Source: Bacteroidales bacterium (lineage in GTDB: Bacteria; Bacteroidota; Bacteroidia; Bacteroidales; Bacteroidaceae). Taken from it: a DNA stretch of 41,299 nucleotides. Position numbers and translations under genes: made by a program. The notes under the pieces are model-generated. The model was not told where the DNA came from, ran no database searches, and saw nothing but the letters and a program-made list of their open reading frames with translations. Numbering within the stretch: position 1 is the stretch's first letter; every line of letters begins with the position of its first letter. Below are positions 1 through 41,299 of this stretch, in pieces. The stretch lies in contig JAAYDO010000104.1 in NCBI GenBank assembly GCA_012729225.1, forward strand, positions 1 through 41,299, written 5' to 3'.

Positions 1-96
1 GTCTCTGCTGATGCTTGCGAATTGCTCAAAGCTCTTATCGATGGTAATCCAAAGTTCCATAAACTCTATAAAATGTATAATTTATATGTCGCTTGA
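1..96 (+). CDS. C-terminal end of an unidentified protein (partial)
   Basis: An open frame enters from the left edge and runs 31 codons to a TGA at 94-96. The tail contains a CELLKALIDGNPKF-type helix and ends NLYVA. It is too short to assign to a family. It converges with the M3 peptidase gene, with about 60 bases between the two stop codons. No function is proposed. Confidence 0.45.
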   Translation, partial: VSADACELLKALIDGNPKFHKLYKMYNLYVA

Positions 97-159
97 TGAA
101 TGAATATTCACTTGCGAAAGTTGAGTATATAATGAAAAATGTTTCTTCCTCAAAAAATG

Positions 160-2268
160 TTACATGGTGCTTGATGCCTTAGCAACAGGAGTAATCCCGT
201 TGCGTTTCAGCAGGGCATTAATGGTGGGTTCGCCTCCTCTAAATCGCTTGTAGAGTGTCATAGGATGTTCTGTCCCTCCTTTTGAGAGCACATTGTCACG
301 AAAACTCTGTGCTGTGGTTGGGTCGAAGATTCCTCTTTCTTGGAATAGAGAGAAAGCATCTGCATCAAGCACCTCTGCCCACTTGTAGCTGTAGTAGCCA
401 GCAGAATAGCCCCCTGCCATGATGTGTGAGAACTGAGTTGTCATGCATACGTTTTCCTCATCAGGTCTTACACGAGCACGACTCCAAGCCTGACGCTCAA
501 AGTTAATGAGTTCTTCCTTGTTGCCTTTGTATTCTTTCTCCATCGTGTAGAAGGCCATGTCGAGCAATCCAAAGCTTACTTGTCGCATGCAGGCGCAACC
601 ACAGTTGAAGTTACGACTTTGGGTGATGCGGTCAATCAGTTCTTTTGGAATGATTTCGCTTGTTTCGTAGTGGGTGGCAAAGGTGTTGAGGAACTCTGGT
701 TCAATGCTGTAGTTCTCCATGAATTGAGAAGGTAGTTCTACAAAATCCCAATACACGTTAGTGCCAGAGAGCCCGCTGTAAGTGGTGTTGGCAAATATGC
801 CGTGAAGCGCATGTCCAAACTCATGCAGGAAGGTTTCTACTTCTCCAAGCGTGAGCAGGGCGGGCTTGCTGTCAGTTGGCTTGGAGAGATTCATCACAAT
901 AGATACTTGTGGACGAATGTTCTTTCCGTCTTCTGTTCTTTCCTGCTCTCTGAATGAAGTCATCCAAGCACCAGATTTCTTTGTGGCACGAGGATGGAAA
1001 TCACAGTAGAGTAGGGCTAAGTGACTGCCATCCTTGTCTATCACGTCGTAGGTCTCTACATCTGGATGATAAGTGGGAATGTCTTCTCTTTTTTTGAAGG
1101 TAATGCCATATAGCTTTGTGGCAAGACCAAACACGCCTTTCTTCACGTTGCCAAGTTCGAAATATGGACGGAGCATTTCACTATTGATATTGAACTTGCT
1201 CTCCTTGAGTTTATTGGCATAAAAGGCGAAGTCCCATGCTCTGAAACGACGAGGATCATCTTCTGTGAGGGTGGAAGGGTCTATATGATTAGTGCTATAG
1301 TAGAGATTCTCCACTTCCTTCGTCTCCTCTTGAGCAGTTGGCATATATGTGTCAATGAGTTGGTCAAACAACTGATACACATTCTCTGTCTTCTCAGCCA
1401 TGCGGCGCACGAAGGCATAGTCGGCATAGTTCTTGTATCCTTTTAGTTGTGCAATCTGTCGATGCAGATTCACTATCTTTTCCACAATAGCCACATTGTT
1501 ATTGTCATTGTCATGGGTGCAGAGTGTATTATAGGCCATATATATCTTCTCTCTCAAATCTCTCTTGGCTGAATAGGTGATGAAAGGAGAGAAGGATGGC
1601 GCTTGTAGTGTAATCACATAACCTTCCATGTCCTTTTCTTTAGCAGCCTGTCTGGCTTGATCAATGGCACTTTCTGGGAGACCTTCCAGATCTTCCTCTT
1701 TGGTGAGATGGAGGAGAAAGTCATTGGTGTCTTTCAGTTTGTTTTGAGAAAACTGCAAGGAGGCTATGCCCAGTTCGGCTGATAGTTTGCGCAACTCTTG
1801 CTTCTTGTCATCTGGTAGGTTTGCTCCACTATGAATGAAACCGTCATAGCAGTCGGTCAGCAACATCTTCTCTTCTTCGTTGAGGCGCACAAAGTGATCG
1901 GTCTTATGGTCCTCATACACAACCTTCACTCTTTCAAACAAAGATGTGTTCAGCGTGATGTTCTTCGCATGTTCTGACATGATAGGTGACATCTTCTGTG
2001 CCAACTCATCCAGAAAGTCTGTTGTTTCTGCACTGAGCAAGTTGTAGAACACATTGGTTACTTTCTCCAGTGTTTCTCCACTTTTGCTGAGTGCTACAAT
2101 GGTGTTCTCAAAAGTTGGAGCATCAGATTGATTCACTATACGATCAATCTCCAGGTCTTCCTCTTCTATTCCCTTCATCATGGCAGGCTCATAGTCTGCC
2201 TCTGTGATTTTGTCAAAAGGAATATATTCGTATGTTGTGAAAAACGGATTCAAATGTTCTTGATTCAT
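160..2268 (-). CDS. dcp: M3 family metallopeptidase (peptidyl-dipeptidase Dcp / oligopeptidase A type)
   Basis: A 702-residue zinc peptidase, the normal length for the M3 family. The HExxH zinc site is visible as HEFGHALHG at about residues 482-490, and the downstream glutamate of the third ligand lies in the FVELPSQF segment near residue 511. The long helical N-terminal half is typical of these closed-channel enzymes, which trim short peptides. No signal peptide is visible, so a cytoplasmic role in peptide turnover is likely. Whether it removes C-terminal dipeptides (Dcp) or acts as an oligopeptidase (PrlC) cannot be told from the sequence alone. It is the last gene of the minus-strand series, 38 bases after the Crp-like gene. 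Confidence 0.93.
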   Translation of the reverse strand: MNQEHLNPFFTTYEYIPFDKITEADYEPAMMKGIEEEDLEIDRIVNQSDAPTFENTIVALSKSGETLEKVTNVFYNLLSAETTDFLDELAQKMSPIMSEHAKNITLNTSLFERVKVVYEDHKTDHFVRLNEEEKMLLTDCYDGFIHSGANLPDDKKQELRKLSAELGIASLQFSQNKLKDTNDFLLHLTKEEDLEGLPESAIDQARQAAKEKDMEGYVITLQAPSFSPFITYSAKRDLREKIYMAYNTLCTHDNDNNNVAIVEKIVNLHRQIAQLKGYKNYADYAFVRRMAEKTENVYQLFDQLIDTYMPTAQEETKEVENLYYSTNHIDPSTLTEDDPRRFRAWDFAFYANKLKESKFNINSEMLRPYFELGNVKKGVFGLATKLYGITFKKREDIPTYHPDVETYDVIDKDGSHLALLYCDFHPRATKKSGAWMTSFREQERTEDGKNIRPQVSIVMNLSKPTDSKPALLTLGEVETFLHEFGHALHGIFANTTYSGLSGTNVYWDFVELPSQFMENYSIEPEFLNTFATHYETSEIIPKELIDRITQSRNFNCGCACMRQVSFGLLDMAFYTMEKEYKGNKEELINFERQAWSRARVRPDEENVCMTTQFSHIMAGGYSAGYYSYKWAEVLDADAFSLFQERGIFDPTTAQSFRDNVLSKGGTEHPMTLYKRFRGGEPTINALLKRNGITPVAKASSTM

Positions 2269-2306
2269 CTTGGTTTATTTATTCATCTTGTTAATGGATG
2301 TGTTCT

Positions 2307-2996
2307 TTAATTGTTGATCTTTACCTCTAATCGGTAGCACTCTTGTAGGTCTTTGAGGATAATCATACCTCTTTGTAGGGAGAGCAGCCCTTCTGTTTCC
2401 AGTTTGTTGAGTGTGATTGACACATTGAGGCGAGTCTCATGAAGTATGTCTGCCAATACTCTCATCTTGATTTTTGCTTCTTTCTTTCCCTTGGCTATAG
2501 TGGCATAAGAGAGGAAGAACTTAACAATCTTCTGTCTTACGTTGTCTTCTGGGAAAAGACATGTGAGTTGTTGTGTTTGCTGATAGCGGTTACATGCCAT
2601 ATTGAGGAAGTTGATCTTGATGATGTCGTTGTTCAGCAGATGTTTCACCACCACACTCTTGTCGATGGTTAATGTGCATCCATCTGTTGCGAAAGTATAG
2701 GTGCGTGAATATTTCTGGTGCATGCCAAACATGTTGTATGGCTCAAGTATCTTGGTCTGAGGCAGTTCTTCTGTGTAGATGAAACGGCCTTGAATGTCAC
2801 GATATTCGGAAGTGACCTCTCCACTGATGATGTAGATAAGGCATCGGCAACTATCACCCTGAAACACAATCTCGTCTCCTTGGTGATGGTTGGTGAAATC
2901 TAATCGCACATGCGACATCACATCCGAAATCTCTGCTGTGGACAAACCCTGAAAGAGGGGAAGCTGTAGCAGGCGTTCAAACATGGTCATTTCCAT
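2307..2996 (-). CDS. Crp/Fnr family transcriptional regulator
   Basis: A 229-residue protein with an N-terminal cyclic-nucleotide-binding-type beta barrel (GDEIVFQGD followed by YIISGEV at about residues 40-60) and a C-terminal winged helix (LADILHETRLNVSITLNKLE at about 182-203, the recognition helix region). The cysteine cluster of oxygen-sensing Fnr is absent. The ligand is unknown; many Bacteroidetes Crp-like proteins bind none known. It sits between apbE (27 bases upstream) and the peptidase gene, probably in one transcript. ATG at 2996 is used; an in-frame ATG at 2987 is equally possible. Confidence 0.9.
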   Translation of the reverse strand: MEMTMFERLLQLPLFQGLSTAEISDVMSHVRLDFTNHHQGDEIVFQGDSCRCLIYIISGEVTSEYRDIQGRFIYTEELPQTKILEPYNMFGMHQKYSRTYTFATDGCTLTIDKSVVVKHLLNNDIIKINFLNMACNRYQQTQQLTCLFPEDNVRQKIVKFFLSYATIAKGKKEAKIKMRVLADILHETRLNVSITLNKLETEGLLSLQRGMIILKDLQECYRLEVKINN

Positions 2997-3023
2997 AAGC
3001 CTCGTCTCATCTTCAGTTTTATT

Positions 3024-4241
3024 TTATTGAACAATCAAGTTTTTCAGACTCTCGCTACTCCATATCTTTGTCTCGCCATTCTCATCAGCATAGATGAAGA
3101 ATGCCATTAGGTCTGGTTGCCTCTTCAACACTTTTTTTGCCTCGTCAAGTCCAAGTACCATGAAAGAAGTGGCGTAGGCATCGGCTTTTGCGCAGTCTTC
3201 TGCCAACACCGTGGAGGAGAGAACACTGTGTTGCACAGGATAGCCTGTGTGGGGGTCTATCGTGTGTGCGTATTTCTTACCGTCTTTCTCGTAGAAGTTT
3301 CGGTAATTGCCCGAAGTAGCCATGGAGAGTTGAGTAATCTGCAACACTTGCTCGATCTCAGCATTCATGTTGGTCACGTCGTCAATGGGTTTATTGATAC
3401 CTACACGCCATAATTCTCCTTTAGGATTGATACCTCTCACTCTTACTTCTCCACCAATCTCCACCATATAGTTTTTCACTCCCTTCTTTTCAAGGTATCT
3501 GCCTACCATGTCCACACCATATCCTTTTGCTATGGCGCTACAGTCGAGCATGGTTTCGTCCATGTCCTTTTTGACTATCCCATCTATGAGGTGTACTTTC
3601 TGATAGCCTACCAAGGGCAGAAGACTATCCACTTTGTTCTTTGTCACCTCATCCATGTTCTTAAAACCAAATCCCCAGAGATTCACCAATGGGGCAACAG
3701 TGATGTCGAAAGCTCCGTTGGTGGCTTTTGACACCTCTTGAGCCAAGATGAACACTTCTGTGAACATCTCGTCTGCTTTCATGTTGGTATTATTGTTGAT
3801 GGCTGTAATTACAGATTCCTTGTTGAATGGAGAAAGAGAAGCGTCCACCTGACGGAGTGTGGAGTCAATACCATTCTGTAGAGGTTGCGCCGACTGATAG
3901 GTGATGTGGTAAAAAGTGCCAAACACGCCACCTTCACATTTTTGTGTCTCGGCATCATTCCATGCTGTGTCAATCTTCAGGGCAGAAACTGCATCCTTCT
4001 TTTTCTTGTCTTGATTGCGTACCACGTAGATTGTACCCACAATCAGAAAGATGAGCAAAGGCCAACCCCACCACTTGATTTTGTGTGGAGCATAAGGATC
4101 AAAAGCCTTCTTTTTCTTGGCTTCCTTATCCTTACCCTCATTCTTCTTGTCGCTTTCTTGTGGATTATTCTGCTGTTCCAGAGTCATTTGCTGATTCTGC
4201 ATCTGCTCCTTCGTTTCCAGTTCCTGTTGCTCCTTCGTCAT
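3024..4241 (-). CDS. apbE: FAD:protein FMN transferase (ApbE family)
   Basis: 405 residues. A charged, disordered N-terminus is followed by one membrane anchor (WWGWPLLIFLIVGTIYVV, about residues 56-74) and the ApbE fold, with GTFYHITY near the start, AIAKGYGVD in the flavin site and TSGNYRNFY plus HTIDPHTGYPV at the end. ApbE enzymes attach FMN covalently to a threonine of exported redox proteins such as the RnfG and NqrC subunits. The catalytic domain would face the periplasm. The first 77 bases overlap the DUF6048 gene in another frame. Internal ATG codons at 4202 and 4187 would shorten but not remove the overlap. Confidence 0.92.
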   Translation of the reverse strand: MTKEQQELETKEQMQNQQMTLEQQNNPQESDKKNEGKDKEAKKKKAFDPYAPHKIKWWGWPLLIFLIVGTIYVVRNQDKKKKDAVSALKIDTAWNDAETQKCEGGVFGTFYHITYQSAQPLQNGIDSTLRQVDASLSPFNKESVITAINNNTNMKADEMFTEVFILAQEVSKATNGAFDITVAPLVNLWGFGFKNMDEVTKNKVDSLLPLVGYQKVHLIDGIVKKDMDETMLDCSAIAKGYGVDMVGRYLEKKGVKNYMVEIGGEVRVRGINPKGELWRVGINKPIDDVTNMNAEIEQVLQITQLSMATSGNYRNFYEKDGKKYAHTIDPHTGYPVQHSVLSSTVLAEDCAKADAYATSFMVLGLDEAKKVLKRQPDLMAFFIYADENGETKIWSSESLKNLIVQ

Positions 4242-5145
4242 GACTTTCTTGTTTATCTTCTTCTATATCTTTGTTTTCCTTCGTAGGAGTGTTTTGTGCA
4301 GGAATATTGCCCGACGTGATTCTCACCCCTCGTTTATGACTACGCTTCATGCCCCAATTTAGATCGAAGATGAGATTGTATGTCCCTCCCCAGCAAGTGC
4401 TGTTGGTCGTATATCCATATCCTGGTATGCAGTGAGGCTTGGAATAGTCGCTTTTTGTCGATGCAATTTCAGTCTTATATCTTACCGACCACCCCATGTG
4501 GAAGTTCTTCATGATCTTCACCTCTACACCAAACACCAGTTCTGCCCAGTGGCTCGTACATTTGATACCTTCTTGATTAAAAGACTCGCTACCTCCCCAG
4601 ATAGGGTCAGTTTGTGCAGGTCCAGAGATGTCATATTTGAAATTCGAAATACCATAGCGCGCACCTAAATACAGGCGATTGCTCTGGAATTTGTTTTTCA
4701 GCATATTGAGATCAAAGCCCACACGAGCATAAGGCGCTTTCACATCATACGTCACTTTGGTGTTGAAGTCTTCCTTTTTGCATTTACCTACACCCATTTC
4801 CACTATAGGAAAGAAGGTGTTCTTCAGGTTAAGTCGTAAGGCTGCTTCTGCTGTTCCATAGTCAGACACCAAATAGGCTATAGGACCAAATAGATCTGCT
4901 GACAAAGTAAAGCCTTGAAAGAATACAAGATGTTCCTTCTGTTCCTCCACGGCGATGTATTTTGTTGGCCTTGGGCTCTCTCCTGGCATCAGAGGCTGAT
5001 TCTGTGCAGAAGCATGGTCTTCAGCCCGTGACTGTTGCGCCTGTTGAGGCTGAATGATGGCCTGAGGCTCTTGAGACCAAAGAGGTGAAGAGGCCATTCC
5101 AAAGAGGAGTAGGGTGATGATATGTTTTGAAAAACTCTTTCCCAT
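4165..5145 (-). CDS. DUF6048 family exported protein
   Basis: 326 residues beginning with a signal peptide (lysine-containing start, then IITLLLFGMASSPLWSQ). The body has alternating aromatic and polar strands such as RLYLGARYGISNF and GVEVKIMKNFHMGWSVRYK, as in small outer-membrane beta barrels. The C-terminus is a low-complexity, acidic tail of about 40 residues. It is recognised as the Bacteroidetes DUF6048 family, regularly found next to DUF6452 as here. The function is unknown; an envelope role is inferred from the signal peptide. The stop codon lies inside the start of apbE. Confidence 0.8.
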   Translation of the reverse strand: MGKSFSKHIITLLLFGMASSPLWSQEPQAIIQPQQAQQSRAEDHASAQNQPLMPGESPRPTKYIAVEEQKEHLVFFQGFTLSADLFGPIAYLVSDYGTAEAALRLNLKNTFFPIVEMGVGKCKKEDFNTKVTYDVKAPYARVGFDLNMLKNKFQSNRLYLGARYGISNFKYDISGPAQTDPIWGGSESFNQEGIKCTSHWAELVFGVEVKIMKNFHMGWSVRYKTEIASTKSDYSKPHCIPGYGYTTNSTCWGGTYNLIFDLNWGMKRSHKRGVRITSGNIPAQNTPTKENKDIEEDKQESHDEGATGTGNEGADAESANDSGTAE

Positions 5146-5151
5146 GACTTG

Positions 5152-5778
5152 CTAATCCTCCACGCTTCCGTTAAAGTAAATCTTCACATTGACGTTGCCC
5201 TCATAGTTTACCTGTGCATTGCTGATTTCTATGTGGTCAATGGCGGCATCAGTGGCAGAAATATTCTCCAGGGTGTGAAAGCGATAAGTGCCACATTCAG
5301 GCTGTTCCACATGAGGGTAGCTGCTATGTTCAATCTTGATGGTATCTTTCAGCGTGATTCTCTTGTAGGAAAGAATAAGGGTGTCTATCTTGTTAAAGTA
5401 ACTCATCGGAATCTTCATGCTTGATGCTTTGCTCAATTGATTGACAAGTATCGTGTCATTTCTCACCTCTCTGGCAGTCTCTGTGTAGCCTTGCTCCACT
5501 AATGCTGCATCTTTCTCATATTTGATTACCACGGGGTTGCCCAATTTGCGGTACACATATTCGGTCTTATTGCCAGGCATGAGTGTCGTCACAGTGATGG
5601 TGTCACCATAGTTCACAGCATTACCTTCAGCATCGTAGAAACTGTAGTTACACAACACTGTGTTCTCAAGCGGACAGTTGTTGGAGTAGCAACTGGCTAA
5701 GAGTAGTACTATTCCAGCCACTCCCATCCACGTCTTATTTCTTCTAATGTCAATCACTGAAAAATGTTTTCTTTTCAA
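5152..5778 (-). CDS. DUF6452 family lipoprotein
   Basis: Up to 208 residues. A lipobox LLASC is followed by CYSNNCPLENTVLCNY, then a beta-rich domain. It matches the DUF6452 family of Bacteroidetes lipoproteins, which travels with DUF6048; the two genes are 7 bases apart here. The start is uncertain. The listed frame begins at a TTG (5778), a GTG at 5757 gives a signal peptide with an RRNK basic region, and the first ATG (5727) leaves a leader with no basic residues. The GTG at 5757 fits a lipoprotein signal best together with the possible promoter at 5776. The function is unknown. Confidence 0.78.
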   Translation of the reverse strand: MKRKHFSVIDIRRNKTWMGVAGIVLLLASCYSNNCPLENTVLCNYSFYDAEGNAVNYGDTITVTTLMPGNKTEYVYRKLGNPVVIKYEKDAALVEQGYTETAREVRNDTILVNQLSKASSMKIPMSYFNKIDTLILSYKRITLKDTIKIEHSSYPHVEQPECGTYRFHTLENISATDAAIDHIEISNAQVNYEGNVNVKIYFNGSVED

Positions 5779-5783
5779 AAATA
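5776..5783 (-). promoter_or_regulatory. Possible -7 promoter element TATTTTTG before the DUF6452 gene
   Basis: The octamer fits the Bacteroidetes TAnnTTTG consensus and would start transcription near 5769, compatible with translation from 5757 or 5727. No clear -33 TTTG is seen, so this is weak. A 6-bp dyad, TCCTAA-TATG-TTAGGA, lies just upstream at 5792-5807. Confidence 0.3.
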
Positions 5784-5812
5784 TTGGAATGTCCTAATAT
5801 GTTAGGAAAATC

Positions 5813-6772
5813 CTAAAGTTCTTTTTCCACCTGATACTTATTTCTCTCTTGACTGTTGCGGCTGATGAGATCGCCCAAGAAACCACCTACAAACAGTTGA
5901 GTGCCTAAAATCATCATGACCAGTGAGATGTAGAAGTAGGGGCTATCAGTCACCAAAATGTGTGGCTCGTTTTGAGCCAAAGCCACCAGTTTGATGGCTC
6001 CTACAGTCACGATGGCAATCAATCCAATGATGAACATGAGTGTGCCAATGAACCCGAAGATGTGCATAGGTTTCATGCCAAAACTGTCAATAAACCAAAG
6101 ACTGATCAAGTCAAGGTATCCATTCACAAAACGATTCAGTCCCATAAACTTGCTCTTGCCATGCTGACGAGCCTGGTGGTGTACAGGTTTCTCGCCAATC
6201 TTGTCAAAACCTGCATTCTTTGCCAGATAAGGAATGAATCGATGCATTTCTCCATACACTTCAATGTGCTTAACCACATCGCGTCTGTAGGCTTTCAGTC
6301 CGCAGTTGAAATCGTGTAAGTTTTGAATGCCACTCACCATTCTTGTAGTAGCATTAAAGAGTTTTGTAGGGATGGTTTTAGAGAGAGGATCGCCCTGACG
6401 ACGGTTCATCTTATAACCGCTTACGAGGTCATAGCCTTCCTCTTTAATCATTCTATAGAGTTCTGGAATTTCATCTGGACTGTCCTGCAAATCAGCATCC
6501 ATTGTGATGACCACATCACCCTCCGCCTTGTCAAATCCATGAAATAGGGCAGGACTCTTGCCATAGTTGCGTCGGAACTTGATGCCGTGCACTTCTGGAT
6601 ACTCCTTGATCAACTTCTCAATCACATCCCATGAATGATCGGTCGAACCATCGTTCACAAATATCACCTCATACGAAAAGTGATGCTCATCCATCACGCG
6701 CTTAATCCACTCATGCAGTTCTGCAATTGATTCCTCCTCATTGAAAAGAGGCACTACCACTGAAATATCCAT
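5813..6772 (-). CDS. Glycosyltransferase family 2, polyprenyl-phosphate sugar transferase type
   Basis: 319 residues. The N-terminal GT-A domain opens with ISVVVPLFNEEESI and carries the DADLQD metal-binding motif at about residues 93-98. Two C-terminal membrane helices follow (about 231-257 and 276-300), the layout of GtrB/ArnC/DPM1-like enzymes that move a sugar from a nucleotide to undecaprenyl phosphate at the inner face of the membrane. The sugar cannot be told from the sequence. The gene follows the DUF4199 gene by 26 bases, a common pairing in Bacteroidales. Confidence 0.9.
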   Translation of the reverse strand: MDISVVVPLFNEEESIAELHEWIKRVMDEHHFSYEVIFVNDGSTDHSWDVIEKLIKEYPEVHGIKFRRNYGKSPALFHGFDKAEGDVVITMDADLQDSPDEIPELYRMIKEEGYDLVSGYKMNRRQGDPLSKTIPTKLFNATTRMVSGIQNLHDFNCGLKAYRRDVVKHIEVYGEMHRFIPYLAKNAGFDKIGEKPVHHQARQHGKSKFMGLNRFVNGYLDLISLWFIDSFGMKPMHIFGFIGTLMFIIGLIAIVTVGAIKLVALAQNEPHILVTDSPYFYISLVMMILGTQLFVGGFLGDLISRNSQERNKYQVEKEL

Positions 6773-6798
6773 ATTTTATTTCTTTTCGCTATTCACTT

Positions 6799-7350
6799 TT
6801 AACGTTTAGATTTTCTGCTTGCCACAAATGCTGCCACAAACGACAAGATTACACTGAAGAAGAAGTTGTTGTTGAATACAACTAAGGTCTTTTCCCATGC
6901 CGACAACACATCAATTTCTTTCAGTATGTTGATCATCTGTGTCTGCTGGCTGGCCATGCCCATCTGCTGATAGGTCTTGGTCATCTCAGGCTGGGTCAGC
7001 AAGTTGTTCAGTTCTTCCATCAGTCTTCCGTCGTCTATGAATTGGAAGAAGGAGAACACAATCAGACCATTCATGAGACAGGCGTACATGAACATGGAAA
7101 AAGAGAAAAGCAATCCTTGCAGATAGTTCATCCGTTCGTCGGCAAGAGACATTTTTCTGTTGAGTCGGTATGCCAATGCAAACGGAAGTACCACTCCCAC
7201 TCCGCAGAGCACCAAGCAAAGCAGAATGAGTAGCCCATTGTTGTAACTGATACCTTCCACATATGTGAGGAACGCTCCTCCCCAAGCCAAACCCACGAAA
7301 GTGCCGTATTCCATCGAATACGATTTGTACACTGTATTTCTTGTTGCCAT
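6799..7350 (-). CDS. DUF4199 domain membrane protein
   Basis: 183 residues from the ATG at 7350 (MATRNTVYK). The open frame extends upstream to 7590, but that extension is not membrane-like, has no codon pattern, and contains the promoter motif at 7455-7462, so the shorter start is preferred. Four hydrophobic segments are seen at about 15-33, 38-61, 77-104 and 160-177, with a soluble loop at 105-155. This is the DUF4199 arrangement. The function is unknown; it is probably a partner of the following glycosyltransferase. Confidence 0.82.
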   Translation of the reverse strand: MATRNTVYKSYSMEYGTFVGLAWGGAFLTYVEGISYNNGLLILLCLVLCGVGVVLPFALAYRLNRKMSLADERMNYLQGLLFSFSMFMYACLMNGLIVFSFFQFIDDGRLMEELNNLLTQPEMTKTYQQMGMASQQTQMINILKEIDVLSAWEKTLVVFNNNFFFSVILSFVAAFVASRKSKR

Positions 7351-7454
7351 TTTTAGTTGTAAAGAATCAATTTGTAGTTGCGAGTCATTATGCTTCTGCA
7401 TCTGCTCTCTGTAATTTTTCACACATGTGTTGCACGCATGCGAAAAATATGTTA

Positions 7455-7462
7455 CAAAGATA
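7455..7462 (-). promoter_or_regulatory. -7 promoter element (TATCTTTG) for the DUF4199-glycosyltransferase genes
   Basis: The octamer is a full TAnnTTTG match. It gives a leader of about 105 bases before the ATG at 7350. No convincing -33 element was found. Confidence 0.5.
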
Positions 7463-7644
7463 CAACTTTTTCGGGACTTTTTCAGGAAAACAAGAATATT
7501 TAACGGTAAATAACTTGAGTTAGATAGATTCACGTTTGATTTTCCAATAAAACCTTGCAGAAGAGGTTGTGTGTCGGAGGTATTTATCACCTATGACCGA
7601 TAGAGGGCTTGAATTTCCCATTAGGAAGTAATTAACTTATTCTC

Positions 7645-7677
7645 GTATCGAAGGCATATCGAAGGCATATCGAAGGC
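7645..7677. repeat. 11-base tandem repeat, three units (ATCGAAGGC core)
   Basis: Three consecutive 11-mers of the form (g/a)tatcgaaggc start at 7645, 7656 and 7667. A closely related three-unit copy lies at 22441-22473, and both copies are followed by ttg. It follows the stop of ruvC (minus strand) by about 45 bases. The period equals one DNA helical turn. Confidence 0.85.
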
Positions 7678-7721
7678 TTGTGAAAGTAGGAGGGATGAGT
7701 TTTCTCTTGTGAAAAGATGCG

Positions 7722-8294
7722 TTAGTGCACCTTGTCAGAATTCTTTTTTACGAAGTCTTTCCAAGAGTTGAACTTGTGTTCTGTTTCAGGTTTCCCCATC
7801 TGGATGAAGTGGCAGTAGGCGGCTCCTAAAGCATCTGTGGCATCTAATTGCACATCCATTTCTTCCTTCGGAATGTGGAGCATCCTTTGCAACATTCCTG
7901 CCACCTGCTCTTTGGCTGCCGATCCGCGACCTGTTATGGCCATCTTGATTTTTCTTGGTTCATATTCCGTGATGGGAATGTCACGCATGATAGCAGCGGT
8001 GATTGCCACTCCTTGTGCTCGTCCCAGTTTCAGCATTGACTGCACATTTTTGCCGAAGAAAGGGGCTTCGATAGCCATTTCATCTGGTTTGTAGGAATCT
8101 ATAATGCCTGTGATACGCTCAAAAATCTTGCCCAAACGTAGGTAATGGCTTTCGTATTTCTTCAGTTCTATCACCCCCATAGCAATCATTTCAGCCTTGT
8201 TGCCTCTAACTTCCAACACTCCATATCCCATCACGTTTGTGCCAGGATCCACACCCAGAATTATCTTCTCTGCTCTGTTGTTTGGCTTCATCAT
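7722..8294 (-). CDS. ruvC: Crossover junction endodeoxyribonuclease RuvC
   Basis: 190 residues. RuvC resolves Holliday junctions with RuvAB during recombination and repair. The RNase H-like fold shows its catalytic acids in the [15 protein letters not shown] segment (Asp near residue 16), [10 protein letters not shown] (Glu near 75) and the [14 protein letters not shown] segment near the end. The length is normal. It follows the DUF4286 gene by 22 bases, the usual Bacteroidales order. ATG at 8294 or the adjacent ATG at 8291 may be used. Confidence 0.95.
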
Positions 8295-8316
8295 CTTTCC
8301 CTTCTTCCTTTATCCG

Positions 8317-8622
8317 TTATTCCATCACTTCCATCACCGTTGGAAAACTTATAACCTTCTTGTTGTATAACTTTGACATTTCGTTGTTAAGTTTCGTCCC
8401 TTCAGATGTATACCATTTGTGGAGTTGAGCCATTTCCTCTACTTCAAATTGGACACAAAAACTTTCCGTTCCATCTTCTTGATTTGATATGATTCTACTC
8501 ATTCTTGCATTTCTCATCACACCTGATTTCTGTGCTTCGGGGATGTACTTTTCTTGTAAGTAGATGATAAGGTTTTTAGATTCCTCCATCTCTGCGTGAA
8601 ATGTAGTGTTGAATATCAGCAT
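8317..8622 (-). CDS. DUF4286 family protein
   Basis: 101 residues beginning MLIFNTTFHAEME, with a compact ferredoxin-like alpha/beta pattern ending in KVISFPTVMEVME. The sequence and its place before ruvC match DUF4286. No catalytic motif is visible and the function is unknown. It is probably cotranscribed with ruvC. Confidence 0.82.
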   Translation of the reverse strand: MLIFNTTFHAEMEESKNLIIYLQEKYIPEAQKSGVMRNARMSRIISNQEDGTESFCVQFEVEEMAQLHKWYTSEGTKLNNEMSKLYNKKVISFPTVMEVME

Positions 8623-8651
8623 AGGATTTCTTTTATGATTGAAAGTATATT

Positions 8652-8680
8652 AAAAAAGGATGCACCACTTAGGCACATCC
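8652..8680 (-). terminator. Rho-independent terminator after tRNA-Thr
   Basis: On the minus strand, GGATGTGCC and GGTGCATCC form a 9-bp stem (two G-U pairs) around a TAAGT loop, followed directly by six T. It lies 10 bases beyond the 3' end of the tRNA. Confidence 0.85.
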
Positions 8681-8689
8681 TCCATTTAG

Positions 8690-8762
<73 letters not shown>

Positions 8763-8805
8763 AGCGCAAATAGCAAAAAGACTGTGCCTTTTGTTAAAAG
8801 CAATG

Positions 8806-8813
8806 CAAAGGTA
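8806..8813 (-). promoter_or_regulatory. -7 promoter element (TACCTTTG) for tRNA-Thr
   Basis: A full TAnnTTTG match on the minus strand, 43 bases before the tRNA. A weak -33-like TTTC is seen 17 bases upstream. Confidence 0.55.
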
Positions 8814-8857
8814 ATACTTTTTTTTATTATGAAAGCATCTTTTTGTAATTTTGTTCT

Positions 8858-8865
8858 TAAATTTG
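8858..8865 (+). promoter_or_regulatory. -7 promoter element (TAAATTTG) for the nuclease gene
   Basis: A full TAnnTTTG match 54 bases before the ATG at 8920. The upstream T-rich stretch has no well-spaced TTTG. Confidence 0.5.
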
Positions 8866-8919
8866 CATAAAATAAGAGATTATGGCAATAAGCCCCATGA
8901 AGTAAAGTCAAATCAAATC

Positions 8920-9843
8920 ATGAAAGGAAAGAAAAAACAGTTAAGCATCCTGCTCTCATGCCTTGTCATCATAGGTTTTGTGGCAGGAATGAATCAGTTG
9001 TGGTCATGCAAGGGCAATGACAAACTCCCATCAGAGGCGAGCAAGGGCTTCTACAGCATGACAAGTGCAGAGAAGAACGAGCAATTTGCAGCGGAGGAAG
9101 CTGAATTAACTGCTGAAGAACATTGGGATGACAAAGAGATAGTAGCCCCTTATGAAAACCTTGAACAGCCTGCGGAAATCAGCGGGGATATACTCATTTT
9201 CAAATCTCAATTCATTATTTCCTACAATCTCAAGACTCGTTGTCCAGACTATGTGTGTTGGGCACTTACCAAAGAACGTGCTCAGGGCGGTGTTCCACGC
9301 TCCAATGAGTTTCGTGGTGATCCAGTCATGAATGATGCCAGTCGTGTGGAATCTTTTGATTACAATGGGTCTGGCTATGATCGTGGACACATGTGTCCTG
9401 CCGCTGACAACAAGAATAGCCAGAAGGCTATGGAGGAGTCCTTCTATATGACCAATATTTGTCCTCAAGACCACAATCTCAATATTGGGGCATGGAATGA
9501 TCTTGAGATACAGTGTCGTGAATGGGCTCGTAACTACGGCACTCTCTATATCTGTTGTGGTCCTATTTTTGATGGCAAGCAGCCTAAGACAATAGGCAGT
9601 CGTCATCACATGAAGATTGCCGTTCCCGATCGTTTCTTTAAGGTCATCCTCGCACTTGGCCACACACCCAAGGCCATAGGCTTTATCTACCCCAATAAAC
9701 CCTGCAATGGTGATATGCGTGATTATTCCGTTTCTGTAGATGAGGTGGAGCGCATCACAGGTTATGATTTTTTCCCTCAACTTGATGACAAGATTGAGAG
9801 AGAGGTTGAAAAAAAGTTCAATCCTGCTTCTTGGGGAATATAA
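8920..9843 (+). CDS. Exported DNA/RNA non-specific endonuclease (NUC1 family)
   Basis: 307 residues from ATG 8920 (MKGKKKQLSILL). The frame is open from 8851, but the -7 element lies inside that extension. A basic start and hydrophobic core end at LWSC, a possible lipobox, so the protein is probably a surface or periplasmic lipoprotein. The catalytic DRGHxxP motif (DRGHMCPAADN, about residues 154-164) and the following metal-binding Asn region (NICPQDHNLNIGAWNDLE) are intact. These enzymes cut single- and double-stranded DNA and RNA; here the likely role is nutrient scavenging or breakdown of extracellular DNA. It stands alone, divergent from tRNA-Thr. Confidence 0.9.
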   Translation: MKGKKKQLSILLSCLVIIGFVAGMNQLWSCKGNDKLPSEASKGFYSMTSAEKNEQFAAEEAELTAEEHWDDKEIVAPYENLEQPAEISGDILIFKSQFIISYNLKTRCPDYVCWALTKERAQGGVPRSNEFRGDPVMNDASRVESFDYNGSGYDRGHMCPAADNKNSQKAMEESFYMTNICPQDHNLNIGAWNDLEIQCREWARNYGTLYICCGPIFDGKQPKTIGSRHHMKIAVPDRFFKVILALGHTPKAIGFIYPNKPCNGDMRDYSVSVDEVERITGYDFFPQLDDKIEREVEKKFNPASWGI

Positions 9844-9944
9844 GAGCAATGGATTTTCCAATCTCTTGCGGTCTTCTATGCAATACTCATGAGGAGCATG
9901 ATGTCTGCAATGCTCATGAAATGAAAATCACTCAATAATAAAAT

Positions 9945-10721
9945 ATGAAGAAATATGTAAAAGACCTAATGGTAAAAGCCGTGGAGTTTCCGCACGACCT
10001 CTATGTCTTGCTTAAACTCACAGATTCAGAGCCTTTACCAGAAAGTTTGCCAGGACAGTTCGTGGAGGTGAAGGTAGAGAATAGTCCCAACACATTCCTC
10101 CGTCGTCCCATCTCCATTAATTATGTGGATAGGGAACGTAATGAACTTTGGCTTCTCATCAAGAAAATAGGTGAAGGCACACATCAATTGGCTCAGCTCA
10201 AAGTGGGTGACAAGCTTAATCTTGTTTTTCCTCTTGGCAATGGTTTCTCTTCTGTGCAAAAGGCAGGAGAGAAAGTGCTTCTCGTAGGCGGTGGAGTAGG
10301 TGTTGCACCTATGCTTGACTATGGGAAATATCTCAAGGAAAATGGCGCACAGCCTGTATTCCTCTTGGGAGCTCGTACAAAGGCAGATCTTCTCGAGCAA
10401 GACCTCTTCAAGTCTGTTGCTCCTGTCTATGTTACCACCGAGGATGGTTCTGAGGGTGAGAAAGGTTTTGTCACTCAGCATTCTCTTCTTCAGGCAGAGA
10501 AGTTTGACCGTATTTCAGTGTGTGGTCCTAAGCCCATGATGGTGAGTGTGGCTCGATATGCCAAAGCCACCTCCACGCCTTGCGAGGTGAGTCTTGAGAA
10601 CATGATGGCATGCGGTATTGGTGCTTGCCTTTGCTGTGTTGAAAAGACAGTCAAGGGCAACGTGTGCGTATGCACGGAAGGACCTGTTTTTGATGTAAAC
10701 GATTTAACTTGGGAGGTATAA
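9945..10721 (+). CDS. pyrK: Dihydroorotate dehydrogenase B, electron transfer subunit PyrK
   Basis: 258 residues. A ferredoxin-reductase-type FAD domain (RRPISINYVD at about residues 48-57) and an NAD-binding domain (LLVGGGVGVAPMLD) are followed by the cysteine-rich 2Fe-2S loop MACGIGACLCC...CVCTEGP at about 222-246. PyrK passes electrons from PyrD to NAD in pyrimidine synthesis. It is 3 bases ahead of pyrD, so the two subunits are made together. Confidence 0.95.
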   Translation: MKKYVKDLMVKAVEFPHDLYVLLKLTDSEPLPESLPGQFVEVKVENSPNTFLRRPISINYVDRERNELWLLIKKIGEGTHQLAQLKVGDKLNLVFPLGNGFSSVQKAGEKVLLVGGGVGVAPMLDYGKYLKENGAQPVFLLGARTKADLLEQDLFKSVAPVYVTTEDGSEGEKGFVTQHSLLQAEKFDRISVCGPKPMMVSVARYAKATSTPCEVSLENMMACGIGACLCCVEKTVKGNVCVCTEGPVFDVNDLTWEV

Positions 10722-10724
10722 GAG

Positions 10725-11636
10725 ATGGCAGATTTAACAACAAGGATAGCGGGTCTTACGATGAAGAACCCAGTGATGACAGCTTCGGGTACATTTGGCT
10801 ATGGCGTGGAGTTTGCTGATTTTGTCAATCTTGAAGAAATTGGTGGCATCATTGTCAAGGGCACAACGCTCAATCCTCGTGAGGGTAACGACTATCCTCG
10901 CATGGCTGAAACAGCCAGTGGTATGCTCAACTGTGTGGGCCTTCAAAACAAGGGTGTGGAATATTTCTGCAATCATATATATCCTGAAATAAAGGACATC
11001 AAGACCAATATGATTGTCAATGTGAGCGGTTCGTCTCCCGAGGATTATGCAGCATGTGCGGCTCGTATAGATGCGCTCGACAACATTCCTGCCATAGAAC
11101 TCAATATCTCTTGTCCTAATGTCAAGCAGGGCGGTATGGCTTTTGGTGTCACTGCCGACGGTGCAGCCCAGGTGGTCAAGGCTGTTCGTGAGGCTTATCA
11201 CAAGACTCTGATTGTAAAACTCTCACCCAATGTCACCTCTATTGCAGATATTGCTCGTTCTGTGGAAGATGCAGGTGCCGATGCTGTTTCACTCATCAAC
11301 ACCCTCATGGGTATGGCTATTGATATTGAAAGGCGCAAGCCATTGCTCAGTATTGCCACAGGAGGTCTGTCAGGTCCAGCGGTCAAGCCTGTTGCCATTC
11401 GTTGTGTATGGCAGGTTGTCAAGGCTGTAAGCATTCCTATTGTAGGTTTGGGAGGCATCATGAATGCTCATGATGCTATCGAGTTCTTTCTTGCAGGTGC
11501 TTCTGCCATAGAGATTGGCACGGCAAACTTTGTTGATCCCGCTGTCACCGTCAAGGTAGCCAATGGCATCAGCGAATGGTTGGATCAGCATGGTTGTGCG
11601 TCTGTCAATGATATTATTGGTCAGCTCGATGCCTGA
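10725..11636 (+). CDS. pyrD: Dihydroorotate dehydrogenase B, catalytic subunit PyrD
   Basis: 303 residues. This is a class 1B enzyme, an FMN TIM barrel that oxidises dihydroorotate to orotate. The active-site cysteine is in [12 protein letters not shown] (about residues 124-135), and the FMN-phosphate loops [14 protein letters not shown] and EIGTANF are present. The pairing with pyrK confirms the NAD-linked class. The stop codon shares one base with the ATG of the helicase gene. Confidence 0.96.
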
Positions 11637-14600
11637 TGAATAGTTTCTGGCAAGATATTCTTGAGGTCTTTGAGTCCGCTCAAACACTGCGTCAAAAGTA
11701 TCGTTATTTCCATGATGCGCTCTATCGTGTTTGTATAGAGAAGACCAAAAGCCTGCCAGCAGACTACAACGACTTTTTCTCTCGTCTTCAGGCTGTATGC
11801 CGACTGACCAACTATCCGCTCCATTCGGTGGATAGTTTCCGATGGCGTGCTCGTCAGGTGTTCCTGCATGATATGGAAACGGACGAGCACACCTTCTTGA
11901 TGGACATGCGTATCTTTGTCGACGCCTTTGCTCATTTCACCTCCACACCTGTGCCTGATCTCTTTAGAGGTGCTTTGCCCGATGTGGCAGCCTTGCCCAT
12001 CTCTTTAGAAAAGATTCAGCATCAGACACGCCAGAAACGCATGCGCTTCATGGTGGAAAGAGTGGAAGAACCTTATGTGTATGCACGTACTCGTGACATC
12101 CCTTCTCCAGAATCCTTCCGCATTGACATCTCTGCCAATCAACACACTCTCACTGCTGTTCAACTTCTTCAGCCAGGCATGCAGTTCAATGTGGTGTCCT
12201 TCACCATTGATGCAGAAGGTATCTACCATCCTCTTTATATCGTGGTAGAGCCAGATTTTCTGCTCGACACCACCAGCGTCACCAGTTGCATCAAAGGGTG
12301 GGGTGATTCTGCCTTCAATCATCTTTTGGCAAAGTTCCAGCCCTCGGTGAGTACGGTTCACACGCTTATGGGAGACTTTGCCAACCAGTTCCTTGATGAC
12401 ATTCTTCATCAGTCTGACGCAGACTATCTTACCTCTATGCGCAAGGTCTTTGCCGATAGGGCTATTGATATCTGTGCCTGTCCTGATATAGACGCAGACT
12501 TCTTCAGTGCTGCCCATCAGCAGTTCCTCAACATTCAGTTGATAGTGAGTCATCTCAAAGAACAGCCCTACATGAACAAAGATGATGTTGATATTCGCAT
12601 AGAACCCTCCTTCTTCTGCGAAGCACTTGGTCTGCAAGGTCGTATGGACGCTCTGATTAATCTTGACGACAAAAGAAAATTCCTCATAGAACTCAAGTCG
12701 GGCAAGTGGGATGAGTATCGCAATCGTGCCAAGGAGGAACACCTCATGCAGATGTTGCTCTACAAGGAGATTCTATTTTATAATATGGATGCTCGGCAGA
12801 CAGATGTGATGGGCAACCTGCTCTATTCAAAATATCCGCATCTGCAAGAGCAACGTAGTTTTCAGGAAATCATCTTTCGTGCCATGAATATCCGCAACTC
12901 CATTGTGGTGCTCGAACATGGTCTTCGAGAAGGGAAGGCTTCTCAATGGTTGCCTAAACTCACCCCTGAGTCATTGAGGCGCAATCCTAATTGTAGCGAT
13001 AAGTTCTGGACAGTGTGGTGTCTGCCACCTCTTCGTGACAAGCTCAACCCGCTTCATCAGATGGACTCTCTTACTGCCGACTATTTCTATACCTTCCTTC
13101 AGTTCATCGAACGTGAACAGGCAGAGAGCAAGATGTGTGATACCCGTCCTGATTCCACTCGCGCGCTTTCTTCCCTATGGAATGCCGACCTTCATACAAA
13201 GATTGAGAATGGTGACATCATGATCAATCTTTCCCTCATTGATTTCCGTTGTGATGAAGGCATAGAGGCTATCTGCCTGCATCGCTCTTCTGAAGAGGCT
13301 GTGCAACCCAACTTCCGTATCGGTGATGCCGTGATTCTCTACCATCGCAATGGTGAAGAGGATTCTGCCATCACCCAAGAGGTGATCCGTTGTTCGGTGG
13401 AAGACTATGATGATGAGCGCATTTGGCTTAAACTGAAATACCCTCAGAGGTTTCAGCGAGAAAGAGCTAAAGAGAGCGGTTCGCTTCGCCTTCTTCCTCC
13501 TTATTTTTCCACAGAGTCTCTCTATGCTGTAGAGCATGACCACGTGGACACCACTTTCCGCAGTCTTTATAGCGGTCTTTTCTCTCTGCTCACTTGCAAC
13601 AAGAACCGGCGTGACCTGATTCTTTGCCAGCGCATACCCTCTGCTGACGAACTCTTTCTTCTCATGGGGCCTCCTGGCACAGGCAAGACCTCTGTTGCGC
13701 TCAAGCGTATGGTGGAGGAAGAGCTTGCGCTCGACCACAATGTGCTCCTCATGGCATATACCAATCGTGCAGTTGATGAAATCTGTGAGATGCTTTCCAC
13801 TATCAATCCTTTTCCCGATTATATTCGTTTGGGACGCGAACTTTCCTGTGCTCCTAAGCATCAGTCCCATCTTCTCTCTCAGGTGATAAAGGGATTGACC
13901 AACAGGCAATCTGTCAGCGAGAAGATTCAGTCCACACGTGTGTTTGTAAGCACAGTGACATCTATGTGCGGACAGCAGGCACTCCTTTGTCTCAAGCACT
14001 TCCATGTGGCTATCTTTGATGAGGCTTCACAGATTCTCGAACCTCAGATACTCGGCATTCTCACTTCTTCAGCCATCGACAAGTTCATCATGATTGGTGA
14101 CCACAAGCAACTCCCTGCCGTTGTGGTGCAGGATGAGGCTCAATCAGAGGTTCGCTCCCCGCTTCTTCGTGCTATAGGTCTTACTGACTGTCGCAATTCT
14201 CTCTTTGAGCGTCTCTACGAGCAGAATCGTCATAACACTCATGTGGTGGCGCTGCTCGACCATCAGGGGCGCATGCATCCCGCCATTGCCGACTTTGCCT
14301 CCCGTGTTTTCTATGATGGACTGCTCCAGCCAGTAGGCTTGCCTCATCAGAAAGAGAATCTGCCTTTCAGCATTTTTGATGCTGATAATGCTATAGAGTC
14401 ATTGGTGTCCACCCACCGTTGCGCCTTCATCAATGTGCCTCGTCCCTCATTGGAGGATCGACAACTCAAGGCGAATTTGCTTGAGGCTCGCATCATTGCT
14501 CAACTCATCAAGGGCATTCACTCCGTCTTCCACAAGAATGGGCTTGCGCTCAATCCTCAACATCAGATAGGTGTCATTGTTCCTTTCCGCCGTCAGATAG

Positions 14601-14899
14601 CACTGGTGCGCTCAGAGATTGCCAAACTTCATCTCGACGACACAGCCAGCATCATGATAGACACTGTGGAACGCTATCAAGGTTCTCAGCGTGACATCAT
14701 CATCTATGGCACTACCATCACCCGACGCTACGAACTCGACACGCTCTCCAATCTCACTGATACTCCTTCTGGACCAATAGACCGAAAGCTAAATGTGGCG
14801 ATTACCCGTGCTCGCAAGCAACTCTTCATCCTCGGCAATGAGCGTCTGCTTCGTCAGAACACCATCTATAATGCCTTGATTGACTATTGTAAACAATAG
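11636..14899 (+). CDS. Dna2-like fusion of a PD-(D/E)XK nuclease and a superfamily 1 (UPF1-like) helicase
   Basis: 1087 residues. After an N-terminal region of about 330 residues that I do not recognise, a RecB/Cas4-type nuclease core appears: GRMDAL with D338, IELKSGK with E352 and K354, and QxxxY with Q372 and Y376. The C-terminal helicase has Walker A GPPGTGKT (678-685), Walker B FDEAS, a GDHKQLPAVV motif, DTVERYQGSQRD and LNVAITRARKQL. The order nuclease then UPF1-like helicase is that of eukaryotic Dna2. The four-cysteine Fe-S pattern of Dna2 or Cas4 is not evident; NCSDKFWTVWC is the only nearby candidate. Its ATG overlaps the pyrD stop by one base, so it is probably translationally coupled. 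A role in processing DNA ends or flaps is inference. Confidence 0.85.
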   Translation: MNSFWQDILEVFESAQTLRQKYRYFHDALYRVCIEKTKSLPADYNDFFSRLQAVCRLTNYPLHSVDSFRWRARQVFLHDMETDEHTFLMDMRIFVDAFAHFTSTPVPDLFRGALPDVAALPISLEKIQHQTRQKRMRFMVERVEEPYVYARTRDIPSPESFRIDISANQHTLTAVQLLQPGMQFNVVSFTIDAEGIYHPLYIVVEPDFLLDTTSVTSCIKGWGDSAFNHLLAKFQPSVSTVHTLMGDFANQFLDDILHQSDADYLTSMRKVFADRAIDICACPDIDADFFSAAHQQFLNIQLIVSHLKEQPYMNKDDVDIRIEPSFFCEALGLQGRMDALINLDDKRKFLIELKSGKWDEYRNRAKEEHLMQMLLYKEILFYNMDARQTDVMGNLLYSKYPHLQEQRSFQEIIFRAMNIRNSIVVLEHGLREGKASQWLPKLTPESLRRNPNCSDKFWTVWCLPPLRDKLNPLHQMDSLTADYFYTFLQFIEREQAESKMCDTRPDSTRALSSLWNADLHTKIENGDIMINLSLIDFRCDEGIEAICLHRSSEEAVQPNFRIGDAVILYHRNGEEDSAITQEVIRCSVEDYDDERIWLKLKYPQRFQRERAKESGSLRLLPPYFSTESLYAVEHDHVDTTFRSLYSGLFSLLTCNKNRRDLILCQRIPSADELFLLMGPPGTGKTSVALKRMVEEELALDHNVLLMAYTNRAVDEICEMLSTINPFPDYIRLGRELSCAPKHQSHLLSQVIKGLTNRQSVSEKIQSTRVFVSTVTSMCGQQALLCLKHFHVAIFDEASQILEPQILGILTSSAIDKFIMIGDHKQLPAVVVQDEAQSEVRSPLLRAIGLTDCRNSLFERLYEQNRHNTHVVALLDHQGRMHPAIADFASRVFYDGLLQPVGLPHQKENLPFSIFDADNAIESLVSTHRCAFINVPRPSLEDRQLKANLLEARIIAQLIKGIHSVFHKNGLALNPQHQIGVIVPFRRQIALVRSEIAKLHLDDTASIMIDTVERYQGSQRDIIIYGTTITRRYELDTLSNLTDTPSGPIDRKLNVAITRARKQLFILGNERLLRQNTIYNALIDYCKQ

Positions 14900-15101
14900 T
14901 TGTGCCTCATTCTGCCAATCAGCGCAAATTGTATGGAAGACTCCTGTCTTGAGATATGAAATGCGTCCCGAGTCCAATCCTTTTTCTGTTGTAAACATCA
15001 TTAGGAATGGTCGTTGTAAACAATGTTGAAAAGGGAAATGCAACCATGAATTTTATGGAATGAAGCACATCTCACGATTGGAGTTTTCTTCGTGCTTCAA
15101 C

Positions 15102-15179
15102 GAACCATTGTTCAAGTGCCAACGCACCATGCTTCAAGTGCTCATGAACAATTGTTCGTTGGCCTTCGCACCATGCGTG
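15102..15179. repeat. 22-base periodic array of palindromic cores (locus A)
   Basis: Units start at 15102, 15124, 15146 and, degraded, 15168. Each has a 12-base core and a 10-base spacer. The cores are GAACCATTGTTC, GCACCATGCTTC, GAACAATTGTTC (a perfect palindrome) and GCACCATGCGTG. Spacers such as aagtgccaac and aagtgctcat are related. The same core family is found at 28990-29099. The period is not a multiple of three, so this is not coding repetition. Confidence 0.8.
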
Positions 15180-15307
15180 TGTTTTTGCTCTTGCAAGTAT
15201 GGGGTAGCAGAATCTCCGTTTCATGGGTGCATCATACAAACAGAGCCACCCTGTCTGCACATCATGTCCACTTTATGCCATCACTGCTTAAAAAAGTCTC
15301 TGTTCAC

Positions 15308-15338
15308 TTTTCATTCTCACTTAAAAACACTATCTTTG
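15308..15338 (+). promoter_or_regulatory. Promoter for the glucosaminidase-LysM gene
   Basis: The -7 element TATCTTTG at 15331-15338 matches the consensus fully. TTTT at 15308-15311, 19 bases upstream, is a near match to the -33 TTTG. The ATG follows 30 bases after the -7 element. Confidence 0.6.
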
Positions 15339-15368
15339 CAACCAAACTATTATTCCCATAGCTTTCTA

Positions 15369-16277
15369 ATGAGAAAAATGAGACTTTTCATGATGGTTGT
15401 CGGCATCACACTGTCGTCCATCGCCACAGCACAAAAGAATGCGACTTTTCAGCAATATATAGATCAGTATAAAGAGGCAGCCATTGACCAGATGCGTCGC
15501 TATCGTATCCCTGCCAGCATCACCCTCGCACAAGCCTTGTTGGAGAGTGGAGCAGGTTCCAGTTATCTGGCTCGCACTGCCAACAATCACTTTGGTATCA
15601 AGGTGAGTGGTGGATGGACAGGACCATATGTCACTCGTGATGACGATGATAAGGACGAGCGTTTCAGAAAATACAGCCATGTGTCTGAAAGTTATGAGGA
15701 TCATTCCAAGTTTCTTCTTAAAGACCGTTACAAGTCGCTCTTTGATCTTAATCCTCAAGACTACAAGGGATGGGCTCGTGGACTCAAGGCATGTGGCTAT
15801 GCTACATCGCCTACTTATGCCAATCGGCTCATTACTATCATAGAGACCTACGAACTCTTTGATCTTGATGAAGACCGTCTTGGTTTCAGGCGTTACAAGC
15901 GACCAGAGCCTCCTGTCTATGTTGCTCCCACTCGTCACAGCGTCCGTATGGTCAATGGAGTTCAGTGCGTCACGGCACGTGAGGGTGACACTTGGGAAGG
16001 TCTTGCTAAGGAACTGAAGATTTCCAAGAAGAAACTCCTTAAGTTCAATGAGATAAGTGAGGATTATCAGCCAGCACCTGGTATGAACATCTTCCTTGAT
16101 AAAAAGGCAAAGAAGGCAGAAGCCCAATATAAAGATACTTGGCACAAGGTTCAGTCAGGAGAGTCCATGTATGCTATTGCTCAATACTATGGCATTCGTC
16201 TTGAGAGCCTCTACAAGATGAACTTCAAGGACGACTCTTATGTGCCAGCCACTGGCGATTTGCTCAAGGTAAGGTGA
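15369..16277 (+). CDS. Exported glucosaminidase (FlgJ/LytD type) with two LysM domains
   Basis: 302 residues from ATG 15369, which is preceded at the right distance by a promoter and opens a signal peptide (MRKMRLFMMVVGITLSS, cut near ATAQ). The glucosaminidase domain spans about 25-170, with the catalytic glutamate in ALLESGAG (E59). It hydrolyses the glycan strands of peptidoglycan. Two LysM modules follow (about 195-240 and 257-302, the second as WHKVQSGESMYAIAQYYGI), which hold the enzyme on peptidoglycan. A role in cell-wall turnover or daughter-cell separation is likely. It stands alone in its strand segment. Confidence 0.9.
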   Translation: MRKMRLFMMVVGITLSSIATAQKNATFQQYIDQYKEAAIDQMRRYRIPASITLAQALLESGAGSSYLARTANNHFGIKVSGGWTGPYVTRDDDDKDERFRKYSHVSESYEDHSKFLLKDRYKSLFDLNPQDYKGWARGLKACGYATSPTYANRLITIIETYELFDLDEDRLGFRRYKRPEPPVYVAPTRHSVRMVNGVQCVTAREGDTWEGLAKELKISKKKLLKFNEISEDYQPAPGMNIFLDKKAKKAEAQYKDTWHKVQSGESMYAIAQYYGIRLESLYKMNFKDDSYVPATGDLLKVR

Positions 16278-16439
16278 GGGGAGTGAAAGAGATGTTGGTT
16301 TCTCTTCCCACTTGTTGGCTTTTTGAGCCTTTATGGATGCCTTTAGGTTGTCTTTGCCGATGACAAGGGTTTGTTGCCGGTGAAGCCTGAAGGCAGGTCT
16401 ACAGAGAGGTTTTTTACAGTTGGCAGAGATCGAAAAGAA

Positions 16440-16472
16440 AGAGAGAGACAGGTCGGTGATTGACTTGTCTCT
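16440..16472. terminator. Bidirectional terminator between the LysM gene and panD
   Basis: AGAGAGACAGGTC and GACTTGTCTCTCT form a 13-bp stem (one G-U pair) around a 7-base loop. On the minus strand it is followed by TTCTTTTC; on the plus strand only by a short T run. It serves panC-panD best. Confidence 0.7.
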
Positions 16473-16556
16473 CTTTGTATGAGGTGCATGACATGTTTTT
16501 CCCTCGTTACATTCTTCTTTGCAGATGTGGTGAGAAGAAATGCCCGAAGATTTTTT

Positions 16557-16907
16557 TCATGGCAGACGGTTTGTGTTCTGGTCGGGGAAAACCACCTGAG
16601 GCTTGAAGGTCTTGGCTTCTTCAAAGTCCATGATGGCATACGCCATGATGATGACAATATCGCCTACTTGCGCCTTTCGGGCCGCAGCTCCGTTGAGACA
16701 GATGCATCCGCTACCACGTTCGCCTTTGATGACATAGGTGTCAAAGCGTTCACCATTGTTGTTATTGACAATAAAGACTCTCTCGCCGACAATAAGGCCA
16801 ACAGCATCCATCAGGTCTTCGTCGATGGTGATGCTGCCCATGTAGTTGAGGTTGGCTTCTGTCACCTTTACACAATGCAACTTTGATTTTAATACTTCAA
16901 TTTGCAT
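16557..16907 (-). CDS. panD: Aspartate 1-decarboxylase PanD (proenzyme)
   Basis: 116 residues. PanD makes beta-alanine from aspartate for pantothenate and CoA. It is made as a proenzyme that cuts itself at Gly24-Ser25 in NYMGSITID, leaving a pyruvoyl group on the new N-terminus; this site is intact. [16 protein letters not shown] holds the conserved loop near the active site. It follows panC by 22 bases, so both precursors of pantothenate are made from one transcript. Confidence 0.96.
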
Positions 16908-16929
16908 GACTCAATCTTCTGATAGTCTT

Positions 16930-17799
16930 TTATTTATATTTGATGTTGTCAATGAGGCGGATGGGGGTAGAACCACAGAATACAGTGATGCAACCCTGGA
17001 TGTGTGGCGCATCTTCCCATGCAGTGACACTCTCAAGAGTGAGGGCATTAACGATGTCGTAGTACTGCACTTCCAAGCCTTCAATAGCATTGATCTCACT
17101 GACTGCCTTGTCGTGGGTTTCCTGCACCGAGTGTGTCTTGCTGTATTCCACACTGGACTGGAGTGCCTGATAGATGCCTGGGGCAATGGCACGCTCGCTG
17201 GCAGAGAGCAGCGTGTTGCGTGAAGAGCGCGCGAGTCCATCATCTTCACGGATGATTGGACATGGGCAGATGGTGAGTCGTTTAGCCCATTCAGCACCTT
17301 GACATTTATAGTCTGCCACCATCGCCTTGATGACTGCAATCTGCTGGAAGTCTTTCTCGCCGAAGTAGGCACGGTCTGGCTCTACAAACATGAAGAGCTT
17401 GCTGACGATCTGACAAACACCATTGAAGTGACCTGGACGGAAGGCTCCTTCCATCACCTGGTCGGTAGGAGGATAGGAGAAGCTGCGTGTGTCAGGTTCT
17501 GGGTATACCTCTTCAACCGATGGGGCAAACACGTAAGTAGCGCCGATGGAGCTGAGGAGCTCGCAGTCTGCGTCGAGTGTGCGTGGATAGGCCTGAAGGT
17601 CGTTTTTGTCGTTAAACTGTGTGGGGTTGACGAAAACGCTGACCACAGTGGCATCGTTTTCCTGTACGCTTCGGCTCACGAGTGATGCGTGGCCTGCATG
17701 GAGCGCTCCCATGGTTGGCACAAGACCAACGGTTTTGTTTAGGCTTCTTAAGGCAGAAACCTTTGCCTTGAGTTCTTTTACAGAATTGATAATTTCCAT
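16930..17799 (-). CDS. panC: Pantothenate synthetase PanC
   Basis: 289 residues. It joins pantoate and beta-alanine using ATP. The HIGH-type nucleotide motif is in [14 protein letters not shown] (about residues 27-40), and FGEKDFQQ (about 150-157) and the KMSKS-like SSRN segment (about 192-195) are present. The length is normal. It is first in a two-gene unit with panD, and the promoter element at 17832-17839 lies 33 bases before the ATG. Confidence 0.96.
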
Positions 17800-17831
17800 T
17801 TCTTTTTGTTCAATTCATCAAAATGTGGGTG

Positions 17832-17839
17832 CAAAGGTA
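17832..17839 (-). promoter_or_regulatory. -7 promoter element (TACCTTTG) for panC-panD
   Basis: A full TAnnTTTG match on the minus strand, 33 bases upstream of the panC ATG. Upstream sequence offers only CTTTCC near the -33 position. Confidence 0.55.
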
Positions 17840-17948
17840 CGAATTTTAGCGAAAAGAGGAAAGTGAAAAGTGAAAAATATATGTTTCTCGGGCAAATAAG
17901 AGGATAGAGGAGTGGGGAATGATGGAAAAAGAAGAAGCTGTTGGCAAT

Positions 17949-17984
17949 AAGAAAGGCAACCGATTGAGTTCGGTTGCCTTTCTT
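17949..17984 (-). terminator. Terminator after cysK
   Basis: A perfect 15-bp inverted repeat (AAGAAAGGCAACCGA and its complement) surrounds a 6-base loop. It lies about 65 bases beyond the cysK stop and ends TTTCTT on the minus strand. Confidence 0.85.
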
Positions 17985-18050
17985 TATGTATAGCCTAAGT
18001 CCCTACGGAAACTTGGATTTTTCTCTTTTCACAATTCACTTTTCACCATG

Positions 18051-18998
18051 TTAAAGTGGATAGTTCTCGAAGTCGTAGAGAACTGTGGAGAGGTATCGCT
18101 CGCCTGTGTCTGGGAGAAGAGCCACAATCACCTTGTCCTTGTTCTCTGGGAGTTTGGCCAATTCTGCTGCTGCATAGGCTGCCGCACCAGAGGAAATGCC
18201 TACGAGCACACCTTCAGTGGCTGCGAGTTTACGGCTGGTGAGGATTGCGGCATCATTGGGTGTCTTGAAAATCTCATCTACCGCCTCACGGTTGAATATC
18301 TGAGGGATGAATCCTGCTCCGATACCCTGAATCTTGTGAGCACCTGGTGCTTCACCGCTGAGCACGGCTGATGCCTCTGGTTCTACAGCCACAATCTTCA
18401 CATTAGGGTTGAGTTCCTTGAGGCGTTTGCCTATACCGCTCACAGTGCCTCCTGTGCCCACACCTGCCACGAAGATGTCAATCTTGCCATCAGTGTCACG
18501 CCAGATCTCTTCAGCAGTATTGGCATAGTGGGTTGCAGGATTGGCTGGGTTCTCAAACTGCTGGAGAATGATAGAGCCAGGAGTGGAGTCGCGAAGTTCT
18601 TCAGCCTTGGCAATAGCACCCTTCATGCCAGCAGAACCTGGTGTGAGAATCACCTTTGCACCATAAGCCTTCACGAGGTTGCGACGCTCGATGGACATGG
18701 TTTCTGGCATGGTGAGGATGAGTTTGTATCCTTTCACAGCACTGACAAAGGCGAGGCCTACACCAGTGTTGCCCGATGTTGGTTCGATGATGGTTGCGCC
18801 TGGTTGGATGACACCACGCTTTTCTGCATCGAGCACCATGGCGAGTGCAATGCGGTCTTTCACAGAACCTGCTGGATTGAAATATTCGAGTTTGGCGATA
18901 ATGTTTGTCTGGAGTTTCTCTTGTGCAGAGAAAGAACTGAGTTGCAGAAGCGGGGTGTTACCCACAAGATCTGTTAGTTGTTTTGCAATCTTAGTCAT
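18051..18998 (-). CDS. cysK: Cysteine synthase A (O-acetylserine sulfhydrylase)
   Basis: 315 residues. This PLP enzyme makes cysteine from O-acetylserine and sulfide. The PLP lysine is in NPAGSVKDRIAL (K47), the substrate loop is TSGNTGVGLAF (about 70-80), and the phosphate cup is GTGGTVSGIGK (about 176-186). The length is that of CysK rather than the shorter CysM. It has its own promoter at 19034-19066, next to metY on the same strand, so the two sulfide-fixing enzymes are neighbours but probably separately transcribed. Confidence 0.95.
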   Translation of the reverse strand: MTKIAKQLTDLVGNTPLLQLSSFSAQEKLQTNIIAKLEYFNPAGSVKDRIALAMVLDAEKRGVIQPGATIIEPTSGNTGVGLAFVSAVKGYKLILTMPETMSIERRNLVKAYGAKVILTPGSAGMKGAIAKAEELRDSTPGSIILQQFENPANPATHYANTAEEIWRDTDGKIDIFVAGVGTGGTVSGIGKRLKELNPNVKIVAVEPEASAVLSGEAPGAHKIQGIGAGFIPQIFNREAVDEIFKTPNDAAILTSRKLAATEGVLVGISSGAAAYAAAELAKLPENKDKVIVALLPDTGERYLSTVLYDFENYPL

Positions 18999-19033
18999 AA
19001 TATGAATGTTTTTTGTTATTGTATTTATTGGTG

Positions 19034-19066
19034 CAAATATACAAAATAATTAATGATATAATCAAT
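19034..19066 (-). promoter_or_regulatory. Promoter for cysK
   Basis: TATATTTG at 19034-19041 fits TAnnTTTG, with ATTG at 19063-19066 as a near -33 element at a 21-base spacing, within the usual range. The ATG lies 35 bases downstream. Confidence 0.6.
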
Positions 19067-19109
19067 GAAAGACTCAAAAAACGTTGATAGTGTTGATATT
19101 TGTCTTTTC

Positions 19110-20396
19110 TTAACTGATTTGAGCAAATGCCTGGTCAAGATCAGCGATGATGTCTTCAATGTGTTCCACTCCTATAGAGAGACGAACAGTGGTTGGAGTG
19201 ATGTGCTGTTCGTTGAGTTCTTCAGGACTGAGTTGTGAGTGTGTTGTGGTGTAGGGGTGAATGACGAGCGACTTGACATCAGCCACATTGGCGAGGAGAG
19301 AGAAGATTTGTAGAGAGTCGATAAACTTCCATGTGTCTTCCTGTGTGCCATTTATTTCGAATGTGAAGATGCTGCCACCGCCATTGGGGAAGTTCTTCTC
19401 AAAGAGCGCATGATCGGGGTGAGAAGCAAGGAGTGGATGGCTCACGCTCTTCACTTTGGGATGGTTGGCAAGGTATTCCACCACCTTTTGCGCATTGAAG
19501 ATATGACGCTCTATGCGGAGTGGAAGTGACTCTACACCCTGCAGAAGAATCCATGCGTTGAATGGGGAAATGGTGGCACCTGTGTCTCGGAGGATGACAG
19601 CACGGATACGTGTGACGAAGGCAGCCGCTCCTGCCACCTCTGCAAAGATTGCTCCATGATAGGAGGGGTCTGGCTTAGCGAGAGTAGGATACTTGTCAGC
19701 ATTGGCTTTGTAGTCAAAACGGCCTGCATCTACAATCACACCTCCGAGGCTTGAACCATGACCGCCGATGAACTTGGTGGCTGAATGAACGACCACATCT
19801 GCTCCGTGTTCGATAGGACGGAAGATGATAGGTGCAAAGGTGTTATCTACGATAACTATAGTGTTGTGTTTGTGTGCGATTTCTGCAATAACATCCAGAT
19901 CGGTCACATCACTGTTGGGATTGCCAAAGGTCTCTACAAAGACAGCCTTGGTGTTGGGACGGATAGCTGCTTCAAGAGCCTTGAGGTCGTGAGGATCGAC
20001 AATGGAATAATCTACTCCTTGAGTGCTGAGAGTATGGGTAATGAGATTGTACGAACCGCCATAGATGTTGTTGGCAGCAACAATGTGGTCACCATTCTGT
20101 GCAATGTTCTGGAGTGCATAAGTGACCGCAGCCGCACCAGAAGCAACTGCAAGACCTGCCACTCCTCCTTCGAGGGCTGTGATGCGGTCTTCAAATACTC
20201 CCTGAGTGGAGTTGGTCAGACGGCCATAGATGTTGCCTGCGTCGCGAAGACCAAAGCGGTCTGCTGCATGCTGAGAGTTGCGGAACACATACGATGTGGT
20301 CTGATAGATAGGCACAGCACGTGCGTCAGTTGCTGGATCTGGAGTCTCTTGTCCCACATGGAGGGCAAGTGTTTCAATGTGAAGTTTCTTTGTCAT
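19110..20396 (-). CDS. metY: O-acetylhomoserine sulfhydrylase / aminocarboxypropyltransferase
   Basis: 428 residues, the usual MetY length, longer than MetB or MetC (about 380-400). This PLP enzyme of the Cys/Met class makes homocysteine from O-acetylhomoserine and sulfide. It has YQTTSYVF near residue 30, GRLTNSTQ, the PLP-lysine segment VVHSATKFIGGHG (about 207-219) and the C-terminal RLSIGVEHIEDIIADL. Methionine gamma-lyase is a less likely alternative on length. Confidence 0.92.
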   Translation of the reverse strand: MTKKLHIETLALHVGQETPDPATDARAVPIYQTTSYVFRNSQHAADRFGLRDAGNIYGRLTNSTQGVFEDRITALEGGVAGLAVASGAAAVTYALQNIAQNGDHIVAANNIYGGSYNLITHTLSTQGVDYSIVDPHDLKALEAAIRPNTKAVFVETFGNPNSDVTDLDVIAEIAHKHNTIVIVDNTFAPIIFRPIEHGADVVVHSATKFIGGHGSSLGGVIVDAGRFDYKANADKYPTLAKPDPSYHGAIFAEVAGAAAFVTRIRAVILRDTGATISPFNAWILLQGVESLPLRIERHIFNAQKVVEYLANHPKVKSVSHPLLASHPDHALFEKNFPNGGGSIFTFEINGTQEDTWKFIDSLQIFSLLANVADVKSLVIHPYTTTHSQLSPEELNEQHITPTTVRLSIGVEHIEDIIADLDQAFAQIS

Positions 20397-20505
20397 AGTT
20401 GTGTATTTTTTATTTGATTATAATTGCTTGGTTGATTGATTGCATTGTGTTCATTCAATGCGTTGATGTTTTGTCTCATAGTGTCTTGTTTTACTATTGA
20501 CGATG

Positions 20506-20537
20506 CAAAGGTACGATGTTTCAGATGTATTCTCCAA
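20506..20537 (-). promoter_or_regulatory. Promoter for metY
   Basis: TACCTTTG at 20506-20513 with TTGG at 20534-20537 and 20 bases between them. The leader to the metY ATG is about 105 bases. Confidence 0.6.
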
Positions 20538-20693
20538 TAAAAAGCATCAACATTAGAAAATTAATCTTAGAAGAGATTCTTCCATAGAAAATTTATATTG
20601 ATGGTATTTGGCTTTTAACATTTTTATACGAGTATGAATCCCTGTCTCTTCATACGAACAAAGGAGCTTTTACATCATTTTCTCCTGAAGAAC

Positions 20694-20725
20694 TTTGGTC
20701 TTGTCGGGAGAAAGAAGTAATTTTG
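20694..20725 (+). promoter_or_regulatory. Promoter for the double PAP2 gene
   Basis: TTTG at 20694-20697, 20 bases, then TAATTTTG at 20718-20725: a perfect match to the Bacteroidetes -33/-7 consensus. The ATG follows 35 bases later. Confidence 0.8.
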
Positions 20726-20759
20726 TACCCTATACATTATATATAATAAAGACCTTCAG

Positions 20760-22157
20760 ATGAAATTGATGTACTTAAGGATAACAGCCGTTACCTTCGC
20801 GCTATGTTGCCTGCTCACCACGACAGCCCAAACGACAAAGGGTAAACCTTCCTATGAAACGTATTTCCACACAGCCGAATTGCCAGATGCAAGTGTGTAT
20901 CTCCCTGCTCCGCCCGACACGTCGAGTGTGGCTTTTGTAGATGACTTCATGCAGTGGGTGTGGGGAAAGTCTGTGAGAAACACGTTGCGTGGAATACAGG
21001 CAAGTGATGATTCTTATTATGGAGCAGGGAGGCTGGCCCAGGTGTTTGGCGATGCTATAGGCATAAGGATTTCTCGCAAAGAGACACCAGCCATGTGGCG
21101 ACTCATTCACCGAGTGGGCGAGACGGGCAATAAGGCTACGAACTTGGCAAAGAGGAAATACATGAGGAGAAGACCATTTATGGTGATAAATGAACGCACT
21201 TGGGGTAAATATGATGATGAAGCGGACTTGCGACCCAATGGTTCTTTTCCTTCAGGACATACAGGATTTGGGTGGAGTGCCGCTTTGGCTATGGCAGAAG
21301 TCGCTCCCGAGGCTCAGGACACCTTGCTGCGAAAGGGCTACGAATATGGTGAGAGTAGAGTGATTGTGGGCGCACACTGGCAGAGCGATGTGGATGCTGG
21401 ATATATGGCCGCTTCTGCTGCTTGGGCAAGGATGCACACATCCTCTGAATATATAAATGATTTGAAGGAGGCAAAGGCAGAATACCGACGCATCAAGGGG
21501 ATAAAGACCAAAAAGGTGGAAGCGGAATACCCACGAGTGGAAAGAGTGATGAACCTGCCTTCAGATTCTTCCACCTTCCGCATGTATGGCGATTGGTCTG
21601 CATATTGGTTGTCTAAGTCTGTGAGGGAAACGGAGCGTGGACAAGAGGCTGTAGAGGATGCGGACTGCACAGAAGAGAGTTTCATGAACTGTTTCTCTCC
21701 CTGTGTAAAGATGACCTTGAGCGAAAAGGATACACCTCAGATAGCGGAGTTGATGAAGAAGGTGTTTGCTGAACTCTGCGTTGTATCGGGCGATGCCAAG
21801 GATGCCACCTTCCGTACAAGACCTTTTGCCCGAATGGGTGAGAGTTCTGGCATAGAAGAACTCAATGACCATTACCTAAAATCATCCAGTTTCCCTTCGG
21901 CTCACTCCATGTTGGGGTGGGGCTTAGCACTTGCATTGGTGGAGGTGATGCCCGATTGTCAGAATGAACTACTCTTGAGAGGTTATGAATATGGCAGAAG
22001 CCGAACCATCTTAGGACTTCACTTTGAGAGTGATGTGAAGGCTGGCAGAGTGATGGCAGCATGTGCATTGGCAAGAATGCATGCAGATACAGACTTTCTT
22101 AAGATGATGGAGGAGGCAAGGAAGGAATATACGAAACTGAAGAAACGACAAAACTGA
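20760..22157 (+). CDS. Exported protein with two tandem PAP2 (class A acid phosphatase) domains
   Basis: 465 residues with a signal peptide (MKLMYLRITAVTFALCC, cut near TTAQ). Two complete PAP2 units follow. In the first, K131 to R138-P139 forms KxxxxxxRP, PSGH is 164-167, and S199-R200/H206/D210 forms SRxxxxxHxxxD. In the second, K347/R354-P355, PSAH 379-382 and S414-R415/H421/D425 match the same pattern. The usual family member has one such domain in about 250 residues, so this is an internal duplication with both sites apparently active. It probably acts as a periplasmic phosphomonoesterase; the substrate is unknown. It stands alone, with its own promoter. Confidence 0.88.
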   Translation: MKLMYLRITAVTFALCCLLTTTAQTTKGKPSYETYFHTAELPDASVYLPAPPDTSSVAFVDDFMQWVWGKSVRNTLRGIQASDDSYYGAGRLAQVFGDAIGIRISRKETPAMWRLIHRVGETGNKATNLAKRKYMRRRPFMVINERTWGKYDDEADLRPNGSFPSGHTGFGWSAALAMAEVAPEAQDTLLRKGYEYGESRVIVGAHWQSDVDAGYMAASAAWARMHTSSEYINDLKEAKAEYRRIKGIKTKKVEAEYPRVERVMNLPSDSSTFRMYGDWSAYWLSKSVRETERGQEAVEDADCTEESFMNCFSPCVKMTLSEKDTPQIAELMKKVFAELCVVSGDAKDATFRTRPFARMGESSGIEELNDHYLKSSSFPSAHSMLGWGLALALVEVMPDCQNELLLRGYEYGRSRTILGLHFESDVKAGRVMAACALARMHADTDFLKMMEEARKEYTKLKKRQN

Positions 22158-22279
22158 TTGGCGAGAGCAAGAACCAGACGTGAAGAGTACCATCTTGATG
22201 GCAGCAAGCTTGAATTCAATTGAATGTTTCATTGAAACTAATCTATTGTGTCCAACTTTTGGGGTTCACTTCACAGATG

Positions 22280-22404
22280 TCTCAATTGTCTCAATCTCAT
22301 CCCTTCTGATACGTATGTCCTTAAAACACTCGATTCGTATTTTGACTTTTTTGCCTCTTGTGCCACAGTGCATATCTGGGTGATTGAGATTGAGACAAGT
22401 GAGA
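22280..22404. repeat. Inverted repeat with 20-base arms
   Basis: The arms at 22280-22299 (TCTCAATTGTCTCAATCTCA) and 22385-22404 are complementary at 19 of 20 positions, with 85 bases between them. Partial pairing continues inward after a 3-base bulge (tcatccc with gggtgat). It has no T run and is not a standard terminator. Confidence 0.75.
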
Positions 22405-22440
22405 TAAGGAAAGAAAAAATGGTGGAATTATCCCATACTC

Positions 22441-22473
22441 CTATCGAAGGTCTATCGAAGGCATATCGAAGGC
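22441..22473. repeat. 11-base tandem repeat, three units, second copy
   Basis: Units ctatcgaaggt, ctatcgaaggc and atatcgaaggc start at 22441, 22452 and 22463. They match the array at 7645-7677 in unit, copy number and following bases. Confidence 0.85.
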
Positions 22474-22551
22474 TTGCAGAAGCATGGGGAGAGGCTTTTT
22501 GTCCGTGAAGGGATTTTGTCGTGTTGCTTCCACACAAGTGGCATGATGAAC

Positions 22552-22584
22552 AAAAAGCCCTCAGTCTTTTTAAGGCTGAGGGCT
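22552..22584 (-). terminator. Terminator of the surface protein unit
   Basis: On the minus strand, AGCCCTCAG pairs with CTGAGGGCT (9 bp, extended by CTT/AAG across a mismatch) and is followed by TTTTTG. It lies about 45 bases beyond the stop of the 60-residue gene. Confidence 0.85.
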
Positions 22585-22629
22585 ACATGAACCATAAAAC
22601 TATTTTTGCTCAAATAGATTGCAGGGGGT

Positions 22630-22812
22630 TCAGAAGAGGGGCTCTTCCCAAAACTCATCATCGAGGAATATAAATTCCTTGCTTGCCGCAGGTTCTGTGG
22701 CTGGTTCTTCACTGATTCCTGTTTTGAATGACCCTACAAGGCAACTTTCATTCATCCCAATTTCTATTACACTGATATTGGGGACTAAATACTTTTTCTT
22801 TTCCATTTTCAT
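22630..22812 (-). CDS. Small protein (60 residues) coupled to the surface protein gene
   Basis: The ATG at 22812 overlaps the TGA of the upstream surface protein frame as ATGA, and a terminator follows, so it is expected to be translated. The sequence starts MKMEKKKYLVPNISVIEI, has a CLVGSF segment near residue 24 and an acidic, aromatic tail (EFIFLDDEFWEEP). Small Prevotella and Bacteroides proteins of this form (a K-rich start, then YxxPxxxVxEI and a small-residue turn) are familiar to me, but I know of no function. There is no signal peptide. A precursor peptide or an accessory of export are possibilities only. Confidence 0.7.
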   Translation of the reverse strand: MKMEKKKYLVPNISVIEIGMNESCLVGSFKTGISEEPATEPAASKEFIFLDDEFWEEPLF

Positions 22813-25800
22813 TTACTATTATAAGTTTTCTTTCCGTCCTTAATATAGACACCCTTAGGCTGACCATCAAGCGTAGTGCCGATGTAGCGACCCTGCATGT
22901 CGTAGTAGCGCACAGTGCCGTCACGGTCGGTGGTCTCGATGGTGCGAATGTCTGTGGTCTCACCTTCCAGCAAGAGAGCCAAAGGCTTGGCTTCCCGTGT
23001 TTCCGATAGAGTGAGGTAGGCACGGTAAGGAGGGATATTGACCGCATCGTCGCCGGCAGTCACCTTGTGGAACTGACCGTCACTCTGCAAGATGTAAGCA
23101 CCAGCGGCTGCAGCCTCGGCATTGCTCATACTGGTGTAGGTGGCGCACCATTGGATGCCGTTGCCTTCGTTGGCCACAGGCTCGGCTTCAATCCAGACCC
23201 CATCGCAATCCAGGTAATCCATATCGTTCTGTGGAATGACGAGATAGGGTTGGTAAGCCGAGAAGGGTATAGGGAACTCCCTGCCCAGATCGTCTGCGCG
23301 AGATACCTCGCTGAATAGGGCAACGTCACCGTCTATCTTCTTGAGCGTATATACTTTGTCATCCGCACTACTTACCTGCTTCCAATCGTATGGCAGGACA
23401 ACGGTGTAGGCCTTACTGGCTGTGAAACTGCGATCGATGTGGAATTGGTAGGCGTAGAACTGCAAACCTGCGGGCATACATTCGGTAGGTTTGAAAAGTT
23501 CACACTGCCAATTTTGTGCAATCGGATTGTTGTTGTAATATACATAGTTGGCGTTGCTCACCTTGCTTTCGTCGTAGAAGCTCGGCATTTCGCCCAACTG
23601 CTGCGCCCAGTAGCACTGGTCGGTGCGCCCGGCTTGCAGGAGGTTCGTCACCTCGCCGTTCTTGAGTTGTTTCTCCGTCACCTGTGTGCCTTGCAATTTT
23701 CCGCAAGAATTGAGGTAGAAACAGTGATTGAGCGTGAGGTCGCCATTGCTGCTGCCGACAAAGGTTCCACTCCAATCGGTAACGTTGTTCGTGCCCAAGT
23801 AGAGACAGTTGTTCAGAATGCAGTTACCATCTGAGTACTGGATGAATCCACCCCAACTCCTTTGAGCATTACTGTTAGTACCATTGAAAGATCCTGTAAC
23901 CATGCAGTCGTTGAGGGTGAGGGTTGCGCCACTACGTACACTCTGTACCAAGCCACCAGAATTGGCACTTTGTGATGAAGTGGAGGTAATCGTAATATTT
24001 AGAGCACCGACACATTTCGAAATCGTATTCGTACCGAAAACATTGCCAATTGGCGCTCCGTAACCACTGTTTGTGCCATTCATCTGGCCCTTAAAGATGA
24101 CGTTGCGGATAATGGCATCCTGAATATATTCAAACAAATATATGCCTGAGCTTAAATTCCAATTCAGAGTGATACTGTGGCCGCCACCGTCGAACGTACC
24201 ACCATATTTAATATTATTCTCCCCCACCTTCATGGCCCAGATATCATTTAAATTGTTAGAATAACCCAAGTCGATATCCGCCGTCAGGCGACCGTTCAGC
24301 ACGTTACGTCCACCATTTACAAGTGCGCAGAACGCCTTCCAGTCGTCCTTCGTGGCTATGTCGTAGTATTCATGCTCAACAAGCGTAACGACGACGTCCT
24401 TGTCGCCAGTCACTGGGGTCGATGCGTTGAAGTCGTCGGCAAAGGTCATCGTATAGTAATAGTGGTCATTACAATTTTCGTCCATGAGACCTTCCAACAC
24501 TGGCAAAGCACCATAAACGCTCTTATCCTGATTGGCATAACGTGTGGAAAGGAGTTGTTCATCCTTCTTAAACGTAACCTTATACACACGTCGCGTAGCA
24601 TCGGCTGTGGGCAGTGGTGCATCTTCTGCACCAAGCATCTGTCCCCAGAACTGGTCGGTTCTGTCGCCTTGTAAGAGATGCGCCACCTCGCCACTCTTCA
24701 ACTGATCTTCCGTCACCTGTGTGCCCTGTGCTGTGCCGCAAGGGTTGAGATAGTAGCAGTTGGTGATGGTGGCGTTCTTTGCAAAGGTTCTGCTCCAGAC
24801 TCCGCCGTTATTGCTGCCCAGATAAAGGCTGTTGCTGATGGTGCAGACGGCTTCCTGACTATACACAAAGCCACTCATTCCCCAGCTGCCCCCTTCGTCC
24901 GTGGCGTTGAACGTTCCTTTGACGATGCAGTCGGTGATGGTCAGGTCGCCTTTTTGGTATGCGTTAAGATATACCAATCCAGATGCACCGCATGCACCAC
25001 CATAGGCGTAGCTGCTGGTGATGTCCACTTCGCTGATGCAGCCGGAGATGGTGGTTTTTCCCACAACTCGGTCTATCAGCCCTGATGTTCCTTGGAAATC
25101 TGTTGTTATCTGCCCCTTGGTGTGCAGGTTCTTGATGGTCGCTCCACCCGATGTATAAAAGAATGGTGCTGCCTCAGCTTTACTGATATTCCAGTTCAGA
25201 GAGAGCGTGTGGCCGTCGCCATCGAAGGTGCCTGAATAGTGATTGCCATAGTTTCCTATCATCCACACGTTACTGCCGAGGTCAATATTCTTGGTCAATT
25301 TGGCATCTACGGTAATCTGCCCGCCGTTCACGAGGTCGCAGAATGCTTTCCAGTCGTCAGCTGTGGCAATCTCGAAGTATTCCTTGTCGGTGAGGGTGAC
25401 GGCTACGGTCTTGTCGGCTGTTACTGCGGTCGATGTGTTGAAGCCGTCGTCAAAGGCGAGGGTATAGTAGTGGTGGGCGTCGTAGCTGCTGCCGAGAATT
25501 TCCTGCAAGGTGGGCAGAGTGCCATTGATACCCTTACCCGTGTTGGCATAGCGCGTGGTCACCACCTTGTCATTGTAAGTGAAGTCCACCTTATAGATAT
25601 GCTTGGCAGCGTCGGCCGTGGGTTGCGGCTCGGTGTCGGTTCCGATGGTCTGCCCCCACACGTTGTCCGTCCTGCCATTCTGCAACAGATAGGGCACCTC
25701 GCCGCTCTTCAGCTGTTCGGCAGTGACCTGCGTACCCTGAGCCGTGCCGCAGGCATTGAGGTAGTAGCTGTTGTTGAGAGTGGCATGGCTTGCAAATGTA

Positions 25801-27167
25801 TTTGCCCATGCCCCTCCGTTGTTGTTGCCTGCGTAGAGGCAGTTGTTCATAACACTTGTGCCATTTTTGTCATTTTCGTAATGAGTAAACCCATTCATTC
25901 TAATTTCGTCCTTATTTGTCGTGGTGTGGATGTTTCCCAAAACAAGGCAATCGTTGAAGGTTAGCGTCCCGCCGTAGACACGGGATACCATGCCACATAT
26001 CGTCCATGTGGAATATTTACTGCTACTGCCACCTGTAAGATTCACCTCGCTAATGCATTTGGTGATGGTCGTTGTGCCGTTGGAAGAAGAAGCTAATCCT
26101 GCTATATCAGCATCTTTGGCAGTGATCTGCCCCTTGGTGTGGAGATTCTTGATGGTAGCATTTCCCAAAAAGGTGAATGGGGCTAAACGGGTTTTTCCTG
26201 TCGCAGTCCAATTCAGCGAAAGTGTATGACCTCCACCGTCGAAAGTACCTGAATATAGAAAAGTGCTCCCCCACGTGATGATGTCCGTTCCCAAATCCAC
26301 ATCGGCAGTCATTGTGACGTTGACGTTTGTATTCTTTCCTGTCTGCATAAAATTGACAAACGTCTGCCAGTCGGCCTTCGAGCCGATACGCATCTCGTTG
26401 TCCACGGTGACGGTGTAGGTGAGTTTCTTCTCGTTGTACTTGTTGGTCTGGGGAATGGTGATGGTGATGGTTGCCGTCTTGCCGTAGCCCGAGCCGCCGA
26501 AAATGAGTTTGGCGCTATTGCCTGTGGGTTTTACGACGCTTTCATCGGAGGAACTGTAGGTACATTGATTCCACGTGGGGCGGTAATCACTGGGCATATC
26601 TTGCAATGTCGGCATGTTTATGGTTTCCCATGCCTTCATCGTCTTTGAGGTCCACTCGAGCGAGGGATTGAGATCTCTGCGGTAGATATCTATAGTGGCG
26701 GTGGCAGTGCCCTTGGCATAGTTGGCATCGGCATTATATGTGGCGGTAAGCGTTCCCTTGCCAATTGCTCTGGTGGTGAGCACATTGTTGCTGATGGAGG
26801 CGATATTGGCATTGTTCACCGCATAGCTGATCGATAGGCTGTTCGGATTGGTGAGACAGGAGCTGAGATCCATAGTCTCTCCCAGACACGGGTCATAAGT
26901 GGTCTGGCTGAAACTGATCCCAGGGTCCTTCACATATTCGATGGTGTATTTTTGGAATGTTGCTGCGATCTCTCCCGTATTTTTGAGGGTGATGCTCTGC
27001 AGGGGTGCGTCATAGTTGCTGATGTCGCCTTCGCCCAGATACAGATCGGGATTGGAAGAACACTTAATGTTTCCCGTATGGTTTTGAAAATCAGAATCTT
27101 TTATTTTGAACGAGCGAATGCGCCATCCTGCCTTGCAGTTGATGACGACAGTGCTCCCCCCGCCATT
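22809..27167 (-). CDS. Large repeat-containing surface protein, main reading frame (3' part of a frameshifted gene)
   Basis: The frame is open from 27167, just before a run of six G, to the stop at 22809. A conventional start could be the GTG at 26933 (1374 residues), but coding sequence clearly continues upstream, so the true N-terminus is in the other frame. Counted from 26933, an Ig-like segment (about 1-170) is followed by three repeats of about 340 residues beginning near 176, 517 and 854. Each has a DWxxF start, a DIDLG strand, GTFDGGGHxLxLNWN, short GLUG-like beta-helix turns (KNLHTKGQI, CISEV) and YYLNxCGTAQGTQVT. The C-terminus (YYDMQGRYIG, then GVYIKDGKK) resembles a type IX secretion sorting domain. 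It is probably a secreted or surface-bound beta-helix protein; the target is unknown. Confidence 0.8.
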   Translation of the reverse strand, partial: NGGGSTVVINCKAGWRIRSFKIKDSDFQNHTGNIKCSSNPDLYLGEGDISNYDAPLQSITLKNTGEIAATFQKYTIEYVKDPGISFSQTTYDPCLGETMDLSSCLTNPNSLSISYAVNNANIASISNNVLTTRAIGKGTLTATYNADANYAKGTATATIDIYRRDLNPSLEWTSKTMKAWETINMPTLQDMPSDYRPTWNQCTYSSSDESVVKPTGNSAKLIFGGSGYGKTATITITIPQTNKYNEKKLTYTVTVDNEMRIGSKADWQTFVNFMQTGKNTNVNVTMTADVDLGTDIITWGSTFLYSGTFDGGGHTLSLNWTATGKTRLAPFTFLGNATIKNLHTKGQITAKDADIAGLASSSNGTTTITKCISEVNLTGGSSSKYSTWTICGMVSRVYGGTLTFNDCLVLGNIHTTTNKDEIRMNGFTHYENDKNGTSVMNNCLYAGNNNGGAWANTFASHATLNNSYYLNACGTAQGTQVTAEQLKSGEVPYLLQNGRTDNVWGQTIGTDTEPQPTADAAKHIYKVDFTYNDKVVTTRYANTGKGINGTLPTLQEILGSSYDAHHYYTLAFDDGFNTSTAVTADKTVAVTLTDKEYFEIATADDWKAFCDLVNGGQITVDAKLTKNIDLGSNVWMIGNYGNHYSGTFDGDGHTLSLNWNISKAEAAPFFYTSGGATIKNLHTKGQITTDFQGTSGLIDRVVGKTTISGCISEVDITSSYAYGGACGASGLVYLNAYQKGDLTITDCIVKGTFNATDEGGSWGMSGFVYSQEAVCTISNSLYLGSNNGGVWSRTFAKNATITNCYYLNPCGTAQGTQVTEDQLKSGEVAHLLQGDRTDQFWGQMLGAEDAPLPTADATRRVYKVTFKKDEQLLSTRYANQDKSVYGALPVLEGLMDENCNDHYYYTMTFADDFNASTPVTGDKDVVVTLVEHEYYDIATKDDWKAFCALVNGGRNVLNGRLTADIDLGYSNNLNDIWAMKVGENNIKYGGTFDGGGHSITLNWNLSSGIYLFEYIQDAIIRNVIFKGQMNGTNSGYGAPIGNVFGTNTISKCVGALNITITSTSSQSANSGGLVQSVRSGATLTLNDCMVTGSFNGTNSNAQRSWGGFIQYSDGNCILNNCLYLGTNNVTDWSGTFVGSSNGDLTLNHCFYLNSCGKLQGTQVTEKQLKNGEVTNLLQAGRTDQCYWAQQLGEMPSFYDESKVSNANYVYYNNNPIAQNWQCELFKPTECMPAGLQFYAYQFHIDRSFTASKAYTVVLPYDWKQVSSADDKVYTLKKIDGDVALFSEVSRADDLGREFPIPFSAYQPYLVIPQNDMDYLDCDGVWIEAEPVANEGNGIQWCATYTSMSNAEAAAAGAYILQSDGQFHKVTAGDDAVNIPPYRAYLTLSETREAKPLALLLEGETTDIRTIETTDRDGTVRYYDMQGRYIGTTLDGQPKGVYIKDGKKTYNSK

Positions 27168-27403
27168 TCAATTGTATTATATTTTAAAATGGCCCCTCTC
27201 GTCTGGTAGTAACTCGCATTTGTCCAGATCACGGTCAGTACTCCATCGGGCGAGGTACGAGTACCCATATTACTTTTTGTTAAAGAAACATTCGAAAAAT
27301 CCTCTACGTTTTCCGTAAATGTTTCGCCCCATGCTGGCATCGCCAGCATGAAAGCCAGCAGCACGAGGGACTGGATTTGAAAATAGAAATTGATTCTTTT
27401 CAT
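27101..27403 (-). CDS. N-terminal part of the surface protein in the other frame, with signal peptide
   Basis: From ATG 27403, MKRINFYFQIQSLVLLAF and a cleavage site near PAWGE form a signal peptide, followed by a beta-rich segment (TRTSPDGVLTVIWTN). The frame runs through the G tract (complement of 27156-27161) and ends 53 bases later at 27101. Adding one G, or a -1 slip at G GGG GGA, joins it to the main frame as EMAGGSTVVIN and gives a single protein of about 1,530 residues. The residues after the tract in this frame (SSSTARQDGAFARSK) look random. Listed separately because as written it encodes only about 100 residues. Confidence 0.7.
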   Translation of the reverse strand: MKRINFYFQIQSLVLLAFMLAMPAWGETFTENVEDFSNVSLTKSNMGTRTSPDGVLTVIWTNASYYQTRGAILKYNTIEMAGGALSSSTARQDGAFARSK

Positions 27404-27547
27404 GTTTTTGATAAATATGTTATTTAAATAATAGTCTGTCAGGAGCATGCCATATTTGTACGCTGATGCTTGGATTCTTGTCCTTTTTTACCTCTTCTTC
27501 AGGTCAGTCGGTACAGGTCTATCGCTTGCAAATGTTTAATGGCAATA

Positions 27548-27555
27548 CAAAATTA
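27548..27555 (-). promoter_or_regulatory. Possible -7 element (TAATTTTG) for the surface protein gene
   Basis: A full TAnnTTTG match, giving a leader of about 140 bases before the ATG at 27403. No -33 element was found. Confidence 0.4.
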
Positions 27556-27620
27556 AGAAGAATAGTCTGGTTTTTCTTGGATTTTTATGACAAAAAACGC
27601 CTTTTTCAAGTGTTTTCGAC

Positions 27621-27648
27621 CCCTAAAAACCCTAAAACACCCCTAAAA
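27621..27648. repeat. Three CCCTAAAA direct repeats
   Basis: Copies start at 27621, 27630 and 27641, spaced 9 and 11 bases apart, about 30 bases upstream of the LuxR-type gene's -7 element. They are possible regulator-binding sites. Confidence 0.5.
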
Positions 27649-27676
27649 AGATGTTAGTTGAATGAAAATAAAAGCG

Positions 27677-27684
27677 TAACTTTG
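27677..27684 (+). promoter_or_regulatory. -7 element (TAACTTTG) for the LuxR-type gene
   Basis: A full TAnnTTTG match 34 bases before the ATG. TTAG, 19 bases upstream, is a weak -33 candidate. Confidence 0.55.
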
Positions 27685-27717
27685 CAACCGTTAATTTTCT
27701 AATAAAAGACTATTGCC

Positions 27718-28716
27718 ATGACCCTTCGCTTTCTTTCTGAAAAGATGAAACCCTTTCCGCACTCGCAAGGAAAAAGTGCCATAGACCGCCATTGCGCCAT
27801 CGTGTATGCTCTCCACACGGCTATTGTTGTCATCATCATTTCTGTGCAACTCGCTGGGCTGGGTGGCTCGCAGGAGGTTTTTCCAAAGGTTATGAGTGTC
27901 ATTCACCTGTCTGTGTGTCTCACGCTGTTCATGTTTTGGCGTTTGCATAGGCTGTCCATTCCGAAAGCTTTGTCGATAGTGGCTCTTGTGGCACAAACTA
28001 TCTTCGTGTTTCGGGCGATTTACTTTGCTCAAGAACGTCCCGAAAATTTCCTTCAATTCTTTCTGCTCAACCAGATTGCCTCGCTGTTGGCTGTGGTGTT
28101 TCTTGTGATGTGTTTTGTCAAATACACACCATTCATTGTGGCGGCTCTCAGTCTTTCCACCTATGCTGGCATTGCTGCCTATCTGGAAGAACCAGCCTTG
28201 TGGAACATCTTTGGATTCTTTGTGGGTGCTCAGATCTTTTTATGTGTGTTGGGTGAACTGTTGCGCCGCAATGTGCTACATGTGAACATGGAGAATATAA
28301 GTCTGCATATGCATGCCGTCAGGCTCAATGAACGTGAGATCGAAGGCTATCTGCGCATGAGCAGCAACGACCATCCATCAGCTGACGATGTGGACCGCCT
28401 GTTTGCAATGCTCACCCCGAAGTCTCAGCGCAATATCATCAATGCTGTGCGCATGCATCTGAGGAGTCATCTGATGGATGACTGTGACCTTACGCACTTC
28501 TTCCCAGCCCTCACGAAATCGGAGGTGGACGTGTGTAGCCTCATCCTGCAAGGTAAGAAATTGAGCGAAATCTGCCAACTGCTTGACAAGACGGAGAAGA
28601 ATATTGGAGTGGTGCGCACTCATGTGCGCAGAAAACTGAATGTGCCTTCCAACCAAGACCTGAAGAATTATCTCATGGAAAAGTTGGCGGACCGGAGGCA
28701 AAAGGGGGTGGACTGA
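27718..28716 (+). CDS. Membrane-anchored LuxR-type transcriptional regulator
   Basis: 332 residues. About six hydrophobic helices (near 27-48, 58-76, 81-103, 112-135, 138-156 and 161-182) are followed by a linker and a C-terminal LuxR/FixJ-type helix-turn-helix (LTKSEVDVCSLILQGKKLSE to VRTHVRRKL, about 265-307). Such one-component regulators sense a signal in or outside the membrane and bind DNA directly; there is no phosphoacceptor domain. It is divergent from the surface protein gene across about 310 bases, so it may control that gene. This is inference from position. Confidence 0.82.
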   Translation: MTLRFLSEKMKPFPHSQGKSAIDRHCAIVYALHTAIVVIIISVQLAGLGGSQEVFPKVMSVIHLSVCLTLFMFWRLHRLSIPKALSIVALVAQTIFVFRAIYFAQERPENFLQFFLLNQIASLLAVVFLVMCFVKYTPFIVAALSLSTYAGIAAYLEEPALWNIFGFFVGAQIFLCVLGELLRRNVLHVNMENISLHMHAVRLNEREIEGYLRMSSNDHPSADDVDRLFAMLTPKSQRNIINAVRMHLRSHLMDDCDLTHFFPALTKSEVDVCSLILQGKKLSEICQLLDKTEKNIGVVRTHVRRKLNVPSNQDLKNYLMEKLADRRQKGVD

Positions 28717-28881
28717 TGAAATAGCACTCATGCTGATGTTTTCTGAATCCGTTCAATGACTTGTTCATATCGTCTTTGGCTGAGATTCATGCCCTTTTTC
28801 CTCGTTGTGTGGTGTGGGTGCTTGCTTGACATCTTCCTTCTTTTCTTTCTTCAAAGAAGTGTACCTTTTTTCTCTCAGACT

Positions 28882-28969
28882 ACTATATGGTTGGTGAGTA
28901 AAAACTATATGGTTAGTGAGTAAATACTATATGGTTGCCACTCTGCTACCATATGGTTGCTGTTTTTCT
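28882..28969. repeat. 22-base periodic array with CTATATGG-type cores (locus C)
   Basis: Four units start at 28882, 28904, 28926 and 28948. The cores are ACTATATGGTTG, ACTATATGGTTA, ACTATATGGTTG and ACCATATGGTTG, and the last contains the perfect palindrome ACCATATGGT. The 10-base spacers change from gtgagtaaaa to ctgtttttct. Core and spacer lengths are the same as in the neighbouring GAACAATTGTTC array although the sequence differs. Confidence 0.85.
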
Positions 28970-28989
28970 ACCCTGTATCTTCTGAAAAA

Positions 28990-29099
28990 GAACAATTGTT
29001 CGATGGCCAATGAACAATGCTTCAAGTGTTGATGGATAATGCTTCAAGTGTTGATGAACAATTGTTCGATGCTCAACGAACAATGCTTCGTTTTCATGC
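28990..29099. repeat. 22-base periodic array with GAACAATTGTTC-type cores (locus B)
   Basis: Five units start at 28990, 29012, 29034, 29056 and 29078 with no slippage. The cores are GAACAATTGTTC, GAACAATGCTTC, GGATAATGCTTC, GAACAATTGTTC and GAACAATGCTTC. Spacers are gatggccaat, aagtgttgat (twice), gatgctcaac and gttttcatgc. They are related to locus A at 15102-15179. Confidence 0.88.
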
Positions 29100-29186
29100 C
29101 TACAATGGCATGTCCTTTGTGTTTATTGGTAATGGCTTGTCTGTCAATAAAATAGATGGGGATGAGTTTGCGCTTGTATATAAAGA

Positions 29187-29217
29187 GAGTGGAGAAGGGG
29201 GTTGTCCTTCTCCACTC
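29187..29217 (-). terminator. Terminator after mutB
   Basis: GAGTGGAGAAGG and CCTTCTCCACTC form a perfect 12-bp stem around a 7-base loop. On the minus strand TCTTTATATAC follows. It lies about 65 bases past the mutB stop. Confidence 0.75.
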
Positions 29218-29283
29218 AACTTTTCAACCATCATTCCTCGTTGGTGCGAGGAGGGGTGGTGTGGGAATCTATGTTCTCGTCAA

Positions 29284-31449
29284 TCAATCCTCATTGAGAA
29301 TCTTCATGATTTCACAGCAGGCTTTGGCCACGTTGGTGCCAGGTCCGAAGACTGCTGCCACGCCTGACTTATAGAGGAAGTCATAGTCTTGAGCAGGGAT
29401 GACACCGCCTGCGATGACGAGAATGTCTTCGCGACCGAGTTTCTTGAGTTCTTCAATCACCTGCGGGATGAGTGTCTTGTGACCTGCGGCAAGTGAGGAT
29501 ACGCCGAGCACATCAACGTCGTTCTCAACTGCCTGACGGGCAGACTCGGCTGGAGTCTGGAAGAGAGGACCCATATCGACGTCCATACCACAGTCGGCAT
29601 AGCCAGTTGCCACTACCTTTGCGCCACGGTCATGACCATCCTGTCCCATCTTTGCGATCATGATGCGAGGACGACGGCCGTTTGCCTGTGCGAATTTCTC
29701 TGTGGCTTCGCAGGCTTCCTTAAATGCCTGGTCGCCTTTTGATTCTGTACTGTACACGTTGCTGATAGTTTTGATGATTGCTTTGTAACGACCTACTACA
29801 GCCTCGCATGCATCTGAGATTTCACCGAGGGTGCAACGGAGGCCTGCTGCCTTGACGGCGAGGTCGAGAAGGTTGTTCTCACTCTTCTTGCCATCCTGAA
29901 ACTCTTGCACGCACTTGGTGATTTCGGCAAGTGCTGCCTTGCAGGCTGCCTCGTCACGGTTGGCTTTGAGTTCTTTGAGGGCTGCTTCCTGCTGAAGACG
30001 TACGGCAGTGTTATCAACCTCAAGGATGTCGAGTGGGTCTTCGTGGTCAAGGCGATACTTGTTAGTGCCCACGATGGTCTGATTGCCAGAGTCGATACGT
30101 GCTTGAGTGCGTGCTGCAGCCTCTTCAATGCGCATCTTTGGAAGACCTGTCTCGATGGCCTTAGCCATACCGCCGAGTTTCTCAATCTCCTGAATGTGTT
30201 CCCAAGCCTTGTGAACAAGTTCGTTGGTGAGTGTCTCCACATAGTATGAACCTGCCCAAGGGTCGATTTGCTTGCACACCTTGGTCTCGTTCTGGATGTA
30301 GATCTGGGTGTTGCGTGCAATACGTGCAGAGAAGTCTGTAGGAAGTGCGATTGCCTCGTCGAGGGCATTGGTGTGGAGCGACTGGGTGTGTCCAAGAACA
30401 GCGGCCATTGCTTCTATGCATGTGCGACCTACGTTGTTGAATGGATCCTGCTCGGTGAGTGACCAGCCTGATGTCTGTGAGTGTGTGCGGAGAGCGAGTG
30501 ACTTTGGATTCTTTGCGCCGAAGCTCTTCACAATCTTTGCCCACAACAGACGGCCTGCGCGCATCTTGGCAATCTCCATGAAGTGGTTCATGCCGATGGC
30601 CCAGAAGAAGGAGAGGCGTGGTGCGAAGGCATCAACATCGATACCTGCATTGACACCTGTGCGGAGATAGTCCATACCGTCGGCCAGGGTGTATGCCAAC
30701 TCAATATCTGCTGTTGCGCCCGCTTCCTGCATGTGGTAGCCTGAGATGGAGATAGAGTTGAACTTAGGCATCTTCTGTGATGTGAACTCGAAGATGTCAG
30801 CGATAATCTTCATGGAGAATGCTGGTGGGTAGATGTAGGTGTTGCGCACCATGAACTCCTTGAGGATGTCGTTCTGGATAGTACCAGCCATCTCCTCCAG
30901 CTGTGCGCCTTGCTCCAAACCTGCGTTGATGTAGAAGGCAAGGACTGGGAGCACGCCTCCGTTCATGGTCATAGACACTGACATCTTGTTCAATGGAATA
31001 CCGGCAAAGAGTGTCTTCATGTTCTCAAGAGAGCAGATGGACACGCCTGCCTTGCCCACATCACCTACAACACGAGCGTTGTCTGGGTCGTAGCCACGGT
31101 GGGTTGGAAGGTCGAATGCCACAGAAAGACCCTTCTGGCCTGATGCGAGATTGCGACGATAGAACGCATTGGACTCTTCGGCAGTGGAGAATCCGGCATA
31201 CTGACGGATGGTCCAAGGACGGAAGGGGTACATCATTGAGTAAGGACCACGGAGATAGGGAGGAATACCGGCAGTGAAGTCAAGGTGCTCCATGCCATCG
31301 AGGTCTTCCTTGGTATATACTGGCTGAATGTCAATCTGCTCTGGTGTTCTCCAGTTTGCACTGATGCCATTCTCTTTCTGCCACTGCTGACCGTTCTTCT
31401 CCTGAACGCCAGCATATATATCTATATTTTTAAAATCTTTTCTTGCCAT
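29284..31449 (-). CDS. mutB: Methylmalonyl-CoA mutase, large (catalytic) subunit
   Basis: 721 residues. This adenosylcobalamin enzyme interconverts succinyl-CoA and methylmalonyl-CoA, the route to propionate in Prevotella and Bacteroides. The TIM barrel carries [17 protein letters not shown] and [13 protein letters not shown] (about residues 54-98). The C-terminal cobalamin domain has the base-off DxHxxG motif in [12 protein letters not shown] (about 600-611) and GVSSLAAGH. It follows mutA by 2 bases, so the heterodimer subunits are translated together. Confidence 0.97.
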
Positions 31450-31451
31450 AA

Positions 31452-33308
31452 TTATAGACCGAGTTTAGCATTGTACTCTTTGAGAGTTTCGAGTTGATTA
31501 ACACGCACGTGGATGAAGTTGTCGATGCCGGCAGCCTTCAAGTCGTCTGCGCATGCTGGTGCGCCTGCCACAACGAACATGGCACGACTGTTGAGATACT
31601 TGAATGCAGGAACGGCATATTCTGTGTATTCGTCATCGGAAGAGCAGATGACCACGATGTCTGCTTTGGCTTCGAGAGCGGCATCAACACCTTCTTCTAC
31701 AGTCTTGAAGCCAAGGTTGTCCATCACCTTGTAGCCTGCAGCCGCAAGGAAGTTGCAAGAGAACTGTGCACGTGCCTGACGCATGGCGAGATTTCCAATG
31801 GTGAGCATGAATGCTATTGGCTGTTTGGTAGCCTTCTCTGTGGAGAGGCGGAGTGACTCGAACTCGGAAGCGAGACGTTGCTTGTTGAGGGCAGGAAGCT
31901 CGCCGTTTTCATGGCCTTCGCCACATTTGCACTTGCAAGTGAGTGTTGTCTTGCCTTCTGACTTTTCAGTGAAGTTGGGGAACTGGTTTGTGCCGAGGAT
32001 GAATTCCTTACGCTTTGCGGCATCGGAGTGACGCTTGTCGTTAGATGCATTGACTGCGTTCTGGATGTTTCCATTGAGGCACTCGGCCAAGAAGCCACCT
32101 GCGTTCTCCACTGCGAGGAAGAGTTTCCAGCCTTCCTGAGCGATAGCATCAGTGAGGTGCTCGATGGTGTAAGAACCACCAGCCACATCGACGAGTTTGT
32201 CGAAGTGTGCTTCTTCCTTGAGGAGGAGTTGCTGGTTGCGTGCAATACGTTCAGCAAACTCTGTTGGGGTCTCGTATGGTTGGTCGAATGGAGTGACAAT
32301 GATGGAATCTACGTTTGCGATAGCGGCAGACATTGCTTCTGTCTGTGAACGAAGCAGGTTCACGTATGAGTCGAAGAGTGTCTGATTGTATTCAGAAGTG
32401 GAAGCGCAAACGTGCATCTGGCAAGCGCAATCGCACTTTGGCTCATATTGCTTGACAATCTGTGCCCAGAGCATGCGTGCGGCACGGAACTTGGCAATCT
32501 CCATGAAGTAGTTGTCGCTTACACCCATGTTGAACTTGATGCGCTTTGCTGCCTCTGTAGCCTCTACGCCTGCCTCTGTGAGGAGGTGGAGGTATTCAGA
32601 GCCCCATGCGAGGGCATAGCCAAGTTCCTGATAGATGTATGCGCCTGCATTGTTGAGGGCTACTGTATTGACATTGATGCACTTGTAGCCAGGAAGTTCT
32701 GCCAAGGCTTCTACAAGTGGTTTTGCAAACTCAAGAACAGCGGAAACATCTTTGCCCTTGCAGAGAATCTTGCTGATAGGGTCGAAGTTGATAGAACCCT
32801 GAAGTTCGGTGAGTGGGTAGTTTTTCTCCTTGAAGTACTCGACAAGCATCTGTGCGAGTTCTACGCAATGACGCTGGCAAGTCTTGAAGTTCAATTCCAC
32901 ATGCTGTGGGAGAATGCCATCGAGAAGGGTGGCAATGAAGGTCTTGCTCACATCCTTGCCAGACACTTTGAAACCGATAGAGTTTACTCCCTTGTTGAGA
33001 ATGTCGAGTGCTTTCGCATTTGCGGCTTTTGCATCTTCAACCACGATGTCTTGACGAACATACCAGAGGTTGTTGTCCTTCTTGTTGCCACGGATGAATG
33101 GGAACTCTCCAGGAAGAGAGTTGATGGCCTTGAGGTCTTTCAAGTCCTCACGACGATAGAAGGGCTGTACACTGAAGCCTTCGTTGGTTCTCCATACCAA
33201 CCTCTTCTGGAAGTCAGCACCCTTGAGGTCTACCTCAATCTTGTCCAACCACTCTTGTGTGGTGGGCGCATGAAACTCCGTGAAGAGTTTTTCTTTCATA
33301 TTAGCCAT
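31452..33308 (-). CDS. mutA: Methylmalonyl-CoA mutase, small subunit
   Basis: 618 residues. It is homologous to MutB but with a degenerate cobalamin domain lacking DxHxxG, as expected of the non-catalytic subunit. The segment [13 protein letters not shown] (about residues 455-467) is an unusual cysteine-rich insertion, and [10 protein letters not shown] (about 293-302) is another cysteine-rich stretch. It is first in the mutAB unit, with a good promoter 100 bases upstream. ATG at 33308 is used; ATG 33299 is possible. Confidence 0.93.
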
Positions 33309-33376
33309 AAAATATCAATTAAAGTTGTTGTATGTATTCCTAATTTAGGAATAGCGTGTAGTTTACAATAAGGCAT

Positions 33377-33394
33377 GCTACGTGGGCACGTAGC
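33377..33394. promoter_or_regulatory. Dyad GCTACGTG-GG-CACGTAGC in the mutA leader
   Basis: A perfect 8-bp inverted repeat with a 2-base centre lies just downstream of the mutA -7 element, where transcription would start or soon after. It is a candidate operator; no cobalamin riboswitch can be fitted into so short a leader. Confidence 0.5.
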
Positions 33395-33407
33395 GTATAA
33401 TAACGTA

Positions 33408-33437
33408 CAAAGTTACGTATTTTTCATGATGTCACAA
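33408..33437 (-). promoter_or_regulatory. Promoter for mutA-mutB
   Basis: TTTG at 33434-33437, 18 bases, then TAACTTTG at 33408-33415: both elements match the Bacteroidetes consensus, with spacing one base below the usual range. Confidence 0.75.
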
Positions 33438-33497
33438 AGGAAAAAAGGGAAAAAGTGACAATGTGTCGTAATAGTATTCCTGTGTACGATTTTTTGT

Positions 33498-33544
33498 AAA
33501 AAAGAAAAGTAGGATAGTGCACTTGGCGTGTACTTATCCTACTT
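33498..33544 (-). terminator. Terminator of the ara-tkt-rpiB cluster
   Basis: AAGTAGGATA and TATCCTACTT (33507-33544) form a 10-bp stem continued by GTGCAC/GTGTAC, followed on the minus strand by TTCTTTTTTAC. It lies about 35 bases past the rpiB stop. Confidence 0.85.
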
Positions 33545-33576
33545 GAATCTCTTGATGATGTGAATGCAGAGTTTTT

Positions 33577-34017
33577 TTATTTGCATGGAATCTCATCAAT
33601 GCGTGCCTGATGGCGACCTCCTGCAAACTCTGTGTTGAAGAACTCGTCCAGGCACTGACGACATACTTCTTCGCTGATGAATCTGCCAGGGAAGACAATG
33701 ACGTTGGCATTGTTGTGCTCACGGATGAGGTGGGCAATCTCGGGTTGCCAAACAAGACCTGCACGGATATGCTGGTGCTTGTTGAGTGTCATGGAAATAC
33801 CTTCACCAGAACCACACATGGCAATGCCTGGATAGACCTCGCCGTCTTCAATTCCTTTGGCTAAAGCGTGTCCGTAGGGTGCGTAGTTGCAAGATTCTTC
33901 GGTACATGTGCCATAATCTTTGTAGGCGATACCTTTTTCTTCGAGATATTTCTTGACGAATTGTTTTAATTGGAATGCTGCATGATCAGAAGCAATTCCT
34001 ACTGTCTTGATTTCCAT
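33577..34017 (-). CDS. rpiB: Ribose-5-phosphate isomerase B
   Basis: 146 residues from ATG 34017 (MEIKTVGIASDHAAF). The open frame extends to 34071, but that part contains a hairpin and is not conserved-looking. RpiB interconverts ribose 5-phosphate and ribulose 5-phosphate. Visible motifs are SDHAAFQLK at about 10-18, the catalytic cysteine in MCGSGEGISM (about 67-76), and NNANVIVFPGRFI. It is last in the pentose cluster, where it would join the arabinose route to the pentose phosphate pool. Confidence 0.94.
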   Translation of the reverse strand: MEIKTVGIASDHAAFQLKQFVKKYLEEKGIAYKDYGTCTEESCNYAPYGHALAKGIEDGEVYPGIAMCGSGEGISMTLNKHQHIRAGLVWQPEIAHLIREHNNANVIVFPGRFISEEVCRQCLDEFFNTEFAGGRHQARIDEIPCK

Positions 34018-34030
34018 ATCTATCAAATGA

Positions 34031-34066
34031 AATCCCCACCCACGTGAGAGTGTGTGAGTGGGGATT
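34031..34066 (-). terminator. Hairpin between tkt and rpiB
   Basis: AATCCCCAC and GTGGGGATT form a 9-bp stem around an 18-base loop that can pair further. The following minus-strand sequence, TTCATTTG, is only a weak T run, so it may act as a partial terminator or an mRNA end stabiliser. Confidence 0.55.
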
Positions 34067-34084
34067 GTCATGGTTTATTATTGT

Positions 34085-36106
34085 TTAGAACAATTTGTTT
34101 ACCTGTGTGTAAACGTTTTCAGCTGTGTAGCCAAGTTTCTCGTCAAGCACCTTGTAAGGAGCAGAGAAACCGAATGACTCAAGTCCCCAGATTGTACCTT
34201 CTGCCTCTGGAACTAAGCCGAGGAGGTTTACAGGAAGACCTGCTGTGAGACCGAACTTCTTCACCTCGCGTGGGAGGACAGAGAGTTGATACTCCTTAGA
34301 CTGCTGACGGAAGAGGCCTTCTGATGGAACGCTCACGATGCGAACCTTCTTGCCGTCCTTGCGGAGGAGTTCTGCGCCAGCCACAAGAGTGGAAACCTCT
34401 GAACCTGTAGCAACGAGGATTACATCTGGGTTTTCATCAGAACCTGCTACGATGTAGCCACCTTTTGCTGCCTGACTGTAGTCATTGCCGGCAGGGAGGT
34501 TGTTGATGTTCTGGCGAGAGAGAATGAGAGCAGATGGAGTTTCCATATTCTCCATTGCGAGTTGCCATGCTGCTGTTGTCTCCTGAGCGTCTGCTGGACG
34601 GAGCACGAGCACTGATGGTTTGCCTGAATGGTTCTTGAGTTTCTCCATGAGGCGAATCTGTGCCTCCTGCTCTACAGGCTCATGAGTAGGGCCATCTTCA
34701 CCCACACGGAATGCGTCGTGAGTCCAGATGAACTTGACTGGAAGTTCCATAAGGGCTGCCATACGAACAGCAGGTTTCATGTAGTCAGAGAAAACAAAGA
34801 AAGTACCGCATGCAGGGATGACACCTCCGTGGAGAGCCATACCGATGCAGCAGCAAGCCATAGTGAGCTCTGCCACACCTGCCTGGAAGAATGCTCCAGA
34901 GAAGTCACCCTTTGTGAATGCATGAGTCTTATTCAGGAAACCGTCTGTCTTGTCTGAGTTAGAGAGGTCGGCAGAAGCACAGATCATATTAGGAACTTGT
35001 TCTGCGAGAATGCTAAGACATGCAGCAGATGCTGAACGGGTTGCATCGTTGTCTTTCTGAACACACTTGCTCCAGTCAATCTTTGGCGCCTTGCCGCTGA
35101 ACCAGTCTGCCTGTGCGGCAGCCTTCTCTGGGTTGGCGTCAGCCCAAGCCTTCTCTTCTGCGTAACGCTCTGCACAGATGCTTGCCAACTCTTTTTCACG
35201 GTTGGCGTAGAGAGCCTTCACATCGTCGAAGATCTGGAATGGATTCTCTGGATCACCACCAAGGTTCTTAATAGTGTTGGTGAATGCATCACCACCGAGT
35301 GGAGCACCGTGGGTCTTGCAGTTAGCCTCGTATGAAGAACCGTCTGCCTTGAGTGAGCCTTTACCCATGATACATTTACCAATGATGAGGGTTGGCTTGC
35401 CTTCGACCTTCTGTGCTGCATCAAGTGCCTGACGAATCTGGGCAGCATCGTTACCTATGATTTCAATGACTTCCCAACCGAGTGCGCGATACTTGGCAGC
35501 AGTGTCCTCATTCATGACATCCTTGGTCTCTGTAGAAAGCTGGATGTCGTTTGAGTCGTAGAACATGATGAGATTGTCAAGACCAAGGGTGGCAGCGATG
35601 CGTGCACCGCCTTGTGAGATCTCTTCCTGAATACCACCGTCTGAGATGTAAGCGTAGATAGTCTCTTTAGAGAATGTTGGATTGCCTGTGTGGGCAGCCA
35701 AGAACTTAGCGGCGATAGCAGCACCGATAGCGAACACGTGACCCTGACCAAGAGGACCAGATGTGTTTTCAATGCCACGAGCAATCTCGAATTCAGGGTG
35801 ACCTGTGGTAGGAGCACCCCACTGACGTAGCTGTGCCAACTCTTCGAGGGTGAACTTGCCAGTAAGGCAAAGCTGAGCGTAGAGCATTGGTGCCATGTGG
35901 CCAGGATCGAGGTAAAAGCGGTCACGACCTACCCAAGATGGGTTTTTAGGATCGTATTTGAGATACTCAGAATACAAAACATTGATGAAGTCGGCACCGC
36001 CCATAGCACCTCCTGGGTGACCTGACTTGGCCTTCTCTACTGCACTTGCTGCCAAGATACGAATATTGTCGGCAGCATGATTCAAAACACTAATTGAATT
36101 TGCCAT
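34085..36106 (-). CDS. tkt: Transketolase
   Basis: 673 residues, full length. It moves two-carbon units between pentose and other sugar phosphates with thiamine diphosphate. The N-terminal domain has the GHPG(G)AMG start (AKSGHPGGAMGGADF, about 24-38) and the diphosphate-binding segment SDGGIQEEISQ (about 152-162). The middle domain has WTHDAFRVGEDGPTHEPVEQ (about 465-484). Its place behind araB indicates use in arabinose breakdown: the xylulose 5-phosphate made by AraD is a transketolase substrate. Confidence 0.96.
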   Translation of the reverse strand: MANSISVLNHAADNIRILAASAVEKAKSGHPGGAMGGADFINVLYSEYLKYDPKNPSWVGRDRFYLDPGHMAPMLYAQLCLTGKFTLEELAQLRQWGAPTTGHPEFEIARGIENTSGPLGQGHVFAIGAAIAAKFLAAHTGNPTFSKETIYAYISDGGIQEEISQGGARIAATLGLDNLIMFYDSNDIQLSTETKDVMNEDTAAKYRALGWEVIEIIGNDAAQIRQALDAAQKVEGKPTLIIGKCIMGKGSLKADGSSYEANCKTHGAPLGGDAFTNTIKNLGGDPENPFQIFDDVKALYANREKELASICAERYAEEKAWADANPEKAAAQADWFSGKAPKIDWSKCVQKDNDATRSASAACLSILAEQVPNMICASADLSNSDKTDGFLNKTHAFTKGDFSGAFFQAGVAELTMACCCIGMALHGGVIPACGTFFVFSDYMKPAVRMAALMELPVKFIWTHDAFRVGEDGPTHEPVEQEAQIRLMEKLKNHSGKPSVLVLRPADAQETTAAWQLAMENMETPSALILSRQNINNLPAGNDYSQAAKGGYIVAGSDENPDVILVATGSEVSTLVAGAELLRKDGKKVRIVSVPSEGLFRQQSKEYQLSVLPREVKKFGLTAGLPVNLLGLVPEAEGTIWGLESFGFSAPYKVLDEKLGYTAENVYTQVNKLF

Positions 36107-36155
36107 ATTGTTATATGTGATTAAAAAATAGTTTAATTCCTAATAAATGGGGATA

Positions 36156-36176
36156 GGCGGGGTTGTTGTCCCCGCC
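36156..36176 (-). terminator. GC-rich hairpin between araB and tkt
   Basis: GGCGGGG and CCCCGCC form a 7-bp stem around TTGTTGT, 6 bases past the araB stop, extendable by GGAT/ATCC across a bulge. No T run follows on the minus strand, so it is more likely a partial terminator or RNA stabiliser. Confidence 0.5.
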
Positions 36177-36181
36177 ATCCT

Positions 36182-37816
36182 TTATTTCTTGTTTTTAACA
36201 GCGGCTTGCTCGATAGCAAGACCTGCCTTGTAAACTTCGATGTATTTGTTGAAGCCTTCAACGTCCTCTGGATCTGGAGCAATCTCAACACCTGTATTGC
36301 CTGCAAAGACAACATCCTCAAGCCAGTCTGCAAGGTTCTGCTTCTTGGCATTGTTGATGCAGTAGGATGCAAGGAGCGCAATTCCCCATGCACCACCTTC
36401 GCCTGCTGTCTCCATCACTGAGATAGGGGAGTTGAGGGCTGCTGCAAGAATGCGCTGACCTACAACTGGAGTCTTGAAAAGACCACCGTGACCTGTGATG
36501 CGATCAACCTTGACTTTTTCCTCATTGAAGAGCACGTCGTTTCCAAGCTTAAGTACTGCTACTGTAGCATAGAGGTTGGTGCGGATGAAGTTGGCAAGGT
36601 TGAACTTGTCGTTGGCAGAACGAATGATCATTGGACGTCCATCCTGAAGTCCTGCAACAGGCTCTCCAGAGATGTAGTTGTAGGCGAGTACGCCACCGCA
36701 ATCGGCATGGCCTGTCAGGGCGTGGTTGTAAAGTTTACCATAAATATCATTCATATCTACAGGGATGCCGAGAAGTTCCTGATATTCCTTGAAGAGTTTT
36801 ACCCAAGCATTGATGTCTGAAGTGCAGTTGTTGCAGTGAACCATAGCAACGAGTGATCCGTCTGGTGTTGTCACCATATCAATCATCTCATTAGGTTTTG
36901 AGAGGTCTTTCTCAAGTACAATCATAGAGAATGATGATGTACCTGCTGATACGTTGCCAGTGCGCTGTTTCACAGCATTTGTGGCAACCATACCGGTGCC
37001 TGCATCGCCCTCTGGAGGACAGAGCGGGCAACCACCCTTGAGGTGACCAGAGATGTCAAGGCGATGTGCGCCATGTTCTGTGAGCACACCTGCTGTTTCA
37101 CCTGCTGAGAGGCTCTTGGGAAGAATATCCTCAAGTTTCCATGAGTAACCCTTTGGAGCAACGAGATCATTGAACTTCTTTACCATCTCTGCATTGTATG
37201 ACTTTGTGTCAGGATCAACAGGAATTATACCTGATGCGTCGCCAACACCGAGTACCTTCTCGCCAGTGAGACGCCAGTGGATATAACCAGCGAGGGTGGT
37301 GAGGTAAGTGATGTCACCTACATGCTCCTCACCATTGAGGATGGCTTGATAAAGGTGGGAGATGGACCAACGAAGTGGAATGTTGTAGTTGAATAGTTTG
37401 GAAAGCTCTGCAGCGGCAGCGCCTGTGTTGGTGTTACGCCAAGTACGGAAAGGAACGAGAATCTTCTCTGCTTCACCCGCTGGAGCACCTTTGCTTGCTG
37501 TGCCTGTTGGACCGAATGCCATGTAGCCATGCATCATGGCAGAGATACCGATTGATGCGAGGTTTTCTATTTCACAGTCGTATTCTTTGATTACATTCTT
37601 ACGAAGATCTGCGTATGCGTCTTCGAGGCCGAACCAGATAGCTTCTGTGCTGTAAGTCCAAAGACCATCTACGAGTTGGTTTTCCCACTCGTGGCTACCC
37701 TGTGCGATAGGCTTGTTCTCTTGATCGACGAGAACTGCCTTGATACGGGTAGAGCCAAACTCGATACCGAGAATGGCTTTACCTGTTTCTATTGTTTGCT
37801 TTGCAGTCATGTTCAT
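36182..37816 (-). CDS. araB: FGGY-family carbohydrate kinase, probable L-ribulokinase
   Basis: 544 residues. An N-terminal actin-like ATPase fold opens with AILGIEFGSTRIKAVLVD (about 13-30), with a GxxxGTSSF phosphate segment (GNVSAGTSSFSM, about 287-298) and the second domain GHGGLFKTPVVGQRILAAALN (about 443-463). By sequence it resembles xylulokinase-like FGGY proteins more than E. coli AraB, but its place between araA and tkt indicates L-ribulose as the substrate, as in Bacteroides. ATG 37816 or 37810 may be used. Confidence 0.9.
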   Translation of the reverse strand: MNMTAKQTIETGKAILGIEFGSTRIKAVLVDQENKPIAQGSHEWENQLVDGLWTYSTEAIWFGLEDAYADLRKNVIKEYDCEIENLASIGISAMMHGYMAFGPTGTASKGAPAGEAEKILVPFRTWRNTNTGAAAAELSKLFNYNIPLRWSISHLYQAILNGEEHVGDITYLTTLAGYIHWRLTGEKVLGVGDASGIIPVDPDTKSYNAEMVKKFNDLVAPKGYSWKLEDILPKSLSAGETAGVLTEHGAHRLDISGHLKGGCPLCPPEGDAGTGMVATNAVKQRTGNVSAGTSSFSMIVLEKDLSKPNEMIDMVTTPDGSLVAMVHCNNCTSDINAWVKLFKEYQELLGIPVDMNDIYGKLYNHALTGHADCGGVLAYNYISGEPVAGLQDGRPMIIRSANDKFNLANFIRTNLYATVAVLKLGNDVLFNEEKVKVDRITGHGGLFKTPVVGQRILAAALNSPISVMETAGEGGAWGIALLASYCINNAKKQNLADWLEDVVFAGNTGVEIAPDPEDVEGFNKYIEVYKAGLAIEQAAVKNKK

Positions 37817-37843
37817 CTCTTAACTCTTTAATTGTTTAAATTG

Positions 37844-39379
37844 TTATTTGAGTGCCTTATTGAGCATGAAATAGAGTTCATTGTTGCGTAGAGTCTGCTT
37901 GAAGTCGTAGGTGTTTGTTTCCTTGTTGATCTTCACATACTCAATGCCGAGCATTTCAGCAAAGTCCTCCCAATACTCTTCAGTGATGTCATAAGAGAAT
38001 GCACTGTGATGAGTGCCACCTGCAAGAATCCATGCGCCTGCTCCGATTTCGAATGTAGGCTGAGGAACCCAAAGAGCTGATGCAACAGGAAGGTTTGGCA
38101 TTGGCTTTGGTTCGATGCACTCTACCTCCTGAGAGATAAGACGGAAGCGATTGCCAAGATCTACTACGGTAGCCTTGATGCCACGACCTGTCTTGGAGGT
38201 GAAGACCAAGCGAGCGGTTTGTTGCTTTCGAATACCAATACCGAGGAAGTGCACCTCAAGTGTTGGCTTGTCTGTAGCGATGAGTGGACAAACCTCAAGC
38301 ATGTGGCTCTGGAGACAAGAACTGCGGTCGCCAGCAAAGTTGAGGGTGTAGTCCTCCAAGAAAGAGCATCCTTTAGGCATGCCTTGCTGGATAACCCAAA
38401 GTGTGCGGCAGAGGCATGCTGTCTTCCAGTCTCCCTCTGCACCAAATCCGTAGCCTTCTGCCATCAAGCGTTGAGAAGCAAGGCCTGGAATCTGGTCGAA
38501 ACCTACGAAGTTTGGATCGTTGATGTCTGCATCACCAAGGTCATCGAAGTTTGTGGTGAAAGCAACAGCTCCTTCATCCTTCAACACTCGACGAAGTGCA
38601 ATTTCTGCTTTAGCGGCATTCTTCACCTTCTCCCAATAAACCTCTTCGCCACTTTCGTCAATCTTGATGGTGTATTGTTGTTTGTATTCTTCTACGAGGG
38701 CTTCTGCTTCTGCATCAGTTACTTTCTTGAAGTATTTCATCAATGAAGATACAGGGTAGTAATCTACGTGATAGCCCATACGCTGTTCGAATTCAACACG
38801 GTCACCATCAGTAACAGATACATTGTTCATGTTCATACCGAACATCAAGCAGCGTACGTTCTTGGCATCTGCTACGCCGGCTGCCACACGAGCCCAAACC
38901 GCAATCTTCTGTTGAGTATCTTCGCTCTTCCAGAATCCACAAACCACCTTACGAGACACGCGCATACGTGTGCAGATATGACCAAACTCAATATCTCCAT
39001 GAGCAGACTGGTTGAGGTTCATGAAATCCATGTCGATAGTGTTCCATGGAATTTCTGCATTATACTGAGTGTGGAAGTGGAGGAGAGGCTTCTGGAGAGC
39101 CTGAAGTCCCTTGATCCACATCTTTGCTGGTGAGAATGTATGCATCCATGTGATGACACCAGCACACTTCTCATCGTTGTTTGCCTCCTTCATCACAGCC
39201 TCTACTTCTTTAGAAGAGTTTGCTGTACCTTTATATACTACTTTAATAGGAATAATTCCGCCATTATTGAGGCCATCAACCATTTCTTTAGAGTGAGCAT
39301 CTACAATTTTAACTGTTTCGCCTCCGTAGAGAAGTTGTGCTCCAGTTACCCACCAGAGTTCAAGATTTTCAAAAGCCAT
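37844..39379 (-). CDS. araA: L-arabinose isomerase
   Basis: 511 residues, slightly longer than the E. coli enzyme of 500. It converts L-arabinose to L-ribulose with Mn2+. Early AraA motifs are FWWVTGAQLLYGGE-like (LELWWVTGAQLLYG, about 6-19) and WMHTFSPAKMWIKGL (about 78-92). The metal-binding region lies in GFGAEGDWKTACLC (about 304-317) and near FLEDYTLNF; the last His is in GGTHHSAFS (about 459-467). It is cotranscribed with araB (27 bases apart). Confidence 0.96.
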   Translation of the reverse strand: MAFENLELWWVTGAQLLYGGETVKIVDAHSKEMVDGLNNGGIIPIKVVYKGTANSSKEVEAVMKEANNDEKCAGVITWMHTFSPAKMWIKGLQALQKPLLHFHTQYNAEIPWNTIDMDFMNLNQSAHGDIEFGHICTRMRVSRKVVCGFWKSEDTQQKIAVWARVAAGVADAKNVRCLMFGMNMNNVSVTDGDRVEFEQRMGYHVDYYPVSSLMKYFKKVTDAEAEALVEEYKQQYTIKIDESGEEVYWEKVKNAAKAEIALRRVLKDEGAVAFTTNFDDLGDADINDPNFVGFDQIPGLASQRLMAEGYGFGAEGDWKTACLCRTLWVIQQGMPKGCSFLEDYTLNFAGDRSSCLQSHMLEVCPLIATDKPTLEVHFLGIGIRKQQTARLVFTSKTGRGIKATVVDLGNRFRLISQEVECIEPKPMPNLPVASALWVPQPTFEIGAGAWILAGGTHHSAFSYDITEEYWEDFAEMLGIEYVKINKETNTYDFKQTLRNNELYFMLNKALK

Positions 39380-39519
39380 AATATTAATATTTTATTCGTT
39401 TGTAATTTTCTTTGATTTTACTAATCATTTCATGTGAGTTCGATGAATGTTCTAAACTTTGTTTTGTATGCATTTACTTCTCCAAAAGAGACCTCTTCAT
39501 TGCGATTTCTTTAGATGTT

Positions 39520-39535
39520 TATATCTTCTGATATA
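39520..39535. promoter_or_regulatory. Dyad TATATC-TTCT-GATATA upstream of araA
   Basis: Perfect 6-bp arms with a 4-base centre, 140 bases before the araA ATG. A candidate operator only. Confidence 0.3.
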
Positions 39536-39575
39536 CAATTTGTTATAGTTACTAAAGAATCGACACTGATGGTGG

Positions 39576-39591
39576 TTGAAATGAATTTCAA
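39576..39591. promoter_or_regulatory. Dyad TTGAAAT-GA-ATTTCAA upstream of araA
   Basis: Perfect 7-bp arms with a 2-base centre, overlapping a second inverted pair ATGAA/TTCAT. It is a candidate site for AraR or another regulator between araD and araA; this is inference from position and symmetry. Confidence 0.4.
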
Positions 39592-39682
39592 TTCATGGGT
39601 TGTAGAAGTACACTTGCTTTTAGGGAGAAGTTGATAAGATACGGGTATTGTTGGGTGTGAACTTATCGAACCTGTGGTCTAT

Positions 39683-40393
39683 TTAATGACTCTGACCTTT
39701 CTGGCCATAGTAAGCGTTTGGACCGTGCTTGCGGTTGTAATGCTTTTCAACCAAGAGAGGGTTCATGGTTAAGTTTGGATTAACAGAGAATGTCACAAAT
39801 GCCATCTTTGCACATTGTTCCATCACCTTGGCGTTGTAAACAGCGTTGTCTGGTGAAGTGCCCCATGAGAATGGACCATGGTTCTTTACAAGAACTGCAG
39901 GTGTGTGATCTGGGTTGATTTTACGTGTGTTGATAAATTCGTCCACAATCACGTTTCCTGTTTCAAGTTCGTAAGAGCCTTCTACTTCTGCTTTGGTCAT
40001 ATCACGTGTACATGGGATTTCCTTATAGAAGTAGTCTGCATGAGTCGTTCCAATGTTTGGAATGTCCCTTCCTGCCTGTGCAAATGCTGTTGCATAGGTG
40101 GAGTGAGTATGTACCACGCCTTGAATGTTAGGGAATGCCCTGTAGAGTACGAGGTGGGTTGGGGTATCGGAGGAGGGGTTGAGTTCTCCCTCAACAACCT
40201 TGCCGGTCTCAAGATCCACTACAACCATATCGCTGGCTTTCATCTCATCGTAACTTACTCCTGATGGCTTGATCACTACAAGACCTTTCTCACGATCAAT
40301 ACCTGACACGTTACCCCAGGTGAAGATGACCAATCCTTGTTTTACCAAGTCCAAGTTTGCCTTGAAAACTTTCTTTTTGAGTTCTTCTAACAT
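39683..40393 (-). CDS. araD: L-ribulose-5-phosphate 4-epimerase
   Basis: 236 residues, class II aldolase/epimerase fold. It converts L-ribulose 5-phosphate to D-xylulose 5-phosphate. GNVSGID (about residues 27-33), [10 protein letters not shown] (about 42-51) and the zinc ligands in [14 protein letters not shown] (about 94-107) and the C-terminal His (NHGPFSWG, about 171-178) are present. It lies between araR and araA. Confidence 0.95.
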
Positions 40394-40483
40394 ATTCTTG
40401 TCTTTTTATGATATTTCATTTTTTTTATCGTTCTTCATCTGCATTATCCCAAAAGAGCATGACGAAGAGGACGATTTTACTGA

Positions 40484-40508
40484 ATGTTGATTTATATTAT
40501 GTTGATTT
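40484..40508 (-). promoter_or_regulatory. Direct repeat AAATCAACAT x2 before araD
   Basis: Two identical 10-mers on the minus strand with a 15-base period, right behind the araR stop and about 90 bases before the araD ATG. They are possible regulator half-sites. Confidence 0.4.
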
Positions 40509-40509
40509 C

Positions 40510-41148
40510 TTAAATTGTGAATTTATATAGTGTGGCTCCTCGACGTGATGTTCGATCAATCAAGTTGGTTGCCTGTATAAAGTCTTTTTCTGAGATAGAT
40601 CTGCGGAAGTTTCGCTTATCTATAGATGTGCCGAGAATGCTTTCATAGAGTGTTTGAAGCAGACCCAGTGTGAAATATCGGGGCAGAAGATTACTGCCGA
40701 TAGGTTCTGTCTTGATGGTTTTGCCAATCATACGGCGTGCCTTCTGGACCATCTCATTGTGGTCGAAACAGAGGGCGGGTAGTTCATCAACATCTACCCA
40801 TTTTGCGTTATGGATGTCGGAAAGATGCATGTCGTAATTGTCCACATTGATGAGGGCATAATAGACAATGCTGATGACTCGCTCGCCTGGGTCGCGTTCC
40901 ACATCACCAAAGGCGGCAAGTTGTTGCATGTAAACATTGTTAAGACCTGTAAACTCCTTTAAGATGCGCTTGGCTGAGGAATCTACGCTTTCGTTGCTTT
41001 GAACAAAGCCTCCAATCAATGAAAGTTCGCCCATTCCTGGCTCATAGGGACGCTGATGAATCAGCACCTTGAGATGACCATCCTCAAATCCGAAGATGAT
41101 ACAATCTACGGAAATGAGAAACTTGGGATATGAGGTGTATGCTGTCAT
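40510..41148 (-). CDS. araR: NUDIX-type arabinose regulator AraR
   Basis: 212 residues: a NUDIX domain (about 1-140) and a C-terminal winged helix (about 145-212, LPRYFTLGLLQTLYESILG). The Nudix box is degenerate: G47, E53, R61, E65 and G68 remain, but the glutamates expected at 62 and 66 are Ile and Phe, so hydrolysis is unlikely and the domain is expected to bind a ligand. This is the form of the Bacteroides AraR family (NrtR-related), which represses arabinose genes and is released by L-arabinose. Its position between araP and araD supports the assignment. Confidence 0.88.
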   Translation of the reverse strand: MTAYTSYPKFLISVDCIIFGFEDGHLKVLIHQRPYEPGMGELSLIGGFVQSNESVDSSAKRILKEFTGLNNVYMQQLAAFGDVERDPGERVISIVYYALINVDNYDMHLSDIHNAKWVDVDELPALCFDHNEMVQKARRMIGKTIKTEPIGSNLLPRYFTLGLLQTLYESILGTSIDKRNFRRSISEKDFIQATNLIDRTSRRGATLYKFTI

Positions 41149-41169
41149 TGATTGGAGGTTTGAAGTGTT

Positions 41170-41188
41170 ATTATATATTATATATAAT
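41170..41188. promoter_or_regulatory. 19-bp AT-rich palindrome between araP and araR
   Basis: ATTATATAT-T-ATATATAAT is a perfect 9-bp inverted repeat around one base, 22 bases before the araR ATG. It may be an AraR operator or part of a promoter. Confidence 0.4.
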
Positions 41189-41205
41189 GTGTAGGACTGA
41201 TCAAA

Positions 41206-41299
41206 TTACCAGAGAAGAATGTAAAGAACCATTGTAATCACACAGATGCCAAGTGCACCGTATGCATATCCTGATGAAGTCTCGAAGAGAGTAATATCA
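41206..41299 (-). CDS. araP: C-terminal end of a sodium/solute symporter, probable arabinose transporter AraP (partial)
   Basis: 31 codons run to a TAA at 41206-41208: a short polar stretch (DITLFETSSGYAYG) and then one hydrophobic helix (ALGICVITMVLYILLW) ending the protein, as in SSS-family symporters. In Bacteroides the araR neighbour is a sodium/sugar symporter used for L-arabinose. The gene continues beyond the window, so the assignment leans on context. Confidence 0.6.
   Translation of the reverse strand, partial: DITLFETSSGYAYGALGICVITMVLYILLW

Follow-up and report, generated by a model that had tools for sequence, protein, structure and literature searches.

Palindrome ladders on a 22-bp step in dispersed intergenic repeats of a Bacteroidales genome

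Results

Two worn arrays between convergent genes

The window analysed here is a 41,299-nucleotide stretch from a Bacteroidales genome assembly of 2.89 Mb (213 contigs, 88.8% complete). Between a LuxR-type gene and a methylmalonyl-CoA mutase gene, it carries two short arrays, C and B, built from palindrome-like cores (Table 1). The C cores start at 28881, 28903, 28925 and 28947 (n = 4) and the B cores at 28990, 29012, 29034, 29056 and 29078 (n = 5), in both cases at exact 22-base steps. Over positions 28878–29105 the autocorrelation peaks at lag 22 (0.62) and lag 44 (0.48), with all other lags from 5 to 59 at 0.4 or lower, and the C array has the top TRF score in the window (98). The core positions and the autocorrelation bear out the dyad centres and the 22-base ladders of a preliminary description of this DNA. 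Three C cores read ACTATATGGT, and the fourth, ACCATATGGT, is a perfect palindrome; among the B cores, the perfect palindrome GAACAATTGTTC occurs twice (28990 and 29056), next to two copies of GAACAATGCTTC and one of GGATAATGCTTC, both imperfect. Perfect palindromes make up three of the nine cores at the locus, and the commonest B core, GAACAATGCTTC, is an imperfect one.

Table 1. Coordinates and strand of the features in the window
Feature	Position	Strand	Basis
Second B copy in the window, upstream of the gene at 15390–16277	15060–15217	+	nhmmer, 119.7 bits; TRF 22-bp array
Left neighbour gene, LuxR-type (GerE) domain, reading towards the ladders	27718–28716	+	Gene call, Pfam
C-family remnant: leader end and ladder	28846–28962	+	nhmmer C-profile matches, 28846–28914 and 28903–28962
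B-family remnant: five-core ladder and tail start, usual leader absent	28987–29156	+	nhmmer, 113.8 bits; model 173–341 of 562
Terminator-like hairpin GAGTGGAGAAGG...CCTTCTCCACTC of the mutase gene, T-rich 3′ side, between mutase and ladder	29187–29217	−	By eye
Right neighbour gene, methylmalonyl-CoA mutase, reading towards the ladders	29284–31449	−	Gene call, Pfam

The preliminary description had further joined the two arrays into one element, with all cores in a common register and on one face of the DNA. The gap that it gave is correct: the nearest C–B distance at the locus is 43, not 44. A common register, however, is not the rule, as three other C–B pairs, which are related composites, lie 193, 193 and 171 bp apart (17 modulo 22) and a fourth 396 bp apart (0 modulo 22). 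Because the spacing differs among these pairs, a joint C+B ladder was rejected, and a single element spanning both arrays is not supported. The cores share a face only approximately, since with 10.5 bp per turn a 22-bp step makes 2.1 turns. What stands at the locus are worn copies of two dispersed intergenic repeat families, side by side between convergent genes, of which C retains part of its leader and B has lost it. The mutase was matched in all 26 congeneric genomes, own included, and no 22-bp ladder was seen at its 3′ side in any of the 12 congeners examined (best 44-base lag-22 identity 0.36–0.45), so that the locus itself is not conserved.

The B and C families in the genome

A search of the own genome with the B array returned at least 50 matches (40 of 149 candidates scored), and a profile search gave 56 matches, representing 53 loci, in the part of the genome searched. 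Sixteen copies above 60 bits fall in 287,033 bp of contigs picked by number, which extrapolates to an estimated ~160 copies genome-wide from a sample in which short contigs are over-represented. Two copies sit at contig ends of the assembly (L050 at the start of G000:C166 and L051 at the end of G000:C83), and the copy number may therefore be underestimated. Full copies are MITE-like elements of ~500 bp, laid out as a leader, mostly four to six units, and a tail. By eye, the order of units is kept across copies, with GAAGCATTCTTCATGCTCCAACG first, GAACAATGCTTCAAGTGCCAAYG in the middle and GAACCATGCGTGCGTTTT closing, which indicates that the arrays descend together rather than being re-amplified at each site. 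No B copy has its midpoint within a called gene (0 of 54 rows). The 42 rows with gene context (two loci counted twice) comprise 23 convergent, 17 tandem and 2 divergent gaps, against a background of 19/87/19 (n = 125), and no strand bias was found in the tandem contexts (10 vs 7). The gene next to the second copy in the window encodes a protein with glucosaminidase and LysM domains (Pfam).

The ends of the B family resemble those of an insertion sequence. The left end of the consensus, AACGTGAGTTCGATGAATT, and that of a PF13612 (DDE_Tnp_1_3) remnant on contig C183 have an identical stretch of 19 bases; their right ends resemble each other, the B copy L056 ending in AATTCGTCAAACTCACGTTA and the C183 remnant in GAATTCGTCTTACTCATGTTA. 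A further B copy (L110:1233–1507, 219.7 bits) abuts another PF13612 fragment on contig C34. Three PF13612 matches are present in the genome, each spanning part of the profile, as well as two PF01609 matches, one of them in an open frame (C169), beside which a scan for the B end motif found none. An 8-bp target-site duplication, TAAACATA, is possible at L052, and none is evident by eye at L064, L078 and L057. We take PF13612 to mark the IS982 family, and thus the C183 and C34 remnants to be IS982-type; ISPg3 of Porphyromonas gingivalis presumably belongs to the same family. In the available text of PMC4596501, ISPg3 is filed under IS5, and the left TIR of P. gingivalis MITE239 begins ACGTGAGTTCGAT (Table 2 there), which equals the B end over its first 13 bases; an internal 22-bp ladder is not reported for MITE239 in that text. 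The B family is dispersed, non-coding, short and multicopy, and it has TIRs in common with an insertion sequence of the genome, a feature seen for B only. Judging from these sequence features, B is very probably a dispersed MITE-like element.

The same designation is given to the C family with less confidence. A search with the C array returned 32 matches at 25 loci (30 of 30 candidates scored), seven of the matches being second ones at loci already counted. Many copies start near TATGCCAGTTCGGGATAAG. After the C array at L002, L016, L027 and L028 comes a frame that by eye resembles a transposase C-terminus, and then ends like CTTATCCCAAACTGGGGTA; the ends of the element are resolved only in part. 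Pfam gave nothing at cut-off for two frames suspected to be transposase remnants, apart from one DUF7068 match with E 0.18. By eye, a C element apparently interrupts a B array at L019.

Conservation within the elements and their units

In the seven B copies that have all parts and come from unselected contigs, the ladder is 85% identical to the B consensus, as compared with 67% for leader and tail. Over all 20 B alignments the values are 83% for the ladder vs 68% and 65%. Differences between neighbouring units were counted in 14 arrays whose dyad is clear, 13 of which come from other genomes and one from the own genome. They amount to 4–17% at 2–4 bases from the dyad and 31–33% at the centre, with 21–25% at 5–6 bases and 31–75% at 7–11 bases; shuffled consensus units give 21–31%. 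This profile is that of paired half-sites with free centres. A function of the ladder is favoured because the ladder is kept better than the element body, and the arms better than the centres and spacers. Exchange between units or copies could also account for the better conservation of the ladder.

In some arrays the two half-sites seem, by eye, to have changed together, namely in L342 from 3117 (GTAC..GTAC to GAAC..GTTC), in L242 from 3437 (GGAC/GTCC, GCAC/GTGC, GAAC/GTTC) and in L144:1264–1348 (AAG/CTT, ACG/CGT, GGA/TCC). A pooled test of such co-changes gave no excess. Compensatory change was rejected as proof of pairing: the dyad has 40 paired double changes and the slid centres 3–26 (highest at the half-period), a null that is biased since the centre is picked where the consensus pairs, and permutation within arrays gave z = −0.01, that is, no excess.

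22-bp ladders with unrelated cores in related genomes

In 287 kb of own-genome contigs picked by number, 13 of 21 intergenic arrays with a period of 15–30 have period 22. With TRF and no preset core, intergenic 22-bp arrays numbered 13 in the own genome, 11 in G165, 8 in G103, 5 in G107 and 3 in G072, where G165 and G107 had been sampled because of known matches and three G165 stretches picked to contain known ladders. In total, the own-family samples hold 40 such arrays, and five of seven genomes are positive, own included; G072 has six further intergenic arrays at period 23. None was found in the same-family genomes G044 (65 kb) and G109 (100 kb), in 300 kb of G020, G025 and G026, which represent three other families of the order, or in 200 kb of Escherichia coli.

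A perfect 12-bp palindrome is present in 13 of the 40 period-22 consensus units, with 0.5 expected from shuffling. Among arrays of other periods the counts are 0/17 (23 bp), 2/11 (21 bp), 1/23 (15–20 bp) and 1/19 (24–60 bp), and 1/39 among genic arrays of 15–30 bp. Many of the period-22 cores are unrelated to one another, for example GCTTGTACAAGC, TATCTTAAGATA, TTTTTACTAAAAA and CTCTTCACAGCCGTGAAGAG. The palindrome ladder on a 22-bp step recurs with many unrelated cores in the same bacterial family and in a Parabacteroides. The build that the preliminary description saw in both arrays, a palindromic core on a 22-bp step, is real, enriched in the genome and present in related genera; that description had held that finding neither the period nor the cores enriched elsewhere would speak against it, and enrichment is what we see.

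GAAC-N4-GTTC ladders across species and in phages

We found 137 occurrences of the pair GAACN4GTTC-N10-GAACN4GTTC, spread over 18 of 301 genomes and 7 of 30 genera of the family, vs three for the reversed control; in five of the 18 genomes the match is a single pair, which may be due to chance or coding. When the gap was left free (2–32), 73 of 75 forward pairs among the matches listed (7 of 12 genomes) had a gap of 10 or 32 and two a gap of 9. The core centres vary by species: the own genome has AATT/AATG, and other species have ATAT, CTAT/ATAG, TTTA, AAGC and further variants. Scanning 84,980 species, with one genome per species, for three GAAC-N4-GTTC cores in a row gave 106 stretches. Among the 80 matches listed, 75 are from Bacteroidota (23 isolates). 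The names given are Bacteroidaceae, Prevotella, Bacteroides, Bacteroidales, in one case just Bacteroidetes, and Parabacteroides sp. PH5-46, and rumen or gut MAGs are numerous among them; the other five are from Nitratifractor, Roseobacter, an Osedax symbiont, an alphaproteobacterium and a Polyangiaceae MAG.

Gene context was taken from 75 of the 106 stretches, leaving out the five non-Bacteroidota matches and 26 beyond those listed. Fifty-four of these ladders were placed (20 'edge' cases and one 'inside' case standing outside the count), with 20 in convergent, 25 in tandem and 9 in divergent gaps vs a background of 15/100/38. Five of the nine PH5-46 ladders lie in divergent gaps. No gene family recurred beside the ladders in more than three of the 144 neighbour proteins scanned (out of 152).

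In Parabacteroides sp. PH5-46 we found at least nine copies of an element whose length is exactly 80 bp (e.g. L244, L255, L267 and L315). The element has seven dyads, one every 11 bp, in which CCCACA NN TGT alternates with GAAC WYRW GTTC, and ends CCCACA..TGTGGG. The GAAC/GTTC arms and the outer ends were fixed by the search pattern; in the 18 inner ACA..TGT pairs, which were free, both arms are kept in 15 and the centres vary. A hairpin of the whole 80-bp element was rejected, the complementarity having p = 0.155 for core 1 with core 3 and p = 0.375 for core 1 with core 2, and the spacers lying below permutation.

In six of 15 viral stretches, from three phage types (L347, L349, L350, L351, L352 and L361), the ladder lies by eye within a replication-initiator-like gene that adjoins DnaB- or DnaC-like genes, also identified by eye. 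These in-gene GAAC-N4-GTTC ladders on a 22-bp step are probably iterons, and the sites of the lambda O protein are a parallel.

Discussion

As far as the available text of PMC4596501 goes, the closest published relative in kind is BrickBuilt of P. gingivalis, a dispersed intergenic MITE with a leader, internal 23-nt imperfect repeats, a tail and short TIRs. Some of its copies are without leader or tail, stem loops are predicted, the arrays reach 22.8 units, the repeats have no spacers, the TIRs are IS5-type, and nucleotide matches are reported for no species beyond P. gingivalis and P. gulae (same text). The B family shares with BrickBuilt the dispersed and intergenic placement, the leader/array/tail layout, the short TIRs, the predicted stem loops and the truncated copies, and the remark in the preliminary description that it knew no described element of this form is not supported, BrickBuilt being close. 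BrickBuilt differs in its period of 23, its longer arrays, its want of spacers, the IS5 type of its TIRs and its species range, and no palindromic-core ladder is described in the text available. Judged by period, 22 here against a 23-nt unit there, the ladders are not BrickBuilt itself. No account of 22-bp palindromic ladders in Bacteroidales was found in the parts of open-licence PMC text available, PMC5771137 included. BrickBuilt_7 also adjoins a methylmalonyl-CoA mutase gene (Table 1, PMC4596501, as available). The adjacency that it shares with our window is probably a coincidence.

Iterons of plasmid and lambda-type phage origins are dyad sites about two turns apart that are bound by initiator dimers. 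The ladders are alike in their two-turn dyads, and six of the 15 viral stretches have theirs inside initiator-like genes; unlike iterons, the ladders are dispersed in chromosomes, have no recurrent neighbour family and use many different cores. REP and BIME are short, high-copy intergenic palindromes, and REP is further marked by a GTAG/CGTC tag and a RAYT gene. The ladders share shortness, high copy and intergenic palindromes with them, and the strict 22-bp tandem step is their own.

Several other explanations have to be weighed. That the ladders stand between the LuxR-type and mutase genes could suggest an operator specific to this locus and serving one of them; however, both genes point towards the ladders, the mutase 3′ side is bare in all 12 congeners examined, and the same arrays occur at dozens of further loci, which makes this very improbable. 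Still harder to believe are SOS boxes. Gram-positive LexA reads GAAC-N4-GTTC, the ladder motif is built like these boxes, and GAACATATGTTC occurs in a review of the Staphylococcus aureus SOS response and in one of SPbeta, both as far as available. Nevertheless, LexA boxes of this type were rejected: the LexA DNA-binding domain was unmatched in eight of ten genomes, own included, the other two gave a short weak match (one just at cut-off), and the motif fits neither C nor the other cores. A reading that we regard as quite improbable has the ladder act as RNA: once transcribed, it would fold into hairpins that serve as a bidirectional terminator or protect 3′ ends. The excess of B copies in convergent gaps (23 of 42 rows vs 19 of 125) agrees with it, as do the appearance of compensatory change in single arrays (L144, L342), the pairing of the B leader hairpin in 65% of cells (36–45% when slid) and the runs of at least five A before and at least five T after the array, each in 42% of 73 ladders of other genomes where 21% is expected. 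Those runs come mainly from two genomes: in the other genomes to which these data refer, they flank 18 of 18 arrays of one and 6–7 of 9 of another, and in the remaining 21 isolates they are sporadic or missing, and we set a bidirectional terminator aside as the general reading. Moreover, pairing within arrays equals permutation (159 column pairs; slid centres −3.45 to 3.34), the leader hairpin reaches 65.3% against 63.8% in shuffled alignments (67 of 500 shuffles as high), RNAalifold finds no structure in the B leader, and Rfam on 12 loci gives only a tRNA. The absence of strand bias in tandem contexts and the terminator-like hairpin that the mutase gene carries of its own also speak against it. 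Covariation of paired columns, as in structured RNA, was thus found neither in the ladder arrays nor in the B leader, and the transcribed chain of small structures that the preliminary description had offered as its second option gains no support.

The main rival is of another kind, namely that the ladder is an inert minisatellite within the MITEs, its 22-bp units made by slippage and carried along as passengers without function. BrickBuilt, as its available text presents it, is a precedent; the copies are old and broken, the orthologous site is without a ladder in 12 congeners, and the ladders have no common neighbour family. Against this, seven of seven copies retain the ladder better than the body, the arms are better kept than centre and spacer, and an equal period with unrelated cores across several genera is unexpected under neutral slippage. 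We consider an inert repeat unlikely, albeit to be taken seriously.

Our preferred reading, held tentatively and just short of what we would call probable, is that the ladder is a multi-site protein-bound DNA platform carried by MITE-like elements. On the strength of the sequence comparisons, what is kept would be the ladder and not the element body, because the ladder would work as a series of dyad sites spaced by two helical turns. A dimeric DNA-binding protein would occupy these dyads side by side, as an initiator does on iterons, and this occupation would serve either the element, by taking part in its transposition or regulating it, or the chromosome of the host. Of the cooperative multi-site element proposed in the preliminary description, the dyad sites on DNA are favoured by the conservation of the arms, and the extension of one element over both arrays falls away. 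Having raised the possibility of a protein-bound platform, we would note that one sequence-specific binder cannot read all ladders, because the cores differ between families even in one genome.

A broader proposal, which is possible and which we regard as rather doubtful, is that Bacteroidales have a general class of such elements: dyad ladders with a fixed two-turn step (22–23 bp), constrained in period and symmetry and free in sequence, which would be served by a common machinery that reads the architecture or by co-diversifying binders, would travel in MITE-like vehicles and would count BrickBuilt as an outlying member. Within this proposal, the dyads would sometimes stand at every single turn, as in the 80-bp Parabacteroides element. 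If this is true, a two-turn spacing common to unrelated repeats points either to a hidden DNA-binding system of common gut and rumen bacteria or to a new constraint on their repeats. The proposal also raises a testable question, namely what reads a ladder with a fixed step and free letters.

As a separate observation, a family of arrays with an 11-bp unit, half of 22 (TATCGAAGGCA / CCTATCGAAGG), is present in the window at 7646–7677 and 22440–22473, and elsewhere in the left flank of L007, at L068:7972 and at L082:4079. The 287-kb sample of the own genome has 21 TRF rows of period 11.
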